Both the position numbers and the translations under genes were made by a program. Shown piece after piece: positions 1-64,000 of a stretch of DNA of 64,000 nt. Source of the DNA: Gammaproteobacteria bacterium (GTDB lineage Bacteria > Pseudomonadota > Gammaproteobacteria > Steroidobacterales > Steroidobacteraceae). Under the pieces are notes generated by a model. That model had not been told where the DNA came from, made no database searches, and worked only from the letters and a program-made list of their open reading frames with translations. The first letter of the stretch is position 1. Each line of letters starts with the position of its first letter. Location: positions 434,001 to 498,000 of the forward strand of contig CANGBB010000001.1 of the NCBI GenBank assembly GCA_947452065.1, written 5' to 3'.

Positions 1-782
1 CGATTGCCAGCGATCTGGCCGTGATGCGTCTGTCGCTGTGGCCGGGCCTAGTGCAGGCTGCGCTACAGAATCTGCGGCGCCAACAGGAGCGCTGCAAACT
101 GGTCGAATTGGCCACGGTCTTCCGACCGGACTCCAATGGTGCTGTCGTCGAGACCCCGATGGTCGCAGGCCTAGCCGTTGGCCCGCGCTTGCCGGAGCAG
201 TGGGGAGCGGTCCGCGCTGGTCTGGATTTCCATGACCTCAAGGGGGATGTGGAGGCCTTGCTCGCCATTTCGGGCCAGAGCGGAGTGCTGACCTGGGCGC
301 CCTTGGAGGCGCCGCCACCTGCGTTGCATCCGGGGCGTTGTGCAGCAGTGCTGCGCGATGGCGCCCGGATCGGCGTTATCGGCGAGCTGCATCCGGCTCT
401 GGCGCGCGCGCTCGAAATATCTGGCGAGGTACAGCTGTTCGAGCTGGAACTGGCGCAGGTCACCGAGGCGGCGCCGACCCGATTCGCACCGGTATCGGTT
501 TTCCCGCAGATACGCCGCGACCTGTCCTTTGCGGTGGACGCCGGGGAGAGCTTCAGTCGCATCGAGGCGCATGTTAAGGTTGCCGCCTCAACTCACCTCA
601 GGGAGCTGAGGCTATTCGATGTCTACACAGGGAAGGGTGTAGAATCCGGTCGAAAGAGTGTTGCTTTAGGCTTGATTTTACAGGATGTTTCACGCACTCT
701 AACAGACGAAGAAGCGGATCGGATCGTGGCGGACGTAGTGGCCAGCCTCAGCTCCGGTCTAAATGCCAAGTTGCGAGAATAA
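1..782 (+). CDS. pheT: Phenylalanine-tRNA ligase beta subunit, C-terminal part (cut by window edge)
   Basis: This is the last 260 or so codons of the PheRS beta chain; the reading frame is already open at position 3 and the start lies upstream of the window. PheRS is a cytoplasmic (alpha-beta)2 enzyme that charges tRNA-Phe. The visible part begins in the catalytic-like module, with the family-typical stretch [14 protein letters not shown] near the left edge, and ends in the anticodon-binding (FDX-ACB, ferredoxin-like) domain, seen as [13 protein letters not shown] around position 500 and [18 protein letters not shown] near 610-660. The ihfA gene follows 11 bases after the stop, the usual gammaproteobacterial pheT-ihfA arrangement, so the two are probably co-transcribed. 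Identification is by recognised family motifs and neighbourhood. Confidence 0.95.
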
Positions 783-793
783 GAACCACGTCC

Positions 794-1096
794 ATGGCAC
801 TGACTAAAGCGGAAATGGCTGAGTCGCTGTTCAATCAGCTGGGACTCAACAAGCGCGAAGCACGCGAACTCGTGGATCTCTTTTTCGAGGAAGTGCGCGC
901 TGCGCTGGCAAAGGGCGAACAGGTGAAGCTGTCCGGTTTCGGCAATTTCGACCTGCGCGACAAGAATCGGCGTCCGGGACGCAATCCCAAGACCGGTGAG
1001 GAGATTCCCATCAGCGCGCGGCGCGTGGTGACTTTCCGGCCTGGGCAGAAACTGAAGGCGCGCGTGGAAGCGTATGCTGGAACCCCGGAACAATAA
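794..1096 (+). CDS. ihfA: Integration host factor alpha subunit
   Basis: A 100-residue HU/IHF family DNA-bending protein, the standard length for IhfA. It heterodimerises with IhfB in the nucleoid and bends specific sites by about 160 degrees, serving replication, recombination and sigma-54 promoters. The start [10 protein letters not shown], the central [10 protein letters not shown] and the beta-arm [12 protein letters not shown] with the intercalating proline are all present, followed by [10 protein letters not shown]. It follows pheT by 11 bases, and its last 23 bases overlap the MerR regulator gene. This chain is conserved in many gammaproteobacteria. No separate promoter is obvious in the short gap, though one could lie within pheT as in E. 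coli. Confidence 0.97.
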
Positions 1097-1430
1097 CGAA
1101 CTGCCGCCAATCCCTGGCAAACGCTACTTCACCATCGGTGAAGTGGCTGAGCTTTGCGACTGCAAGCCGCATGTGCTGCGATACTGGGAGCAGGAGTTCC
1201 CGCAGCTCAAGCCGGTCAAGCGGCGTGGTAATCGTCGCTACTACCAGCGTCAGGACGTCATCGTCATCCGCCAGATTCGCAGCCTGCTCTATGAGCAGGG
1301 CTTCACGATCGGCGGCGCGCGTAATCACCTCTCAGGTGATGAAGCCCGCAGCGATACCACTCAGAGTCAGCAGATTGTTCGTCAGTTACGCATTGAGCTG
1401 GAAGAAGTGCTGCGGATCCTGCGCCGCTGA
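1074..1430 (+). CDS. MerR family transcriptional regulator next to ihfA
   Basis: A 118-residue protein with an N-terminal winged-helix MerR DNA-binding domain: [22 protein letters not shown] at residues 18-39 (helix-turn-helix), then [14 protein letters not shown] (wing) and a helical dimerisation arm to about residue 80. The rest is short and polar, without a cysteine-rich metal-binding loop, so it is not a classic metal or redox sensor. The gene starts inside the end of ihfA (23-base overlap), implying translational coupling. A MerR-like protein at this locus is common in proteobacteria, but its regulon is not established to my knowledge. Function beyond DNA binding is unknown. Confidence 0.9.
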
Positions 1431-1450
1431 TCTATCATTCGTTTGTCGGT

Positions 1451-1527
1451 CGGGGCGTGGCGCAGCCTGGTAGCGCACTTGCATGGGGTGCAAGGGGTCC
1501 CGAGTTCAAATCTCGGCGCCCCGACCA
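1451..1527 (+). tRNA. tRNA-Pro(GGG)
   Basis: A full cloverleaf can be folded by eye. The acceptor stem is CGGGGCG paired with CGCCCCG. The D-arm stem is GCGC/GCGC. The anticodon stem CTTGC/GCAAG closes the loop ATGGGGT, giving anticodon GGG. The T-arm is CCGAG/CTCGG with TTCAAAT, and CCA is encoded. The length is 77 nt including ACCA. It lies 20 bases after the MerR gene. The position downstream of ihfA-merR is a frequent site for integrative elements in other genomes, but nothing is integrated here. Confidence 0.97.
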
Positions 1528-1700
1528 ATTCGATCTCTACCTCATTTGATCTCCATGTCATTTCGGCTGAAGCTGCTGGCCGCTTCGACCTAACGAAACG
1601 TGCGTGGAGGCTCCGCCTCCGGAATAATGTCACCCTGACTTAAGTGCCTCTCAGACCGCCGACAGGGCGGCTTCGCGCATCGTGGCATACGGGGGAATTG

Positions 1701-2975
1701 ATGACTCATCCTGATTCGGTCACAAAGCCGTTCTATCTGGAGCTGTACTTCCAGGTACTGGTCGCCATTTTCATTGGCGCACTGCTGGGCTACTTCGATC
1801 CGCAACTCGGTGAGGCGATGAAGCCGCTGGGTGACGGCTTCATACGGCTGATCCGCATGATGTTGGCGCCAGTTATTTTCTGTACGGTGGTCACAGGCAT
1901 TGCCGGCATGGAGCAGCTGCGCCATGTCGGTAAGGTGGGTGGCTTGGCACTGTTGTACTTCGAGATCGTGAGTACGGTAGCGCTGGTCCTGGGTCTGGTC
2001 ATCGTCAACGTGGCGCACCCGGGAGCGGGGATGAATGTCGATCCCGCTACGCTAGATACCAAGAGTATTGCCAGCTATGCGGCGCCCGGGCAATTGCATG
2101 GCGTTGCTGACTTTCTGCTGAACATCATACCGACCAGCATTGTGGATGCCTTTGCCCGCGGTGAGATCCTGCAGGTGCTGCTGTTCGCGGTGTTGTTCGG
2201 TTTCGCGCTGCATGCACTTGGCGGGCGCAGCTCCGGCATGTACACGTTTATTGATGAGTTCTCGCAGGTCTTGTTCCGGATCATTGGCTACATCATGTAT
2301 GTGGCCCCGTTGGGTGCTTTTGGTGCGATGGCCTTCACTATCGCGAAATTCGGCATTGGATCGCTTCTGCCTCTGGCTTCATTGATGGCCTGCTTTTATG
2401 CCACCTGCGCCTTGTTTATTTTCATTGTGCTCGGGTTGGTGGCGCGTCTGCACGGTTTCAGTGTGCTGCGACTGATCCGCTATCTGAAGGAGGAGCTACT
2501 GATCGTGCTGGGCACGGCTTCTTCCGAGACCGTGCTTCCGCGCCTCATGGCGAAGATGCAGGAGGCCGGCGTGCGCAAGTCCGTCGTCGGTCTGGTGGTG
2601 CCCACCGGCTATTCGTTCAACCTCGACGGCACAGCTATCTACCTGACTATGGCGGCGGTGTTCATCGCTCAGGCGACCAACACGCCTCTGAACCTGACGC
2701 AACAGCTGACGCTGCTGACAGTGCTGCTACTCACCTCCAAGGGTGCCGCCGGAGTCACTGGCAGCGGCTTCATCGTGCTGGCTGCAACATTGAGCGCGGT
2801 GGGTCAGGTGCCCGTGGCCGGATTGGTGCTCATTCTTGGCATCGACCGCTTCATGTCGCAGGCCCGTGCATTGACCAATCTTGTGGGCAACAGTGTGGCG
2901 ACCTTGGTCGTGGCGCGCTGGTGCCAGAGCCTCGATGAAGGCGCCTTGCGTCAGCGATTACAAAGACCTCGCTGA
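1701..2975 (+). CDS. Dicarboxylate/amino acid:cation symporter (DctA/GltP-like)
   Basis: A 424-residue inner-membrane carrier of the DAACS family, which imports C4-dicarboxylates or acidic amino acids with H+ or Na+. Start MTHPDSVTK at 1701 was chosen because it follows a G-rich site (GGGGGA, about 1691) and matches the family N-terminus; an upstream in-frame ATG at 1644 would add a non-conserved tail. Hallmarks are the early [20 protein letters not shown], the serine-containing re-entrant loop [14 protein letters not shown], the substrate/cation region [18 protein letters not shown] and the second re-entrant loop [19 protein letters not shown]. The symporter resembles DctA in length (about 428 in E. 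coli). Which substrate it takes cannot be decided from sequence alone. Confidence 0.92.
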
Positions 2976-2980
2976 TCGAT

Positions 2981-3187
2981 ATGCGGATCGCGAAGCCGCT
3001 ATTGCTGATCAGTACGCCTCTGGGTGTGGCCGGTGGGCTGCGTGAGGCCTGGCGATTCAATCATGGGCTGGCTTTTCTCATGGCCGCCATGTTGCTAGTA
3101 GTTGCTGTCGCTGCTGGCAGCGTGGTTGCCATCGTTCGACGAGAGCGCGGGGCGGAACAGGAACGCGGACGACCGCCGGCCTTGTAA
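2981..3187 (+). CDS. Small predicted membrane protein, unknown function
   Basis: A 68-residue reading frame beginning 5 bases after the symporter stop. It has two hydrophobic stretches (residues 5-18, PLLLISTPLGVAGG, and about 31-52, FLMAAMLLVVAVAAGSVVAIV) followed by a positively charged tail rich in Arg and Glu, as expected for a small inner-membrane protein with a cytoplasmic C-terminus. I do not recognise a named family. The tight spacing suggests co-transcription with the symporter. It is followed by a convergent gene. Coding status is supported by composition and position only. Confidence 0.5.
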   Translation: MRIAKPLLLISTPLGVAGGLREAWRFNHGLAFLMAAMLLVVAVAAGSVVAIVRRERGAEQERGRPPAL

Positions 3188-3228
3188 CTTGCAAAAAGTG
3201 TCCGTCGATTCGAGCCTGCTCTGGTGGG

Positions 3229-4842
3229 CTACAGCGACTGGTACATCGGGCCTGATCCGCCCTCGGGCGTTGACCAGGTGATGATCTGGTACGGATCTTT
3301 GATATCGCAGGCCTTGCAGTGCACGCAGTTGGCTGCATTGATTTGCAGCCGCTTGCCACCCGACTCATCGGGCAGCATTTCGTAGACGCCTGCGGGGCAG
3401 AAGTTCTGGCAGGGATTGCCGAATTCCTGAGCGCAGCGTGTGCTGCAAACACTGGTGTCAGCGACTTTCAGGTGTGCCGGCTGATGCTCGTCGTGGGAAT
3501 TGTTGGCCAGGAATACCGAGGCCAGCCGATCGCGCGGAGGCAGCGTGCGCTCAATCCAATCGCGGTCGGGCGATGGGCCTGCCGAGAGCGGATCTAAAGT
3601 CGTATGGGGTGCAGCATGCGACAGCGTCCACGGTAGCCGTCCCGCCGTCACCGTCTCCAGCGCTGCATTGGCGAGGCCCATCCATAAGCCGCGTTTGAAG
3701 CCCGGCTTGATGTTGCGAACACGACGCTGTTCTTGACCGCCTGCCGAGGCACGCCAGCGCGCATCGAAGCCGCGGCTCTCTCCGCCGGTTTCAGCCAGAT
3801 GGTCGGCCGCCAGCATGCCGCTGCGAAGAGCCTGATGAATGCCTTTGATCTTGGCCACATTCAACGTTCCGCCCGCATCGCCGATCAGCATTGCACCGGG
3901 CATCTCCAGTCGCGGGAGCGACTGCCAGCCACCAGCGACGATGGTTCGGGCGCCGGCGGCGAGCAGTTCACCGCCCTCCAGAAGTGGGCGAACGGTGGGG
4001 TGGTGCTTGAACTGCTGGAAGACTTCGAAGGGCTGCAAACGTGGATCGTGATAGTCGAGTCCGACGACATAACCCACGTACACCCTGTTTTGGTCGAGGT
4101 GGTAGAGAAAGCTGCCGCCATAGGTCCGGCGATCGAGCGGCCAGCCAACCGTGTGACTGATTAATCCTGGTTCGACGCGTCCATCAGGCAGTTGCCACAG
4201 TTCCTTGAAGCCAAGGCCGAAGGTTTGCGGCGCGCTCTGTGAATCGAGATTGAATTGCTTGATTAGTTGCTTGGCGAGGCTTCCGCGTGCGCCCTCGGCA
4301 ACCAGCGTGGTACGCGCATGGATCAGCGGGCCCGGTGTGAAGCCGGGTCCGGGCTGGCCGGAACGGTCCAACCCCACATCACCGATCTGCACGCCCCGTA
4401 CGGCACCGGACGGGTCATACACCGGCAACGCTGCGGCATAGCCGGGGAAGATATCCACACCCAGCGCTTCGGCCCGCTGTGCCAGCCAGGGGGTCAGTAG
4501 CCCGAGCGAGATGATGAAGTTGCCACGATTATGCTGCTGCGGAGGTACCGGCAGACGGATGCGACCGTTCCGTGTGAGTAAAGAGAACTCGTCGCGGGTG
4601 GCCGGTACACAGATGCCCGGAGGTGCGGCACGCCATTCAGGCATGAGTTCATCAAGCGGACCGGGCTCCAGCACCGCACCGGAGAGCGCCTGTGCCCCTA
4701 CCGCAGCGGCCTTTTCGAGGACGGCAACGGTCCAGTCTGGTCGCAGCTGTTTCAGTCGAATGGCGCTTGCAAGTCCCGCCGGCCCAGCGCCGACAACCAG
4801 AACGTCATACTCCAGAACATCCCGCTCGATCTCTTCGCTCAT
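3229..4842 (-). CDS. Electron transfer flavoprotein-ubiquinone oxidoreductase (ETF-QO)
   Basis: A 537-residue membrane-associated flavoprotein that passes electrons from reduced ETF, loaded by acyl-CoA and other dehydrogenases, to ubiquinone. The N-terminal dinucleotide motif VVGAGPAGLASAIRL at about residues 15-29 binds FAD. The middle shows GFKELWQLP and the quinone-region sequence expected of the family. The C-terminal ferredoxin-like domain carries the 4Fe-4S ligands in CQNFCPAGVY and NCVHCKACDIKDP. The length matches bacterial ETF-QO. No etfAB is visible nearby. A fatty acid oxidation alpha subunit is encoded some 37 kb away in this window, a related electron source. Start MSEEIERDVLEYDVLVV fits the family. 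Confidence 0.94.
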   Translation of the reverse strand: MSEEIERDVLEYDVLVVGAGPAGLASAIRLKQLRPDWTVAVLEKAAAVGAQALSGAVLEPGPLDELMPEWRAAPPGICVPATRDEFSLLTRNGRIRLPVPPQQHNRGNFIISLGLLTPWLAQRAEALGVDIFPGYAAALPVYDPSGAVRGVQIGDVGLDRSGQPGPGFTPGPLIHARTTLVAEGARGSLAKQLIKQFNLDSQSAPQTFGLGFKELWQLPDGRVEPGLISHTVGWPLDRRTYGGSFLYHLDQNRVYVGYVVGLDYHDPRLQPFEVFQQFKHHPTVRPLLEGGELLAAGARTIVAGGWQSLPRLEMPGAMLIGDAGGTLNVAKIKGIHQALRSGMLAADHLAETGGESRGFDARWRASAGGQEQRRVRNIKPGFKRGLWMGLANAALETVTAGRLPWTLSHAAPHTTLDPLSAGPSPDRDWIERTLPPRDRLASVFLANNSHDEHQPAHLKVADTSVCSTRCAQEFGNPCQNFCPAGVYEMLPDESGGKRLQINAANCVHCKACDIKDPYQIITWSTPEGGSGPMYQSL

Positions 4843-4895
4843 GGGCTAAAAGATAGCACGGCGCCCCGAGGTAGCAGCAGCGTGGCCTCTAGGTC

Positions 4896-6341
4896 TCAGT
4901 GCGCCGCGACAGAGGGTGTTAGCCAGTCGTCAAAGTGCTCTAAGGTTTCTGGGCTGAGCGTGCCAGTCACGGCTCGCAGATGCAGATCGGCGAGTAACAA
5001 GTCGAGCGCAGCGCGCTGGCGTTCGGCGTCCAAGCGCAGCTGATCGCTCTCTGCTGTGAGTACGTCCAGTGTGGTGCGGTCACCTGCTTCGAGGCCGATA
5101 CGCGTCGCATCCAGACGCATTGCGGCCGAACTGGCTGCGCGAGCCAGTGCCTTGCGACGAGCCTCGGCTGTTGTCAGTCGTAGCCAGGCCGCGTGTAACT
5201 GTTCATCCAATTGCTGACGAACGGACTGAAGATCGGCGGAAGCTGCACGAGCCAACGCCCGGGCCTCGTTGCGCTGTGCGCTGCGCATGCCACCGGTAAA
5301 GAGAGGGATATGGGCTTCCAGCCCAAGCAGTGAGTCCTGGGACTCCTGCGCCGATCGGCCGTAACTGCCGGACCCTGTAGCAAGGTTCCGCCCGGTGATG
5401 GCAACCACTGACACTTGTGCGCCAGCGAGCACACCATGACGACTGACTTCGCTGTCGGCCTGTGCGCTGCGAAGAGTCTGCAATATCAGTTGCGGACTAT
5501 TCTTCTGTGCGCGTTGCTGCCAGAGTTCGAAACGCTCTTCGAGGGCCAGTCCATGCGGCGTAACGTCAGGAAGCGGTAGGGCGGTGGGCGGCTGCAGTCC
5601 GGTCAGATGAGTGAATTTAAGCTGCGCGACGTCCAGAGCGTTACGCGCATCCAGCAAACGCACTGCAGTGGTATCGCGTAGTGCCTGGGCATCACGCAAA
5701 TCAGTGATCGGGAGTTCGCCGGCGTCATACCGTGCCTGAGCCAGGCCTCCGGCGCGATCCGCCGCGGCGATCAGCCGCTGCACAGCGCTCAGATCATTGG
5801 CGGCATTGATTGCGCCGATCCACGCCTCGGCCACCTTCAGTATCTGCTGCTGTCGTGCGTCGAGATATTGCACCTCAGCTTGATTGGCAGCATTTTTTAG
5901 CCCGGAGGCATCAATGCGCCGGTCATTGTCGAGCAGCGGCTGCCGTGCCTCGAAGCTCCAGTGGCTACGTGTGCTTGTATCCATCTGGGTGAGGAAATTC
6001 ACACCCCGGGTCTCGGGCAGTGTGGGCGTCGAGAAAGCGGCGCCACGAGTTTCGCTTTGCTGATCGCCGCGGCCAATTCCACCCTGAGCGCTTAATGTTG
6101 GAAGCCAGAGCGCTCTGGCCTCGGTGAGCTTGCTTCGGCTGGTTTCGTGGCGTGCCTCAATGGCCGCAAATGCTGGGTCGTTCTGCAGGCTGGCTTCCCA
6201 GCTCTGTCGCAATCCCGTAAAGCCCGATGTCTCGGCCGCCATGGCCAGGGAGAAGGCGCTGCTTAATAGCAGCGCCCCCGCCAATGCACGGCCGAAATTC
6301 GGCTGCAGGAGCTTCTGCACGCGCTGTGCCTCAGTCGCCAA
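4896..6341 (-). CDS. TolC-family outer-membrane efflux channel
   Basis: A 481-residue protein with an N-terminal signal sequence (hydrophobic ALAGALLLSSAFSLAMA ending near residue 36) and the repeated helical/beta architecture of the OEP family. The internal duplication is visible as two long helical segments, for instance residues 150-270 (QAEVQYLDARQQQILKVAEA) and the second half ending near residue 465. It would trimerise as the outer-membrane duct for the RND pump encoded upstream. It is the last gene of the operon: its start overlaps the DUF2892 gene by 11 bases, so all four genes are probably translated from one message. Which drug or ion is exported is unknown. Confidence 0.9.
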   Translation of the reverse strand: MATEAQRVQKLLQPNFGRALAGALLLSSAFSLAMAAETSGFTGLRQSWEASLQNDPAFAAIEARHETSRSKLTEARALWLPTLSAQGGIGRGDQQSETRGAAFSTPTLPETRGVNFLTQMDTSTRSHWSFEARQPLLDNDRRIDASGLKNAANQAEVQYLDARQQQILKVAEAWIGAINAANDLSAVQRLIAAADRAGGLAQARYDAGELPITDLRDAQALRDTTAVRLLDARNALDVAQLKFTHLTGLQPPTALPLPDVTPHGLALEERFELWQQRAQKNSPQLILQTLRSAQADSEVSRHGVLAGAQVSVVAITGRNLATGSGSYGRSAQESQDSLLGLEAHIPLFTGGMRSAQRNEARALARAASADLQSVRQQLDEQLHAAWLRLTTAEARRKALARAASSAAMRLDATRIGLEAGDRTTLDVLTAESDQLRLDAERQRAALDLLLADLHLRAVTGTLSPETLEHFDDWLTPSVAAH

Positions 6342-6543
6342 CCACCGGCAACCCGATGCGGCGCAGGATGCGCTCCATCAGGCACCAGCGTGTCAGGCCG
6401 CTCTGCAGCAGGTTCAGGCCGACGAAGGCCGTGAGCCACAGCCAATTTCCGCTCTGATATAGCGGGCTGCCCGTTACGCCCAAGAGCAGGGATACCAAGA
6501 CTAATGTGCCTGCGATGACACGGGTGATGCGCCAAGTGCTCAT
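6331..6543 (-). CDS. DUF2892 (YgaP-like transmembrane) small inner-membrane protein
   Basis: A 70-residue protein with two hydrophobic segments (residues 8-27, VIAGTLVLVSLLLGVTG, and about 34-50, LWLTAFVGLNLLQSGLT) followed by CLMERILRRIGLP. The pattern G-S-P-x-Y..W...FVGLNLLQS..T..C is that of DUF2892, the membrane portion of the rhodanese YgaP, although no rhodanese domain is present. Its ATG overlaps the RND pump stop by four bases (ATGA). The gene starts at 6543; a longer upstream reading frame in the same frame is only a shadow of the pump gene. DUF2892 proteins accompany RND pumps and persulfide-handling genes in other bacteria, but their biochemical role in pumps is unknown. Confidence 0.85.
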   Translation of the reverse strand: MSTWRITRVIAGTLVLVSLLLGVTGSPLYQSGNWLWLTAFVGLNLLQSGLTRWCLMERILRRIGLPVVGD

Positions 6544-9500
6544 GTTGCCTCCGATGGATTGGAACTGAGATCCGTGGGTATGGAAGGAACTGGTGTGCTC
6601 GTGCGATAGGCCACAAAGTACAGCAGCGGGATGACGATCAGTGTCAACAAGGTCGAGACCAGGATGCCGAAGATCAGCGAGATGGCCAGTCCATTGAAGA
6701 TAGGATCGTCGAGGATGAACAGGGCGCCGAGCATGGCCGCCAGTGCAGTCAGGGCGATGGGCCGAGCACGTGCCGCCACGGAGTTGATGATCGCCTCCGT
6801 CAGCGCGACGCCCGCAGCGGTTTGAAGGCGTATGGCGTCCACCAGCAGGATGGAGTTGCGTACGATGATGCCAGCCAGTGCGATCATGCCAATCATCGAG
6901 GTCGCCGTGAACGGCGCGCGAAGCAGCGCATGGCCTGGCATGACGCCGACGATGGTCAATGGAATCGGCGCCATGATGATCAGTGGCAGCAGATAGGAGC
7001 CGAATTCGGCGACGATCAGCAGATAGATCAGCACCAGGCCCACCGCATAGGCGGCTCCCATGTCGCGGAATGTCTCGTAGGTGATCTGCCACTCACCATC
7101 CCACTTCAAGGCATAGCCGCGATAGGCGTCCTCAGGCTGCGAGATGAACAGTTCGGAGACTTGGCCGCCGTCTGGCGCCTTCAGCCCCGTGATCGACTTG
7201 CGCAAGCCGAACATGCCGTACAGCGGGCTGTCAGCGCCGCCGGCCATGTCGCCGGTGACGTAGATGACGGGCAGCAGGTCTTTGTGGAATAGCGGTTGTT
7301 CTACCTGCGCATCCAATGGCGAGAGCAGGCTGCCCACCGGTATCACGCTGCCGGTGGCGCTGCGTACGGGCAGCGCGTTCAATGCGTCCAAGTTGCCCTG
7401 TGCTGAGGGCGAGAGCTGTATGCGCAGCGGTGTGGGATATTTTGAACCGTCATTGAGAAAGCCGGCGTCGTCGCCGCTCAGTCCGATGCGCAGGGTCTGT
7501 ACAGCTTCCGCCTGGCTGACACCGGCGAGGGCGGCGCGTGCGCGATCGATGGCGAGTACCTTCCGTGGCGCCTCTGCGACGTAAGAGGCATCGACGTCGA
7601 CGATATGTGGGCCAGAGGCCAGCGTCTGTCGAACGCTGCGCGCAAGCTGCAATCGCCCGGCATCATCAGGACCGTAGATTTCTGCAACGATAGGGGCCTG
7701 CACCGGTGGGCCGGGCGGTACCTCGACCACCTTCAGCGCACCGCCAGCGGCGCTGGCAATAGCAGCTAGGGGAGGTCGAATACGCTCTGCGATCTCATGG
7801 CTCTTTGCCTTGCGGTCACTGCGCTCCACGAGATTGACCTGAATATCGCCCAGCGAAGGGCCATTGCGCAGGTAGTACTGACGCACCAGGCCGTTGAAGT
7901 TGATCGGTGCCGAGAGCCCGGCATAGACCTGGTAGCTGCGTACCTCCGGAACTGTAGCCAGATAGCGGGTCATCTCCGCCAGCGTGGCGTTGGTTTTTTC
8001 CAGTGCCGTGCCCTCCGGCATGTCGAGCACCAGCTGCAGTTCGGACTTGTTGTCGAATGGCAGCATCTTCAATGCTACCCATTGCACAGCTGGCAACAGG
8101 AGTGACACCACAATCATGGCCAGCACCGCGAGCCATAAAAGCCGTCGGCGGCGCTGACCGTGTTGCGCGTCGAGGAAGGGCGGGTACAGCTTCCGGACCC
8201 AAGTAGTGATCCAGTCCGGTTCAGCAGCAGCCTCACTGTGGGCCGAGTCGCGCGCCAGCCATCGATGGGCCAGCCACGGCGTGAGAATGAAAGCGATGGC
8301 GAGCGAGATCAGCATGCCCATCGAGGCGTTGATCGGGATCGGCGCCATGTACGGACCCATCAGCCCACTTACGAAGGCCATCGGCAGCAACGCTGCGATT
8401 ACGGTCAGCGTTGCGAGGATGGTGGGATTGCCCACTTCGTCGACGGCTGCGGGAATGATGTCCGCGGCTGTTTGGCCTGTCTGTCCTGCGAGACGTCGAT
8501 GGATGCTTTCGACCACCACAATGGCGTCATCCACCAGAATGCCGATCGAAAAAATCAGCGCGAACAGACTGACGCGATTTAGTGTGAAGCCCCAGGCCCA
8601 GGATGCGAACAGCGTGACAGTCAGGGTGAGTGCCACGGCAATGCCGACAATGGCCGCTTCGCGGCGACCCATGGTTAACCACACCAGCGCTATCACGCAG
8701 GAGGTGGCGAACAGCAGTTTCTCGATCAGCTTGAGGGCCTTCTCATTGGCGGTGCTGCCGTAGTCGCGGGTGATTTCGACGCCAACACCGTCAGGAATCA
8801 GGGTGTTCTGTAGTGCAGCGATTCGCTCACGCAGCGCTCGCGTCACGCTGGCGGCGTTCTGACCCGGCTTCTTCGTCACGGCCAGTGTGACTGCGGGGTA
8901 GTCGACGCCTGGGTCCGTGCGCTGGCCGAACCAGACATAGTTGTCTGGCTGCAGCGGGCCATCACGGACGCTGGCGACATCACGCAGGTACACCGGACGG
9001 CCGCCACGGACTGTGACGATGAGATCGGCGACGGATGCAGCATCCGGCAGAAATTCGCCGGCATCGATGGATAGTGCGGCATTGCCGTTGACGACGGTTC
9101 CGGCCTGAGATGCGGTGTTGGCCAACTGCAGCGCACCGCGCACATCGCCAACGCTCAATCCAGCGTTGTGCAGTGCTTCGGGATCAAGCGTAATGTTGAC
9201 CGCGTGGCGCGGGCCTCCCGCTGTGCTGACCTCGCGGGTTCCCGGAACGCGCTTGAGCTCAGCCTCCAGCGACTCGGCAATCCGTCTCAGTTCGTGACTG
9301 CCGTAGTCGGGTCGGCGGTCATAGAGCGTCAGCGTGAGGATGGGCACGTCATCGATGCCCTTGGGTTTGATCAGAGGCTGTCCGACCGGCAGCCCAGCCG
9401 GCAGCCAGTCTCGATGGGATTGCAATGTGTCGTGGAGACGCACCAAAGCCTCAGTGCGTGGCAGACCCACCTTGAACTGCACGGTCAGCACCGCCAACCC

Positions 9501-9791
9501 TGGGCGCGAAACCGACATGACATGTTCAGTACCGGCCATTTGCGACAGGACCTGTTCGGCCGGGCCCGCAACAGCCTGCTCCACCTGATGTGCCGATGCG
9601 CCGGGGAACGGTATGAGCACGTTCGCCATGGTGACGTCGATCTGCGGCTCCTCCTCACGCGGCGTCACACTGAGTGCGAAGACGCCGAGCAGTAGCGCAA
9701 CTAACGCCAGAAGCGGGGTGATACGCGCCGCCTGGAAATAGCGGGCGATTCGCCCGGCGATCCCAAGGCGCTGTGCAGAACCGTCGCTCAT
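6540..9791 (-). CDS. RND efflux transporter permease
   Basis: A 1083-residue inner-membrane pump of the AcrB/CusA superfamily with the typical two-fold repeat: a transmembrane helix (TPLLALVALLLGVFALSV at residues 24-41), a large periplasmic loop, then a bundle of helices, all repeated. The paired aspartates that carry protons in the fourth helix are seen in GILVDDAIVVVESIHRR. The signature near the start, PREEEPQIDVTMANV, places it in a broad environmental RND subgroup of unassigned substrate, without the methionine cluster of copper/silver pumps that I could see. It overlaps the adaptor gene by four bases and the DUF2892 gene by four bases, a tightly coupled tripartite system. Confidence 0.94.
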   Translation of the reverse strand: MSDGSAQRLGIAGRIARYFQAARITPLLALVALLLGVFALSVTPREEEPQIDVTMANVLIPFPGASAHQVEQAVAGPAEQVLSQMAGTEHVMSVSRPGLAVLTVQFKVGLPRTEALVRLHDTLQSHRDWLPAGLPVGQPLIKPKGIDDVPILTLTLYDRRPDYGSHELRRIAESLEAELKRVPGTREVSTAGGPRHAVNITLDPEALHNAGLSVGDVRGALQLANTASQAGTVVNGNAALSIDAGEFLPDAASVADLIVTVRGGRPVYLRDVASVRDGPLQPDNYVWFGQRTDPGVDYPAVTLAVTKKPGQNAASVTRALRERIAALQNTLIPDGVGVEITRDYGSTANEKALKLIEKLLFATSCVIALVWLTMGRREAAIVGIAVALTLTVTLFASWAWGFTLNRVSLFALIFSIGILVDDAIVVVESIHRRLAGQTGQTAADIIPAAVDEVGNPTILATLTVIAALLPMAFVSGLMGPYMAPIPINASMGMLISLAIAFILTPWLAHRWLARDSAHSEAAAEPDWITTWVRKLYPPFLDAQHGQRRRRLLWLAVLAMIVVSLLLPAVQWVALKMLPFDNKSELQLVLDMPEGTALEKTNATLAEMTRYLATVPEVRSYQVYAGLSAPINFNGLVRQYYLRNGPSLGDIQVNLVERSDRKAKSHEIAERIRPPLAAIASAAGGALKVVEVPPGPPVQAPIVAEIYGPDDAGRLQLARSVRQTLASGPHIVDVDASYVAEAPRKVLAIDRARAALAGVSQAEAVQTLRIGLSGDDAGFLNDGSKYPTPLRIQLSPSAQGNLDALNALPVRSATGSVIPVGSLLSPLDAQVEQPLFHKDLLPVIYVTGDMAGGADSPLYGMFGLRKSITGLKAPDGGQVSELFISQPEDAYRGYALKWDGEWQITYETFRDMGAAYAVGLVLIYLLIVAEFGSYLLPLIIMAPIPLTIVGVMPGHALLRAPFTATSMIGMIALAGIIVRNSILLVDAIRLQTAAGVALTEAIINSVAARARPIALTALAAMLGALFILDDPIFNGLAISLIFGILVSTLLTLIVIPLLYFVAYRTSTPVPSIPTDLSSNPSEAT

Positions 9792-10822
9792 GGTTTGTCC
9801 TGACGCCGCATCATGGCCTGCGGATCAGTGGAGATGAGCTCGCCATCCGACAATCCAGCCAGCACTGCCACCTGACCGTCCACCACCGGTCCGAGACGAA
9901 GCTGCCGCAGATGAGGCACGCCGCTTGAGTCCAGAACATAGACGCCCGCAATTTCGCTCCGGCGAACCACGGCGCTGGCGGGTATCAGCATCTGAGCCGG
10001 ATTGTCAGTGGTGGGCAGCAGCAGACGGAGCATGTTGCCGGGCTCGAGGCCCAAACCAGCAGGCAATTCCGCGCGAATCGTGACAGTACGGCTCTGCAGA
10101 TCGACGGCAGCAATGCGTTGCCAGTCTTTCAGCGGCAGGGACCGGAGGGCGCTGTTCGATGAGGCAAGCTGGAGTTGCAGCGCTACGTTTGTCTGGAGGC
10201 GGCGAGCGACCTCTTCAGGGATGTGAGCCACGATGCGCTGTGGCCCCGGTGCATACAGCGTCACTAGCGTGCGGCCAGGCTGTGCCTGATCGCCGGGCGT
10301 GACGTTTACTGCGGTTACCGTGGCGTCATAGGGCGCGCGAAGCACATGCCAGGCGTTGAAGGTGTTGGCGCCGCGGGACTGCGCGGTGGCGGAGTTGGCC
10401 TGCGCCTCGGCACTGCGAAGCTGAGCCTCGGCGCGCTGCAGTGCGGCTTCGCTGATGTAATCGCTGGCCCGCAGAGTTTGTGCGCGGGCGAAGGCGGCGC
10501 GTGCCTCGCGCAATTGTGCCGCAGCGCCAGCAGCCTGCGCTTCACTGGCTGCACTCGCTGCATCGGCTGCGCTGGCATCGATGCGTAGAAGTGGGGCATT
10601 TGCGCGGACGCTTTCGCCACTGCGAACCAGCACTTCGGTAATGCGTCCGGCCACCTGCGCCTGAAGGCTGGCCTGTCTGACGGCCTCGACCGTACCGAGC
10701 ACTGCGTAGGTGCCTCCGCTGGAACTCTGCTGTACGCGCAGAGTGGCCTCTGGTGTGGCCGCGATCGCTAGGTTGAGCAGTGTTATGGGCAGCAGGAGGG
10801 GCAGGGCATTGGTTAGGCGCAT
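9788..10822 (-). CDS. RND periplasmic adaptor (membrane fusion protein)
   Basis: A 344-residue HlyD/AcrA-type adaptor joining the RND pump to the TolC-like channel in the periplasm. It has a signal peptide (LLPITLLNLAIAATPEA), a split lipoyl-like domain (GTVEAVRQASLQAQVAGRIT and later WHVLRAPYDATVTAVNV), an alanine-rich helical hairpin between about residues 75 and 145 and a beta-barrel/MP domain to the C-terminus. It is the first gene of the efflux operon, with a good ribosome site (GAGG) ahead of ATG 10822 and a candidate promoter about 25-50 bases further upstream. No lipobox cysteine is evident, so it is probably soluble or anchored only by the pump. Confidence 0.92.
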   Translation of the reverse strand: MRLTNALPLLLPITLLNLAIAATPEATLRVQQSSSGGTYAVLGTVEAVRQASLQAQVAGRITEVLVRSGESVRANAPLLRIDASAADAASAASEAQAAGAAAQLREARAAFARAQTLRASDYISEAALQRAEAQLRSAEAQANSATAQSRGANTFNAWHVLRAPYDATVTAVNVTPGDQAQPGRTLVTLYAPGPQRIVAHIPEEVARRLQTNVALQLQLASSNSALRSLPLKDWQRIAAVDLQSRTVTIRAELPAGLGLEPGNMLRLLLPTTDNPAQMLIPASAVVRRSEIAGVYVLDSSGVPHLRQLRLGPVVDGQVAVLAGLSDGELISTDPQAMMRRQDKP

Positions 10823-10846
10823 GGAGTGAGATCCTCTTTGCCTGAT

Positions 10847-10875
10847 ACAATATTCGTATATAGCGATGCACGCAA
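10847..10875 (-). promoter_or_regulatory. Candidate sigma-70 promoter of the efflux operon
   Basis: Reading the minus strand, TTGCGT (10875-10870) and TATTGT (10852-10847) are separated by exactly 17 bases, placing a start site near 10840 ahead of the adaptor ATG at 10822. The region is AT-rich against the GC-rich genes around it and lies between the divergent ArsR gene and the operon, so it is where an ArsR repressor would be expected to bind. I could not find a clean palindromic operator. Confidence 0.4.
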
Positions 10876-10902
10876 TAAGTATTTGAGCTAAACTCGACTC
10901 CC

Positions 10903-11250
10903 ATGAAAGCTCTGGACGATCGTGCTCTGGCGCATGTCGCCGATTATTTCCGTGCCCTGTCGGAGCCGCAGCGATTGCGGGCGCTGAACGCCCTGCGTGA
11001 GCGGCCTCGCAATGTCTCCGAACTCACGGAGTTGCTGGGCTGCAGCCAGGCGAATACCTCCAAGCACTTGGCCACGCTGGCTCGGCATGGCCTGGTCAGT
11101 CGACGTTCAGAAGGCACTGTAGCGATCTATGAGATCGCCGATCCGCGGGTCTACCAACTGTGTGACATTGTCTGCGGCCAATTGGCGCAGAACTTTGCGG
11201 CACAGGCGCGGCTACTGGGGCATTCGACGCCGGCGCGCAGTCGCCGCTGA
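10903..11250 (+). CDS. ArsR/SmtB family repressor divergent from the efflux operon
   Basis: A 115-residue winged-helix protein: ALSEPQRLRALNALRERPRNVSELTE, then the recognition region CSQANTSKHLATLARHGLV (residues 47-65) and the wing SRRSEGTVAIYEIAD. It contains three cysteines, C47 in the recognition helix start and C87/C91 in the C-terminal helix (LCDIVCGQL). This pattern differs from the ELCVCD metal box of ArsR/CadC. A pair formed by one cysteine in the alpha-2/alpha-3 area and one in the C-terminal helix recalls the persulfide sensors BigR/SqrR/YgaV. That assignment is inference. The gene is transcribed away from the RND operon with an 80-base shared intergenic region, the usual place for autoregulation plus operon repression. 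Confidence 0.88.
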   Translation: MKALDDRALAHVADYFRALSEPQRLRALNALRERPRNVSELTELLGCSQANTSKHLATLARHGLVSRRSEGTVAIYEIADPRVYQLCDIVCGQLAQNFAAQARLLGHSTPARSRR

Positions 11251-11257
11251 AGGTCGC

Positions 11258-12355
11258 TTAATCGCCGCGATGGGCGAAGGGTCGCAGCGTCACTGATTTA
11301 ACGAGCACCCATAACGACAGTCCCTCTCGCAGTCCCATCTCTGTGGCTGAGAGTGTGGTCACGCGCGCAACCAACACCGGCCCGCCAACATCCACTGAGA
11401 CGAGCAAGGAGTGCGCGTCATCGGGACGCATCTCGATAATCGTGCCTGACAGGCGGTTGCGAACGCTCAGGCCGCGTGGCGCCTCGAGCGCCAGAATCAG
11501 ATCGCGCGCCAGGAGTTGGAGGCGCATGCGCTGACCCGTCCGGAGTTGACCGGTCGGTAACTGCAGCGTGCCGTGCCCGATACGTACAACGCCCAGCCCG
11601 CTGTCATCGGCCATCTCGGCCAATGTCCCTTCGACCACAGCACCGAGCGCCTCAGTACCGACGATGGCTCGCAAGCGCGGATCTCGGCTGACGGTGAAGA
11701 CGTCGCCGCTGGTCACGCTTCGACCCTGCTCCATCAGCACAACGTGCGTGGCCAGTCGCAAGACCTCGTCGAACTGGTGACTGACGTAGATGATGGGTAT
11801 TCGCCATTCATCCCGGACACGCTCGAGGTAGGGCAGCACCTCTTCGCGACGGCTCTGATCGAGTCCCGCGAGTGGCTCGTCTAGCAACAACAGGCGCGGA
11901 TGGGCCAGCAGAGCGCGGCCCAATGCCACTCTCTGGCGTTCACCACCCGAGAGCTGCCAGGGTCGTCGTTCCAGCAGGCTTTCCAGTCCCAGCAAATGAA
12001 TCAGTTTCTCTGGCAAACCGGCATCAGGTGGGGCATTGGGTGCTCGACGCTTCCAGCCATAGAGCAGGTTGCCCCGAACGGTGAGGTGCGGAAACAGGCG
12101 CCCATCCTGAAATACATAGCCGATGCGCCGCTCTTCGGTGGGCACGGAAAGTTTTCGCTGGCTGTCGTACAAGCGAGCGCCGTCCAACTCGATGACACCG
12201 CTGTCGGGAGCGAGCAGACCCGTTATGAGTTGTGCAAGGGTGGTCTTGCCGCTGCCAGAGCGACCGAAGAGGGCGATCACTCCCGGACTCTGTGCGCTGA
12301 AATTCACATCGAGGCCGAATTCGCCACGTTGCGTGGTCAGGCGGATATGCAGCAT
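11258..12355 (-). CDS. modC: Molybdate ABC transporter ATP-binding protein
   Basis: A 365-residue ABC ATPase with a C-terminal molybdate-binding TOBE/MOP domain. Walker A is GRSGSGKT (about residues 31-38), the signature is LSGGERQR, Walker B is LLLLDEPLAGLD and the switch histidine follows in YVSH. The C-terminal 110 residues (from about 255) contain the Mop-like pattern RNRLSGTIIEM....SLLVSVDVGGPVLVARVT, which in E. coli ModC senses bound molybdate. It overlaps modB by one base and is downstream of it, the usual modBC order. The substrate could be molybdate or tungstate; the full-length and TOBE features favour molybdate. Confidence 0.92.
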   Translation of the reverse strand: MLHIRLTTQRGEFGLDVNFSAQSPGVIALFGRSGSGKTTLAQLITGLLAPDSGVIELDGARLYDSQRKLSVPTEERRIGYVFQDGRLFPHLTVRGNLLYGWKRRAPNAPPDAGLPEKLIHLLGLESLLERRPWQLSGGERQRVALGRALLAHPRLLLLDEPLAGLDQSRREEVLPYLERVRDEWRIPIIYVSHQFDEVLRLATHVVLMEQGRSVTSGDVFTVSRDPRLRAIVGTEALGAVVEGTLAEMADDSGLGVVRIGHGTLQLPTGQLRTGQRMRLQLLARDLILALEAPRGLSVRNRLSGTIIEMRPDDAHSLLVSVDVGGPVLVARVTTLSATEMGLREGLSLWVLVKSVTLRPFAHRGD

Positions 12356-13065
12356 CAGTTCGACCTCGGGCGACCCAGAAGCCGGCGCAGACTGTGGTTG
12401 GCAAGTTCTGCGAGGGCCAGCCCAGCGATGCCGATGCTCAATGAAAGTAGTGCCAGTCGGGCGGCGAGCGGGTCGCCGTCGACCCGTTGAAGCGCGGAAT
12501 ACAGCGCCAGCGGTAGGGTCTGCGTCTCCCCCGGAACATTACCGGCAAAGGTGATGATGGCTCCGAACTCACCCAGCGCAGCGACGAATGCCGTGATGGT
12601 GCCAGCGAGGATTCCGGGACTCATCAGTGGCAGTGTGATGGTGACAAAGCGGTCGATAGCGCCGGCGCCGAGCGTTCGAGCGGCCTCTTCAAGACCTTGG
12701 TCGACATGCTCGAGCGCAATCCGTATCGAACGGACCAGAAGCGGGAATGTCATCACTGCACTCGCTAGCGCCGCCCCTTGCAGCGTAAAGACCAGACGAA
12801 TGTCAAAGTGCGTGTGCAGCCAAGCGCCGATGGGGCCATGGATACCGAACAATAACAACAGGCCGTAGCCTATGAGCACGGGCGGTAACACCAGCGGCAG
12901 GTGGATGAGCGCATCCAGTGCGAATCGCCCCACGAAACGACGGCGGGTGAGGACCCACGCCACGGCGACTGCCGCGGGCAACGAGTACACAGCGCTGCGC
13001 CATGCAACAGCGCAGCTGACGCGCAGAGCCTGCCACTCGAGTTCACTGATGGGCATATCCACCAT
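12355..13065 (-). CDS. modB: Molybdate ABC transporter permease
   Basis: A 236-residue inner-membrane permease from ATG 13065 (MVDMPISELEWQALRVS), which aligns with the E. coli ModB start; an ATG at 13116 would add 17 non-conserved residues. Five or six hydrophobic segments are visible, with the ABC-permease EAA loop EEAARTLGAGAIDRFVTITLPL at about residues 145-166 that docks on ModC. The motif HLPLVLPPVLIGYGLL is typical of ModB. No periplasmic binding protein gene (modA) flanks the pair in this window, so ModA must be encoded elsewhere if the system works. A cobalamin riboswitch lies immediately upstream on the other strand. Confidence 0.92.
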   Translation of the reverse strand: MVDMPISELEWQALRVSCAVAWRSAVYSLPAAVAVAWVLTRRRFVGRFALDALIHLPLVLPPVLIGYGLLLLFGIHGPIGAWLHTHFDIRLVFTLQGAALASAVMTFPLLVRSIRIALEHVDQGLEEAARTLGAGAIDRFVTITLPLMSPGILAGTITAFVAALGEFGAIITFAGNVPGETQTLPLALYSALQRVDGDPLAARLALLSLSIGIAGLALAELANHSLRRLLGRPRSN

Positions 13066-13148
13066 GCCGGCACTATATCGAATGCGTACGGCGGCCGGCC
13101 GCAGCCGTGGCGGCATTGACCGTCCGCGCGCGCTCGGCTACTGTCCTC

Positions 13149-13330
13149 AGGTGCGCTGGCTGCCCGCAAGGGCCTTGAGGGAACGCGGTTTAAAGCCGCG
13201 GCTGCCCCCGCAACTGTGACCGGCAAGTCACTATCCATGATGCCACTGGGCTCCGGCCTGGGAAGGCGGGTAGGGCAACCGAGCCGGAAGTCAGGAAACC
13301 TGGCCAGCGCCGTCGTCTAGTCGTTGGCCG
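13149..13330 (+). promoter_or_regulatory. Cobalamin (AdoCbl-type) riboswitch
   Basis: The conserved aptamer elements are present in order. The P1 helix is GCGCTGGC (13153-13160) with GCCAGCGC (13303-13310), a perfect 8-bp pairing. A hairpin CGCGG/CCGCG lies at 13184-13200. Next is the diagnostic core GCCCCCGCAACTGT (about 13204-13217). The B12 box GAAGTCAGGAAACCTGGC is at 13287-13304. Downstream, 13321-13365 contains a GC-rich region with a short GCGG/CCGC hairpin that could serve as expression platform, by terminating transcription or hiding the ribosome site. It would reduce expression of the following DUF6580 membrane protein and perhaps tspO when cobalamin is plentiful. Confidence 0.93.
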
Positions 13331-13403
13331 GGGTGCGCCAGGGGCTGCGGTTTTGCCGCGTTGGCGACACTGAATGATGCCGTCAACACCTGAGAGAACC
13401 GCT

Positions 13404-13958
13404 ATGCAAAACGTCCGAATGTCCGCCATCGTCCTGATGATTCTTGGTGCCGCAGCTACCCGTCTGCTGCCACACCCGTACAATTTCACCTGCATCACGG
13501 CGCTGGCGCTGTTCGGCGGCGCGCATTTTTCTGACCGGCGGCTGGCCTTTGCGGTGCCGTTGCTCGCGCTGGTACTGAGCAATGTCGCTCTGGGTTGGGT
13601 CTGGTCCTTGTCGTCCTTGGCCTACGCCTCGCACAGCTGGGTGCAGTACGCCTCATTTGCGCTGGTCGTTCCCATGGGGCTTTCATTGCGCGGACGGACG
13701 ACTCTGCTGCGGACAGCGGGAACCACGCTGGCTGCCTCGACGATGTTCTATCTCGTCAGCAACTTCGGTGTATGGCTCTTCGACGCCATGTACGCCAAGA
13801 GTCTCGCCGGACTGGTGGAGTGCTACGTAGCCGCCATCCCGTTCTTTGGCAACGCGCTGGCCGGCGATGCCTTCTACACCGGACTGCTGTTCGGTGGGAT
13901 CCATCTGCTCGAGAGCCGGTTCGCCAGCTTGCGTGAGCCGCAGCCGCTTGGCGCCTGA
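13404..13958 (+). CDS. DUF6580-type integral membrane protein under B12 riboswitch control
   Basis: A 184-residue hydrophobic protein with about five transmembrane segments. The start ATG 13404 is preceded by GAGAGAA at about 13391; an ATG at 13374 in the same frame lacks a good ribosome site. Family-like features are the N-terminal AAATRLLPHPYNFTCITALALFGGAHF, the central NVALGWV and the C-terminal AAIPFFGNALAGDAFYTGLLFGG. I recognise it as the DUF6580 family, thought to be a transporter component related to ECF-type substrate-binding membrane proteins. Control by a cobalamin riboswitch suggests import of cobalt, cobalamin or a precursor, which is inference. The next gene, tspO, overlaps its end. 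Confidence 0.8.
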   Translation: MQNVRMSAIVLMILGAAATRLLPHPYNFTCITALALFGGAHFSDRRLAFAVPLLALVLSNVALGWVWSLSSLAYASHSWVQYASFALVVPMGLSLRGRTTLLRTAGTTLAASTMFYLVSNFGVWLFDAMYAKSLAGLVECYVAAIPFFGNALAGDAFYTGLLFGGIHLLESRFASLREPQPLGA

Positions 13959-14466
13959 GACCGCTACAGGTACGACCGCCAGCAAGCACGCCGGATGGGC
14001 GGAGCTGCTGGTCTGCCTGATCGTCTGCTATGCCGCTGCCACGGTCGGTGGCATTGCCTCCGTCACCGCGCCTGAGTTCTATCGGCAGCTTGTGCAGCCT
14101 GCGTGGGCGCCGCCGGGCTGGCTGTTCGGTCCGGTTTGGAGTCTGCTCTATACGTTGATGGCCATTTCGGCCTGGCTGGTTTGGCGCGCTGGCGGCCTCG
14201 TTGGTGCACGGGGAGCGCTCCTTTGGTTTATCGCGCAGTTGCTGTGCAATGCGCTTTGGAGCTGGTTGTTCTTCGCCTGGCACCGTGGTGGTCTGGCCAT
14301 GGCTGACATCATCGTGCTTTGGCTCCTTTTGCTCGGCACGCTGTTGTCTTTCCGACGCTTGAGCAAGCTCGCGGCATGGCTGCTCGTGCCGTATCTGGCG
14401 TGGGTGAGTTTTGCGGCGGCGCTGAATCTGGCCGTCTGGCAGGCGAACCCCGGGCTGCTGCACTGA
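13933..14466 (+). CDS. tspO: TspO/MBR family membrane protein
   Basis: A five-helix membrane protein of about 177 residues that in other organisms binds tetrapyrroles (porphyrins, heme) and cholesterol-like ligands. The signature PAWAPPGWLFGPVWSLLYTL is intact, followed by LLWFIAQLLCNALWSWLFF and the C-terminal AWVSFAAALNLAVWQANP. There is no suitable ATG; the likely starts are GTG 13933 (26-base overlap with the preceding gene) or TTG 13948, and the choice is uncertain. Its coupling to a B12-riboswitch gene fits a role in tetrapyrrole or cobalamin handling, which is inference. The downstream lipoprotein gene begins 38 bases later and may share the message. Confidence 0.85.
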   Translation: MSRSRLAPETATGTTASKHAGWAELLVCLIVCYAAATVGGIASVTAPEFYRQLVQPAWAPPGWLFGPVWSLLYTLMAISAWLVWRAGGLVGARGALLWFIAQLLCNALWSWLFFAWHRGGLAMADIIVLWLLLLGTLLSFRRLSKLAAWLLVPYLAWVSFAAALNLAVWQANPGLLH

Positions 14467-14504
14467 GCGGGTTGTTCGCACTCATGGAACCGAGGACTCT
14501 GCAC

Positions 14505-15512
14505 ATGAATAAGACATGGACGTTGCTTGTCGGCGTGCTGATGCTAGCCGCCTGTTCTCCGAGCCAGCCGCCCAATCAAGACCGTTTCAGTGCCGCGGAT
14601 CGTGTGCAGTGGTACCAACAGTGCTGGAATCACTTCAACGACAAGAAGTGGGATGATTTCACGAAATGTTACGCCGAGACTGCGATTTCTCAGCAGTCCG
14701 GTTACGGCAAACCGCGGGTGAAGGGTGCAGCGGAAATCGCTGCGACCACTCAGCAGTTGGCCGTCATGGCCCCGGATATCCGTGGCGATCTGCAGTTGAT
14801 CCTGGTCAACGCGGATCATCATCACTTGGCGAGTCTGTCCATCATGCACGGCACGAATACCGGCCCGGTGACTAGCGCCAACGGCAAGCAGAGGAAGGCC
14901 ACTGGCAAGCCCTTTGGCTTCATGTTTGGGCACAGTGTGGAAATCGATGGAAAAGACCAGCTTGTTACCGATGAGTTTGGGGTCGCGGACAGCGGCACGC
15001 TGGCCGCTCAGCTGGGCTTAACGTCGCGTTCGGTGCGGCCGGTCATGGCTGTGCCAGCGGCACCGGTGAAGGTGTTTGTGGCCAGTCGCAGTCAGCTAGA
15101 GAACAAGAATGCCGCTATCGAATTGCAGGCCATCGAGGCTTGGAACCGGCATGACGCCGCTGCAGTGGCTGCACTACAGTCTGACGACTATGTGATGCAC
15201 GACAACACCCATGCCGCCGACATGAATCGCGCGCAGAACGCGGCCGATTCGCGCCTTTATTGGCAAGCCTTCAGCGATGCGCGCTGGTCGACCGCGGGTG
15301 TTTGGGGCGTCGGTGATTACGTGGTTATCGAAGGGCAGTTTGAAGGCACCAGCACGGGTGATGTGCCTGAGCTGGATATCCAGACAACCGGCCACAAGGT
15401 GGAAGTGCCATTCCTGCAAATTGACCGCTTTGCCAACGGCAAGATCGTTGAATCCTGGTTGGTCAACGACAGCGGTCTGTTTCAGTCGCAGCTGCAGGCC
15501 TCGGTGCCTTAA
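14505..15512 (+). CDS. Lipoprotein with two SnoaL-like domains
   Basis: A 335-residue secreted protein. ATG 14505 opens a lipoprotein signal peptide [17 protein letters not shown] with lipobox LAAC and the modified cysteine at position 17, so it should be anchored to a membrane. The mature part holds two NTF2-fold/SnoaL-like (ester-cyclase) units, roughly residues 35-165 ([23 protein letters not shown]...) and 200-330 ([22 protein letters not shown]...[14 protein letters not shown]). Enzymatic activity cannot be assigned; many such proteins bind small hydrophobic ligands. An upstream in-frame extension lies inside tspO and is not expected to be translated. It ends convergent with glutamate dehydrogenase, overlapping by four bases. 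Confidence 0.82.
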
Positions 15513-16786
15513 GGGTAGAGACCGCGCTCCTTGCGCGCCGTGAGGATGCGCTCACAGGCGACCAGAAACGCAGCGGTGCGCAGGGTGACCCCGTGGCGCT
15601 CTGCGGCCTCCCAGATGCGAGCGAAGGCCTCGACGTGTATTTGCTCAAGGCGACGGTTGATTTCGTCTTCGCTCCAGAAGTAGCTGGAAAAATCCTGCAC
15701 CCACTCGAAGTAGCTCACGATCACGCCGCCGGCATTACAGATGACATCCGGCACTACCAGGATGTCTCGTTGGGCCAGGATGTCGTCGGCGGCCGGTAGC
15801 GTTGGTCCGTTTGCACCTTCCAGCACTAAGCGTGTTTTCAGGGCTTGGGCACGCGCTGGAGTCAGCTGCCCCTCCAGTGCAGCGAGCACCAGAATCTCAC
15901 TGTCGAGTTGCCAGAAGTTGTCCGTGCTAATTGGTTCTGCGCCAGCGTAGCCACGTATGCTGCCGTTGGCCGCGCGATATTTTTGCAGGGCGCCGATATC
16001 CAGACCGTTACTGTTATGCACGGCGCCGCTGTCGTCTTCCACTGCGATCACTTTGGCACCCGCGGATGCAAACAACTCAGCGGCGGTGCCGCCGACATTG
16101 CCAAAACCCTGGAGCACCAGCCGCGCGCCCGGGATCGGAAGTCGCAAGCGTCGGGCTGCGTCACAACCTGTCAGGAACAGACCGCGACCGGTGGCTTTGA
16201 CTCGTCCCAGTGAGCCACCCAAATCAATCGGCTTGCCGGTCACCACACCCGTGGCGGCGCTGCCGGAGTTCATCGAGTAGGTGTCCATCATCCAAGCCAT
16301 GATCTGAGCGTCGGTATTCACATCCGGTGCAGGAATGTCTTGCTGCGGGCCGATGATGAGTCCGATCTCGCTGGTGTAGCGCCGAGTGAGCTTCTCCAGC
16401 TCGCGGCGTGACAGGCTGCGCGGGTCCACACGGACGCCACCCTTGGCGCCGCCAAAGGGCAGATTGACCGCGGCATTCTTGATGGTCATCCACGCGGCCA
16501 GCGCCATCACTTCTTCAAGGTTCACGTTCGGGTGGAAACGCACGCCACCCTTGCCCGGTCCGCGCGCGAGGCTGTGCTGCACACGGAAGCCCTCGAAGTG
16601 TCGATAGCTGCCGTCGTCCATCTGGATGGGGATGTCGACGATCAGGGCGCGCTTGGGTCGGCGCAGCGTCTCGGCCAGAGTGCCCAGCTCCCCGAGCAGA
16701 GGGATGACGCGCTCGACCTGTGCCAGATAGGTTTGCCACGGCGTATCGGGTTGCTCAGAAGCGTAGGACAGATTTTTCTGGCTCAT
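15509..16786 (-). CDS. Glutamate (Glu/Leu/Phe/Val) dehydrogenase
   Basis: A 425-residue oxidoreductase interconverting L-glutamate and 2-oxoglutarate plus ammonia. The substrate domain has [13 protein letters not shown], the catalytic-lysine motif [15 protein letters not shown] and [16 protein letters not shown]. The Rossmann domain follows at about residue 200 with [15 protein letters not shown], then [22 protein letters not shown] at the C-terminal end. The length is that of the small hexameric enzymes (about 420-450). It is probably NAD-linked by similarity of the length class, but cofactor choice is not proven. It follows the hydroxyacid dehydrogenase with a four-base overlap, so the two are likely one operon. 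Confidence 0.93.
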
Positions 16787-17754
16787 CGCAGTGGTACCAG
16801 GTTATGAGCGGGAGCGTGTCCGGCGATGTATGAACGCAGGTTGTCGATCAGCATCGGCATCAGTTGCTCGGCATAACAGTCGCTCAAACCGCCGATGTGC
16901 GGCGTGATGATGACATTGGGCATCTGCCAGAGCGGGCTGTTGGGATCGAGTGGTTCGTTGTTAAAGACATCGAGTGCGGCGCCGGCCATCGGGCCATTTT
17001 TCAGGGCGGCCAGCAAGGCCTGTTCGTCCACCACCGGGCCACGTGCATTGTTGATCAGGAACGAGCCGGGCTTCATCGCTTGGAGGATGCGCGCATCAAC
17101 GAGGTGGCGGGTGTCCGCGGAGTAGGGGACGAGCAGAATCATGAAGTCGGCTCGATTTGCGGCGTCAGTCAGCTGGGTGCGCGGCAGGATCTCGTTGAAG
17201 TGCTCCGCGGTGGTCACCGCATCGCTCACGCCGATGACGCGCATGCCAAAGACTGCACAGCGTCGCGCCAGTTCCCGCCCAACGGCGCCGATTCCGACGA
17301 TCGCCACTGTCTTGCTCAGTAGCAGTCGCTGGGGCCAGCGTTTCCAGTTGGCCTGCTGCTGATTGTGCAGCATGCGCGGAAAGTCACGCGCCAGGGACAT
17401 CATCTGCAGCAGGGCCAGCTCCGACATCTGTGGGCCATGAATACCGCGTGCCGAGGTCAGGGTCACTGATGGCGGAAGAGTCAGCGCCAGGATGGCATCA
17501 ACGCCAGTGGTCAGGGCCTGAATCCAGTCCAGATGGGGCATGGCCGCCAGAAGGGAGTCTTTCACGTGATGGGCCTTGCACAGCAGGGCCGTGGCCGTCG
17601 GGGCCAGCTGGTGCGCCTCCTCCTGACTGCCGGCCAAGAGCAGCCTCATTTCCGGGAATTCCTGACTCAGGATGTCCCGATACAGCTTGAGCTCGGCATG
17701 GTTCTCAGGCTCGAGCAGCAGGACGCTGGCTTGGGGATGGGGTTTGAATTGCAC
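16783..17754 (-). CDS. D-2-hydroxyacid dehydrogenase (NAD-dependent)
   Basis: A 323-residue protein of the D-isomer-specific 2-hydroxyacid dehydrogenase family, which reduces 2-oxo acids such as glyoxylate, hydroxypyruvate or phenylpyruvate. I prefer the GTG start at 17754 (AAGGGCG nine bases ahead) over ATG 17832, whose extra 26 residues look non-coding. The nucleotide site [16 protein letters not shown] and the catalytic trio are visible: Arg in [11 protein letters not shown], Glu in [11 protein letters not shown] and His in ITPHIGG. The partner gene glutamate dehydrogenase suggests a 2-oxo acid metabolic link. The exact substrate is unknown. Confidence 0.88.
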
Positions 17755-17873
17755 TGCCTGCGACGCCCTTAGCGTGTAATGGAAGCGATGCCGGCCATGG
17801 CGGCACCTAGGCCCGAGTGTACCGCCGGTCACCCGAGGGGGTGTGAGCGGAGAGGTTAATTGATCAGGATTTC

Positions 17874-17901
17874 TTGACTTACTCGCCGCACCACATACAA
17901 T
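17874..17901 (+). promoter_or_regulatory. Sigma-70 promoter for the tRNA cluster
   Basis: TTGACT (17874-17879) and TACAAT (17896-17901) are separated by 16 bases, close to consensus, and lie 19 bases ahead of tRNA-Gly at 17920. The AT-rich leader stands out from the surrounding sequence. It could drive tRNA-Gly, tRNA-Cys and perhaps tRNA-Leu and ccm as one transcript. Confidence 0.7.
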
Positions 17902-17919
17902 TCCGCCTCTCCGAAAGGC

Positions 17920-17995
17920 GCGGGAATAGCTCAGTTGGTAGAGCGCAACCTTGCCAAGGTTGAGGTCGCGAGTTCGAGCCTCGTTTCCCGCTCCA
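17920..17995 (+). tRNA. tRNA-Gly(GCC)
   Basis: A 76-nt cloverleaf: acceptor GCGGGAA with TTCCCGC, D-arm GCTC...GAGC, anticodon arm AACCT-TGCCAAG-type loop with anticodon GCC, T-arm with GTTCGAG and encoded CCA. It is the first tRNA of a three-gene cluster behind a near-consensus promoter. Confidence 0.97.
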
Positions 17996-18018
17996 TCTTT
18001 CTCCTTCGGTCAGGCCGC

Positions 18019-18092
18019 GGCTAGGTGGCAGAGTGGTCATGCAGCGGCCTGCAAAGCCGTGTACGCCGGTTCGATTCCGACCCTAGCCTCCA
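18019..18092 (+). tRNA. tRNA-Cys(GCA)
   Basis: A 74-nt cloverleaf: acceptor GGCTAGG with CCTAGCC, an anticodon arm CGGCCTGCAAAGCCG giving anticodon GCA, a T-arm CCGGTTCGATTCCGA and encoded CCA. It sits 23 bases after tRNA-Gly. The Gly-Cys-Leu order is common in gammaproteobacteria. Confidence 0.96.
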
Positions 18093-18392
18093 TCGCCGCC
18101 CATCGCCTTCTCGGCGAATCAAGGCCTCGTAGTCTGAACATGCCGTTGGGGTGATGGGTTTGTAACCCTGTGCGCCCGGTTGATGTTCTACGACATGGGC
18201 AGCCAGCAATTACAGCGCATCGCAATTGAAGAATTAAAAGGCGACCCTGATTCATTCGGAGGGCGATTAGCCATCCGCTTTGGAATAGCAATCGGGCGGG
18301 CTCTCAAGCAGCCTCCAGCCGCCCGCCCAATGATGTCCCGCCAACCTCCCTGGTGTAAGATCGCTGCACCGGCTGAAAGCATCGCCGGAGAT
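18093..18392 (+). other. 300-base spacer between tRNA-Cys and tRNA-Leu
   Basis: This stretch has no credible protein gene. It includes a segment at about 18145-18170 (GATGGGTTTGTAACCC) that resembles a tRNA anticodon arm with a TGT (Thr) triplet, but the flanking arms do not fold into a tRNA, so it is at most a degenerate relic. The 3' part is GC-rich, with an inverted repeat between GGGCGGG (about 18294) and CCGCCCGCCC (about 18320). No clear promoter directly ahead of tRNA-Leu was found. Confidence 0.5.
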
Positions 18393-18736
18393 GCGGACGT
18401 GGCGAAATTGGTAGACGCAGCAGACTTTGATCGCCGGAGTGCCCGCCGGGAAACCGGTGGTGCAGAACTGCCCAAACTCGGGGAACGCTGAAGGCCGTGT
18501 GCCATGCCAATCCCGAGCCAAGCCCCCGTTCTGCGGGGGAAGGTGTAGAGACTAGACGGGCAGCGCCTGCCGCGTCGGGGTGGCGTCATGCCACGCTGCG
18601 CAATGGCGAAGGGATAGTCCAGACCACGAACACCCGCTGGTGCGTCAGGCACAGCGTGTGGCGGTGAAAACCGAAGTGGCAGGAAAATCTGCTTCCTCAC
18701 AAGGGAGTGCGGGTTCGATTCCCGCCGTCCGCACCA
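18393..18736 (+). tRNA. tRNA-Leu(UAA) split by a group I intron
   Basis: The 5' exon is 18393-18427 (35 nt) and the 3' exon 18684-18736 (53 nt), giving an 88-nt class II tRNA including CCA. The acceptor stem GCGGACG pairs with CGTCCGC. The anticodon stem GCAGA/TCTGC closes the loop CTTAAAA with anticodon TAA. A long variable arm CTTCCTCACAAGGGAG-type hairpin is present, and the T-arm is GCGGGTTCGATTCCCGC. The interruption is after U34, the first anticodon base, the same insertion point as in the well-known cyanobacterial tRNA-Leu(UAA) introns. The CCA end is one base before the ATG of ccmA. Confidence 0.93.
18428..18683 (+). ncRNA. Group I self-splicing intron (256 nt) in tRNA-Leu(UAA)
   Basis: P1 can be drawn between the 5' exon ACUU plus intron UG (18424-18429) and the guide CGGAGU (18435-18440), with the required U-G pair at the 5' splice site (U18427 with G18437). 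P2 is CCGG-GAAA-CCGG at 18446-18457, a GNRA-capped hairpin. The catalytic core is recognisable: GAGCCAAGC, then GGTGTAGAGACTAGACGG (P7 5' strand and guanosine site) and GGGATAGTCC (P7 3' strand). The intron ends in G18683 before the 3' exon. The core is strikingly like the small Azoarcus tRNA-Ile intron (subgroup IC3). It encodes no homing endonuclease. Confidence 0.92.
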
Positions 18737-18737
18737 C

Positions 18738-19361
18738 ATGATGCTTCTCGAGGCTCGCAACCTGCACCTCTGGCGCGGCGAAACGCATGTGCTGCGTGGC
18801 GTGTCACTCGCGGTGCAGACTGGACAGTGTTTGCAACTCACCGGCCCCAACGGGGCTGGCAAGAGTTCGCTGCTGCGCGTTCTCTGCGGTCTGCTACTCC
18901 CGGCGGAGGGTCAGCTTTTCTGGCGCGATCTCGACTGCACCCGTGAGCTGGGGCCATTGCAGCGTGAGTGCGCCTATCTCGGGCACCTGAGCGGACACAA
19001 GGCTGAACTGAGCGCGCGCGAGAACCTGGCGTATCTCTGCGGGCTGCGGCGGCGCTGCAGCAGCAATGATCTTGATGCGGCTCTGGAGGCGGTGGGTTTG
19101 GCCGGGGCCGCCCAACATCGGCCGCTGCGGCAATTGTCCGCTGGGCAGCAGCGGCGGGTCGCGCTGGCGCGCGTCCAACTGCAGCGCTCAACGATATGGC
19201 TTCTGGACGAGCCTATTGCCAATCTGGATATCCAGGGACAGGAACTCTTCCACCGTCTGCTGGCCTCTCACCTCAAGGACGGCGGTTGCGCGGTGGTGGC
19301 CACCCATCAACCGTTGTCAGTGTCTGAATCCGCATTGGTACGACTGGAGCTGCAAGCATGA
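18738..19361 (+). CDS. ccmA: Cytochrome c maturation ABC ATPase CcmA
   Basis: A 207-residue ABC ATPase which, with CcmB, powers release of holo-CcmE from CcmC during cytochrome c maturation (System I). Walker A is GPNGAGKSS, the signature LSAGQQRR and Walker B IWLLDEPIANLD. The gene starts ATG-ATG at 18738/18741, one base after the encoded CCA of tRNA-Leu, and no Shine-Dalgarno sequence is visible because the tRNA T-arm and acceptor occupy the upstream region. The N-terminus (LEARNLHLWRGE) aligns with other CcmA proteins, so a later start is unlikely. It begins the nine-gene ccm operon and overlaps ccmB by four bases. Confidence 0.94.
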   Translation: MMLLEARNLHLWRGETHVLRGVSLAVQTGQCLQLTGPNGAGKSSLLRVLCGLLLPAEGQLFWRDLDCTRELGPLQRECAYLGHLSGHKAELSARENLAYLCGLRRRCSSNDLDAALEAVGLAGAAQHRPLRQLSAGQQRRVALARVQLQRSTIWLLDEPIANLDIQGQELFHRLLASHLKDGGCAVVATHQPLSVSESALVRLELQA

Positions 19362-20044
19362 GCGGCACGCCCTCACTTTTTGAGATGGCACGCCTGCAGA
19401 TGGTGCGCGACCTGCGACTGGCTCTGCGGCGCGGCGGGGAGTGGCTGCAGCCGCTGGTGTTCTTTCTCGTGATCACCACGCTGTTTCCCCTAACATTCGA
19501 TTCGCAGCTCTCCCGGCTGCGGGATGTCGCACCGGCTGCGCTCTGGGTCAGCGCGCTGCTATCCTCGCTGCTGGCGCTGGAGCTCTTGTTCCGCGACGAC
19601 GCGCTGGACGGCACACTGGAGCAACTGGCGGTCAGCGGCACACCGCTGTCGTGGGTGCTGCTGGCCAAGACAGCGGTGCATTGGCTGCTCACCGGCTTGC
19701 CACTGGTCCTGATGGCACCGGTGGTGGCGGGGGCGCTGGGGGCGCCGTACGAGGCGATTCCCGGGCTGCTGCTGCCACTGGCGCTGGGTAGCATCACATT
19801 GAGTCTGATTGGCGCCATTGGCGCCGCCCTGACGCTGGGGCTGCGTCGCGGAGGGGTCTTGCTGGGACTTTTGACATTGCCTTTGACGGTACCGGTGATG
19901 ATCTTTGGTGCAGGGGCCTCAGTGCGCATCATTGCCGGCCAGTCCGCAGCGGGACCGTTGTATCTGCTCGCCGCCGTGGCCGTGCTTGCCTTGGCGCTGG
20001 CACCGCTGGCCATTGCAGCGGCCGTGCGCATTAACGTGGAGTAG
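19358..20044 (+). CDS. ccmB: Heme exporter permease CcmB
   Basis: A 228-residue inner-membrane protein with about six hydrophobic segments, the membrane partner of CcmA in the CcmABCD complex. The N-terminal RDLRLALRRGGEWLQPLVFFLVI and the ELLFRDDALDGTLEQLAVSG segment are typical of CcmB. The length is similar to the E. coli protein (220). It overlaps ccmA by four bases (ATGA) and its stop codon overlaps the ccmC start region, consistent with translational coupling. Confidence 0.94.
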   Translation: MSGTPSLFEMARLQMVRDLRLALRRGGEWLQPLVFFLVITTLFPLTFDSQLSRLRDVAPAALWVSALLSSLLALELLFRDDALDGTLEQLAVSGTPLSWVLLAKTAVHWLLTGLPLVLMAPVVAGALGAPYEAIPGLLLPLALGSITLSLIGAIGAALTLGLRRGGVLLGLLTLPLTVPVMIFGAGASVRIIAGQSAAGPLYLLAAVAVLALALAPLAIAAAVRINVE

Positions 20045-20046
20045 TG

Positions 20047-20811
20047 ATGACCTGGCTATGGTTCCATAAGCTGGCTTCACCGCCGCACTTCTACCGGATC
20101 GCAGGTCGCTGGCTGCCTTGGCTGGGCTGGTCAGCGGCCGTGCTGGGCGTGACGGGGCTGGTCTGGGGCCTGGTCCTTGCTCCGAGCGACTACCAGCAGG
20201 GCGAGGGCTACCGAATCCTGTATGTGCATGCGCCATCGGCCTGGCTGTCGACGTTCACCTATACAACGATGGCGGTGTCCGCCGCCGTTGGGCTGGTCTG
20301 GCGCATGAATGTCGCGCACTCCGTATCGGCCAGCTGTGCGCCATTGGGAGCGAGCTTTACCTTTGTGGCGTTGGCGACCGGTAGCCTGTGGGGCAAGCCC
20401 ATGTGGGGCACCTGGTGGGAATGGGATCCGCGACTGACCTCTGAGTTGCTGCTGCTGTTCCTGTATCTGGGCTATATGGGGTTGCGCAGTGCCATCGAGG
20501 ATCAGACTCGCGCGGATCGCGTCTGCGCGCTCCTGGCCATTGTGGGTGTAGTCAACGTGCCCATCATCTACTACTCAGTCGAGTGGTGGAATTCGCTCCA
20601 TCAGGCGCCCAGCGTCATGAAGTTCGGCAAGCCCACGATGCCGGCCAGCATGCTCGTGCCCTTGCTGATGATGTTTGCGGCCGGAACGCTGTTTGCGGCG
20701 ACGATGGTGCTGATGCGCGCTCGCGGTGAGATCCTGCGAAGAGAGCGCGTTGGCACGTGGCTGGAGGCAGCAGTGGGAGAATCTGTGGCATTGACTGGAG
20801 AGAAGCGCTGA
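20047..20811 (+). CDS. ccmC: Heme-handling protein CcmC
   Basis: A 254-residue membrane protein with six predicted helices that loads heme onto CcmE. The tryptophan-rich periplasmic heme-handling motif WGTWWEWDPRLTSELLL is intact, and candidate axial histidines are in the early YVHAPSAW and the later SLHQAPSV segments. A GTG at 20044 would add one residue, but the ATG at 20047 is the more natural start. It ends in a TGATG overlap with ccmD. Confidence 0.95.
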   Translation: MTWLWFHKLASPPHFYRIAGRWLPWLGWSAAVLGVTGLVWGLVLAPSDYQQGEGYRILYVHAPSAWLSTFTYTTMAVSAAVGLVWRMNVAHSVSASCAPLGASFTFVALATGSLWGKPMWGTWWEWDPRLTSELLLLFLYLGYMGLRSAIEDQTRADRVCALLAIVGVVNVPIIYYSVEWWNSLHQAPSVMKFGKPTMPASMLVPLLMMFAAGTLFAATMVLMRARGEILRRERVGTWLEAAVGESVALTGEKR

Positions 20812-20984
20812 TGGAGGCATTTCTCACCTGGCTGGCCATGGGCAAGTACGCGCTCTATGTCTGGTCGTCTTTTGGTCTGACGGTGGCGGTGGTGCTGCTC
20901 AATATCCATTGGGCACGCCGCAGCTTTCGTGATGCGTCTGAGGTGGCGCGCCGCCGTCTGGCGATGCGCAGGAGCGATCAATGA
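20811..20984 (+). CDS. ccmD: Small membrane protein CcmD
   Basis: A 57-residue protein with a single transmembrane segment (residues 14-31, LYVWSSFGLTVAVVLLN) and a basic cytoplasmic tail (RRSFRDASEVARRRLAMRR). CcmD stabilises the CcmABC complex and assists release of holo-CcmE. The pattern MGKYALYVWSSFG is typical of the family. The ATG at 20811 overlaps the ccmC stop, and its own end overlaps ccmE by four bases. A longer frame starting at 20757 lies inside ccmC and is not real. Confidence 0.92.
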   Translation: MEAFLTWLAMGKYALYVWSSFGLTVAVVLLNIHWARRSFRDASEVARRRLAMRRSDQ

Positions 20985-21439
20985 CACCACGACAGCAACG
21001 CATGACTCTGGTGCTTGGCGTCGTTGCGGCAGTTGCACTGGCAGGCTTTCTGGCCCTGCGCGCATTCCAAAACAACGTGATGTTTTACTTTGATCCGACT
21101 CGCGTTGCGGCCGGCGAGGTCAAGCCTGGCCAGCGATTCCGTCTGGGTGGCATGGTGGTCAAAGGCACTCTGGTGCGCACGCCCGGCACGATGGATGTGC
21201 GCTTCGCGGTCACGGATTACCGGCATGAGGTGGCGGTGAGCTACACCGGCGTGTTGCCAGACCTGTTCAAAGAAGGCACCGGCATGGTGGCCGATGGTCA
21301 ACTGGACGCAAGCGGTCGATTCATCGCGACACAGGTCCTCGCCAAGCATGACGAGAAATACATGCCGCCGGCGCTGAGTAAGTCGCTGGAGGCCGGGAAG
21401 GCCGCAGCCGCTGAAGCGGCGGCTGGGAGCCAACCCTGA
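20981..21439 (+). CDS. ccmE: Periplasmic heme chaperone CcmE
   Basis: A 152-residue protein tethered by an N-terminal helix (residues 8-26) with a periplasmic beta-barrel domain. The covalent heme-binding histidine is H123 in the motif LAKHDEKYMPP, with the tyrosine ligand Y127. It shuttles heme from CcmC to CcmF. The C-terminal tail is alanine-rich, as is common for the family. It overlaps ccmD by four bases, and ccmF begins at its last base (TGATG). Confidence 0.96.
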   Translation: MTPRQQRMTLVLGVVAAVALAGFLALRAFQNNVMFYFDPTRVAAGEVKPGQRFRLGGMVVKGTLVRTPGTMDVRFAVTDYRHEVAVSYTGVLPDLFKEGTGMVADGQLDASGRFIATQVLAKHDEKYMPPALSKSLEAGKAAAAEAAAGSQP

Positions 21440-23355
21440 TGTGGATCGAGCTCGGGCATTTTGCGCTGGTGCTGGCATTGTTCGTTGCCGCTGGCCAAGC
21501 CTTCTTTGGGCTTGTGGGCGCAGCCAAGCAGCGACTCGACTGGTTGCCCTTGGTGCGCGCCTCGGTACTGGTGCAGACGCTGTTGACGCTGTTCGCTGGG
21601 GCCACACTGATCAACGCCTTCGTGCGCAACGATTTCTCAGTCGGCTACGTGGCGGATCATTCCAACTCCATGCTGCCGATGTTCTACCGCGTGGCGGCCT
21701 TGTGGGGTGCGCACGAGGGCTCGTTATTGCTGTGGATCACAATACTGGCGTTGTGGACTGTTGCGGTCCGCGCCCGCATGCATCGTCTGCCGCCGTTGTT
21801 TGCCGCTCGGGTACTCGGCGTGCTGGGTTTGATCAGTGTGGGTTTCCTGCTCTTTACCCTGACGACATCAAATCCCTTCCTGCGGCTGCTGCCTCCGGCG
21901 GTTGATGGCGCCGACCTCAATCCGCTGCTGCAGGATTTTGCGCTGGCAGTGCACCCACCCATTCTCTACACCGGCTATGTCGGATTCAGTGTCACCTTTG
22001 CGTTTGCATGTGCAGCGTTGCTGGAGGGCAGGCGGGATCACGTTTGGGCCCGCTGGATGCGACCTTGGACGGTGATGTCATGGGCTTTCCTCAGTTGTGG
22101 CATCGCGCTGGGAAGCTGGTGGGCCTATTACGAATTGGGGTGGGGTGGATACTGGTTCTGGGATCCGGTTGAGAACGCTTCTTTCATGCCATGGCTCACC
22201 GGCACCGCGCTGATCCATTCACTGGCCGTGACGGACAAGCGTGGCCTGTTCAAGAGTTGGACGCTATTGCTGGCCATTGGTGCCTTCTCGCTGAGTCTGA
22301 TCGGTACGTTCTTGGTGCGATCCGGTGTGCTGGTGTCGGTCCATTCCTTTGCTGCTGATCCAGCTCGCGGCATTTTCATTCTGGCTTTTCTCGTTGTGCT
22401 GATTGGTGGTGCGCTGGCGCTGTACGCCTGGCGCGCACCGTTGCTGCAGTCGGAGGCGGGCTTCGCGCTGCTCTCTAGAGAGAGCTTCCTGCTCTTCAAC
22501 AACATCCTGCTGGTGGTCGCCACGCTGGTGGTTCTGGGCGGGACCCTGGCGCCGCTGATCGCCGAGACGCTGCGACTGGGCACTTTGTCTGTCGGTCCGC
22601 CGTACTTTGGACCTGCGTTCATGGTGCCCATGCTGCCGGCACTTGTGCTGCTTGGTGTTGGATTCCATGCCTCTTGGAAGCGCGGCGGCTTACAGGTCAC
22701 AAGCCGGATGCTGGGCGTTGTCGCAGGCGTCGCTGTGCTGCTTTCGGTGGCGATCCTGTTGGCCGGCTACGGCAGCCGCAAGCCACTGGCCTATGTGGGT
22801 TCGGCATTGGCCCTCTGGATCATCGGTTCGTCCCTCATTCAGCCCATCCAAAGCCTGCGGCGCGGACTGCGGATGCCGGCGAGTGTCGTTGGAATGACCG
22901 TCGCGCATATTGGCGTCGGGCTGTTCGTGCTGGGTGCGACGCTGGTTGAAAGCGCCTCTATCGAGCGTGATGTGGCAATGAAGACAGGCGTGAGCGTAGA
23001 GCTGGGTGGCTACACCTATCGCTACACCGGTGGCGAGGCCATCGAAGGCCCTAACTATGACGGCTTCCGCGCACATGTCACCGTATCCCGCGGCACTCGC
23101 ACTGTCGCCGTTCTGGCACCCGAAAAGCGCCGCTACTGGGTAACCAATTCAGTCATGACGGAAGCGGGCATTGGTGCTGCGTGGAATCGCGATCTTTTCG
23201 TCGCACTCGGTGAGGATGTGGGCGATGGTGCGTGGAGTCTGCGGCTGCAATACCGGCCTCTGATCCGTTTCATCTGGCTAGGAGCGCTGATCATGGCGCT
23301 GGGTGGCATCATCACGCTGAGAGACGAACGCTATCGGCGAGGGGCGCAGGCATGA
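21439..23355 (+). CDS. ccmF: Cytochrome c heme lyase subunit CcmF
   Basis: A 638-residue polytopic membrane protein that receives heme from CcmE and attaches it to apocytochrome c with CcmH and CcmI. The heme-handling WWD motif GWGGYWFWDPVENASFMPW is present at about residues 233-251. Conserved histidines flank it (HPPILYTGYVG before, and LIHSLAVTDKRG after). The length is near that of E. coli CcmF (647). It overlaps ccmG by four bases. Confidence 0.96.
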   Translation: MWIELGHFALVLALFVAAGQAFFGLVGAAKQRLDWLPLVRASVLVQTLLTLFAGATLINAFVRNDFSVGYVADHSNSMLPMFYRVAALWGAHEGSLLLWITILALWTVAVRARMHRLPPLFAARVLGVLGLISVGFLLFTLTTSNPFLRLLPPAVDGADLNPLLQDFALAVHPPILYTGYVGFSVTFAFACAALLEGRRDHVWARWMRPWTVMSWAFLSCGIALGSWWAYYELGWGGYWFWDPVENASFMPWLTGTALIHSLAVTDKRGLFKSWTLLLAIGAFSLSLIGTFLVRSGVLVSVHSFAADPARGIFILAFLVVLIGGALALYAWRAPLLQSEAGFALLSRESFLLFNNILLVVATLVVLGGTLAPLIAETLRLGTLSVGPPYFGPAFMVPMLPALVLLGVGFHASWKRGGLQVTSRMLGVVAGVAVLLSVAILLAGYGSRKPLAYVGSALALWIIGSSLIQPIQSLRRGLRMPASVVGMTVAHIGVGLFVLGATLVESASIERDVAMKTGVSVELGGYTYRYTGGEAIEGPNYDGFRAHVTVSRGTRTVAVLAPEKRRYWVTNSVMTEAGIGAAWNRDLFVALGEDVGDGAWSLRLQYRPLIRFIWLGALIMALGGIITLRDERYRRGAQA

Positions 23356-23903
23356 ATCGCTTCCTGTGGCCTCTGATCGCCTTCGCATTGCTAATGGTGG
23401 TGATGGTCGTCGGCCTGAACAATGCGGATCGCAAGGGCATCATTCGTTCGCCCCTGATTGGTCAACCGGCCCCAGTCTTTGATGCGCCGGATTTGCTTGA
23501 TCCAAGCGCCCGTGTCACGTCGGCACAGTTGTTAGGCGGTTGGCACCTTGTGAACGTCTGGGGTACTTGGTGCGTGGAATGCCGTGCCGAGCATGCCACT
23601 CTTCTGGCAATCAGCCGCGAGGGCAAGATGCCTGTCATCGGTCTGGACTGGAAAGACAGCGACGAGGACGCCAAGGTCTGGCTGCAGCAGTTGGGTAATC
23701 CTTATCAGCATGTGGGTGCCGATCGCGACGGTCGCATTGCCATCGACTGGGGCGTGTATGGTGCGCCCGAAAGTTTTCTCGTGGATCCGTCCGGTACGGT
23801 TCGCCAGAAGCGCACTGGCGCGATGAGCGAAGAGTTGTGGAGCCGATGCTTCCTGCCGTATCTCAGCGAGCCGCAACCCAAAATTCCGGCGGATTGCACA
23901 TGA
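23352..23903 (+). CDS. ccmG: Thiol:disulfide interchange protein CcmG/DsbE
   Basis: A 183-residue membrane-tethered thioredoxin-like protein that keeps apocytochrome CXXCH cysteines reduced. ATG 23352 gives an N-terminal anchor (residues 4-21) and the redox site WGTWCVEC, cysteines 74 and 77, followed by GLDWKD and the cis-proline region YGAPESFLVD. An earlier in-frame start lies inside ccmF and is not expected. It overlaps ccmH by four bases. Confidence 0.94.
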   Translation: MNRFLWPLIAFALLMVVMVVGLNNADRKGIIRSPLIGQPAPVFDAPDLLDPSARVTSAQLLGGWHLVNVWGTWCVECRAEHATLLAISREGKMPVIGLDWKDSDEDAKVWLQQLGNPYQHVGADRDGRIAIDWGVYGAPESFLVDPSGTVRQKRTGAMSEELWSRCFLPYLSEPQPKIPADCT

Positions 23904-24376
23904 TCGCGTCGTTTCATGTTTATCGGTTCAGGGCAGGGATGGCTCGTCTCTTTGCTGCTGTGTTGGTGACGCTGGTGTTTTCACTGGCCCTCACGGTGCC
24001 AGCGTTCGCTGTGGATATGACTCCGCCCTTGCCCGACCCAGTCCTGCAGCAGCGCTACAACGTGCTGGTCCACGAACTGCGGTGCATGCAATGTCAAAAT
24101 GAGGCGTTGGCCGATTCCAACGTAAGCCTAGCGGCCGACCTGCGACTGCAGGTGCGCAACATGCTGGCGGCTGGCAAGACCGATGACGAGGTGCGCAACT
24201 ACCTTGTGGCGCGCTATGGTGAGTTCATCTTGTTTCGTCCGCGCATGAGTCTGCGCAACCTGTGGCTGTGGGCCGCGCCGGTGGTACTACTGGTGGTTGG
24301 CGGCTTGGCTGCAGCTCGCATCCTCCGCCGTCGTGCAGCGCTGTTGGATGCTGATCCAGACAGCTCCGAAGAGTGA
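23900..24376 (+). CDS. ccmH: Cytochrome c maturation protein CcmH (redox domain)
   Basis: A 158-residue protein with a signal/anchor (to about residue 37), the CXXC site LRCMQCQNEALADS (C62 and C65), the three-helix bundle expected of CcmH/NrfF and a C-terminal transmembrane helix (LWLWAAPVVLLVVGGLAAA). It takes part in reduction and presentation of apocytochromes to CcmF. Unlike the longer E. coli CcmH, it stops after the redox domain, and the TPR part is encoded by the next gene. The start at ATG 23900 overlaps ccmG; an alternative start at residue 14 (MARLFAAVL) is possible. Confidence 0.93.
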   Translation: MIASFHVYRFRAGMARLFAAVLVTLVFSLALTVPAFAVDMTPPLPDPVLQQRYNVLVHELRCMQCQNEALADSNVSLAADLRLQVRNMLAAGKTDDEVRNYLVARYGEFILFRPRMSLRNLWLWAAPVVLLVVGGLAAARILRRRAALLDADPDSSEE

Positions 24377-24383
24377 GGCATCA

Positions 24384-25394
24384 ATGACACTATTCTGGCT
24401 GCTGGCGATCACGCTGACCGTGTTGGTGGCACTGGCGCTGCTCGTGCCTGCCCTTCGTGCGCCAGAGGCGTCGGCCCCTCGCAGCGGCCTGTGGATTGCG
24501 GCCTCCTGCTTGATCGGCGCGGTCCTGGCGGCTGCTTTGTATCTGCGCCTAACGAACTGGACTTGGGATGCGATCAGTCCCCAATTGCAACAATCGATGG
24601 ATGAGCTCAATAGCCTGCGGAGCCGAGCAGAGCGCGCCTCGCAGGACGTTGGCGCGTGGAATGATCTGGGTAGCGCCTACGCGCGCCTGGAGCAGTTTCC
24701 CGCAGCCCGGCGTGCCTTTGATCGCGCCAACCGCTTGGCTGACGGTCGCAATGCTGCGTCACTGACGGGCCTCGCCGAGGCCACAATCCTAGGCGGTGCA
24801 GCGGCCGGCCAGCTCGATCCGGCGGCCAGTGCTCGAGCCAACGAACTGTTCGAGCAGGCACTGAAGATCGAGCCTGACAATGGCAAGGCGCTGTTCTATA
24901 CCGCTGTGCTCGCCATGCAAAGCGGCAACCCCGCATTGGCGCGTGAGCGATTCGCGACGATGCGTCGTGGCAACCTGCCGGATGAAATCGCAGCGTCCCT
25001 GGATCGGCAAATTGCCGCGTTGGATCAGCAGCTGAAGCCAAGCCCGGCGGATGCGTCGACCACCATCCATCTTTCCGTCCGCGTGAGCGACGCCTTGCGC
25101 TCCAAGTTGCCGCCGCAGGCGCCGCTGTTTGTGTTCGTTCGAGGATCTGCAGGGGGTCCGCCGCTGGCCGTGAAGCGTTTGAGCACAACGCTGCCGGCTG
25201 AGGTGACACTCAGCGCTGCTGATTCAATGATTGCTGGCAGCAAGCTGCAGCCGGGTCAGAAGGTCACTGTGGTTGCGCGCTTGTCAGCTGGCGGCGGACC
25301 AGTGGCACAGAGCGGCGATCCCTACGGGGAACTGGTGACCACCGTTGGCAAGCGCGGCGTGCAGGAGTTGGTGATCGACCGCCTAAGCCCTTAG
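24384..25394 (+). CDS. ccmI: Apocytochrome chaperone CcmI (TPR)
   Basis: A 336-residue protein with two N-terminal transmembrane helices (residues 2-20 and about 34-53), then a periplasmic TPR domain (SQDVGAWNDLGSAYARLEQFPAARRAFDRANRL and ALKIEPDNGKALFYTAVLAMQSGN) and a C-terminal beta-rich domain ending in QELVIDRLSP. It binds apocytochrome c for the CcmFHI lyase. The start ATG 24384 follows a GAGTGAGG ribosome site. It is the last ccm gene, and its end overlaps a convergent membrane protein gene by four bases. Confidence 0.92.
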   Translation: MTLFWLLAITLTVLVALALLVPALRAPEASAPRSGLWIAASCLIGAVLAAALYLRLTNWTWDAISPQLQQSMDELNSLRSRAERASQDVGAWNDLGSAYARLEQFPAARRAFDRANRLADGRNAASLTGLAEATILGGAAAGQLDPAASARANELFEQALKIEPDNGKALFYTAVLAMQSGNPALARERFATMRRGNLPDEIAASLDRQIAALDQQLKPSPADASTTIHLSVRVSDALRSKLPPQAPLFVFVRGSAGGPPLAVKRLSTTLPAEVTLSAADSMIAGSKLQPGQKVTVVARLSAGGGPVAQSGDPYGELVTTVGKRGVQELVIDRLSP

Positions 25395-25984
25395 TGTGTG
25401 CCGTCTGAAGTCCCATCGCCCGGCGCGTTCGGTTCAGCGTCACCGTGAGCGGTGACTCGCACAGTGCTTAAACGTTCGTAAAGCCTGCGGCGCCGGTGCA
25501 GGGGCAGCCATTCGTAAGCCAGCATCTCTGCGGGTCGCCAAACCGATAACCAGCCGAGGATGATGAGACCCTCGTCGATCACGGCCGGCAGATCGTGGAT
25601 CATGGCTCTGGCAACGGTGCGGGCGAGCATGAACAGTGCAAACAATGCCAGGCCAGCGAAAAGGCCCAGTCGAGCCCGACGCAGGTGGTCACTCAGCTGA
25701 CGCCGTGCCGATGCGGCCAGGCGATGGTAGTAAGTCGTAACTGCCTTTTGCAGCGTCTGAACATCGGCAGGACTGGCGGTCGCATGAATACGCAAATGCC
25801 AATGTTCGGCCCCGAGCCGATCGCTGAACTCGCCTTCAATAAACTCGGCTGCGTCGCGATCCAGATCCCGATCCCAGAACGGGGAGGGGTCCAGCGAGTT
25901 GTACAACTGAGCTATCTCACGGACGTGGACATTCACGGTTGCTGTGCCGCTACGTTTACGGCTACGGCGATGCGCGGGACTCAT
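25391..25984 (-). CDS. Conserved membrane protein of unknown function
   Basis: A 197-residue protein from ATG 25984, which overlaps the upstream MgtC-family gene by four bases. The N-terminus is basic, and the middle carries LYNSLDPSPFWDRDLDRDAAEFIEGE, a soluble cytoplasmic segment. Two hydrophobic stretches follow (about residues 105-122, LGLFAGLALFALFMLA, and about 132-148, EGLIILGWLSVWRPAEM). The motif GWLSVWRPAEMLAYEWLPL is one I have met in uncharacterised bacterial membrane proteins, but I cannot name a function. A longer reading frame begins upstream but falls inside the neighbouring gene. Confidence 0.7.
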   Translation of the reverse strand: MSPAHRRSRKRSGTATVNVHVREIAQLYNSLDPSPFWDRDLDRDAAEFIEGEFSDRLGAEHWHLRIHATASPADVQTLQKAVTTYYHRLAASARRQLSDHLRRARLGLFAGLALFALFMLARTVARAMIHDLPAVIDEGLIILGWLSVWRPAEMLAYEWLPLHRRRRLYERLSTVRVTAHGDAEPNAPGDGTSDGTH

Positions 25985-27240
25985 CGTAGCAACTCCGAGA
26001 GCGCTGGCAGCAGCGGTATCCACAGGGCAACGAGGATCGCGAGCACACCGGTTCCCACCCGCAGACCGTAACGGATTCCGCCCGATCCAAATCCGGCAGC
26101 CAGCTTGCTCACTGTATTGGTCGACCATGCGCAGGCAACGGCAATCACCAAAGCCGAGCGGGGTATGGAGACGGAGCTAGACATGGCCAATGTCGAGGCT
26201 GCAGCAGCATGCAAGTCGAAGAACCCACCGATCGTTGCACTGAGAAACACCGCGCTCTGACCAAAACGATGTGCCGCTGCAGTCATCAGGAATGTCATCA
26301 TGGAGAGAATGACCGCGAATCCCGTAGCGTGAATCAAGTTGAAAGCGCGTCCGCGGTGCTCACCGTAATGGGCTTTGGTGGGCTGCCGGCGCAGACTGAA
26401 GAGCGCGACACCCAAGGCGACGAGCAGACCAGAGACCAGCGACGGCGCCAGGATCTGTAGTGCCGCCGGATCGACCGCGATGGCCACCACAAACATCAGG
26501 AGTACCGTGGTCACTGATGAAAACAGCGCCCCGGCCACGCAGGCCCAGAGTAGCTCTGGATGCTGCCGCGCACGCAGGCCCAGTGCTGCAACTGTTGCAG
26601 TGCTGGACACAAAGCCGCTGGCAAACCCAGAGAGTGCGAGGCCCAGTCGTGGACCGGCGGCACGCATGGCGATGTAACCGCCGGCCTGCAGACCCATGAA
26701 AACAACCACTAGGCTCCAGAGTCGCTGCGGATTGAGCCCACCGGGAGACCAGCCGATGCGCTCCGGTAGCAGCGGCAACACTACGAGCGCGGCGCCACAG
26801 AACAACAAGGCGTCACGCAACTCGCTGGCCGTTAGTACCTGAACCGAAAAGCGGTGTAAGGCACCGCGACTGGCCAGTAGCGCTGTCACCACGACCGCAC
26901 CTCCCGCAGCGAGGGTGGGTTGCCCCATGGCGATGACGCCGAGCAGATAGGCCACGAATAGCGTGACCTCTGTGGTGACGCCCGGGTCGCCTGAGCGGTC
27001 ACGCCAATACGAGATAGCTGCCAGCAGCACCACCAGCGCCGCGCCGGCGTAGACCAGCATGATCTCGCCGGTGGCCTTGGCGCCTGCACCGGCCACCGTA
27101 ATGAGCGTGAAGGTACGCACTCCCGCCAGCGAGCGGGTCGGTCCCTGACCCTTGCGGCGCTCGCGCTCGATGCCAATGAGTAGCCCGGAGCCCAGAGCCG
27201 CCGCGAAGCCCAGCAGCATGTCCCACAGGGCTGCGCTCAT
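25981..27240 (-). CDS. MgtC/DUF4010 family membrane protein
   Basis: A 419-residue polytopic protein with an N-terminal MgtC/SapB-like domain (LLGFAAALGSGLLIGIERERRKG at residues 9-31, containing the conserved IGIERE motif, then TRSLAGVRTFTLI) and a C-terminal DUF4010 domain rich in transmembrane helices. MgtC-type proteins influence Mg2+ homeostasis and virulence in some pathogens, but the longer MgtC-DUF4010 proteins have no proven activity. It lies 39 bases after the M16 peptidase gene and overlaps the following gene, suggesting one operon. Confidence 0.85.
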   Translation of the reverse strand: MSAALWDMLLGFAAALGSGLLIGIERERRKGQGPTRSLAGVRTFTLITVAGAGAKATGEIMLVYAGAALVVLLAAISYWRDRSGDPGVTTEVTLFVAYLLGVIAMGQPTLAAGGAVVVTALLASRGALHRFSVQVLTASELRDALLFCGAALVVLPLLPERIGWSPGGLNPQRLWSLVVVFMGLQAGGYIAMRAAGPRLGLALSGFASGFVSSTATVAALGLRARQHPELLWACVAGALFSSVTTVLLMFVVAIAVDPAALQILAPSLVSGLLVALGVALFSLRRQPTKAHYGEHRGRAFNLIHATGFAVILSMMTFLMTAAAHRFGQSAVFLSATIGGFFDLHAAAASTLAMSSSVSIPRSALVIAVACAWSTNTVSKLAAGFGSGGIRYGLRVGTGVLAILVALWIPLLPALSELLR

Positions 27241-27279
27241 GACTGCGACAGCCCAGCAGCGCCAGCGCTGCCCCGAATG

Positions 27280-30039
27280 TCAGGGCTGCTTGGCAAAATC
27301 TCCTGCCTTGACCATGCTGAGCTTCTCCAGAGGCAGCCACTTGCGAACCGCAGCATTGACGACCTCAGGTGTCAGCGCGGCCACCTTCTGTTCGAGAGCG
27401 GCATCCCAGGTCAGCGTGCGCTTAATGAAAAGGTCGTTCGCCAGCGTCCGAGTCAACTCCGCATCCTGAGCGCGGCTGACCTGACGTGATTGCAGCCAGC
27501 CGGACTTTGCAGCCGCCAACTCCTCGGCAGTGAAGCCATCCTTCAGAGCGCGTTGCATCTCCTCGCGGAAGCCGGCTTCGAGGCGGACAGCGTTCTGAGG
27601 GGCATAAATGGCGTAACCAATGAATACACCGGACTGATCCAGCGAACTCGCCTGCAACTGGGATCCAGCGCCATAACTGAGACCGTCCTGCTGCCGGAGT
27701 CGAACAGCCAGACGCGAATTCAGGAATCCACCGCCAAGCATGTAGTTAGCTAGCACCAGTGCCGGGTAGTCTGCATCGTCATCGCGCAGCTTGAGGTTGA
27801 TGGCTGCCATCATGAAGGCATTGGCCTTATCTGGCGTCTGGATGGTTTGGTTAATGGCCGCGACATCGTGATATTCCGCCGGCACACGCTCGAAGCGGCC
27901 ACGACCCTTCCAGTCGTTGAACAGCTTGCCGGCCAGCGCGGTCAACTCCTTCTCTTCGAAGTCGCCCACGACCGCCAACTCGCCGGTGGCTGCACCATAG
28001 AACTGTTGATAGAACCGACGGGCCGAATCCAGCGTGGTGGCCCGGATTTCGGTCATGCTCTCCTCCAGCGACGCGACGTGACGGATATCAGTGGCGGAGT
28101 AGGGTGAGATGTGACGCTGAAGAGCGTTCTGGCCCAGCGCATTCGGCTCCTTGGCCTGCTCCTCGAGCGCCGCCAGCCGCTGCTGCTTCAGGGTGTCGAA
28201 CTCAGCCTGTGGGAAGGCCGGCTTGCGCAGCACTTCGGCCACCAGCGAAAGAACTGCCGGCAGGTTTTCACGTGTGGTCTCGACTGAGGCCGAGACGGTG
28301 CTGCCACCACCGCTGACGTTAACCCGCGCCTTGAGGCGGTCGAACTCGTCCTGAAGCTGCTGACGGGTATGTAGCGTAGTGCCACGCATGAGCATGGCCG
28401 CAGCGAATGAGGCGGCCTGCCGTTGACCGGACAGCGATTGCAGATCACCAAAGCGCAGCGTGAGGTTCACATTGACGGCCGAACCGCGCGTCTTCTTCGG
28501 CAGCAGCGCCAGCTGCAGACCGCCAGGAAGTTGGCTGCGGCGGGTACGCGCCTCGATGTTGGCCGGCGAGGGGTCAAAGGCCTCACCTTCGGTCTTTGCA
28601 GCGTCGCCCTTGTAGTCCTTCAGTAGTGCTACGACGTCGGGGTTGGCGGGGATCTCGGCGCGAGTTGGCGCCTCCGTGGCATAGCTCATACCAATGGTTC
28701 GATTGATCGGAGCCAAATAGCTGCCGGCCACCCGCTTGAGGTCATCAAGCGACACGTTGCGAATCCGGTCACGACTCAGGAAGTACAGCCGCCAATCGCC
28801 CATGGCCATGTACTCACTGAGCGCCAAGCCCACGCGGTCGGAATTATTCAGGCCGAGCTCAAATTGTTTGAGCTCCTGCGCACGGGCACGCTCCAGTTCC
28901 TCGCGCGTGGCGGGCTGCGTCGCCAGCGTTTCAAGTGTCTTCAACAAAGTGTCTCGCGCCGTATCTAGGCTGGACTCCTTGCGCACCTGAGCGCCGACCA
29001 TGATGACGCCGGGGTCGTGCAACGAGTAGAGATCAGAAAAAACCTGAGCCGCCTGCTGCGTTTCGACCAAGCTCTTGTAGAGCCGACCGGACGGGGCATC
29101 GCCAAGTACGGTGGACAACAGCGTGAGTGCGGCCGAATCGCCATGCGAACCGGCCGGCACATGAAAGGCAGCCATCACATACTGGGCATCGCCGACACGA
29201 CGCAACGCCACGCTGCGCTCGCCATCCTGAGCAGGCTCCACCGTGTAGAGCTCGGGAAGCTTGCGGCTAGGGCGGGCAATCGGGCCGAACAGTTTGGCAA
29301 TGCTTTCCAGAGTCTTGACTGGATCAAACTTCCCAGCCACCAGCAGCACGGCATTATCTGGTTGGTACCAGGTTCGATAGAAGTTCTGCAGACGCTCAAT
29401 CGGCACGTTCTCCACATCTGCGCGCGAGCCGATCGGGCTGTTACCGTAGTTGTGCCACAAGTAGGCCGTAGACAGCACGCGCTCTTCCAAGACTCCTGCG
29501 GGATTGTTTTCGCCGGACTCGAACTCGTTGCGGACCACAGTCATTTCCGTGTCGAGGTCTTTCTTGGCGATGAACGAATTGACCATTCGATCCGCTTCCA
29601 GATCAAGCGCCCAAAGCAGGTTTTCTTCAGTGGCCGCAAAAGTCTCGAAGTAGTTCGTGCGATCGAACGACGTCGTGCCATTGGGTCGAGCACCGTGCTC
29701 GGTCAGTTCCTGGGGGATGTTGGGGTGGCGCGTTGAGCCCTTGAAAACCATGTGCTCGAGCAGGTGCGCCATCCCGGTCTCGCCATAGCTCTCGTGGCGC
29801 GAACCCACGAGGTACGTCATGTTTACAGTGATCGTCTGCTTCGAGACGTCCGGGAACAGGAGGACCTTCAGACCGTTGGCGAGCCGATATTCGGTGATGC
29901 CCTCGACGCTGGTGACCTGCACCATGCCGGCAGGAAGAGCCGAGGTTGCTGCCCCGACGACCGAACTCATCAGCAGCGTCAAAGCCGCTGTGGAAGTCCA
30001 AACGGCCAGTATGCCGCCCAAAGTTTTATTGTGATTCAT
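27280..30039 (-). CDS. M16 family zinc metallopeptidase (pitrilysin-like), secreted
   Basis: A 919-residue protein with a signal peptide (residues about 9-31) and two M16 repeats, each with N- and C-terminal halves. The inverted zinc motif HLLEH is at residues 92-96 and the downstream glutamate lies in LWALDLEADRMVN. The second repeat (about residue 500 on, NVNLTLRFGDLQSLSGQRQAASFAAAML) lacks the HxxEH motif, the normal division into one active and one inactive half. It is likely a periplasmic peptidase degrading short peptides. ATG 30039 was chosen for the AGAGG ribosome site and the signal peptide; a further upstream ATG adds unlikely residues. Confidence 0.92.
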   Translation of the reverse strand: MNHNKTLGGILAVWTSTAALTLLMSSVVGAATSALPAGMVQVTSVEGITEYRLANGLKVLLFPDVSKQTITVNMTYLVGSRHESYGETGMAHLLEHMVFKGSTRHPNIPQELTEHGARPNGTTSFDRTNYFETFAATEENLLWALDLEADRMVNSFIAKKDLDTEMTVVRNEFESGENNPAGVLEERVLSTAYLWHNYGNSPIGSRADVENVPIERLQNFYRTWYQPDNAVLLVAGKFDPVKTLESIAKLFGPIARPSRKLPELYTVEPAQDGERSVALRRVGDAQYVMAAFHVPAGSHGDSAALTLLSTVLGDAPSGRLYKSLVETQQAAQVFSDLYSLHDPGVIMVGAQVRKESSLDTARDTLLKTLETLATQPATREELERARAQELKQFELGLNNSDRVGLALSEYMAMGDWRLYFLSRDRIRNVSLDDLKRVAGSYLAPINRTIGMSYATEAPTRAEIPANPDVVALLKDYKGDAAKTEGEAFDPSPANIEARTRRSQLPGGLQLALLPKKTRGSAVNVNLTLRFGDLQSLSGQRQAASFAAAMLMRGTTLHTRQQLQDEFDRLKARVNVSGGGSTVSASVETTRENLPAVLSLVAEVLRKPAFPQAEFDTLKQQRLAALEEQAKEPNALGQNALQRHISPYSATDIRHVASLEESMTEIRATTLDSARRFYQQFYGAATGELAVVGDFEEKELTALAGKLFNDWKGRGRFERVPAEYHDVAAINQTIQTPDKANAFMMAAINLKLRDDDADYPALVLANYMLGGGFLNSRLAVRLRQQDGLSYGAGSQLQASSLDQSGVFIGYAIYAPQNAVRLEAGFREEMQRALKDGFTAEELAAAKSGWLQSRQVSRAQDAELTRTLANDLFIKRTLTWDAALEQKVAALTPEVVNAAVRKWLPLEKLSMVKAGDFAKQP

Positions 30040-30067
30040 CCTCTGTTCCCCCGTTTTGGGTGGCAGA

Positions 30068-30829
30068 TCAGTTGAGATCGAAAGCCACCATGAACTTGCC
30101 CACCAGATCATCCGTAGAGCGGGTCAGCCCAAAACCCAGCCCGGTTTCGATCTCATATTTGCTACCAGTGAAATCGAATACGCCGAAGAGTTGGTGTGAC
30201 TGTTCGCTCCCATGAGTGAAATCACTGATCTGGCCAAAGTCCGCGTATTCCTCGACCGCAAATGCATAGCGTTCAGAGAAGTTGTACGCCACGCGAGTCG
30301 AAGGTGCGAACGCCACTTTGCTAAAGCCGTCATAGGCTGTATCGAGAATGGGGTTGAGAATCACATCCCACTTACCCAGATGCCAGCCAACGATGGGCCG
30401 AAACTCGGAGGTCGTCTTGTGGCTATCCCAGTTTTTGTTGTTCTGGCTGAATTCGAAACCCAGACCGTAAAAGAAGGTGCGGTTCGCAGCATCGGGGGTT
30501 GCGACCAACGCGCGCAGCTTGTAGCCGTTGGTGACCGCGTGGCCGCTGCCCACTGTGTAGAGGGGCAGATAAAGCCCAACTTCCAGCCACTTGTTGACCC
30601 CATAGGCCCATTCGGTGACGCCGTTCAATGCATGATTGGCGGGAATGGCACCCGGCTCATCCGGGATAGCGCTGCCTTGGAAGGTGTAGTTGTTGTGCCA
30701 GGTCAGCGTGAACTTTCCGGGCTCGGCGAGGCCGCCGTCGTAGACCTGAATTTCATCCGACTGCGCTTGGGCGCAGGTTACCCATCCAGCCAGAACAAGT
30801 GAGAGAAAAATTATATTTATCAGTCTCAT
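30068..30829 (-). CDS. Predicted outer-membrane beta-barrel protein, unknown function
   Basis: A 253-residue protein with a clear signal peptide (IIFLSLVLAGWVTCAQAQS, cleavage after about residue 22). The mature part is rich in alternating aromatic/hydrophobic strands such as GKFTLTWHNNYTFQG, WLEVGLYLPLY, TFFYGLGFEF and YEIETGLGFGLT, and it ends in a terminal strand with Phe (VAFDLN), the mark of a small outer-membrane barrel. It sits just upstream of the M16 peptidase (28-base gap), so the two may be one transcript. I do not recognise a named family with certainty. Confidence 0.7.
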   Translation of the reverse strand: MRLINIIFLSLVLAGWVTCAQAQSDEIQVYDGGLAEPGKFTLTWHNNYTFQGSAIPDEPGAIPANHALNGVTEWAYGVNKWLEVGLYLPLYTVGSGHAVTNGYKLRALVATPDAANRTFFYGLGFEFSQNNKNWDSHKTTSEFRPIVGWHLGKWDVILNPILDTAYDGFSKVAFAPSTRVAYNFSERYAFAVEEYADFGQISDFTHGSEQSHQLFGVFDFTGSKYEIETGLGFGLTRSTDDLVGKFMVAFDLN

Positions 30830-30897
30830 GAGATTAACACCTTACCTAGATTCGAGAGCCCTTCAGACAGTTAAGGCCGACATACCCGTCCGCCTGA

Positions 30898-32622
30898 TCA
30901 ACTCTCAGCGAGCGATACCGGCGGCTTCAGCAATTGATAATGCCGGCCACCGGGGTTTGGCAAGTCGAGAAATACGGTCCAACCCGCCGTGAATAAAGCT
31001 TGTGCGGCTGGCTCAAAAGAGGGTGGCGCCAAATTACGCAGCCAGGGAGCCACGGTGGCAAGGCGTTCGCGCATTGCGGGCGTCAGGCGGTCACCCCCCA
31101 CCTCAACCAAAGCTAGAGAACTCGGCTCAGAGCGAAGCGCCGCATTGAAGTCGTAGGTGAGTGCACCATGGAGGGAACTGCTGTAGTCCAGCGCCGCAGC
31201 CATCGTCTCATCACCCGAGGCAAGTAACAGCGGCCGCGCCCCAGCCGCTGATGCGGCGGCTTCAGCCACGGGTCGCAAATCCTGACCACGTTCGATGATC
31301 GGACCCGCCAACAGCAGGAAGGTGCATAGTCCGCACGCAAAGAACCCCACACCGCGCAGAATCACCCGTTCGCGACTGAGACGGCTTCCGGCGTAGCAGA
31401 GCAGGGCACCTAATCCGATCACCACAAACACCTTCTGCATTCCAGCGGAAAGCCCCCCGTCCCCGACCCACCCCACAAGCACTCCGAGCAGGATTCCGGC
31501 GGCGCCGATGACCAACATCAATACTCTGGTCAGTTGCAGCGCCTTGCACTGCGCCAGCATGTCGGAGCGCTGTTGCCACCAGAAGGCGATGGCTGCAGTC
31601 AGCGACACCATGGACGGTAGGGCGTAAACATCCCGCACGGTCGATGAAAAGGACAGCAGCGCGATGAGCGGCAATGCTGCTACGGTGAGAAATCGGCATG
31701 CAGTTGCGAGCTCGCTGCGTCCCACGGCATTGCGTAGAACAAATAGCCACGCTGGCACCGCAGCGCATAGCCACGGCAACAGACCGAGTGCCACCTCAGT
31801 GATCAGCTTGCCGGGACTGTTTCGATGACCACTGCTGTACGCGCCTACGGTCTGTACAGGGAGGAATCGTCCCACGGAGTTCTCCCACAGGAAGATCCGC
31901 AGAAGCGCCGCGCCATCCGGTTGACGGCTCACGGCCAGCAGCCACATTGAAATCAAACCCAGGGACAAGACCAGACCTGCCCACAATTGCCAGCGCAGGA
32001 ATTCGCGCCAGCGACGGTCCCAGAATAGAAACAGACCGAGGGCAAGTATGGGTGCAATCAGACCAAGGAGGTTCTTGGCCAGGAAGGCGGCTGCGAGACC
32101 GAGATGGAAAAGCAGATAGCCGAGCGTGCGGCTGCGCTCGTCGTTGGCCGTGGGCCCCAGCCATGCACCCAGGATTGCGAGCGCTGAACCCGCCAGAAGG
32201 GGAGCGTCGGTGGCGAGCCAGATGGTGTGCAGAAAACTGAGCCACGCAGTGCCTGAGATGACTGCAGCGACGATCACTCCCTCACGTCGCATTGCACTGG
32301 GTAGCATGCTAGCTGCCAGCCAAGCGGTGCACAGTACTGCAATGAGTCCGTAGATGAGGTTGGGCACGCGCGCCGCAATCGGATTGCGTCCCAGCACGCT
32401 CATTGCGCCAGCGGCCGCCCAGTAGGTTAGAGGAGGCTTCTCGGCAAACGGCCGTGCACCCAGCATCGGTACGGCATGCTGGCTTTGCCCCAGCATGTTG
32501 ACGGAGAGAGCGTACTCACGCGGCTCGTCAGGGGTCCATACGCTGCGTGTGGCGATCCCGACCAGCCAAAGGGTCCCGAGCAGCAACGCGACATGAAGCC
32601 AGGCCGCGTTGCTCAGTCTCAT
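30898..32622 (-). CDS. ArnT-like glycosyltransferase (second copy in the cluster)
   Basis: A 574-residue polytopic inner-membrane protein of the GT-C/GT83 type. The periplasmic catalytic loop motif is SVWTPDEPREYALSV near residue 31, followed by the loop FAEKPPLTYWAA. About 11 hydrophobic segments follow, with a periplasmic C-terminal domain after residue 440. It resembles ArnT, which moves 4-amino-4-deoxy-L-arabinose from undecaprenyl phosphate to lipid A. It lies at the end of the arn cluster, nine bases after the decarboxylase gene. Because a second ArnT is encoded upstream, this one may have a different acceptor, donor or none. It is less similar to the E. coli ArnT start region than the first copy. 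Confidence 0.8.
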   Translation of the reverse strand: MRLSNAAWLHVALLLGTLWLVGIATRSVWTPDEPREYALSVNMLGQSQHAVPMLGARPFAEKPPLTYWAAAGAMSVLGRNPIAARVPNLIYGLIAVLCTAWLAASMLPSAMRREGVIVAAVISGTAWLSFLHTIWLATDAPLLAGSALAILGAWLGPTANDERSRTLGYLLFHLGLAAAFLAKNLLGLIAPILALGLFLFWDRRWREFLRWQLWAGLVLSLGLISMWLLAVSRQPDGAALLRIFLWENSVGRFLPVQTVGAYSSGHRNSPGKLITEVALGLLPWLCAAVPAWLFVLRNAVGRSELATACRFLTVAALPLIALLSFSSTVRDVYALPSMVSLTAAIAFWWQQRSDMLAQCKALQLTRVLMLVIGAAGILLGVLVGWVGDGGLSAGMQKVFVVIGLGALLCYAGSRLSRERVILRGVGFFACGLCTFLLLAGPIIERGQDLRPVAEAAASAAGARPLLLASGDETMAAALDYSSSLHGALTYDFNAALRSEPSSLALVEVGGDRLTPAMRERLATVAPWLRNLAPPSFEPAAQALFTAGWTVFLDLPNPGGRHYQLLKPPVSLAES

Positions 32623-32630
32623 GGTGATGC

Positions 32631-33668
32631 TCAGGCGAAGTTCACTTCACCGCGCTGCACGTGATACTGCAGCGTGTGACGGATTGCGGTGCGCAGATCC
32701 GTGGACGGAGCCCAGCCGAGGCGATCCTTGGCGTTCTTGATCGACGGCACGCGCGCCTGGATGTCCTGGTAGTACTTGCCGTAGTAAGTGCCGGCATCGA
32801 CCGACACCACAGTGGCCGCCTCAGCCAGATGCTTGAACTGCGGGAATTCGGCGCAGACCTCGATGGTCTGCTTGGCCAGTTCGGCCACCGACAGGTCGCT
32901 CGCCGGGTTGCCGATGTTGAAGATCTGCTGTGAGGCGCAGCCGTCCTTGTTCTCGATGATGCGCATCAGGCAATCGATGGCGTCGCCCACATATGTGAAT
33001 GAACGGCGCTGCTTGCCGCCATCCACCAACTGAATGGGTTTGCGGTGCAGGACGTTGGAGAGGAACTGCGTGAATACGCGCGAGCTGCCTTCCTTCGCAT
33101 CCAGAAGGTTGTCCAGACGCGGACCAATCCAGTTGAAGGGTCGGAACAGCGTGTAGTCGAGACCATCGCGAACGCCGTAGGCGTAGATCACGCGGTCGAG
33201 CAACTGCTTGGAACAGGCGTAGATCCAGCGCTGCTTTTCGATGGGTCCGTAGACCAGGCTGCTCGTCTCCTCGTCCAGCACTGAATCCGGGCTCATTCCG
33301 TACACCTCGGAGGTGGACGGGAAGAGCAGCCGCTTCTTGTACTTGACGCAGTCGCGAACGATGGTGAGGTTGGCCTCGAAGTCGAGCTCGAACACGCGCA
33401 GCGGGTCCTTGACGTACTGCAACGGGTTAGCGATCGCCACCAACGGCAGGATCACATCGCACTTGCGCACGTTGTACTGGACCCACTCGCGGTTGATGGT
33501 GATGTCGCCCTCGACAAACTTGAAGCGCGGATCCTTCAGGGAATCGCCCAGCTTGTCATCGGAGATATCCATGCCGAAGACCTGCCAATCGCGGTTGGCC
33601 AAGATCTGCTCGGTCAGCGTGCTGCCGATGAAGCCGTTCGCACCCAGGATCAGTACCTTCAAAGCCAT
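32631..33668 (-). CDS. arnA: UDP-glucuronate decarboxylase/oxidase (ArnA C-terminal activity as a separate protein)
   Basis: A 345-residue NAD-dependent sugar epimerase/dehydratase family enzyme. The Rossmann motif is LGANGFIG (residues 8-15), the active-site serine/threonine region is STSEVYG (118-124) and the catalytic pair Tyr150-x3-Lys154 lies in IYACSKQ. This oxidatively decarboxylates UDP-glucuronate to the 4-keto pentose for the arn pathway. In E. coli the activity is the C-terminal half of ArnA; here it stands alone, with the formyltransferase encoded by a different gene two positions upstream. The gene follows arnD by 19 bases. Confidence 0.9.
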   Translation of the reverse strand: MALKVLILGANGFIGSTLTEQILANRDWQVFGMDISDDKLGDSLKDPRFKFVEGDITINREWVQYNVRKCDVILPLVAIANPLQYVKDPLRVFELDFEANLTIVRDCVKYKKRLLFPSTSEVYGMSPDSVLDEETSSLVYGPIEKQRWIYACSKQLLDRVIYAYGVRDGLDYTLFRPFNWIGPRLDNLLDAKEGSSRVFTQFLSNVLHRKPIQLVDGGKQRRSFTYVGDAIDCLMRIIENKDGCASQQIFNIGNPASDLSVAELAKQTIEVCAEFPQFKHLAEAATVVSVDAGTYYGKYYQDIQARVPSIKNAKDRLGWAPSTDLRTAIRHTLQYHVQRGEVNFA

Positions 33669-33687
33669 TCTCAGGTTCCTTGTAGAC

Positions 33688-34599
33688 TCAAGTTGTCGAT
33701 TCCAGCGCCAGCAGGCCGGAGCGACCAGCGATGGCGCCGTAGCTCACCTCGCGGGCCGGCAGCTTGGCCGGATCAAGCGACGCATGGTACTCGCCTAGGC
33801 TAGTCAACTGATAGCCCTGGGCCTTCCAACCGGCCAGTAACTGCTCGAAATCCGGCGCCAGCTTGCGACCCTCAAGCTCGGCGTGCAGCGTGTAGACGTG
33901 GTCGCGCGGCGCGGCGCCGGCGCGCGCCGGGTCGGTCAGCGAAAGTAGATGTGCCACCGGAGAGGCGCCAGCCAGATCGGGCCGGCCGATCAGTTCATCC
34001 AGTGTTGGCAGGGTGGTGGGAAGCTCAACGCAACGGCTTGGCCGGCGACCAATCAGTGGGCGGTAGGGTGCCTGTCCGCGGGTATCCGAGGCGTGCGTGA
34101 AGCCCAGCGTCTCAAGCAATGCGAAGGCATGGGCATTCATCTGCCAGCCGGCGGCACAGTGCACCCGCGGTGCCACGCCGAAGATCTCAGCATGCCGGTT
34201 CACTGCCAAGCGCATCAGGCGCTCGGTCCATAAGCGGTCTTCGTTCATGACGAAGTCCTGCCAAAGAATGTGATCCCAGGTGTGTACGCCGACCTCGAAG
34301 CCCGCATCGCGCACGGTGCGCATCAGGGGCGCGCAGCGACGCCCGATGTCCGGGCCCGGAAGCAGCACGCCATAAAGCAGGGTCTTCAGTCCGTAGTGCT
34401 CAAGGACTGAGGTACGCGAGACCTTGGCGAGAAATCCAGGACGGAACACGCGCCGCAGTGCGCGACCGGTATGGTCAGGGCCAAGGCTAAACAGGAAGCT
34501 CGCCTGCGCGCCATGACGCTCACAAATATCCAACAGCCTCGGCACGCCGAGTTGCGTGCCGACGAATGTATCGACATCAATCTTTAGTGCGAGGCGCAT
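33688..34599 (-). CDS. arnD: Undecaprenyl-phosphate-4-deoxy-4-formamido-L-arabinose deformylase
   Basis: A 303-residue polysaccharide deacetylase/NodB-like enzyme that removes the formyl group from the lipid-linked sugar. The metal-binding start is LKIDVDTFVG, the HTWDHILWQD motif is near residue 105, and later segments include TRGQAPYRPLIG and DHVYTLHAELEG. It starts inside the 3' end of the formyltransferase gene (16-base overlap) and precedes the decarboxylase gene. The membrane-anchored or peripheral nature is not obvious, since no strong signal peptide is seen. Confidence 0.9.
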   Translation of the reverse strand: MRLALKIDVDTFVGTQLGVPRLLDICERHGAQASFLFSLGPDHTGRALRRVFRPGFLAKVSRTSVLEHYGLKTLLYGVLLPGPDIGRRCAPLMRTVRDAGFEVGVHTWDHILWQDFVMNEDRLWTERLMRLAVNRHAEIFGVAPRVHCAAGWQMNAHAFALLETLGFTHASDTRGQAPYRPLIGRRPSRCVELPTTLPTLDELIGRPDLAGASPVAHLLSLTDPARAGAAPRDHVYTLHAELEGRKLAPDFEQLLAGWKAQGYQLTSLGEYHASLDPAKLPAREVSYGAIAGRSGLLALESTT

Positions 34600-35519
34600 G
34601 GCAGTGGCTGTGGCCGGCCGGCAAGTCTGACGGCGAATGCATCGATGGGGAGCGGCCGGCCACCCAAAGCAACCTCGAGCACGCGCAGCACGGCGCCATC
34701 GCCGGCTTGTGCATAGACATGACCCTGATCGCTGTACAGCGTAGGCACTGCATGCGGACCGCGGACATCGGGCAGCAGGCGTGTCCGGTACAGCAACAGA
34801 TCGAGATCTCCCGCACGCGTGCTGGCGCCGGGATAGGGCGGTGCCACGGCGCGCACCAGATTGTGGATCTGCTGGGCGGGCTGCGACCAGTCGATGACCC
34901 CATCGGCTGCCTTACGCCCGCCAAAATAGCTGCCGCTGGCCAAGTCCTGAGGAATGCTCGCGGCGGTGCCGTCGATCAGTCGTGGCAGGGCCCGATGGAG
35001 GCAGACCTCCGCCGCCACAACCACCTTGCGGAATACGTCGACCGCCAGATCGTCCGGGAGAATGGGCACGGACTGTTGATCGACGATATTGCCCGCATCG
35101 GGTTTCAGCGCCATGTGATGGAGGGTGGCGCCGGCCTCGTTCTCGCCATGAATGATGGCCCAGTTGATCGGTACGCGGCCCCGATAACGCGGCAGCAGCG
35201 AGCCATGCATGTTCAATGCGGCGCGCGTGGGCGTCGCAAGCAGTTCGGCTCCGAGCATCGAGCGGTAGTAGAACGAGAACAGGAAATCAGGCGCCGCCGC
35301 ACGTACCTTGGCGATAATTTCAGGGCGATTGGGGTCTGCGGGAGTGATACAGGGAATGTCGTAACGAGCCGCCAATTCCGCGACACTGGAAAACCAGATC
35401 TGCTCTTCGGGATTATCCGTGTGCGTCAGCACGAGCCGCACGTCGACACCCTGCGCCAGCAACACAGAGAGACAACGCACACCGACGTCGTGATAGGCGA
35501 AGACGACGGCGCTGGTCAT
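34584..35519 (-). CDS. arnA: UDP-4-amino-4-deoxy-L-arabinose formyltransferase (ArnA N-terminal activity as a separate protein)
   Basis: A 311-residue formyltransferase using N10-formyltetrahydrofolate. The catalytic triad of the family is visible as Asn103 and His105 in ALNMHGSLLPRYRG and Asp141 in LKPDAGNIVDQ. The C-terminal OB-like domain follows residue 200. In E. coli these residues belong to the N-terminal half of the bifunctional ArnA (N102, H104, D140), matching almost exactly, but this protein ends before a decarboxylase domain. The start overlaps arnC by four bases, and the C-terminus overlaps arnD by 16. Confidence 0.92.
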   Translation of the reverse strand: MTSAVVFAYHDVGVRCLSVLLAQGVDVRLVLTHTDNPEEQIWFSSVAELAARYDIPCITPADPNRPEIIAKVRAAAPDFLFSFYYRSMLGAELLATPTRAALNMHGSLLPRYRGRVPINWAIIHGENEAGATLHHMALKPDAGNIVDQQSVPILPDDLAVDVFRKVVVAAEVCLHRALPRLIDGTAASIPQDLASGSYFGGRKAADGVIDWSQPAQQIHNLVRAVAPPYPGASTRAGDLDLLLYRTRLLPDVRGPHAVPTLYSDQGHVYAQAGDGAVLRVLEVALGGRPLPIDAFAVRLAGRPQPLPCASH

Positions 35520-36466
35520 TCCGCGAGCTCCGCACCTTTCTGGAGGACGACTTGAACGAGGTAGCGCGGGCGACCGCGCACCTGAGCATAGATACGACCG
35601 ACATACTCGCCCAACAGACCGACACCCAGAAGCAGCACGCCAAGGATGAAGAACGCCAGACTGAAGAGCGTGAACACGCCTTGCGCGTCCGCACCATGAA
35701 GGATTCGCTCGAACATGATGTATACGAATAGGGTCAGCGCCACGCCAGCCACCACTAGGCCGACCAGTGAATAGATCTGCAGCGGCACGATCGAAAAGCC
35801 GGTCATCAGGTCAAAGTTCAGGCGCAGCAGTCGGTACATCGAATACTTGGATTCGCCTGCAGCCCGCTCCTCGTGTTTAACCGGAATCTCGGTGGGATGG
35901 CGCGCAAACAGATAGGCGAGTGCTGGAATGAAGGTATTCACTTCCGGGCACTGGTTGATGGCATCAACGACCTGACGCGAGTAGGCGCGAAGCATGCACC
36001 CCTGGTCGGTGATTTCGATACTGGTGGTGCGCTCGCGAATGAGATTGAGGACCTTGGAAGGCCAGCGTCTCAGAAAGCTGTCCTGACGCATCTGGCGAAT
36101 GGTTCCGACATAGTCGTGACCCTTGTCCAGTTCCGCCAACAGACTTCCGATCTCCTCCGGGGGGTTCTGCAAATCCGCATCCAGCGTGACGACATGCTGG
36201 CCGCGCACCTGAGCAAAACCGGCGAGGATGGCATTGTGCTGCCCGAAGTTGCCTGCAAAGACCACTACGCGCGTGACATCAGGCCGCTTCTGGAACTGTT
36301 CGCGTAGCAGCGCTACCGAATTGTCGCGACTGCCGTCATCTACAAAGATTATCTCGTAGCTGCGACCCAGCGCATCCAATGCCGGGTACAGCCGCTCAAA
36401 CAGTTTCTCAAGTCCTGCCTGCTCGTTGTAAACGGGGATAACGATGGAGACCTGCGGCATGCTCAT
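35516..36466 (-). CDS. arnC: Undecaprenyl-phosphate 4-deoxy-4-formamido-L-arabinose transferase
   Basis: A 316-residue family-2 glycosyltransferase anchored by two C-terminal transmembrane helices (about residues 230-253 and 265-290). The N-terminal GT-A fold shows VSIVIPVYNEQAGLEKLFERL, IIFVDDGSRDNS and VTLDADLQNPPEE, with QGCMLRAYSR further on. It transfers the formylated sugar to undecaprenyl phosphate on the cytoplasmic side. It overlaps arnB by four bases and the formyltransferase by four, so it is translated in a coupled chain. Confidence 0.93.
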   Translation of the reverse strand: MSMPQVSIVIPVYNEQAGLEKLFERLYPALDALGRSYEIIFVDDGSRDNSVALLREQFQKRPDVTRVVVFAGNFGQHNAILAGFAQVRGQHVVTLDADLQNPPEEIGSLLAELDKGHDYVGTIRQMRQDSFLRRWPSKVLNLIRERTTSIEITDQGCMLRAYSRQVVDAINQCPEVNTFIPALAYLFARHPTEIPVKHEERAAGESKYSMYRLLRLNFDLMTGFSIVPLQIYSLVGLVVAGVALTLFVYIMFERILHGADAQGVFTLFSLAFFILGVLLLGVGLLGEYVGRIYAQVRGRPRYLVQVVLQKGAELAE

Positions 36467-37590
36467 CGCGCGTTGTCCTTAAAAATATCTGCGATGGCAG
36501 CGCAGACGCGATCCACGTCGGCATCGCTCATCATTGGGAACATGGGTAGTGAGACCGTCTCGCGACCAATCCGTTCTGCATTGGGAAACTGACCCTCGCG
36601 GTAGCCCAATCCGCGGTAGTAGCTGAACAGGTGAATGGCCGGGTAGTGCACGCCAACACCAATCCCGCGCGCATGCATGAGTTTGATGAATTCGCCGCGA
36701 CTGATGCGCAGCTGATCCAGTGGCAGAAGGGGCGCGAAGATGTGCCAGCTGTGATCGCCTGTCGGGCCGCGCGCCGGGAGGCGAGGCGCCGGAATCGCAT
36801 GCAGCTTATCGAAATATCGTTGTGCCAGTTCCTGACGCCGAGCGTTAAAGCTGTCCAATCGGGCCAGCTGACCCAGTCCGACAGCTGCGGCCACGTCGGT
36901 CAGGTTGGCCTTGCCGCCTGGAAAAGTGCACTCGGCGCTGCCATCTGGATGACGCTCCAGACCATGGAAGCGATGCAGCTCAAGCAGGCGCAACTCGTCT
37001 GGATCATCAGCCACCACCGCGCCGCCCTCGATGGTGGTCATGTTTTTGTTGGGATGGAAGCTGAACACCACGATATCGCCGAGGGCGCCAATGTTGCGAC
37101 CCTTCCAGCGCGTGCCGATGGCATGCGCTGCATCCTCGATCACACGCAGACCATGCTTGCGCGCCAGAGCGTGCAACGCGTCCATGTCGAGCGGATGACC
37201 GGCAAAATGCACCGGCATGATGGCGCGGGTGCGTGGCGTGATGGCCGCTTCGACCGCCGCCAGATCGATGTTCCGCGTGTCCAGATCTACGTCCACAAAC
37301 ACGGGTCGTGCGCCCACGCGAGCGATGACATTGGCCGTGGCCACGAAACTCATGGCGGGCGTGATCACTTCATCGCCGGGCTTGATGCCGATCATCAGCA
37401 GCGCCAGTTCTAGGCCTGCAGTGGCCGAGGTCAGCGTCCGGACGGGGCGGCCGCCACAGAACTCGGAAAGCTGCCGCTCCAGTTCCTGCACCTTGGGGCC
37501 GGTGGCCAGCCAGCCGGAACGTAGCACCTGCGCCACCGCCTGCACGGTTGCTTCGTCGACATCAGGGCGAGTGAAAGGAAGGAATTCCAC
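36463..37590 (-). CDS. arnB: UDP-4-amino-4-deoxy-L-arabinose aminotransferase
   Basis: A 375-residue DegT/DnrJ/EryC1-family PLP enzyme that aminates the 4-keto pentose with glutamate. The PLP-binding lysine is K182 in FSFHPNKNMTTIEGG; other motifs are TSATAGLELALL and VIEDAAHAIG. The start MEFLPFTRPDVDEATVQAV is typical of ArnB, whose N-terminus in E. coli reads similarly. It is preceded by an ArnE-like gene (30-base gap) and followed by arnC with a four-base overlap. Confidence 0.95.
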   Translation of the reverse strand: MEFLPFTRPDVDEATVQAVAQVLRSGWLATGPKVQELERQLSEFCGGRPVRTLTSATAGLELALLMIGIKPGDEVITPAMSFVATANVIARVGARPVFVDVDLDTRNIDLAAVEAAITPRTRAIMPVHFAGHPLDMDALHALARKHGLRVIEDAAHAIGTRWKGRNIGALGDIVVFSFHPNKNMTTIEGGAVVADDPDELRLLELHRFHGLERHPDGSAECTFPGGKANLTDVAAAVGLGQLARLDSFNARRQELAQRYFDKLHAIPAPRLPARGPTGDHSWHIFAPLLPLDQLRISRGEFIKLMHARGIGVGVHYPAIHLFSYYRGLGYREGQFPNAERIGRETVSLPMFPMMSDADVDRVCAAIADIFKDNAR

Positions 37591-37620
37591 GATACAGCGA
37601 GCTCCCAGGCTTGCGGAAAA

Positions 37621-37992
37621 TCAGGACCGAGTCAGCAGCCAGACACCGACGATGATCACGCCGATCGCCAGGACGCGCTGGATATTTAACGCTTCGCCGA
37701 ACAGGTACCACGCCGCCAGCGCGTTCAGCACATAGCCTAGCGACAGGAACGGGTAGGCGAGGCTGACCTCAACGCGTGACAATGCAGCAATCCAGACGGC
37801 CACGCTGACAGCATAGCAGCCGAGACCCAGCCAGATGAACGGCTGGAGGGCGACGCGCATTGCTGTATCCAGCAGACCGTCGAGTGCCAGCGATACGGTA
37901 CCAAGGCGGTTAGTGGCCGCCTTCAGTGCGAGTTGCGCAATGGCATTGAGCAGGACACCCGAGAAGAGATAGCTGAAGGTGATGCGATTCAT
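37621..37992 (-). CDS. arnE: ArnE-like small multidrug-resistance family flippase subunit
   Basis: A 123-residue membrane protein with four hydrophobic segments of the EmrE/SMR superfamily: FSYLFSGVLLNAIAQLALKA, PFIWLGLGCYAVSVAVWIAAL, SLAYPFLSLGYVLNALAAWYLF and VLAIGVIIVGVWLL. In E. coli ArnE and ArnF together are thought to flip undecaprenyl phosphate-linked aminoarabinose to the periplasm. Only one such gene is visible here, so it may act as a homodimer or pair with a distant partner. It overlaps arnT by four bases. Confidence 0.85.
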   Translation of the reverse strand: MNRITFSYLFSGVLLNAIAQLALKAATNRLGTVSLALDGLLDTAMRVALQPFIWLGLGCYAVSVAVWIAALSRVEVSLAYPFLSLGYVLNALAAWYLFGEALNIQRVLAIGVIIVGVWLLTRS

Positions 37993-39725
37993 GGGTTCCT
38001 TGCAATGACCACCATTGTGGTGGAAGCGAAGAGTACCTGCGCCTCGAGACCCTGCGCCATCAGCGAATGCCAGGTCGCCGGAGCGACGACCGCAGCAGCC
38101 TTGGGCGCTGCCTGCCAGGCCGCGGTGAACTCCTCAATCGTGTCCAAATGATTGCGCACGCCGTCGTCAAACTGGGTTTCCAGTTCGCTGTGGTCGCGTA
38201 CGGTGACGCAGGTTTGGCCGAGCGCAAAAATGACGGTTTGAGGATAAGTGTCCACGCAATAGAAAGCGGTATCGGGCGTCAGCGTCCGACGCAGGGCCGC
38301 CGTCGCCTGTGGCGCGCCCCGCCAGGTCTCGATCGCATTGGTGCCATTGCTCAGCATTGCCAGTGCCGCGACCATGCCGATCGCAAGGATGGCCACCGCG
38401 CGTTCGCGCCGCGCGGCCAATGAATCGCGCGAGAACTTCAGTCGTAACAGGCTCTGCAGCACAGCCATGGACAGCACAACGCCCGCACCGAACCCCCACT
38501 GCGCAATCTGCGAATAACCGACGACCTGCTCGGGAGGCGGCGAGAGTCGGGCGCGCAAGCTTGGCAGCGCCAGCAGGCCCACGGCCACGGCAGCTGCGAG
38601 TGCGAAGCTGCCGACCAATGCTGAGTGTGGCCCCGGAGTCCGCGAAAGATGGCGGCCAGCTAACAACGCCAGCGGCGGCAGCATTGGGAGAATATAGGGG
38701 GCCAGCTTCGAGCCCGAAGGCGCGTAGAAGAGAAAGATCGCTCCGGCCCACACTAGCAACAACTGCGAGCGCGCGAGCACGGGTGCTGCGCGAGTGTGAC
38801 CACTGGCATCAAGCTGGGCGCCGACGTCAGCGGTTTCTTTGTCGGCTCGCCATGCAGCTACCGCACCGCGCATCATCGGTACGACCCACGGTAGAGTTCC
38901 GATCAGCAGCAGGGCAGTGAAATACCACCAAGGCTGTTCGCGTCCATGTTCAGTGGTTGTGAAGCGCGTGTAGTGTTCGTGAATGAAGAACCAGTCAAAG
39001 AATCCGGGGTTTCTTTGCTGCATCAGCCACCACCACGGAAGATTGATGGCCGTAACCAACAGCATTCCTCGTATCGGACACAGACGAGGAATCAGCGACC
39101 ATTCACGCCGTATGAGTATGTAGAGCGCCAACGCGAATCCCGGTAGGACCACCCCTACCAGCCCTTTTTGCAACACAGCAAAGCCGAGGAGGGCCCACGC
39201 CAACCACAACGCCCAGCGACGTGTCCGCTCACCATCCCAAGCCAAAAGGCTGAAGACCGCCGCGTTCATCCAGAATGTCAGACCCACATCCAACGTATTG
39301 ACGTGGCCCAGCGCATAAAAAAGGACGCTACTGGCCAGAATCAGTGCGGCGATGCGTCCGGCGGACTCGTCGTAGAGTCGGCGGCCCACACGCCAGACCA
39401 GCAAAACCAGCAGGAAACCCAGCGCGGAATTGTAAAACCGCGATACCCACGGACTGACGCCCAGCACCCGATAAAGCGCCGCAGTTGCCCAATACTGGAG
39501 CGGCGGCTTCTCGAGGTACTGGATATCGTTCAGATGCGGCGCCAGCCAGTCGCCGGTGGCCAGCATCTCGCGCGGAATTTCAGCGTAACGGCCTTCGTCC
39601 GGCTCTGAGAGCAAACGGTAGTTCAGATTGCCGAACCAGAGGGCGGCGAGGACGAGCATCGCTAGGCCGAACATCAGAGTGCGGCTGCGGAGCTCGGGAT
39701 CAATCTGTGAGGTGGGCCGGTTCAT
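37989..39725 (-). CDS. arnT: 4-amino-4-deoxy-L-arabinose lipid A transferase ArnT (first copy)
   Basis: A 578-residue GT83 membrane transferase. ATG 39725 (MNRPTSQIDPEL) is preferred; ATG 39788 would add 21 unlikely residues. The first periplasmic loop has LLSEPDEGRYAEIPREMLATGDW and the next EKPPLQYWATA, both typical of ArnT, followed by about 12 hydrophobic segments and a periplasmic C-terminal domain. It adds L-Ara4N to lipid A phosphate at the outer leaflet of the inner membrane, lowering negative charge and giving resistance to polymyxin-type peptides. It is the first gene of the arn cluster and is preceded by an AT-rich inverted repeat. Confidence 0.9.
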   Translation of the reverse strand: MNRPTSQIDPELRSRTLMFGLAMLVLAALWFGNLNYRLLSEPDEGRYAEIPREMLATGDWLAPHLNDIQYLEKPPLQYWATAALYRVLGVSPWVSRFYNSALGFLLVLLVWRVGRRLYDESAGRIAALILASSVLFYALGHVNTLDVGLTFWMNAAVFSLLAWDGERTRRWALWLAWALLGFAVLQKGLVGVVLPGFALALYILIRREWSLIPRLCPIRGMLLVTAINLPWWWLMQQRNPGFFDWFFIHEHYTRFTTTEHGREQPWWYFTALLLIGTLPWVVPMMRGAVAAWRADKETADVGAQLDASGHTRAAPVLARSQLLLVWAGAIFLFYAPSGSKLAPYILPMLPPLALLAGRHLSRTPGPHSALVGSFALAAAVAVGLLALPSLRARLSPPPEQVVGYSQIAQWGFGAGVVLSMAVLQSLLRLKFSRDSLAARRERAVAILAIGMVAALAMLSNGTNAIETWRGAPQATAALRRTLTPDTAFYCVDTYPQTVIFALGQTCVTVRDHSELETQFDDGVRNHLDTIEEFTAAWQAAPKAAAVVAPATWHSLMAQGLEAQVLFASTTMVVIARNP

Positions 39726-39806
39726 GTCTAGTTTCCGGCGAACCGGCGGCGCGAAGTATAGCGGCAGCGCCAGAGCCCCTGATCCCAAGCATCATTCTGG
39801 AAATAA

Positions 39807-39822
39807 CATAATATACATTATG
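39807..39822. repeat. Perfect inverted repeat ahead of the arn cluster
   Basis: CATAAT (39807-39812) and ATTATG (39817-39822) are a perfect inverted repeat with a 4-base spacer, in an AT-rich patch within the 123-base gap between arnT and the sulfurtransferase stop. It lies about 80 bases upstream of the arnT start and could be an operator or part of the promoter, which is inference. I did not see a convincing -35/-10 pair or a direct-repeat PmrA box. Confidence 0.35.
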
Positions 39823-39848
39823 CGAAGTAGGCTATGGGACTGGAGGGC

Positions 39849-40694
39849 TTAGGTGGCGACCGGAGTATCACTTCGACTTCCCCATTCCGCCCATGAACCA
39901 TCGTAGAGAGCGCCCTCACGGTACCCGGAAACAGCCAAGGCCAGCAGGATGACCGCAGCCGTCGCTCCAGAGCCGCATGAGGCGATGACGCGCGTGTCAG
40001 GGTGCACACCCGCCTCCGCCAGCCTAGCCCTCAGCTGGGGCACGGGAAGCAGCGTCCCGTCGGCATTGAGGAGTTCTTTGTAAGGCAGACTGACGGACCC
40101 CGGCACGTGACCGCCACGGACCCCGGGACGCGGCTCAGGCGCCTGAGCGTAAAACCGATCCCTTGGGCGCGCGTCCAGCAAAAGCTCGGCCCGACTGTCT
40201 ATATTGCTCCGTACGGCTTCGAGACCGCGCACCCGCTCCGCTTCAAACTGGGCCTCAAAGCGCGTGGCCAGGCCAGTTGGCAACGGCGACTCGCCTGACT
40301 GAATCGGGCGACCCTCGCGCCGCCATTTGGGCAGTCCGCCATCGAGTACGGCTACATGCGGGTGACCAAATAGCCGTAGCAGCCACCAGCCGCGGGCCGC
40401 TGAAAACAGACCGCGCTGGTCGTAGAACACCACCCGATGCTGACGATCGAGGGACAAAGTTGCGGCCAGATGCTCGAACTCCGCCGCCGGTGGCGCCATG
40501 TGCGGAAGCGGATTAGTCCGGTCCGCGACGGCATCAATGTCGAAAAACAGCGCCCCGGGAATATGGCCCTGGAGGAACTGCTCATGGGCATCCACGTTCT
40601 CTGTCGGTAGGTACATGCTGGCGTCGTAGACGCGCAACATTGGATCGTCCAAGGAAGCGGCCAGCCACTCACTGGTCACGACCGGACCCGGCAT
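39849..40694 (-). CDS. sseA: 3-mercaptopyruvate/thiosulfate sulfurtransferase
   Basis: A 281-residue protein with two rhodanese domains. The active-site loop CGSGATA, cysteine 240, has the 3-mercaptopyruvate sulfurtransferase form (CGSGVTA in E. coli SseA) rather than the thiosulfate sulfurtransferase form. The N-terminal inactive domain contains DASMYLP and HIPGALFFDIDAVAD. ATG 40694 follows a strong AGGAAGG ribosome site; an upstream ATG at 40751 would extend it without support. It transfers sulfur to cyanide or thioredoxin-like acceptors and supports sulfane sulfur metabolism. Confidence 0.92.
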   Translation of the reverse strand: MPGPVVTSEWLAASLDDPMLRVYDASMYLPTENVDAHEQFLQGHIPGALFFDIDAVADRTNPLPHMAPPAAEFEHLAATLSLDRQHRVVFYDQRGLFSAARGWWLLRLFGHPHVAVLDGGLPKWRREGRPIQSGESPLPTGLATRFEAQFEAERVRGLEAVRSNIDSRAELLLDARPRDRFYAQAPEPRPGVRGGHVPGSVSLPYKELLNADGTLLPVPQLRARLAEAGVHPDTRVIASCGSGATAAVILLALAVSGYREGALYDGSWAEWGSRSDTPVAT

Positions 40695-40820
40695 CAATTG
40701 CCTTCCTGTTTCCACCCGAATATATTCACCGAAGGTCACATTGATCGCCACAGGCTTTCACTGTTTCTGGCCAACACTTTTCGACAAGCCGCCAAGAAAA
40801 ACAAGAAAGGGCGATGTTGG

Positions 40821-41195
40821 ATGAACAGCCTAAGCAAACGATTCGAGGCCGCCGCCCTCGCCCTCGCTGGATCAGAGGGGATTTAGGAACGACTGCACAC
40901 CGCATGGAGCCGGCATTTAGCCGATCTGACAGTGCGTGACTTCCCACGCGAAGTACGCGACGACTTCGCACTGTTGATCGATGCGCTCAGCCGGGAACGC
41001 GCCCTGGCTGGCGATACAGTCCTGCGGGCGTCACTGCGCAAGCTCTCCAACCAGCAGGCCGCGGAATTCGCCGCCCTGATTATCCGCACCTATGGTCGCA
41101 TCGAGTCACTCAAGAGCGGCGAAACGGCCTTGCTGGCCAATGCGGCCAATTCTTCGGTGCCGCTCCTGATTCAAACGCTGGCGGGTTCGCGCTAG
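40821..41195 (+). pseudogene. Small conserved gene interrupted by an in-frame amber codon
   Basis: The frame from ATG 40821 reads MNSLSKRFEAAALALAGSEGI, then TAG at 40884-40886, and continues in the same frame as ERLHTAWSRHLADLTVRDFP and on to 41195 with no further stop. The continuous pattern of a small helical protein of 124 codons fits one gene. The TAG stands where related proteins in my memory carry a Lys or Gln (GPIK/QERL), so a single-base change would explain it. A GTG at 40932 could restart translation and give 87 residues, including VRASL-like ASLRKLSNQQAAEFAALIIRTYG. The family has no known function. Either a pseudogene, a sequencing error or readthrough. Confidence 0.65.
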
Positions 41196-41224
41196 AACAT
41201 TCCGGCCGAAGGGCCAACGGTGTA

Positions 41225-42007
41225 ATGTCTTACTCCGGAGGTACCGCCGGATTGCGCTTGCTCGTCTACAACATCCGCTACGCCACGGGTTCAGGCCCGG
41301 GGTTCCATTTGCCGCTGCCTGGCGCTGGCTATTTGCGCAGCAGTCGGCGCGTTCTAGAAGGCGTGACCGATTTCATCCACGCCCAGGATCCCGATATCGT
41401 CGGACTCATTGAGGTCGATACGGGTTCAGTGCGGACAGGCATGCTGAATCAGGCGGAGTATGTCGCCACCCGCCTAGGTCACTACACAACCTTCGAATGT
41501 AAGTACGGGTCAGAATCGATCAATCAGTTCCTGCCAATCGTGCGCAAACAGGGGAATGCGCTGCTGGCGGCCCCGCGCGTGCGGGGTGAGAGATTCCACT
41601 ATTTCGACACGGGCATCAAACGGCTCATCATCGAGCTTGAGCTGGAGGAGTGCTGTGTATTTCTGGTGCATCTTTCCGTGAGATATCGTCATCGCCAATA
41701 TCAACTGGGCGCGCTGCACGATCTCATCATGAAGGCCCGCAAGCCGGTGGTGGTGGCCGGTGACTTCAATACATTCTGGGGCACGCACGAGATCTACCTG
41801 TTCATGCGCGCCGGCGGTCTGCGCAGTGCCAATGTGCGCGGCCTACCCTCCTATCCCGCTACCCGCCCGCGCGCCGAGCTTGATTTCGTCTTGGTTGGCG
41901 AGGGCATCACCGTCAACCAATTCAGCGTACCTGACATACGGCTTTCAGATCACCGGCCGATCATCTGCGATTTCAGTGTCGATCCGGATGCCCTGAGCAA
42001 AAGATAA
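41225..42007 (+). CDS. Endonuclease/exonuclease/phosphatase (EEP) family protein
   Basis: A 260-residue hydrolase with the EEP fold. Key motifs are LLVYNIRYATG near the start, a metal-binding glutamate in VGLIEVDTG, GDFNTFWGTHE and the terminal SDHRPIICDF with the catalytic Asp-His pair. It could be a phosphodiesterase or sphingomyelinase-like enzyme acting on lipids, nucleic acids or small phosphates; the sequence alone does not say. No signal peptide is seen. It starts 29 bases after the interrupted gene and precedes the fatty acid oxidation gene by 12 bases, so they may share a transcript. Confidence 0.88.
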   Translation: MSYSGGTAGLRLLVYNIRYATGSGPGFHLPLPGAGYLRSSRRVLEGVTDFIHAQDPDIVGLIEVDTGSVRTGMLNQAEYVATRLGHYTTFECKYGSESINQFLPIVRKQGNALLAAPRVRGERFHYFDTGIKRLIIELELEECCVFLVHLSVRYRHRQYQLGALHDLIMKARKPVVVAGDFNTFWGTHEIYLFMRAGGLRSANVRGLPSYPATRPRAELDFVLVGEGITVNQFSVPDIRLSDHRPIICDFSVDPDALSKR

Positions 42008-42019
42008 GGGGTCTCTTGC

Positions 42020-44068
42020 ATGAACAATGACAATGCTTGGACGCTGGTGCGTGACACCGATGGAATCGCCTGGCTGACGTTGGATAAGCCAGGCTCCTCC
42101 GCCAACACCTTAGGACGCGCGGTGTTGATGGAACTCGCCACGCTGCTCGATGACATCGAGCGCAACCCGCCACGCGGACTGGTGCTGATCTCCGGCAAAT
42201 CCTCCGGCTTTGCTGCTGGCGCCGATATCAACGAATTCACGCGCCTTGAGTCAGCCGAGCAGGCGCGCGAGATGGCGCGTAGTGGCCAGAAGGTGTTTCA
42301 GCGCATCGAGTCCCTGCCCTGCCCGACTGTGGCGGCGCTGCATGGGTTCGTGCTCGGTGGAGCCATGGAGCTCGCGCTGGCCTGCCGCTACCGGGTGGCT
42401 GTGGATACGGATCGCCTTGCGATGGGGCTGCCAGAGGTGCTGTTGGGTATACAGCCGGGCTTTGGCGGATCGGTACGGAGCGTTCGCCTCATCGGTGTTC
42501 GTGCGGCCATGGAGCTGATGCTGACGGGTAAGCCATGGCGAGGCGAGCGTGCGTTGCGTACAGGTCTCATCGACCGACTGGTCGCCGAAGATGCGCTTCG
42601 AGACACCGCCCGCACTCTGGCGCTGACGGCGCCGACTCCGCACCAGCCGCCATTGCTGGATCGAGTGCTCGGGCTGCCGGTTGTGCGCGCTCTATTCAAA
42701 CCGGTGCTGCTGCGGCAGGTATCCGGAAAGGCTCGTCGCGACCATTACCCTGCGCCCTATTCCATTGTTGAGCAGTGGGCGGCCAATGGCGTTTCCGGCC
42801 AACGTGCCTTCGAGGCTGAGGCGCGTGCCATTGCGGCCTTGTTCATGAGTGACTCTGCTCATGGGCTCATCCGCGTGTTCCAACTGCAGGATCGGCTGAA
42901 GGCGCTGGGCGGTAAGCCGGATCAATCACTGCAGCATGTCCACGTGGTTGGTGCGGGTGTTATGGGCGGGGACATTGCTGCATGGTGTGCGCTGCGCGGC
43001 TTAGAGGTCACACTGCAGGATCGCGAGATGAAATTCATCGCGCCCGCACTGGAGCGCGCCGACAAGCTCTTCCAAAAGCGCATTCGCGATCCACAGCAGC
43101 GGGCCGCGGCGCTCGCTCGCCTGCGGGCTGACGTGAGTGGCGATGGCGTGGCCACTGCGGATCTGCTGATCGAAGCTATCTACGAGAGTCTGGAAGCCAA
43201 GCAGCAGCTGTATGCAACGGCTGAGTCACGTCTGCCGCCGCGCGCCGTATTGGCGAGCAATACGTCGAGCATCGCGCTTGAGCGCCTGTCGGAAAAGCTT
43301 GCCGACCCGGGCCGGCTGATTGGTCTGCACTTCTTCAACCCTGTTGCTCAGATGCCTTTGGTGGAAGTGATCCACAGCGCGGTCACGCGGCCGGAGCCGC
43401 TGGCTGCCGCGATGAGCTTCGCTCGGCGTATCGACAAGCTGCCACTGCCCTGTCGCAGCGGTCCGGGGTTCCTCGTCAACCGTGTTCTCTTCCCCTACTT
43501 GCTCGAGGCGCTACATGCGGCGGGCGAAGGCGTCCCTCTGGCCACCATCGACGCAGCGGCGGTGGACTTTGGTATGCCAATGGGGCCGATCGAACTTGCC
43601 GATGTGGTGGGCCTCGACGTTCTGCTGCATGTGGGCGAAATCATCAACCGAGAACTGGGTCGCAGCGAGCCACCCTTGTTCGCAAAAGTTCGGGAACTGG
43701 TGGCTGCGCGACAACTGGGCCGCAAGACCGGCAGCGGGCTGTATACCTGGGTCGATGGCAAGGCGATCAAGCCAGCCGGTGGCACTGCGCCACCAGATCT
43801 GCAGGATCGCCTGCTGCTGCCTCTGGTGAACGAATGCGTAGCCTGTCTGCGCGAGGGCATCGTCACCGACGAGGGCCTGGTCGATGCGGGCGTGGTCTTC
43901 GGTACCGGCTTTGCGCCCTTCCGCGGCGGGCCACTTTTTTATGCGCGCAATCGCGGCATCGCGGAGGTGGTATCGCGCCTTGAAGCGCTTGCCGAGAAGC
44001 ACGGGGCGCGGTTCCGGCCTGATCCGGGTTTTTCAAGCCTCACGGCACCACCGCAATCGGGTCAATGA
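42020..44068 (+). CDS. Fatty acid oxidation complex alpha subunit (FadJ/FadB-like)
   Basis: A 682-residue bifunctional enzyme: an N-terminal enoyl-CoA hydratase (crotonase) domain to about residue 190 (SGFAAGADINEF, and the two glutamates in GGAMELALAC and LPEVLLGIQPGFGG), then a 3-hydroxyacyl-CoA dehydrogenase domain from about residue 310 (VVGAGVMGGDIAAW, catalytic His in LIGLHFFNPVAQMPLVEVI). The C-terminal domain ends with GFAPFRGGPLFYA. It hydrates and oxidises acyl-CoA intermediates in beta-oxidation. No thiolase (fadA/fadI) gene is adjacent, which is unusual for FadBA or FadIJ operons; the next gene overlaps by four bases and is a signalling-type protein. Confidence 0.93.
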   Translation: MNNDNAWTLVRDTDGIAWLTLDKPGSSANTLGRAVLMELATLLDDIERNPPRGLVLISGKSSGFAAGADINEFTRLESAEQAREMARSGQKVFQRIESLPCPTVAALHGFVLGGAMELALACRYRVAVDTDRLAMGLPEVLLGIQPGFGGSVRSVRLIGVRAAMELMLTGKPWRGERALRTGLIDRLVAEDALRDTARTLALTAPTPHQPPLLDRVLGLPVVRALFKPVLLRQVSGKARRDHYPAPYSIVEQWAANGVSGQRAFEAEARAIAALFMSDSAHGLIRVFQLQDRLKALGGKPDQSLQHVHVVGAGVMGGDIAAWCALRGLEVTLQDREMKFIAPALERADKLFQKRIRDPQQRAAALARLRADVSGDGVATADLLIEAIYESLEAKQQLYATAESRLPPRAVLASNTSSIALERLSEKLADPGRLIGLHFFNPVAQMPLVEVIHSAVTRPEPLAAAMSFARRIDKLPLPCRSGPGFLVNRVLFPYLLEALHAAGEGVPLATIDAAAVDFGMPMGPIELADVVGLDVLLHVGEIINRELGRSEPPLFAKVRELVAARQLGRKTGSGLYTWVDGKAIKPAGGTAPPDLQDRLLLPLVNECVACLREGIVTDEGLVDAGVVFGTGFAPFRGGPLFYARNRGIAEVVSRLEALAEKHGARFRPDPGFSSLTAPPQSGQ

Positions 44069-45138
44069 TGGGCGATGCTCTCCGGCCGGATGTTGCGCTG
44101 CTCAGTCGGTTTGCGCCGATCGGGAGCCTGCGGCCGGATAGTGTCCGCGCACTGGCACGAAAGGCACGTTTGGCCACGCTTCCCGCTGGGTCCCAACTGT
44201 TCAAGGAAGGTGACACGGACCGACGCAGTCTGTGGCTGGTGTCGGGCGCCGTCGAGTTGAGTGGCAGCGACGGTACATTGCGCGTAGTCCGCAGCGCCTC
44301 ACCCGAGGCGCGTATCGCACTGTCACCAAAATTGCCGCGTATGCACGCCGCGCGGTGCCTTGAGAGCATTGAGTACATCGATCTGGACAGCGAACTGCTG
44401 GACATGATGATGACTTGGGATCAGGCCGGTGGTGACGAGAGCCAGGAAGCCGATGAAACCGCCCGGTCAGCCGGGAGCGACGCGTGGATGGTATCGCTCC
44501 TGCAGACCACAGCCTTCCAGAGGATTCCGCCTTCGAATATTCAGGCGATCGAGCGGCACATGGAGCGCGTGGAGGCTCGAGCTGGCGACACCATCATCAG
44601 GCAGGGAGCTGATGGGGACTACTTCTACGCCATCATCTCCGGCCGTTGCGCAGTGGCTCGTGAGATCCCCGGGAGCCCGGAGTGCATCAAGCTCGCTGAG
44701 CTCAGCACCGGCGATACTTTTGGTGAAGAGGCACTGCTTGCTGAGGCCAGCAGAAATGCCACAGTCTCGATGCTGACCGACGGCGTCCTGATGAGACTGA
44801 GCAAGACATACTTTCGCGAGCTGATGAGTGAACCCGTGCAGCAATGGGTTGACTATAAGCGCGGACAAGAGATCGTCGCAGCGGGCGGCCGCTGGATGGA
44901 TGTCCGACTTCCGCCGGAATACCACAACGCGTCCATCCCCGGCGCATTGAACATGCCTCTGTACTTCATTCGCCTCAAGCTGGCTACGCTGGATCGATCG
45001 CAGCCCGTGGTTGTCTACTGCGACACAGGGCGGCGCAGCGCTGCTGCGGCCTTTATCCTCATGGAGAACGGCTTGGATGCCTTTGTGCTGCGTGGCGGTC
45101 TCAGCAGTCACGAAGTGGAATTACGTCGGCCCGAATAG
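44065..45138 (+). CDS. Cyclic nucleotide-binding protein fused to a rhodanese domain
   Basis: A 357-residue protein. A first CNB-like domain (about residues 10-100) is degenerate. A second (about 135-255) carries the phosphate-binding cassette GDTFGEEALLAEASRNATV with the expected Gly-Glu and Arg. The C-terminal rhodanese domain (about 280-350) has the active-site loop CDTGRRS, cysteine 319. Similar CNB-rhodanese architectures occur in other bacteria. The substrate and partner are unknown. It could link cAMP level to sulfur transfer or regulate a thiol, which is inference. It overlaps the FAO alpha subunit by four bases, implying coupled expression. Confidence 0.85.
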   Translation: MMGDALRPDVALLSRFAPIGSLRPDSVRALARKARLATLPAGSQLFKEGDTDRRSLWLVSGAVELSGSDGTLRVVRSASPEARIALSPKLPRMHAARCLESIEYIDLDSELLDMMMTWDQAGGDESQEADETARSAGSDAWMVSLLQTTAFQRIPPSNIQAIERHMERVEARAGDTIIRQGADGDYFYAIISGRCAVAREIPGSPECIKLAELSTGDTFGEEALLAEASRNATVSMLTDGVLMRLSKTYFRELMSEPVQQWVDYKRGQEIVAAGGRWMDVRLPPEYHNASIPGALNMPLYFIRLKLATLDRSQPVVVYCDTGRRSAAAAFILMENGLDAFVLRGGLSSHEVELRRPE

Positions 45139-45176
45139 GTTCTTATTACCGCCTGCGGCCGCTGGGCTCATGGGCT

Positions 45177-46196
45177 TCACGAACCGCGTGATCGTGACAC
45201 TTGCAGGAGGATGAGTTCCAGCGCCAGAGTCTTGTTGATCGGCGTCGTGATCTGTCGGGCAAGTTCGCACACAGCATCGTGAGCACGCACCAGTGCTGCC
45301 AGGTTTCCTGCTGGCGCTTCCTGCTTGGATGCAGCTCTTGAGGACTTCTGGAGACCTGAGGGCGGAGTCGCGCCCACCCGGACGCCAATCCAGCTCTCGA
45401 TGCAGGCCAGTCTGACCGGCAGTTGCTCCGCCTTGCTCCACTGTGCGGCCAGCGTGCTGATCGCCTCCGGCTCGCCGGTCAGGACGCGATCCAGTCCATG
45501 CTGAGTATCGCGCATCACCTGAGCCAGATGACGCGCATCAGCATCAAGTGCCAGCAATGGCGCATCGCCCATCACATCCAGCACCGCAGCCCAATCGGCC
45601 GCACCGCGGGCCTGATTGAGCCAATCGATGATTTGCGCTCGCGGCGGCAGTCTTAGCTGCATTCGTAGACAACGACTGCGTAAGGTTGCCAGCAACTTGC
45701 CAGGCGCCGCCGTCAGCAACACGATCAGTGCGCCGGTACGGGGCTCTTCCAAAGTCTTGAGCAAGGCGTTGGCTGCGGGCACGGTCAGCGTCTCGGCGGG
45801 CGAGATGATCGCAACCGACGCACCACTGCTGCCATGACTGGTGTGCGACAGATCCTCGCGCAGCTCGCGGATCTGGGAGATGGAAATTTGTTGTGAAGCT
45901 TTCTCGCCGTCAGTGAGGGGCGAGACCCAGTACAGATCGGGATGCTGGATGGAATCCGGGATGCCAGGCAACGCGCTGCTCAGTAGCGCGCACTCTCGAC
46001 AATTCCCACAGGGCGCCTGACTCCTGACCGAACACAGTGCCAGTCGCGCCGCGTACAAGGCCAAATGCTGTCCGCCACCACCGGGGATGTCGTGAATCAG
46101 CAAGGCATGAGGTAGGCGCTGTTGGGCATGAGCCTGACGCAACTGTTCACGTTGTGGCTCAAGCCAAAACAGGTCCGGCAACACCACCTCACTCAT
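45177..46196 (-). CDS. holB: DNA polymerase III delta' subunit
   Basis: A 339-residue clamp-loader subunit. The zinc-ribbon cysteines are seen in APCGNCRECALL, and the typical late motifs include SQQISISQIRELREDL, AANALLKTLEEP and LRSRCLRM. Its N-terminal PHALLIHDIPGGGGQ replaces the P-loop lysine, as expected for the non-ATPase delta' subunit. The start at 46196 overlaps the tmk stop by four bases (ATGA), whereas ATG 46211 would add five residues. The gene follows tmk as in E. coli. Confidence 0.92.
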   Translation of the reverse strand: MSEVVLPDLFWLEPQREQLRQAHAQQRLPHALLIHDIPGGGGQHLALYAARLALCSVRSQAPCGNCRECALLSSALPGIPDSIQHPDLYWVSPLTDGEKASQQISISQIRELREDLSHTSHGSSGASVAIISPAETLTVPAANALLKTLEEPRTGALIVLLTAAPGKLLATLRSRCLRMQLRLPPRAQIIDWLNQARGAADWAAVLDVMGDAPLLALDADARHLAQVMRDTQHGLDRVLTGEPEAISTLAAQWSKAEQLPVRLACIESWIGVRVGATPPSGLQKSSRAASKQEAPAGNLAALVRAHDAVCELARQITTPINKTLALELILLQVSRSRGS

Positions 46197-46825
46197 GGTG
46201 TGGGCAGCCATTCAGCCAGAGAGTCCAAGGCGACCGCCAAGAGGGGCTCGGGTGGAAGCGTGGCATCCAGGACGCGAAAGCGAGTTGGCTCAGCGGCTGC
46301 GCGCTGCCGATAGGCGTCCCTCACCCGGGTAAAAAACGCCGTGTGCTCTGCTTCGAAGCGGTCCTCTGGACCGCCTCTGCGCTTGGCACGCCGCATCCCT
46401 TCCTCGACTGGAAGATCGAGCAGCAACGTGCGATCCGGCCATGTCCCTTGCTGGACCGCCTCCGCAAGCGAATCGATCAAGGGTAGCGGCACGCCACGCC
46501 CTGCTCCCTGATAGGCATAGGTGGCATCAGTGAATCGGTCACAGATCACCCAATGTCCTGCGGCCAGCGCTGGCCGAATCCTGTTGGCCAAATGGATGGA
46601 GCGCGCCGCAAACATGAGCAGCGTTTCAGCGGTCAGATCGATGACTTCATCACCGCGCTCAAGAACCACGGCGCGTACGCGCTCGGCCAGTGGAGTGCCG
46701 CCAGGCTCGCGGGTACAAATCACCGGAATGCCAAGCGCCTGTAGCGCCTTGGCCAGACCAGCCGCCAGCGTCGATTTTCCCGCACCCTCCCCGCCTTCCA
46801 GAGAGATGAATCGTCCGGCGTTCAT
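46193..46825 (-). CDS. tmk: Thymidylate kinase
   Basis: A 210-residue enzyme phosphorylating dTMP to dTDP. The P-loop GGEGAGKST is at residues 11-19, the DR(Y/F) motif is CDRFTDATYAYQGAGRG and the LID region is EEGMRRAKRRGGPEDRFEAE. It sits between mltG and holB in the usual order. The start MNAGRFISLEGG overlaps the mltG stop by four bases. Confidence 0.95.
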   Translation of the reverse strand: MNAGRFISLEGGEGAGKSTLAAGLAKALQALGIPVICTREPGGTPLAERVRAVVLERGDEVIDLTAETLLMFAARSIHLANRIRPALAAGHWVICDRFTDATYAYQGAGRGVPLPLIDSLAEAVQQGTWPDRTLLLDLPVEEGMRRAKRRGGPEDRFEAEHTAFFTRVRDAYRQRAAAEPTRFRVLDATLPPEPLLAVALDSLAEWLPTP

Positions 46826-47844
46826 CGAGCCCCCTTCTGCTTGTGCACCAGTCTAGCCACCGCGGCATTGTGCTCCGCGAGCGTGGCCGAGAAGTGGTGT
46901 GAGCCATCCCCGTTACCCGTAGCTACAAAGTAGATTGCAGCGGTCTTGTCTGGCTGGGCCGCTGCCCGCAAGGAGGCGGCGCCTGGCATCGCAATCGGCG
47001 TTGGCGGCAAGCCCTGGCGGGTATAGGTGTTGTAAGGCGTATCAGTGAGCAGATCGCGACGACGAATATCGCCATCGTAACTCGATCCCAGCCCGTAGAT
47101 CACAGTGGGATCAGACTGGAGGCGCATGCCGATACGCAAACGATTAACGAAAACGCCCGCCACCCGACCGCGTTCGTCCTCGCGCCCAGTCTCTTTCTCG
47201 ATGATTGAAGCAAGCGTTAGCATTTCCTCAGGGCTTCTGAGCCCCAGTCCTGGCGCCCGGTCTTGCCAGGCACGACTCAACTCCTGCTCCATGCGCTGAA
47301 AGGCTATTCGGTAAACGGTGCTGTCTGTAGTTCCGGCCGCGAAGCGGTAAGTATCCGGAAAGAATCGGCCTTCAGGATGCATGCCGGGACTGCCCAACTG
47401 CTCCATCAGCTGAGCTGGCGAAAGCGTCTGCCAGATGTGAGTGATTCCGGGATGCAGGTCCAGTGCGTGACGAAACTGCTCGAAATTCCAACCTTCGATC
47501 AGTGTGATCTGATCCAGCTGGACCTTTCCAAGGCGCAGCTGTTCCAGAATGTCTCGCCCAGTGCTGCCGGTCGGAAAGAGGTACCTACCGGACTTGAGAA
47601 CAAAATGAGTGCCATACTGCCAACGCGCCCAGCTCTCGATGAGCCTTGGATGCTGAAGCACCTGCTGGGACGAGAGTTCGCTGAGCGTGCTTCGCAGGCT
47701 GGCGCCGGGCAACACGATGAAGGAGCGATCCTCACCGACGATCGCCACACGGCTGAGCTCCTGGTGAATCAGCGAGAATACTGATGCGAGTATCACGCTG
47801 GTCAGCAACACCAGCAGAGCGAGCGAGCGGCTAGGGCTGCGCAT
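46822..47844 (-). CDS. mltG: Endolytic murein transglycosylase MltG (YceG)
   Basis: A 340-residue inner-membrane protein, the same length as E. coli MltG, that cuts nascent peptidoglycan strands. An N-terminal transmembrane helix (about residues 8-24) is followed by a LysM-like region and the catalytic domain with the glutamate in ASIIEKETGREDERGRVAGVFVNRL and the pattern LGSSYDGDIRRRDL...YNTY. ATG 47844 (MRSPSRSLALLVLL) was chosen over ATG 47901. It overlaps pabC by 14 bases. Confidence 0.94.
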   Translation of the reverse strand: MRSPSRSLALLVLLTSVILASVFSLIHQELSRVAIVGEDRSFIVLPGASLRSTLSELSSQQVLQHPRLIESWARWQYGTHFVLKSGRYLFPTGSTGRDILEQLRLGKVQLDQITLIEGWNFEQFRHALDLHPGITHIWQTLSPAQLMEQLGSPGMHPEGRFFPDTYRFAAGTTDSTVYRIAFQRMEQELSRAWQDRAPGLGLRSPEEMLTLASIIEKETGREDERGRVAGVFVNRLRIGMRLQSDPTVIYGLGSSYDGDIRRRDLLTDTPYNTYTRQGLPPTPIAMPGAASLRAAAQPDKTAAIYFVATGNGDGSHHFSATLAEHNAAVARLVHKQKGAR

Positions 47845-48649
47845 AAATCCACTCTTCGAGCTGCGCAATCCGCGCCTCGCTGCCCAGCTGACGCCCATCA
47901 AACTGTTCTACGCGACGAAGACCCCAGCGAATGTTGCTGCAATAGATCGCCTTAGCCGTCTGCAGCTGCGCCGTATTGACGCGGTCGATGGCCAGCGAAA
48001 TGCCAGTGGCCGCCGCTGCAGAGAGCGACAACGCTCGCATCACGCCATGCACACCCGCATTGTTCAGCGCAGGGGTCAAAATGCCCTTCTCCGACACGAC
48101 AATCAGGTTGGACATGCTGCCACAGACCACCTCGCCACTGCTGCAGCACATCACCACCTCATCCAGGCCCCGCTCGCCCGCTTCCTGCTGCGCCAGTACA
48201 TTCTCCAGGCGGCTGAGGTGCTTGATGCCCGCCAACAGCGGATTGTCGGCCAGAGAGATGCTGCTGATGCCAAGACGAAGAGGCGCGCCATCATCGTCCG
48301 GCCAGGTGTGACTGCTGACAATCCGCGTCGGCTGCTCCGTGCTGGCGGGCCGGTAGCCACGTCGGACCATCGGGCCACGTGTAATGACGAGCTTAAGTAG
48401 TGCACGCTTGTGATGGACCGCAAGCGCGCTCAATTCACTTTGCAACAGATTGGGATCGGGCATCTGGATCCGCAGACGCTGACAGCCCGATGCCAGTCGC
48501 TGTAGGTGGTACGCCAGCCAGCGGACGCGACCATTCTCGCAACGCATGGTTTCGAAGAGTCCGTCGCCATAGTGCAAACCGCGATCCGTGGCTTCGATCG
48601 TGGTCACTGCATGACCATTGATCAACATTGATGGGCTAACTGAACTCAT
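47831..48649 (-). CDS. pabC: Aminodeoxychorismate lyase
   Basis: A 272-residue PLP enzyme of the branched-chain aminotransferase fold that cleaves 4-amino-4-deoxychorismate to p-aminobenzoate and pyruvate for folate synthesis. The family pattern is seen in DRGLHYGDGLFETMRCE, GIKHLSRLENVLAQQEA (with the PLP lysine) and the later VVCGSMSNLIVV. It is encoded between pabB and mltG; its start overlaps pabB by four bases. Confidence 0.94.
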   Translation of the reverse strand: MSSVSPSMLINGHAVTTIEATDRGLHYGDGLFETMRCENGRVRWLAYHLQRLASGCQRLRIQMPDPNLLQSELSALAVHHKRALLKLVITRGPMVRRGYRPASTEQPTRIVSSHTWPDDDGAPLRLGISSISLADNPLLAGIKHLSRLENVLAQQEAGERGLDEVVMCCSSGEVVCGSMSNLIVVSEKGILTPALNNAGVHGVMRALSLSAAAATGISLAIDRVNTAQLQTAKAIYCSNIRWGLRRVEQFDGRQLGSEARIAQLEEWIYAQP

Positions 48650-50007
48650 GCAACACCCAGTGCGCGGAGCAATCCGCGAGCCTTGGCGCGAGTCTCGTTC
48701 AGCTCCTGAGCAGGATCCGAGTCAGCGACGATTCCTGCTCCTGCGCGCAGACTCAGGATGCCATCCGCGATACTGATCGTGCGAATCAAAATATTAAAGT
48801 CGAGATCACCGTCGAGATTGATGTACCCCAGCGAACCGGTATACGGACCCCGCGCGACGCCCTCCAGCTCAGCGATCAGTTGCATGCAGCGGTACTTTGG
48901 CACACCGGTGATGGTTCCACCTGGAAACAAGGCGCGCAGCACGTCGACCGGTGAAACATCTGGACGCAACTGCCCCGAGACATTCGAGACGATATGGTGC
49001 ACATGAGCGTAACTCTCCGTGACCATCCACTCATCGACGGCCACAGTACCGCCCATACAGACGCGACCGAGATCATTGCGCTCGAGGTCGATCAGCATCG
49101 TGTGCTCTGCCCGTTCCTTGGCACTGGCCAGCAGTCCGGCGATCTCGATGGCCGAACCGCCACCGTCGACTCTCCTTGGACGAGTACCGGCGATCGGGCG
49201 TGTATCGACCTTCTTCCCGCGACTACGGACGAGGCGCTCAGGTGAAGAACTCAGCAACTGCAAGTGCTCAGTTTGCAGCCAGGCCGCAAATGGCGACGGA
49301 TTGGCCCTGCGTAATGCAGCGTACAGCGCCCGGCCATCGAAGCTGGTTGGCACAGTGGTTCGCCATGCGCGGGAAAGATTGGCTTGGTAGATATCTCCAG
49401 CTGCGATGTGTTCGCGGGCCATGCGCACTGCGGCGAGGAACGAATCCGGATCATCCTCCTGCAACTCCGGCAGGGATGCAGGCGCCGCCAGCTGCTGAGC
49501 ATGGCTCACACTGCGGATCTGTTCTCGCAGCCGGGCCAGTCCCGGGGCTGCAGCATCCTCGGCGATCAGCCAGGCTTGTTGCGTCTCATGATCAAAAGCC
49601 AACAGCGCGGGAATGCGGATGGCGTGAGCCACTGTCGCATCCCCAGCAAGACCGGGCAGCGTCAGTCCGGACTCGATCTCGCGCGCGATTTCATAGCCCA
49701 GGAACACGACCCAGCCACCGCGAAACGGTGGCCGATCGCCCTCGGGCTGAGTGGGTGACGCTGATTGCTCGCTGCGCCAGGCCGCGTCCAGTGTGTCGAG
49801 AAAGCCGCCCACCGGGCTGACTCCCTGGCATTCCAGTTGACCATCGCCGCGCAGGCGTATGGTGGCCCCGGGCAATGCGGCCAGCATAGACCAGCGCGAC
49901 AGCGGCCCCTCGGCAGCACTGTCCAGGAGCAACGGGAAATCATGGGGAGCAGTTGCCGCGAGCGCCTGCAAGGTTGCAGGCGTCGCAGCGATGAGTTCTG
50001 AGAGCAT
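48646..50007 (-). CDS. pabB: Aminodeoxychorismate synthase component I
   Basis: A 453-residue chorismate-binding enzyme. The N-terminal DFPLLLDSAAEG is PabB-like, and the C-terminal domain has DIYQANLSR, GGTITGVPKYRCMQLI and GSLGYINLDGDLDFNI. It converts chorismate with ammonia to aminodeoxychorismate. Note the motif TRPIAGTRPRR: residue A273 stands where E. coli PabB has the lysine of PIKGT, so it uses the alanine form also found in anthranilate synthase. The pairing with pabC still favours PabB. No glutaminase (pabA) is adjacent. In many relatives pabB is elsewhere; here it lies between fabF and pabC. Confidence 0.9.
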   Translation of the reverse strand: MLSELIAATPATLQALAATAPHDFPLLLDSAAEGPLSRWSMLAALPGATIRLRGDGQLECQGVSPVGGFLDTLDAAWRSEQSASPTQPEGDRPPFRGGWVVFLGYEIAREIESGLTLPGLAGDATVAHAIRIPALLAFDHETQQAWLIAEDAAAPGLARLREQIRSVSHAQQLAAPASLPELQEDDPDSFLAAVRMAREHIAAGDIYQANLSRAWRTTVPTSFDGRALYAALRRANPSPFAAWLQTEHLQLLSSSPERLVRSRGKKVDTRPIAGTRPRRVDGGGSAIEIAGLLASAKERAEHTMLIDLERNDLGRVCMGGTVAVDEWMVTESYAHVHHIVSNVSGQLRPDVSPVDVLRALFPGGTITGVPKYRCMQLIAELEGVARGPYTGSLGYINLDGDLDFNILIRTISIADGILSLRAGAGIVADSDPAQELNETRAKARGLLRALGVA

Positions 50008-50046
50008 GACAGGAGACTGCGCTGGAGCGCGCAGCAGAGCCGCTGC

Positions 50047-51291
50047 CTAGTCTCGCAGGCGGCGCAGCAGCACAGAGCCGTTGGTGCCGCCGAAGCCGAA
50101 GGAGTTAGAGATCGCCACGTCGATCATCATCGAGCGCGCTGCATTGGCCACGTAGTCCAGATCGCAATCCGGATCCGGGTTGTGCAGATTGATCGTCGGT
50201 GGCGCCACCTGATCGCGAATCGCCAAAGTGGCGAAGATCGCCTCGACGACGCCGGCCGCACCCAGCAGGTGTCCGGTCATCGACTTGGTAGCACTCACAG
50301 CCAGCTTGGGCGCATGGTCGCCGAATGCTCGCTTGACGGCGGCGGTCTCGGCCTTGTCACCCAATGGCGTGGAAGTGGCGTGGGCATTGAGGTGCTGCAC
50401 TTGATCCGGATTCACGCCGGCATCGCGCATGGCCTGAACCATTGAACGACGCGCGCCGTCACCGTCTTCCAGAGGCGCGGTGATGTGGTGGGCATCACCA
50501 CTCATACCGAAGCCAGCCAGTTCAGCATAGATGCGGGCGCCACGGCGCTTCGCATGCTCGTATTCTTCCAGGATCATCGCCCCGCCGCCGTCGCCGAGCA
50601 CGAAGCCATCACGATCCCGATCAAACGGGCGGCTTGCAGTCTCGGGCGAATCGTTGCGAGTGGACAGTGCCTTGGCCTGAGAAAAGCCGCCAAGCCCGGT
50701 GGGCGTCGTGGCCATCTCTGCGCCGCCGGCGATGACAACATCAGCATCGCCGTATTGCACCGTGCGCATGCCGACACCCAGCGCATGAGTCGAGGTCGTG
50801 CAGGCGGTCACCACGCCGAGGTTTGGGCCACGCAGGCCAAAGCGGATCGACAGGTGCCCAGCAAGCATGTTGATGATCGATGCGGGGATATAAAACGGCG
50901 AGATCTTGCGAGGCCCGCCATTCAGATAGGCGTCATGCTCAGACTCAATGGTGCTGAGCCCGCCGATACCAGAGCCGGCGACGACACCGCAGCGGTCACG
51001 ATCCAGTTTGTCGAAATCCAGGCCGGCGTCAGCCACGGCCTGCACACCGGCTGCGATGCCGTAGTGCATGAAGGGATCCATGCGCCGAGCTTCCTTCGGC
51101 GACATGTACTTCTCTAGATCAAAGTTGCGCACCGCCCCGCCAAAACGCGTCGCAAAGGCTGACACGTCAAAGCGGGTGATGGGCGCAATACCGCTCTCAC
51201 CACGCAAAAGACCCTGCCAAGCCTCGTCGACGCTGCTCCCAAGTGGGCAGACGACGCCGAGGCCGGTAACGACGACGCGGCGCTTGCTCAT
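50047..51291 (-). CDS. fabF: 3-oxoacyl-ACP synthase II
   Basis: A 414-residue elongating ketosynthase. The catalytic triad is visible: Cys164 in VVTACTTSTHAL, the first His in NAHATSTPLGD and the second in KSMTGHLLGAAG. It condenses malonyl-ACP with acyl-ACP for chain extension and for temperature-dependent unsaturation. It follows acpP by 33 bases, as in E. coli. Confidence 0.97.
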   Translation of the reverse strand: MSKRRVVVTGLGVVCPLGSSVDEAWQGLLRGESGIAPITRFDVSAFATRFGGAVRNFDLEKYMSPKEARRMDPFMHYGIAAGVQAVADAGLDFDKLDRDRCGVVAGSGIGGLSTIESEHDAYLNGGPRKISPFYIPASIINMLAGHLSIRFGLRGPNLGVVTACTTSTHALGVGMRTVQYGDADVVIAGGAEMATTPTGLGGFSQAKALSTRNDSPETASRPFDRDRDGFVLGDGGGAMILEEYEHAKRRGARIYAELAGFGMSGDAHHITAPLEDGDGARRSMVQAMRDAGVNPDQVQHLNAHATSTPLGDKAETAAVKRAFGDHAPKLAVSATKSMTGHLLGAAGVVEAIFATLAIRDQVAPPTINLHNPDPDCDLDYVANAARSMMIDVAISNSFGFGGTNGSVLLRRLRD

Positions 51292-51324
51292 GGCGTTTGG
51301 TGGCGGAGGCGGCAGTACAAGGCC

Positions 51325-51567
51325 TCAGGCCTTGTTGCGACGCTCGTTGATGTAGTCGATCGCCTGCTGGACGTTGGTGATCTTTTCGGCGTCTTCGTCA
51401 GGAATTTCGATTTCGAATTCTTCTTCCAGGGCCATCACCAGCTCGACGGTATCGAGCGAGTCGGCACCCAGATCATCGACGAAGGAAGCTGCGCTGGTGA
51501 CCTGCTCGGGCTTGACGCCCAGTTGCTCGGCAACAATCGCCTTCACCTGCTGTTCAACGCTGCTCAT
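51325..51567 (-). CDS. acpP: Acyl carrier protein
   Basis: An 80-residue acidic protein with the phosphopantetheine attachment serine S37 in [22 protein letters not shown] 51567 was chosen because it matches the family length and is preceded by the purine-rich AAGAGAAAG; a longer upstream frame is not expected to be translated. A 162-base gap separates it from fabG, with a possible -10 sequence TACAAT on the minus strand at 51660-51655 suggesting a separate promoter (low confidence). Confidence 0.97.
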
Positions 51568-51729
51568 CTTTCTCTTGTCCTCTCTTAGAACGGGGGCCCT
51601 GTACTCAGGTCGACGCCCCTCATTTGAAAGGCGCCCATAGCCACGGGGCCACGCATTGTAAGTGAAGGTCCATCCGGTCGCCACACCAGAATCAGCATGC
51701 AAACCGATTTTCCTTGACTTTTTATGGAC

Positions 51730-52476
51730 TTATCCCATGTACATGCCGCCATTTACATGCAGCGTCTGGCCGGTCACATACCCCGCCCCGGGTCCGGCAA
51801 GGAAGAGCACGGCTGCGGCGATGTCCTCCACCGACCCGAAACGGGCCAGAGGAATCTGTCCGTAGTACGAGGCCCGCTGCGCTTCGTTTAGGGCGCCAGT
51901 CATATCGGTCTCGATGAAGCCTGGAGCCACCGCATTGACGGTGATACCCCGCGAGGCAACCTCCCGCGCCAGGGCGCGGGTCAGCCCGACCAGCCCGGCC
52001 TTGGCCGCCGAGTAGTTCGCCTGCCCCGCATTGCCAATGGCACCCACTACCGATGTGATGCTGATGATTCGGCCGCGGCGTTCTTTCAACATCCGCTTCA
52101 AGCAGGCCTTGCTGAGGCGGAACACCGCCGAGAGGTTGGTGTCGATGACCTGATCCCAGTCGTCATCCTTCATTCTCAGAATCAGACCGTCGCGGGTGAT
52201 GCCGGCATTGTTGACCAGGATGCTGGGCAAGCCTTCATGCGCCTCCAGATCAGCCAGCAGCGATTCGACGCCACTACGATCCGAAGCGTTATAGATGATT
52301 CCACGCCCGCCGCTACCGGCGAGCGCTGCGCTAATCGCCTCAGCCCCCGCAGCACTGGTGGCTGTGCCCACCACACGGGCACCGGCCGCTGCCAATGCGC
52401 GCGCGATTGCGGCACCTATTCCACGGGTGGCACCAGTAACCAGTGCAACGTCAGCCGACAAGGGCAACTCAGACAT
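51730..52476 (-). CDS. fabG: 3-oxoacyl-ACP reductase
   Basis: A 248-residue short-chain dehydrogenase that reduces 3-oxoacyl-ACP with NADPH. The cofactor site TGATRGIGAAIARAL, the NNAGI motif (VNNAGITRDGL) and the catalytic Ser...Tyr-x3-Lys set in ISITSVVGAIGNAGQANYSAAK are all present. It overlaps the fabD stop by eight bases. Confidence 0.95.
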   Translation of the reverse strand: MSELPLSADVALVTGATRGIGAAIARALAAAGARVVGTATSAAGAEAISAALAGSGGRGIIYNASDRSGVESLLADLEAHEGLPSILVNNAGITRDGLILRMKDDDWDQVIDTNLSAVFRLSKACLKRMLKERRGRIISITSVVGAIGNAGQANYSAAKAGLVGLTRALAREVASRGITVNAVAPGFIETDMTGALNEAQRASYYGQIPLARFGSVEDIAAAVLFLAGPGAGYVTGQTLHVNGGMYMG

Positions 52477-53422
52477 GGGGAACTCCCTGGCAATGATTGA
52501 TGGCGGTGGCTAGCGATGCAGCATCTTCGACGGCCAGGCAGGTGATCTCGGCACGCTTCTCGATGCGGCGGTTCAGGCCGGTCAGAACCTTGCCCGGCCC
52601 GCACTCGACCAGCGTGGTGGCGCCGGCGGCGGTCAGCGCCAGCACCGTCTGGGTCCAGCGCACGGGGCTGGCCAGCTGACGCACCAGCGTCGCACGGATA
52701 TCAGCGACATCGCTGTGCATCTGGGCGTCAACGGCGCTGAGGTAACGTAGTTGGGGCGCCTGCATGGGCACGCCTTCCAGGCATTCACGCAGTTGCTCCG
52801 CAGCGCCACGCATCAGGCTCGAGTGCGCGGGAACGCTCACCGGCAACAGCACCGCGCGCTTGGCGCCGCGGCTCTTGGCCAGCGCAATCGCGCGCTCGAC
52901 TGCGCTTGCGTGGCCAGCGATGACCACTTGCCCCTGCGAGTTAAAATTAACGGCCTCGACGACTTCGCCCTGTGCGGCCTCGGCGCAGGCCGCTTCGAGA
53001 GCAGCATCATCCATGCCTAGAACGGCGGCCATCGCACCGGTGCCTGCGGGGACAGCAGCCTGCATCAACTCACCACGGGTGCGGACCAAGCGGATGGCAT
53101 CCGCGAAATTGAAGACCCCAGCGCAGACCAGCGCGGTGAATTCACCGAGGCTGTGTCCAGAAACCACTTCGGGCAATGGACCGTTCGTCTGTCTCCAGAC
53201 GCGCCAGGTGGCAATGCCGGCGGCGAGCATGGCCGGCTGCGTGCAAGCCGTGGCATTCAGGGCTTCAGCAGGACCGGCAGCGACGCGCTCCCAGAGGTCG
53301 TAGCCCAAGGCTGACGATGCCTCAGCGAATGTCTCACCCACCACTGGGTGTTGCGACGCCAGTTCCGCCAACATGCCCACCGACTGAGAACCCTGCCCTG
53401 GAAACACAATTGCCAAAGTCAT
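52469..53422 (-). CDS. fabD: Malonyl-CoA:ACP transacylase
   Basis: A 317-residue enzyme transferring malonyl from CoA to ACP. The nucleophile is S91 in VSGHSLGEF; other landmarks are FPGQGSQSVGM near the start and VPAHSSLM with the catalytic histidine. ATG 53422 matches the family start MTLAIVFPGQGSQ. In many gammaproteobacteria rpmF-plsX-fabH precede fabD, but here the upstream gene is the unrelated rhombosortase, transcribed in the same direction after a 38-base gap. Confidence 0.95.
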   Translation of the reverse strand: MTLAIVFPGQGSQSVGMLAELASQHPVVGETFAEASSALGYDLWERVAAGPAEALNATACTQPAMLAAGIATWRVWRQTNGPLPEVVSGHSLGEFTALVCAGVFNFADAIRLVRTRGELMQAAVPAGTGAMAAVLGMDDAALEAACAEAAQGEVVEAVNFNSQGQVVIAGHASAVERAIALAKSRGAKRAVLLPVSVPAHSSLMRGAAEQLRECLEGVPMQAPQLRYLSAVDAQMHSDVADIRATLVRQLASPVRWTQTVLALTAAGATTLVECGPGKVLTGLNRRIEKRAEITCLAVEDAASLATAINHCQGVPHV

Positions 53423-53460
53423 CGCAACAGCACCCTGATACCGACCAAAGAGGCCGCCGA

Positions 53461-54084
53461 TTATAGCCGTGTCACGCGCCGGACCCGGGCAACTTCCCAG
53501 ATCACCGGTAAGATCAGCCCGCCGAGCGCACCGTAGAGATGGGCCTGTGGCACCACGGGCAGTCCCGCAACCACGATGCTTTCGTTGCGCCACTGCTCAA
53601 CCATCAGCTTGAGAACCAGCGCCATCAACGGGAGCAGCGTGGGTGATGCCTCGCGCCGCCACTGCGCAAAGCCCCCCGCCGCCCAAAGGCCATGCAGAGC
53701 ACCTGAAGCGCCGACATACCAGAGAACCTGCGGCGAACCCCACCAAAGGCCGGCATCCACTGCCAGCATCGAAGCCACCAGAATCAGAAACCACCGCCCC
53801 ACACGGAAATCCCGCGAAAACAGCAGCCAGAGAAGGATGAGACCCGCAAGATTGAACAGCAGGTGCCGCACATCCAGATGCACAGCGTGCGCTGAAAACA
53901 AGCGCCACCACTCCCCCATCACTAACCGGTTGCGCTCGTAGCGAAGCGCACTGAGCGCTGATTCACCGATGAGCTGTATCGAGACCATGATCAATACAGG
54001 AATGACCAGGACGACCGCTCGGCCGTACCGGCCGGGTTTAGCTACGGGCCCTTTCAACCCTCGACTCTGCGCACCATGGTCCAT
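53461..54084 (-). CDS. rrtA: Rhombosortase (rhomboid-family protease for GlyGly-CTERM proteins)
   Basis: A 207-residue membrane protein of the rhomboid superfamily with about six transmembrane segments. The catalytic pair is S127 in YVGASGALHG and H182 in QAHLYGALGG, with the supporting histidine/asparagine in VRHLLFN (residues 72-78). The wording WWRLFSAHAVHLDVRHLLFNLAGL and the position beside a type II secretion operon point to the rhombosortase subfamily, which cleaves GlyGly-CTERM tails from secreted proteins. It is divergent from gspG. The substrate proteins are not in this window. Confidence 0.85.
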   Translation of the reverse strand: MDHGAQSRGLKGPVAKPGRYGRAVVLVIPVLIMVSIQLIGESALSALRYERNRLVMGEWWRLFSAHAVHLDVRHLLFNLAGLILLWLLFSRDFRVGRWFLILVASMLAVDAGLWWGSPQVLWYVGASGALHGLWAAGGFAQWRREASPTLLPLMALVLKLMVEQWRNESIVVAGLPVVPQAHLYGALGGLILPVIWEVARVRRVTRL

Positions 54085-54139
54085 GAGGCATGAATCCCTT
54101 AATATGACCGAACCTCAGGAGAAACAGCGGGGACGAGTG

Positions 54140-54601
54140 ATGAACCATACACGCTTTCCGGCGGTCCCGGCACGCAGCGCAGAGCGCGGCTTCACGCTCA
54201 TCGAGATCATGGTGGTAGTCATCATCATCGGCCTGCTCGCAGCTTTCGTGGTGCCGCAGTTTCTCGGTCGCGTCGATGATGCGCGCATCGTCAAAGCCAA
54301 GGGCGATCTGCAAGCGCTCGAAACCGCCCTGACGATGTACAAGCTGGACAATTTCAATTATCCGAGCACGGAGGCAGGTCTTGCGGCGCTCACCAAGCAG
54401 CCGGCGGACGGATCAGCCAAGAATTGGCGCGCCGGCGGGTACCTTCAGCGGCTGAACAAAGATCCATGGGGTAATGATTACAAATACGCCTACCCGGGAT
54501 CGCATGGCGGTGAATATGACCTCTTTTCGATGGGCGCTGATGGCAAGCCTGATGGCGAAGGCGTCAACGCCGATATCGGGAACTGGAATCTCGAGAGGTA
54601 G
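54140..54601 (+). CDS. gspG: Type II secretion major pseudopilin GspG
   Basis: A 153-residue prepilin with the type-IV-like leader ending G17 before F18 (ERG-FTLIEIMVVV), the conserved glutamate at mature position 5 (E22) and a hydrophobic helix. The C-terminal part has the calcium-binding-type region NDYKYAYPGSHGGEYDLFSMGADGKPDGEG and NIGNW-like DIGNWNLER. It forms the body of the pseudopilus. The start ATG 54140 was chosen from leader length and a GCGGGG site; it lies 55 bases from the divergent rhombosortase start. Confidence 0.95.
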   Translation: MNHTRFPAVPARSAERGFTLIEIMVVVIIIGLLAAFVVPQFLGRVDDARIVKAKGDLQALETALTMYKLDNFNYPSTEAGLAALTKQPADGSAKNWRAGGYLQRLNKDPWGNDYKYAYPGSHGGEYDLFSMGADGKPDGEGVNADIGNWNLER

Positions 54602-55172
54602 CTCAAGCCGCGCCCGTTCGGGCCCACCACCCAGGGCTGTCAGCGGATTCACGCTGGTAGAGGTGCTGGTGGTCGTGGTGATCATTGGTGTTGTGATCGC
54701 CGGCCTGATTCTCAGTGTGGGCAGCACGGGGCGCGACAGCGAACTGGAGCGTGAGCGCGGTCGGCTCTCCGGCCTGTTCGGTTACGTGCGTGAGCGTGCG
54801 GAGCTGCAGACTCAGGAATACGGAATACGGATCACACCGGGCAGCTACCGCTTTGTCGTGTATGACAATCGCACACGCCAGTGGGGTGAGGATACCCTCG
54901 ACAATGCACTCAGCTTGCATCGACTCCCCAAAGGGCTGCTGTTTTTACTGAGCGTGGAGGGACGCGAGGTGATCCTGAAGGAGCCGGAGGCCGGCACCAA
55001 GCTCCAAAGCGAGCTGCCGGATCTCACCCCGCAAATCATGCTTTTTAGCAGCGGCGACACCAGTGATTTTCAGCTGACCTTGGCGCGAACTCCAAGCGGA
55101 CATCGCGTCACATTTGGCGTCGATGCAGAGGGCAGCGTCACAGCGAGCGAGCTGAAGCTCGTGGCGCCATGA
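54552..55172 (+). CDS. gspH: Type II secretion minor pseudopilin GspH
   Basis: A protein of about 206 residues with a prepilin site G32 before F33 (VSG-FTLVEVLVVVV) and glutamate E37 at mature position 5, followed by a hydrophobic helix and a beta-rich C-terminal domain (YGIRITPGSYRFVVYD, VTASELKLVAP). The start is uncertain: ATG 54552 lies inside gspG with a 50-base overlap and gives a long 32-residue leader; ATG 54540 is an alternative. It ends in a four-base overlap with gspI. Confidence 0.85.
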   Translation: MAKASTPISGTGISRGSSSRARSGPPPRAVSGFTLVEVLVVVVIIGVVIAGLILSVGSTGRDSELERERGRLSGLFGYVRERAELQTQEYGIRITPGSYRFVVYDNRTRQWGEDTLDNALSLHRLPKGLLFLLSVEGREVILKEPEAGTKLQSELPDLTPQIMLFSSGDTSDFQLTLARTPSGHRVTFGVDAEGSVTASELKLVAP

Positions 55173-55738
55173 AACAAGTTCCCGGCAGACTACCGCGCGG
55201 TTTCACTCTGATCGAGGTGCTGATCGCGCTATTGATCGTTGCACTGGGCACAGGCGCAGCACTGATGGCGCTTAATTCCGCAGCTGACAATACCAGCCGT
55301 ATGCGTGATCGGACATTTGCGGAGTGGATTGGCTTCAACCAGATCTCAGCCACCCGTTTAGCAGCGACGATGCCGACAGAGGGTGTCACCAGCGGGGATA
55401 TCGAGGACTACGCCAGTGTTCGATGGCACTGGCAACAGGAAATCACGCAAATCAGTCTGCCAGGCATCTACCGCATCACAGTGAAAGTTCGCCACGCCGA
55501 TGGCACGAACGACAACGATGCCCTCTGGTTGGCAAACGTGACGGGTTTCCGCGGCGATGCCGTGGCGCCCGGCAACGGTGAACAGCCCAACTGGAACGGC
55601 AGTCCGCAAAACCCCGGGCAGCGAGCCGGCGGGCCACCTGACGATCCTGCCCCAGGCGGCAATTCGCCCCGCAATGATGGGACACCCGGCATGGGCGCTG
55701 GGCAACCCGATACGCCCAAACCACCGGCGGGGGGATAA
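55169..55738 (+). CDS. gspI: Type II secretion minor pseudopilin GspI with a low-complexity tail
   Basis: A 189-residue prepilin. The leader site is G11 before F12 (LPRG-FTLIEVLIALLIV), with E16 at mature position 5, then the GspI domain to about residue 128 (GIYRITVKVRHADG). Typical GspI proteins are about 120-130 residues long. Residues 131-189 are an extra tail rich in Pro, Gly, Asn and Asp that is probably disordered. It forms the pseudopilus tip with GspJ and GspK. Confidence 0.9.
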   Translation: MKQVPGRLPRGFTLIEVLIALLIVALGTGAALMALNSAADNTSRMRDRTFAEWIGFNQISATRLAATMPTEGVTSGDIEDYASVRWHWQQEITQISLPGIYRITVKVRHADGTNDNDALWLANVTGFRGDAVAPGNGEQPNWNGSPQNPGQRAGGPPDDPAPGGNSPRNDGTPGMGAGQPDTPKPPAGG

Positions 55739-55741
55739 GAC

Positions 55742-56455
55742 ATGCGCATGCGTGGCTTCACCCTGATCGAACTGCTCGTCGCACTATTCATCACTGCCAT
55801 CATGATGGCCATGGGCTATGGCGTGGTGAATCAGGTCACCAAGGGCCGTATTCAGCTTCAGCAGCAGACCGCGCGAATCATCAGTCTGCAGCGCGCCCTA
55901 CGAATGCTCGAGCAGGATATCGCATTGATGCAGCCGCGCCCGGTGCGTGATCCGCTTGGTGGTTCAACGGATCTGCCGGCACTTAAAGCCATGCCAGCCG
56001 CGCAACTCACAGCGGCTAGTGTCAGCGGATCAAGTTCTGCGAGTAGCAGCTCTAGCAATTCCTCGAGCTCCGCCGCGCCCATCACCGTCAGCAGCCTCAA
56101 TCTACAGTCCACCGCTGTGCTCTCTTTGACTCGCGGCGGTTGGGCCAACCCCGTCGGCATCGCCAGACCCGAAGAGCAGCGTGTCAGCTATCAAATCGAA
56201 AATGCGAAGCTGGTGCGCTATCACTTTGCAGTTCTGGACGCGACGGGTGAATCCCCGATGACTCGCGTTGAGCTGATCGACAACGTGGTGTCAGTCTCCT
56301 TCCGCTTCATGGACAACAGCCACGCGTGGCAGAACGACTGGCAGCTCATCGGAAGTTCTCGACAAACGCAGCGCCATCGGCCACTGGCCGTTGAGGTGAC
56401 GCTTGTATTAAAAGATCTCGGCAAGATCGTGCGGGTTGTCGAGGTGGCCGGATGA
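55742..56455 (+). CDS. gspJ: Type II secretion minor pseudopilin GspJ with a serine-rich insertion
   Basis: A 237-residue prepilin. The leader is G5 before F6 (MRMRG-FTLIELLVALF), with E10 at mature position 5. A serine-rich stretch at residues 93-110 interrupts the beta-rich domain between a DPLGG segment and SLNLQSTAVLSLTRGG. The later part (NVVSVSFRFMDNSHAW and PLAVEVTLVLKDLGKI) matches GspJ. It overlaps gspK by four bases. Confidence 0.92.
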   Translation: MRMRGFTLIELLVALFITAIMMAMGYGVVNQVTKGRIQLQQQTARIISLQRALRMLEQDIALMQPRPVRDPLGGSTDLPALKAMPAAQLTAASVSGSSSASSSSSNSSSSAAPITVSSLNLQSTAVLSLTRGGWANPVGIARPEEQRVSYQIENAKLVRYHFAVLDATGESPMTRVELIDNVVSVSFRFMDNSHAWQNDWQLIGSSRQTQRHRPLAVEVTLVLKDLGKIVRVVEVAG

Positions 56456-57402
56456 AGCCGCAGTCGGGCATTGCACTGATTACCGCCATCATTTTGGTGG
56501 CACTGGTAACCATCGTGGCAACATCAATTGCCTTTGATAGCTCGCTGGATGCAAGGCGTGCGGCCGGCAATCTAACAATCACTCAGGCGCTCTATGTGGC
56601 TGAAGGCGCGGAAGCGATGGCCGCCTATGCACTGCGTGAGGATCAGAAGACCAATCGTCAGGATTCGCTCAACGAGGCTTGGGCTCAGCCCTTCGGGCCG
56701 GTTGAGATCGATACGGGTGTCGTGCTTGAGGCCAGCCTCGAGGACATGCATGGGCGTTTCAACATCAACAATCTTGTTGATGGAAACGGGGTGGCGGATC
56801 CTGTAGCGCGTCAGCAGTTCGAGCGTCTGTTGACCTTTCTGGGTTTGGAAACACGCTGGGCCCAGATGCTCATCGACTGGATTGATCGCGACAACCAGCC
56901 CACACTCCCAGACGGTGCCGAGGATTCCGCCTACCTCGCGCAAAAGCCTCCGTACCGCACGCCCAACATGCCAGTCAGCAGCGTGTCCGAGTTATTGGCG
57001 TTACCCGGTTTCGGTCGCGAGAACTATCTCAGGCTCCTGCCCTACGTGGCGGCCTTGCCGCCTGGCACGCCGGTCAATCCGTGCAGTGCCAGCGGAGTGG
57101 TGCTCGACGCCATGGGCCCCGGCAAACAGGAATTCAGTCTCGATGAAGAAGGTTTGGTCGAAAAGCGTAAATCGGGTTGCTTCCCGACGTTGCCGGAGTA
57201 CCAGGCGAGCATGACGCCGGAGCAATGGAATTTGCTGATGAAGACTTCCACCGGTGGCAATCGCGTCGGTGATTCGTCTTTTTACTTCCGACTCCGCAGC
57301 TACATCACTATTGGCACTACGCGCCTCACCTTGTACAGTCTCATCCATCGGGATGAAGGCGGACAGATCCGCCCCATTCTCAGAACCTTTGGTACGGACT
57401 GA
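56452..57402 (+). CDS. gspK: Type II secretion minor pseudopilin GspK
   Basis: A 316-residue pseudopilin, larger than the others. The leader is G6 before I7 (KPQSG-IALITAIILVAL), and mature position 5 is a threonine rather than glutamate, the known exception for GspK, which caps the tip. It contains DMHGRFNINNLV and the typical alpha domain LLALPGFGRENYLRLLPYVAALP. It overlaps gspJ by four bases and is followed by gspL after three bases. Confidence 0.93.
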   Translation: MKPQSGIALITAIILVALVTIVATSIAFDSSLDARRAAGNLTITQALYVAEGAEAMAAYALREDQKTNRQDSLNEAWAQPFGPVEIDTGVVLEASLEDMHGRFNINNLVDGNGVADPVARQQFERLLTFLGLETRWAQMLIDWIDRDNQPTLPDGAEDSAYLAQKPPYRTPNMPVSSVSELLALPGFGRENYLRLLPYVAALPPGTPVNPCSASGVVLDAMGPGKQEFSLDEEGLVEKRKSGCFPTLPEYQASMTPEQWNLLMKTSTGGNRVGDSSFYFRLRSYITIGTTRLTLYSLIHRDEGGQIRPILRTFGTD

Positions 57403-57405
57403 ACC

Positions 57406-58689
57406 ATGTCGGACTGGCTGCTGCTGAGATTGCCGCGTGCGGCCGAGCCGGACGTCGAATGGCTTCTCTGTGATTCTCAAGGCTTGGCTACGGGCGGCCC
57501 CGAGCGCGGTCCGCTGTCGTCGTTGGCCGCGCACGCCGCTGGCCGCCGCGTCTGCGTAGTCGTCCCCGCCTCCGATGTTCTCTATACACACGTCGATCTG
57601 CCGCCGCGCGCTGGTTCGCGATCCCTACAGATGGCGCGTTACGCGCTTGAAGAGCAGCTGTTGGGTGATCTCGAGGCTCAGCATTTCGCCATTGGGCGCG
57701 TGAGCAGGAAATCCACGCGCACTGCTGTGGCTGTCGTGTCGCGTGCCTTGATGGATCAATGGCTGCAAGCCTTGAAGGATGCCGGACTACAGCCTGAACT
57801 GATGGTCGCTGAAGGGGCGCTGCTGCCACCCAACACCGCGCAGACGCTAGCGTGGATCGACGGCGATATTCTAAAACTCAGGCCGCAGAGTCCCACCGCG
57901 GACACTTCGGGCTCAGGCATTGATCGCACTGACGCCCTGCTCTGCCTGCCTGCTGGCGAGCCCGAGGAGGCTCTACGGGCGGCCTTTGGCGAGCGGGAGA
58001 TGAGTAGCGTTGACCTCGACGTCGTTGCCACCGAGAGCGACTGGCAGCGTCACGGCGCCCGTTATGAGGCGCTGCGTCCAAGACTTGCCAATATGCGTGC
58101 GCAGATTCTCGGACCCGGCCCACTACCATGGCTGGCGCTTCAGCTCGGTAGCATCACACCTCTCAACCTCTTGCAGGGTGACTACGAGCAACGTGGCACG
58201 AGGAGCGAGATCTGGCCCCGATGGCGGGTCGCAATCGGCCTCGCGGCCCTCCTGCTGCTGCTTCACCTCGCTGAGCGCCTGTATACCTTATGGGACCTTC
58301 AGCGCCTCGAATCCGGGGTGGAGAGCTCCCTAGTCAAACTAGGACAGGAGGCTCTGCCGGGTTCAACACCGGGCGCCGCCACCGTTCGTAAACAAGTCGA
58401 AACGCAGCTGCTCGAGTCCGCCGGTCGCGACCCGGGCATGCTGTTGATGGCGATGGAGTCCACTGCGAAGGCACTCGGTGGTGCCGGCAAGCTGCGCGCC
58501 CTCACCCTGCGCGACGGCAATATCGACATGCAGCTGCGAGCCCGGGATCTAGAAACAGTGGAGAGGGTCAGGCAGGCCCTGCGCCGCGACGGACTGAACG
58601 CTGAGTTGGTAGGCGGCGGGCACGGAGCTGACGCCTACGATGCGCATATTCAGATCAAATCAGCCGCGCCATCGGGCGGTCGCCCATGA
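57406..58689 (+). CDS. gspL: Type II secretion inner-membrane platform protein GspL
   Basis: A 427-residue bitopic protein with a cytoplasmic actin-like domain (to about residue 270, including SLQMARYALEEQLLGD and VAVVSRALMDQWLQAL), a transmembrane segment at about residues 274-292 (RVAIGLAALLLLLHLAERLY) and a periplasmic ferredoxin-like domain. It links the secretion ATPase GspE to GspM. The C-terminal end overlaps gspM by four bases. gspE itself is not in this window. Confidence 0.9.
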   Translation: MSDWLLLRLPRAAEPDVEWLLCDSQGLATGGPERGPLSSLAAHAAGRRVCVVVPASDVLYTHVDLPPRAGSRSLQMARYALEEQLLGDLEAQHFAIGRVSRKSTRTAVAVVSRALMDQWLQALKDAGLQPELMVAEGALLPPNTAQTLAWIDGDILKLRPQSPTADTSGSGIDRTDALLCLPAGEPEEALRAAFGEREMSSVDLDVVATESDWQRHGARYEALRPRLANMRAQILGPGPLPWLALQLGSITPLNLLQGDYEQRGTRSEIWPRWRVAIGLAALLLLLHLAERLYTLWDLQRLESGVESSLVKLGQEALPGSTPGAATVRKQVETQLLESAGRDPGMLLMAMESTAKALGGAGKLRALTLRDGNIDMQLRARDLETVERVRQALRRDGLNAELVGGGHGADAYDAHIQIKSAAPSGGRP

Positions 58690-59165
58690 ACTCGCTACTG
58701 ACGTGGTATCGAGCGCGACCTCAGCGTGAGCAACGCGTACTGCTCATTGGCGCCATCGTCATTCCGCTGATCCTTATTGCCTTCGGACTGGTGAACCTGC
58801 AGCTGCGCGTGACCTCGGCTGAAACTCGACTGAGCCAGCGGCGACAGGATCTGGCCTGGCTACAAGTGGCCGCTCCGCAACTGGTGGCCGAGAATCAGCG
58901 CAGCGGCCGCGTCAGCGGAGAGAAGGAATCGTTACTGCTAACCGCTGATCGCGTGGCTCGCGAAACGGGAATCGTGCTCATCGCCTCTGAGCCTGCTGGT
59001 AACGGCACGCTGCGAGTGCGAGCTGAACGAGCCCCGTTCGACACGCTGGTGCTGTGCCTCGGACAACTCGCGCAGCGCTACGGTGTCCGTATCGACAGCG
59101 CCAGCATCGACGCGACTGATGCTGACGGCCTGATCAATGCCACCCTAGTGCTTCGCGAGCGCTGA
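58686..59165 (+). CDS. gspM: Type II secretion inner-membrane platform protein GspM
   Basis: A 159-residue bitopic protein with a short cytoplasmic start (LLTWYRARPQREQRVL), a transmembrane helix (about residues 21-39, IGAIVIPLILIAFGLVNL) and a periplasmic coil/ferredoxin-like domain. It binds GspL. Sequence conservation in this family is low, so identification rests on length, topology and position between gspL and gspN. It overlaps both neighbours (ATGA and TGATG). Confidence 0.88.
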   Translation: MNSLLTWYRARPQREQRVLLIGAIVIPLILIAFGLVNLQLRVTSAETRLSQRRQDLAWLQVAAPQLVAENQRSGRVSGEKESLLLTADRVARETGIVLIASEPAGNGTLRVRAERAPFDTLVLCLGQLAQRYGVRIDSASIDATDADGLINATLVLRER

Positions 59166-59902
59166 TGCCCTCAATTCGAACCGTACTGGGCATCGCACTA
59201 TTATTCCTGATGGTGGTGTTGCTGCGCCTGCCCGCCCCTTGGGTAACCAACCACCTGCCCGCCGCAGTGGTATGTGAATCGCCGGGCGGCACCGTGTGGC
59301 ATGGCCAATGCGCCAAGCTGAGGGTTGGAAAAGTGGCTCTGCCTGGCTTCAGCTGGGAATTCCTGCCGCGCGAATTGCTGCACGCAAGACTGGGCTTGTC
59401 GCTCCAATTGGAAGACTCGCTCGTACGTGCAAAAACCAAAGTTCTGATCGCAAGCGACTTGCGCGTTGACGGGCGCGACCTTGTTGCGCAGCTTCCACTA
59501 CCCAACCCAATTGCGAGTGGCATGCCAGCCGGTTGGAGCGGCCTGCTTGAGCTTGAAGCCCCGCAGTTTGAGTTCCGCGCTGGCGCTCTCACATCGGTAG
59601 CGGGTTTGGTTCGGCTGCGCAATCTCCAACAGCTTCAGCCGCGCCTCACCTACGGTAGCTTTGAATGGCGACTGGCCAACCCAGCCTTGGTCAATGGACG
59701 CATTAGCGGTGCTTTGTCGGATCTCGGTGGCCCAGTTCGCCTGAAAGGAAATCTGACCATCGATATGCAGGGAAGCTTCGATCTCAGCGCCAGTGCCGCG
59801 GCAGCACCCGGCAGCATGGAACTGATTCAACTGGCACTGACGCAACTGGGCCCTCCCGACCCAGAGGGCTTCCACGATCTACGCGTAGCCGGCTCTTTCT
59901 AG
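59165..59902 (+). CDS. gspN: Type II secretion protein GspN
   Basis: A 245-residue protein with an N-terminal transmembrane/signal helix (VLGIALLFLMVVLLRLPAPWV) and a periplasmic beta-rich region, as in GspN/XcpW-like accessory proteins of type II secretion. The function of GspN is poorly known and it is missing from many systems. The start ATG 59165 overlaps the gspM stop. No gspC, D, E or F follow; the next gene is convergent, so the operon ends here and the outer-membrane secretin and ATPase must be encoded elsewhere. Confidence 0.85.
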   Translation: MPSIRTVLGIALLFLMVVLLRLPAPWVTNHLPAAVVCESPGGTVWHGQCAKLRVGKVALPGFSWEFLPRELLHARLGLSLQLEDSLVRAKTKVLIASDLRVDGRDLVAQLPLPNPIASGMPAGWSGLLELEAPQFEFRAGALTSVAGLVRLRNLQQLQPRLTYGSFEWRLANPALVNGRISGALSDLGGPVRLKGNLTIDMQGSFDLSASAAAAPGSMELIQLALTQLGPPDPEGFHDLRVAGSF

Positions 59903-59910
59903 CCGCTGAG

Positions 59911-61137
59911 TTACCGCCGCAGCGCGTATTGCTGCAACAGTTCGTCGATTCGTCCGAACACCGTAGCCAGTGTGGGCGCATCCGGCAGCGTCGTGACCCT
60001 AAAGTGGGTGCGATACGGAACATTGAAGCTGACACCCGGCGCCACGAGAACGTGCTTCTGCTCAAGCAGATCCAACGCAAAGCGACGATCGTCGAAGTCA
60101 GGGAGCTTCTTTGTGTCCACTCCAATGAACGCGTACATCGCCCCCTGCGGCGGCACCAGCCGCAGGAATTCGCTACTGGCAACAGCATTGAGGATGGCAG
60201 CACGTGATTCGTACAGCCTGCCTCCAGGTGTTATGAGTTCGCGAACGCTCTGATAGCCGCCCAGTGCTGTTTGCACCGCCCATTGGGCCGGCACATTGCT
60301 GCACAAACGCAACGAGCTGAGCAACTCGAGTGCGGACAGATAATCCGCTGCCCCCGACATTTTGCCGGCGAATGAGACCCAGCCCACGCGGTAGCCACAG
60401 GCACGATAAACCTTTGAGAGACCGGACATCGTGGCGCAGAGCGTGTCCCGGACCAGCGTCGCCATCGGCACGAATTCGGCACCGTCATAGAGCATCTGAT
60501 CGTAGATCTCATCGCTGAACACGACCAGCTGATTCTCTTCGGCGATGCGCGCCAACTGCTCCAAGACCGAGCGCGGCAGCACCGTACCGGTGGGGTTATT
60601 CGGATTGATGACCACCAACGCACGGGTGCGTGGTGTGATCAGAGACCGCACTTCCTCGGGATCGGGCAGGAAGCCGTTTTCGGGTCTGCAAGGATAATGA
60701 ACGGCGCGACCACGATTAAGGTTCACTGCGGCGGTCCACAGCGGATAATCCGGGCTGGGCACCAGGACCTCATCGCCCTCGTTGAGCAGCGCCCTCAACG
60801 TCAGATCGATCAGCTCACTGACACCGTTGCCAATGAAGACGTCCTCGGCAGTCACACCGGTCACGCCGCGAGACTGCTGCTGCATCACCACCGCTTCGCG
60901 CGCCGGGAAGATTCCCTTCTGATGGCAGTAGCCCTCGGCATCCGGCAGGTTCTCGATCATCGCCAGACGCATGGTCTCGGGCGTCCGGAAACCGAAAAGC
61001 CCCGGATTACCAATGTTCAGGGAGATGATTTCGTAGCCCTGGCGCTGCAGCTCGTGGGCACGGCGCGCGAGAGTACCGCGAATCTCGTAGCGGACGTTCT
61101 TCAGGCCCTCGCTGGGCCGAATGGTATCTTGACTCAT
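59911..61137 (-). CDS. alaA: Alanine/aspartate-type PLP aminotransferase (AlaA-like)
   Basis: A 408-residue fold-type I aminotransferase. The landmarks of AlaA are present: LNIGNPGLFGFRTPE, IGNGVSELIDLTLRALL, PSPDYPLWTAAV, INPNNPTGTV, FSDEIYDQMLYD, the PLP lysine in SGLSKVYRACGYRVGW and NVPAQWAVQTALGGYQS. It makes alanine from pyruvate with glutamate. The similarity to E. coli AlaA (YfbQ) is extensive along the length. Its stop is convergent with gspN, eight bases apart. Confidence 0.9.
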   Translation of the reverse strand: MSQDTIRPSEGLKNVRYEIRGTLARRAHELQRQGYEIISLNIGNPGLFGFRTPETMRLAMIENLPDAEGYCHQKGIFPAREAVVMQQQSRGVTGVTAEDVFIGNGVSELIDLTLRALLNEGDEVLVPSPDYPLWTAAVNLNRGRAVHYPCRPENGFLPDPEEVRSLITPRTRALVVINPNNPTGTVLPRSVLEQLARIAEENQLVVFSDEIYDQMLYDGAEFVPMATLVRDTLCATMSGLSKVYRACGYRVGWVSFAGKMSGAADYLSALELLSSLRLCSNVPAQWAVQTALGGYQSVRELITPGGRLYESRAAILNAVASSEFLRLVPPQGAMYAFIGVDTKKLPDFDDRRFALDLLEQKHVLVAPGVSFNVPYRTHFRVTTLPDAPTLATVFGRIDELLQQYALRR

Positions 61138-61160
61138 TTTTCAAGCATACCTGCCGCGTG

Positions 61161-61181
61161 GCGCCGGCGCATAGCCGGCGC
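61161..61181. terminator. GC-rich hairpin between the peroxiredoxin and aminotransferase genes
   Basis: GCGCCGGC (61161-61168) and GCCGGCGC (61174-61181) form a perfect 8-bp stem with a 5-base loop GCATA, and flanking GCGTG/ACGC extends it with a one-base bulge. On the minus strand it lies 19 bases after the peroxiredoxin stop. No T-run follows directly, so termination would be weak or Rho-assisted. Confidence 0.45.
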
Positions 61182-61199
61182 ACGCGACTTCAACCTATC

Positions 61200-61682
61200 T
61201 CAGAGCTGGCAGAGCACCGCATCAGCCGCCGACACCTTGAACTCACCGGGTGCCTCGACATGCAGCTGCTCGACGACCCCATTCTTCGCGACCAGCGCAA
61301 AGCGCTTGCCACGAATGCCCATTCCTGCGGCGGTGAGATCCAGTTCAAGCCCCAGAGCACGGGCATAGTCAGCACTGCCATCAGCCAGCATCAGGACTTT
61401 GCCATCGGCTCCGGCAGCCTTGCCCCATGCGCCCATCACGAACACGTCATTGACAGCCACACAAGCGATGGTATCGATGCCGTGCTTCTTCAGCTCGTCG
61501 GCCTGTGCGATATAGCCCGGCAGATGTTTGGCATTGCAGGTCGGAGTGAACGCGCCCGGCACGGAGAACAACAGCACCCGCTTGCCGTCGAACACCTGCG
61601 ATGTGGTGATCTCCTGAGGTCCGGCCTCGCCCATGGTCTTGAACTTGCCCGAAGGCAGCGTGTCGCCAATCTTGATGGTCAT
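61200..61682 (-). CDS. Prx5-type peroxiredoxin
   Basis: A 160-residue thiol peroxidase. The peroxidatic cysteine is C49 in VPGAFTPTCNAKHLPGY, the PGAFTPTC motif of the Prx5/AhpE-like class, and there are further cysteines at C74 and near C158 that could be resolving. It reduces H2O2 and alkyl hydroperoxides using a thioredoxin or glutaredoxin partner. It lies 14 bases after panD on the same strand and could be co-transcribed with it. Confidence 0.93.
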   Translation of the reverse strand: MTIKIGDTLPSGKFKTMGEAGPQEITTSQVFDGKRVLLFSVPGAFTPTCNAKHLPGYIAQADELKKHGIDTIACVAVNDVFVMGAWGKAAGADGKVLMLADGSADYARALGLELDLTAAGMGIRGKRFALVAKNGVVEQLHVEAPGEFKVSAADAVLCQL

Positions 61683-61696
61683 GATTTCTCCCGGTG

Positions 61697-62158
61697 TCAG
61701 CGTCGGCCCGTTGCCCGACGTTTGCGCAACGTTGCGATCCTGAAAGTTGACCGACCGCGAGCATCACGGCCGACGCGATATTCGAGCAGCTTCTGAACTT
61801 CATTGCCAGCATTGAAGAGCGCCACCCGCGGCCGCATCTTTTCCAACTGCTCGGGCTGGATGGTGGCGCGGGCCACGATGATGACCGGATCTCCAGGCTG
61901 ACAGGTCCGCGCGGCCGCACCATTGAGAACGCAGCAGCGCGAGCCGCGCTTGCCGTAGATCACATAGGTTGTGATGCGAGCGCCGGAATTCTTGTTCCAG
62001 ACCTCTACGAACTCCAGCGGCATGATGCCAACCGCATCGCAATGGTCAGGATCAAGTGTGATCGAGCCCTGATAGTCCAAATCCGCGTCGGTGACGCGGA
62101 TGTCGTGCAACTTGGCACGGATGACGGCAACCGTGCCGGTACCTGACGGCTCAATCAT
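61697..62158 (-). CDS. panD: Aspartate 1-decarboxylase
   Basis: A 153-residue precursor that self-cleaves between G31 and S32 ([11 protein letters not shown]) to form the pyruvoyl cofactor and makes beta-alanine for pantothenate. Other features are [13 protein letters not shown], the [12 protein letters not shown] segment and [14 protein letters not shown]. The family is usually about 126 residues, so this one has a short N-terminal extension and a basic C-terminal tail of about 25 residues. No panB or panC is adjacent. The maturation factor PanM is not seen, but self-processing may suffice. Confidence 0.93.
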
Positions 62159-62191
62159 TTGTGGGGCACCGTAATGGCCGAGTTAGGCCGA

Positions 62192-62213
62192 CGGCGGGCA
62201 TTATAGCCCGCCG
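62192..62213. repeat. Perfect inverted repeat with a TATAAT in its loop, ahead of panD
   Basis: CGGCGGGC (62192-62199) and GCCCGCCG (62206-62213) form an 8-bp perfect inverted repeat around ATTATA; on the minus strand the loop reads TATAAT, a consensus -10 box, about 35-40 bases before the panD ATG. No good -35 is visible 16-18 bases ahead (CGTAAC). It may be a terminator for the upstream TPR gene, a regulated promoter or both. Confidence 0.4.
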
Positions 62214-62247
62214 CCATGCTGCGTTACGGCTGGAGCCGTCTGAACGC

Positions 62248-63471
62248 TTATTTCGTCCGCAGCGACCAGAGCTTCGCCAGACGCTCGTAGTTGTCGTCTT
62301 TGGCTACTTTGCCGAAAGTCCGATCGGCCTCCGCCGCATTCTTGTTCTTCGCCTGGGCCAGTCCCAGCGTGATGTAGGCATCCTGCACAGGAATCTTCTT
62401 GAGCCCCTTGCCGATGCCCTGCTGAATCAACGCGGCGGCCTTCTCAGCATTGCCGAGGTTAAAGAGGTAGCTGGAGCCAACGCCCACAAGGAGGTCGCCA
62501 TCGCCGGTGCGCTGGGCCTCGGCCTCAGCCTTGGCAATGCCGTCTTTTTCCTGAGCCAAGGCTTTCTTGGCAGCGTCCAGCAGGCGCTCGCTCTTGGCCT
62601 TCTCGCGCGAATCGGTCCAGACGCCCTTACCCAGGCCCTGCTGCAGCGCGTTGACAGCCTCACCCGGATAACCCTGCTCGACAGCAAGCTGGGCCATTTC
62701 TGAGAATTGGTCGCCGCGCTTCAAAGTACCCACTTCAGCTTGGAGTCGATACACCTGCAGGAGCAGTCGTTCGTTGTTATGAGCTGACTTAATCAGCGTG
62801 ATCATGGCATTGAGCCAGTAATCAGGCTTCGGGTAGTAAGTCACCAACTTTTCGATGGTATGCCCCTGGCCTGAGTCATCATTGGTCTTGCCCTGGCACT
62901 CGTAGAGCATACGGAGCGAGTTCTCGGTGGGACGCTGACCACCACGCTCAGCGCGACCGATAACTTCCTGGGTCGCCGAGACGCATTCTTTGAACTTGCT
63001 CTGCCCGTAGTAAGCGGCAGCGATCATGTTGCGCGCTTCAGCGGTGTCTTGTCCGGCGGCAATGGATTTTTGGGTCCATTCGATTGCGCCGTTGTAGTCC
63101 TTGAGCTGATAGGCGATCTGCCCAAGCGTCGCAGTGAATGCATCCTTCGCCTTCGGATTCACGTGTGGCGAGCCAACAACCTCCTTCAACAGCGGATAGG
63201 CGTCGGCAAAACGCTTGGTCTGAGCGTAGCTGACAGCGAGGATCTGATTAATGATGAAGTTGTCGTACTCGCTGCGGCCCGGGAGGGTCTGGGCCTCCTT
63301 GCACTTTGCAATGGCGTCATCGAATTTCTTGGCCTCGTAAGAATCGTTGCAGGCCTTCAGCGGCTTTTCCATCGCCCGGCTGACCTTCTCCTCGGCTGCC
63401 TGAGCCAGCCCGGCGGACAGCGACAAGGAAACAACCAGCAGTGCAGCTACGGTCTTCGATGATGTCAGCAT
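62248..63471 (-). CDS. Secreted TPR-repeat protein beside exbD
   Basis: A 407-residue protein with a signal peptide (TVAALLVVSLSLSAGLAQA, residues about 7-25) and several TPR-type helical repeats (SYEAKKFDDAIAKCKEAQ, AYQLKDYNGAIEWTQKS, AAYYGQSKFKECVSATQEV, ALIQQGIGKG). It lies 100 bases downstream of an exbD homologue on the same strand, as in the TonB-system-associated TPR proteins of several gammaproteobacteria. That role (energised outer-membrane uptake) is an inference from position. It is probably periplasmic. Confidence 0.8.
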   Translation of the reverse strand: MLTSSKTVAALLVVSLSLSAGLAQAAEEKVSRAMEKPLKACNDSYEAKKFDDAIAKCKEAQTLPGRSEYDNFIINQILAVSYAQTKRFADAYPLLKEVVGSPHVNPKAKDAFTATLGQIAYQLKDYNGAIEWTQKSIAAGQDTAEARNMIAAAYYGQSKFKECVSATQEVIGRAERGGQRPTENSLRMLYECQGKTNDDSGQGHTIEKLVTYYPKPDYWLNAMITLIKSAHNNERLLLQVYRLQAEVGTLKRGDQFSEMAQLAVEQGYPGEAVNALQQGLGKGVWTDSREKAKSERLLDAAKKALAQEKDGIAKAEAEAQRTGDGDLLVGVGSSYLFNLGNAEKAAALIQQGIGKGLKKIPVQDAYITLGLAQAKNKNAAEADRTFGKVAKDDNYERLAKLWSLRTK

Positions 63472-63571
63472 TGACCACTCCAGCCAGAAAATGGCGAGTA
63501 AAACTTCATGCGGCTAATGGTAGCAACACCCGGAACCGTCGGCATCCGGGTGCCCCAGAAGCGACGCGGAC

Positions 63572-64000
63572 TCAGTCGTTCGCGAACTCGGCGGTATTGA
63601 CGAAGCCAATCTTGGTCATGCGATTGCGCTGCGCGATCGCGAGCACCTTGGCGACCACTTCGTAACGCGCCCGGCGATCGGGACGGAAGTGAATCTCCGG
63701 CTGCGGATCCTTGGCGGCCTCCGGACGGAATGTGCGTTCCAGTTCCGGCAGGGTCATCACATGCCCGTTCCAGGCCACGGTGCCGTCGAAATCAACCTCA
63801 AGATCGATGATTTCGGGTTTGACCGGCGGAGGCGGAGGCGGATTCGCCGGCGGGGGCGGCATGTCCAGCTTGACGGCATGCGTCTGCACCGGCAGCGAAA
63901 GAATCAGCGTCACGAGGAGCACCAGCATCACGTCAATCAACGGCGTGGTATTGATCTCACACAATGACTTGGTGTCGCCACCACTCTGCCCAACGCTCAT
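63572..64000 (-). CDS. exbD: ExbD/TolR-family biopolymer transport protein
   Basis: A 142-residue bitopic protein complete from its ATG at the right edge of the window (MSVGQSGGDTK). The transmembrane helix (about residues 20-37, PLIDVMLVLLVTLILSL) carries the proton-pathway aspartate D23. A proline-rich linker (residues about 47-60) and a periplasmic domain (EPQPEIHFRPDRRARYE-like) follow. With ExbB it turns proton flow into TonB energisation. Upstream exbB or tonB genes would lie beyond the window. Confidence 0.9.
   Translation of the reverse strand: MSVGQSGGDTKSLCEINTTPLIDVMLVLLVTLILSLPVQTHAVKLDMPPPPANPPPPPPVKPEIIDLEVDFDGTVAWNGHVMTLPELERTFRPEAAKDPQPEIHFRPDRRARYEVVAKVLAIAQRNRMTKIGFVNTAEFAND

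Follow-up and report, generated by a model that had tools for sequence, protein, structure and literature searches.

Group I introns of subgroup IC3 are small, lack P5abc, carry GAAA-capped P2 and P9 helices and reside in tRNA anticodon loops. The intron of the Azoarcus pre-tRNA-Ile, a tRNA of the Ile(CAU) kind, has such an IC3 core with GAAA loops, and the tRNA-Leu(UAA) introns of cyanobacteria and plastids, which we take to be IC3 as well, presumably share the insertion site of the intron described here. Vepritskiy et al. in 2002 reportedly found a tRNA-Leu(UAA) intron in a deep-subsurface gammaproteobacterium. Putative group I introns in tRNA-Leu(UAA) of Thiomargarita and Beggiatoa are mentioned in PMC4853749. 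Introns in this gene of gammaproteobacteria are known from print, and the copy in the window (the whole 64-kb stretch of DNA that was analysed) adds one more. There is nothing unusual in the object itself, a small ribozyme of the group I type within a tRNA gene; it shares tRNA, U34 site, core and approximate size with the genes of Poseidonocella pacifica (L071), Paracoccus zeaxanthinifaciens (L078) and Carnimonas nigrificans (L023). At 256 nt it is longer than the proteobacterial tRNA-Leu introns because P8 and P9 are extended, and its P8 carries CCUGCC, in contrast to the CCUAA of 21 of the 33 introns compared.

The interrupted tRNA-Leu(UAA) gene spans positions 18393-18736 of the window, exactly as an earlier sequence-only reading had placed it. 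The gene and its neighbours are laid out as follows.

17920-17995, plus strand: tRNA-Gly(GCC), upstream in the same tRNA array as tRNA-Leu(UAA)
18019-18092, plus strand: tRNA-Cys(GCA), upstream in the same tRNA array
18393-18427, plus strand: 5' exon of tRNA-Leu(UAA), 35 nt, last base U34 (exon alignment and intronless congeners)
18428-18683, plus strand: group I intron, 256 nt, final base G (core match of model R2 at 18457-18629; pair counts)
18684-18736, plus strand: 3' exon, 53 nt, with A35 and A36, long variable arm, T arm and encoded CCA
18738-19361, plus strand: ccmA reading frame, one base from tRNA-Leu(UAA), with an ABC_tran Pfam match and followed by a CcmB match

Once joined, the exons give a class II tRNA of 88 nt whose anticodon is UAA and whose CCA is encoded in the gene. 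The gene order Gly-Cys-Leu is, we assume, that of E. coli. ARAGORN misses the gene when run without its intron option; with the option it finds the 256-nt intron and displaces the anticodon to GAA. Because the anticodon calls of this program on intron-containing genes are often shifted, the exons were read from motifs and intronless genes. Two long open reading frames run across the intron and neither has a Pfam match at E 0.001, in line with the earlier statement that no endonuclease gene lies inside; the internal endonuclease gene by which homing-type, mobile group I introns are recognised was not found here. The predicted ccmA start lies a few bases past the encoded CCA (window 18734-18741), and at one related locus (L124) the A of the CCA could double as the A of the predicted ATG. 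If these predicted starts are correct, maturation of the tRNA 3' end would produce a ccmA mRNA with almost no leader. Elsewhere in the window, positions 13141-13321 match a cobalamin riboswitch with 112.9 bits.

To describe the fold, the helices P1-P9, together with three arms of the tRNA, were drawn manually on 11 aligned genes, giving 75 pairs with P7 as a pseudoknot. The elements of the intron, all on the plus strand, are listed with the behaviour of their pairs.

18424-18440, plus strand: P1, exon ACUU (18424-18427) with GAGU (18437-18440), U-G at the splice site; 4 of 4 pairs invariant in 11 of 11 rows
18441-18463, plus strand: P2 hairpin with GAAA cap; two-sided changes in 4 of 9 pairs
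18468-18563, plus strand: P3, strands 18468-18473 and 18558-18563; one pair U-A here and C-G in the other 10 rows
18478-18516, plus strand: P4, strands 18478-18482 and 18512-18516, enclosing P5; all rows paired, none varying
18517-18544, plus strand: P6 including the GAGCCAAGC segment; pair counts and RF00028 alignment
18550-18619, plus strand: P7, strands GACUA (18550-18554) and UAGUC (18615-18619); one A-U pair changed on both sides to G-C in 2 of 11 rows
18564-18608, plus strand: P8, extended in the window copy; alignment and pair counts
18624-18679, plus strand: P9 region, two hairpins, the second with a GAAA cap; alignment and pair counts

Over the 11 genes 96.6% of 804 cells are paired, a value biased somewhat toward this fold, since it was the window sequence that served as the template for the structure. 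The core helices P3, P4, P6, P7 and P8 are 90-100% paired, including the P7/P3 pseudoknot, and support for the first hairpin of P9 is poor, with 64.7% of its cells paired. Of the 18 pairs with two-sided changes, 17 lie in the intron and one in the T arm; shuffled alignments yield a mean of 5.1 such pairs and none of 500 reaches 18, and sliding the strands by 1-3 columns lowers pairing to 34-43%. The most direct covariation evidence comes from P3, from P7 (one pair A-U in nine rows and G-C in two) and from P8 (one pair G-C in 10 rows and A-U in one). P1, P4, P5 and the outer P9 are uninformative as they never vary. The U-G pair at the 5' splice site and the terminal G are present in all 11 rows, and the anatomy claimed earlier (a U-G-bearing P1, a GAAA-capped P2, the P7 strands and a terminal G) is present in the window copy. 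The intron is small, has no P5abc, carries GAAA-capped P2 and P9 and is hosted by a tRNA anticodon loop, and by this resemblance we assign it to subgroup IC3.

The Rfam group I model RF00028, proposed earlier as a check on the locus, returns 28.0 bits (E 5e-5 on 801 bases); the score lies below the gathering value of 50, and so no hit appears at default settings. The gathering score is reached in one of eight intron-bearing loci, and the seven misses, six of them in the window's own clade, include the window locus. The threshold is therefore insensitive to this subgroup, which agrees with the remark of Nawrocki et al. 2018 (PMC6125680) that a single alignment such as RF00028 seemed unlikely to cover group I diversity. 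According to PMC8172020, group I-type introns make some tRNAs difficult to detect. We used two covariance models of our own, R1 from 24 cores with the window and its kin among the rows, and R2 from 16 intron cores, none of them from the window's clade, which was built because a model holding the window and its kin would be circular. R2 matches 18457-18629 with 137.0 bits (E 6.3e-38) and finds no other match in the 64-kb window to E 10 or in the assembly to E 1. Given 13 loci, it recovers all eight relatives that have an intron as well as L395, the phage locus, and matches none of the four without one. Taken with the 17 intron pairs that change on both sides, this upholds the earlier identification: judged by sequence and fold, 18428-18683 is a group I intron in tRNA-Leu(UAA).

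By analogy with its family the intron very probably excises itself. The tRNA-Leu(UAA) would be cotranscribed with the upstream tRNA-Gly and tRNA-Cys, and the intron would fold into a small ribozyme whose internal guide GAGU pairs with the 5' exon to form P1. A guanosine bound in P7, which we take to be the guanosine site, would then cleave after U34, a mechanism taken over from the family, the anatomy being what we observe. In the same manner the released 5' exon would attack past the terminal G and yield the joined 88-nt tRNA-Leu(UAA). Free of an endonuclease, the intron would be passed on with the tRNA gene.

We then compared the descent of intron, exons and host. The largest intron tree holds 130 rows, that is 140 intron genes minus nine whose exons could not be read with confidence and one plasmid locus that was a duplicate; five loci failed the first exon/intron parse, of which L017, L055 and L089 were recovered later and L037 and L100 were left out. 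The trees rest on about 240 columns for the intron and 88 for the exons. In the 61-row intron tree the window falls in a 17-row clade (support 100/91, starred), which reappears in a 33-row tree (93/95). Its members are seven introns of the window's genus, one of the same family (G034), a plasmid gene and eight rows from the alphaproteobacterial side, namely Poseidonocella, Paracoccus, two Caulobacteraceae, one Acetobacteraceae bin and a further three genomes sampled as relatives of Poseidonocella. AU tests, in which the clades were chosen after inspection of the trees, reject the introns of the same family as one clade (p = 2.8e-5) and likewise those of the same class (p = 1.4e-5, and p = 2.6e-6 on the 130-row tree). 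G017, of the same family, carries a distant intron. Within the 17-row clade the genus is not a clade of its own, L118 being nested inside; the AU test does not reject the genus alone (p = 0.077) or the genus with G034 and the plasmid (p = 0.097) and barely rejects the genus with G034 (p = 0.041). Raw intron identity does not separate this clade: the window intron is 80-84% identical to five alphaproteobacterial tRNA-Leu introns of the clade, and 83% and 79% identical to L153 (same class) and L054, both outside it.

The exons give a similar picture. In the exon tree, where row L118 is one base off at the junction, the window lies in an 18-row clade (99/99, starred) that includes four intronless congeners, and a clade of the same-family exons is rejected (p = 1.5e-4). 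The window exons are 89-94% identical to five alphaproteobacterial genes of the clade and 73-74% identical to two same-family genes with other introns. Intron and exon trees thus both group the window with alphaproteobacterial genes. By CcmF the host is not an alphaproteobacterium: three alphaproteobacteria form one clade (100/100), and a tree that unites them with the window's genus and G034 is rejected (p = 7.9e-5). RpoB, lacking from the window's own assembly (G000), places two same-family genomes with gamma- and betaproteobacteria, and joining these to the alphaproteobacteria is not rejected (p = 0.24). A 16S search succeeded in one of 11 genomes, missing G000 and nine of the 10 others, and 16S is unusable for a host tree. 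Since intron and exon trees both reject a clade with the host's family, the whole gene seems to have crossed between classes, and we favour exchange of the entire tRNA gene rather than of the intron alone. The sequence-only reading had suggested transfer or ancient retention; the first of these is borne out and extends to the exons. The gene is patchy among the relatives of Poseidonocella too, since it is present in full length in seven of 81 such genomes (that of Poseidonocella, G426, counted); among the other six matches four introns could be parsed and L259 lies outside the clade. Genomes reached through named loci carry no kinship information.

The strongest competing explanation is that the intron alone crossed and that the alpha-like exons arose by convergence or by constraint of the anticodon arm on intron entry, which we regard as unlikely without dismissing it. 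A suitable target was available, as the genus itself contains intronless genes with this type of exon, and two Poseidonocella-relative genomes (L266 and L267) hold uninterrupted genes with a similar acceptor arm. The exons are also short, with 88 columns. Against this, the exon likeness extends to the acceptor and T arms (89-94% versus 73-74%), and the same-family exons are rejected as one clade. Exchange of the complete gene remains our preferred reading; exons and intron would together represent an allele type common to some alphaproteobacteria that at some time crossed classes, in its simplest form by a complete tRNA gene displacing the resident one.

Empty sites within the genus define the junction and the later history of the intron. 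Among 15 genomes of the genus (G000-G014), seven carry the full-length intron-bearing gene (G000, G001, G002, G003, G005, G007 and G012) and four the same tRNA uninterrupted (G006, G009, G010 and G011). One (G004) has a different type of tRNA-Leu(UAA) with a different, distant intron, in one (G014) the tRNA-Leu site is cut at a contig end, and two (G008 and G013) gave no match. The four intronless genes join U34 directly to A35 with exactly the same exon ends, and the splice junction is therefore fixed, confirming that 256 nt split the tRNA after U34. A ccmA match adjoins tRNA-Leu in the intron-bearing members and in three of four intronless loci (L130, L131 and L134); the fourth, L133, has no ccmA match within the DNA examined. 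At the G004 locus (L146, 1495-1817) the tRNA-Leu(UAA) with the distant intron points away from ccmA, and G004 is the sister of the intronless G011. Two tRNA-Leu(CAA) genes of the same family, in G031 (L139, 1381-1697) and G019 (L140, 1372-1693), also contain introns, which seem to follow C and not U at the 5' splice site.

In the CcmF tree eight genus members, the seven with the intron and the one with the site at a contig end, form one clade (95/91, starred), beside which stand G004 and the two intronless species that have a complete CcmF, G006 and G011 (100/99, starred), with G009 and G010 not included; intron and CcmF trees agree broadly within the genus. Because the intron-bearing species are one CcmF clade, long retention within the genus is supported, so that the second half of the earlier suggestion applies at this level. 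After the exchange between classes, it was apparently handed down within the genus over a long period. One clade of the genus would have kept it vertically, the sister clade comprising two species with an uninterrupted gene and one with a different tRNA-Leu and intron. Taking all of this together, we are confident that the locus represents an IC3 group I ribozyme in tRNA-Leu(UAA) that is vertical in the genus and whose whole gene probably crossed between classes.

Of 369 genomes from the class, 73 (G000 included) give an R1 match at E 0.001 or better. In the best 30 of these loci tRNA-Leu(UAA) is the commonest ARAGORN label (16), of which one (L169) has the exons of a CAU-tRNA; two further loci, the window (L152) and L155, are labelled Phe and are actually Leu(UAA). 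A pattern scan of named genomes found at least 119 stretches with varying host tRNAs in alpha-, beta- and gammaproteobacteria, Acidobacteriota, Chloroflexota and a few others. Given the 73 matching genomes, the view that group I introns are rare in tRNA genes of gammaproteobacteria does not hold, and earlier reports point the same way; neither search is a census. In one bin (L007, 5632-5671 and 6129-6167) two matches to the group I core face opposite ways, separated by some 460 bases. Introns at the same site of tRNA-Leu(UAA) occur in many proteobacteria and some Acidobacteriota, as would be expected if the intron were ancestral to both classes and had been lost or exchanged in most lineages. 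We consider this improbable, as the introns of the same class are rejected as a clade with that of the window (p-values above) and the same-family G017 has a distant one.

The need for splicing was approached through the other tRNAs of the assembly. RF00005 gives 43 matches, 42 of them above the cut-off, and ARAGORN finds 42 distinct tRNAs in the assembly pieces, with the leucine anticodons CAA, CAG, GAG and UAG. No second tRNA-Leu(UAA) was found in the assembly, which is 96% complete, and splicing is therefore probably essential; the reading of UUA codons probably depends on splicing of the window gene. A second gene could be missing because the assembly is incomplete: tRNA-Trp, tRNA-Ile(GAU) and tRNA-Ala(UGC) are absent from its tRNA list, and RpoB was not found, as opposed to 11 of 11 other genomes. 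This leaves some room for the window gene being a pseudogene with a degenerate insertion beside an active tRNA-Leu(UAA) elsewhere, an explanation to which we attach very little weight, as the window copy has its own compensated changes (U-A pairs in P3 and P9.2), an intact cloverleaf with encoded CCA and a conserved place in the tRNA array.

The core had earlier been called Azoarcus-like, which is too narrow. Azoarcus-type introns differ in tRNA and site and form a separate clade, Azoarcus being represented here by tRNA-Ile(CAU) introns (L041, L103, L135 and others), with which the window intron does not group. That it is close kin of the Azoarcus intron with a switched host tRNA is hardly credible: the IC3 core words are common to both, and tRNA-Ile(CAU)-like introns of betaproteobacteria and of the same-family G025 show the same pattern, but six of seven tRNA-Ile(CAU)-like rows form a distant, starred clade with L031 on a long branch elsewhere, and L041, L103 and L135 are 68-76% identical to the window intron versus 80-84% for the alphaproteobacterial tRNA-Leu introns of its clade.

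The plasmid member of the window's intron and exon clades lies on pCTX-M3 (L002 6001-6299, from 61823 of the plasmid onward), close to aac(3)-IId, and is a tRNA-Leu(UAA) gene interrupted by 213 nt of group I intron; it differs from the window copy (256 nt) in length and in residing on mobile resistance plasmids. The gene matches 1280 of 72,556 plasmid records, 1257 of them over at least 80% of its length, and 1273 of the 1280 are at least 99% identical over the matched part. It also matches 635 of 5426 E. coli genomes. The resistance gene aac(3)-IId is near the plasmid-type gene in each of the five records inspected, and 1228 plasmid records contain at least 80% of the segment that starts ahead of the tRNA and runs up to the edge of aac(3)-IId. 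No feature is annotated over the gene in three of three RefSeq-annotated E. coli records inspected, and none is named under the match in the 10 of 10 matches listed from the E. coli collection, whose tables do include RNA genes; those of the plasmid collection leave RNA genes out, and the absence of a tRNA annotation there is uninformative. Among the titles and abstract openings searched, which cover the literature in part, there is no report of a tRNA intron at aac(3)-IId.

Related introns occur in phages. In the viral collection (IMG/VR, L275-L394) at least 120 stretches match the core pattern; loose exon motifs and ARAGORN assign the 120 matches listed to 66 tRNA-Leu(UAA) genes, 30 stretches without a tRNA, nine that are cut and 15 with other labels. 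A stricter reading of the matches listed leaves 44 tRNA-Leu(UAA) introns, merged to 28 at a likeness of 0.95. PHROGs are matched by eight of 10 proteins from seven intron contigs, including a baseplate hub, a DNA polymerase and a DnaB helicase; the two proteins tested from L360 have no PHROGs match. The cultured Agrobacterium phage Atu_ph07 (L395, 1513-1874) contains a tRNA-Leu(UAA) with a 278-nt intron at the same site and with a related core (R2 106.7 bits), over which its record names hypothetical proteins only. The review PMC3984707 states that the phage introns then known all lay within protein-coding genes, and the partly covered titles and abstract openings that we searched hold no report of introns in phage tRNA genes. 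In Pelagibacter phage HTVC120P a capsid-annotated stretch (MH598807.1 19653-19807; H78, H99) matches the viral tRNA intron queries, as if a similar intron lay inside a protein gene. A phage origin of the window copy was considered and set aside: a search of the viral collection for a junction pattern of the window type gave no exact match, and in the intron tree a branch separates 27 of the 28 viral introns from the other rows (Atu_ph07 is not on this tree), so that phages are not demonstrated as the vehicle.

We tentatively propose, at somewhat less than even confidence, a wider scheme in which the intron-bearing gene moves whole across the classes of Proteobacteria: it would have displaced the resident gene next to ccmA in the ancestor of the window's genus, it is found on long contigs of named alphaproteobacterial isolates and at present on aminoglycoside-resistance plasmids, and phages would have a parallel lineage of such genes. 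As standard tools can miss this subgroup, a tRNA-Leu(UAA) can appear absent from a genome where it is present. The discord between intron, exons and host can be used to test whether tRNA introns travel alone or with the entire tRNA gene, and the occurrence of the same allele type near a widespread resistance gene, and of a related kind in phages, provides candidate vehicles for such transfer.
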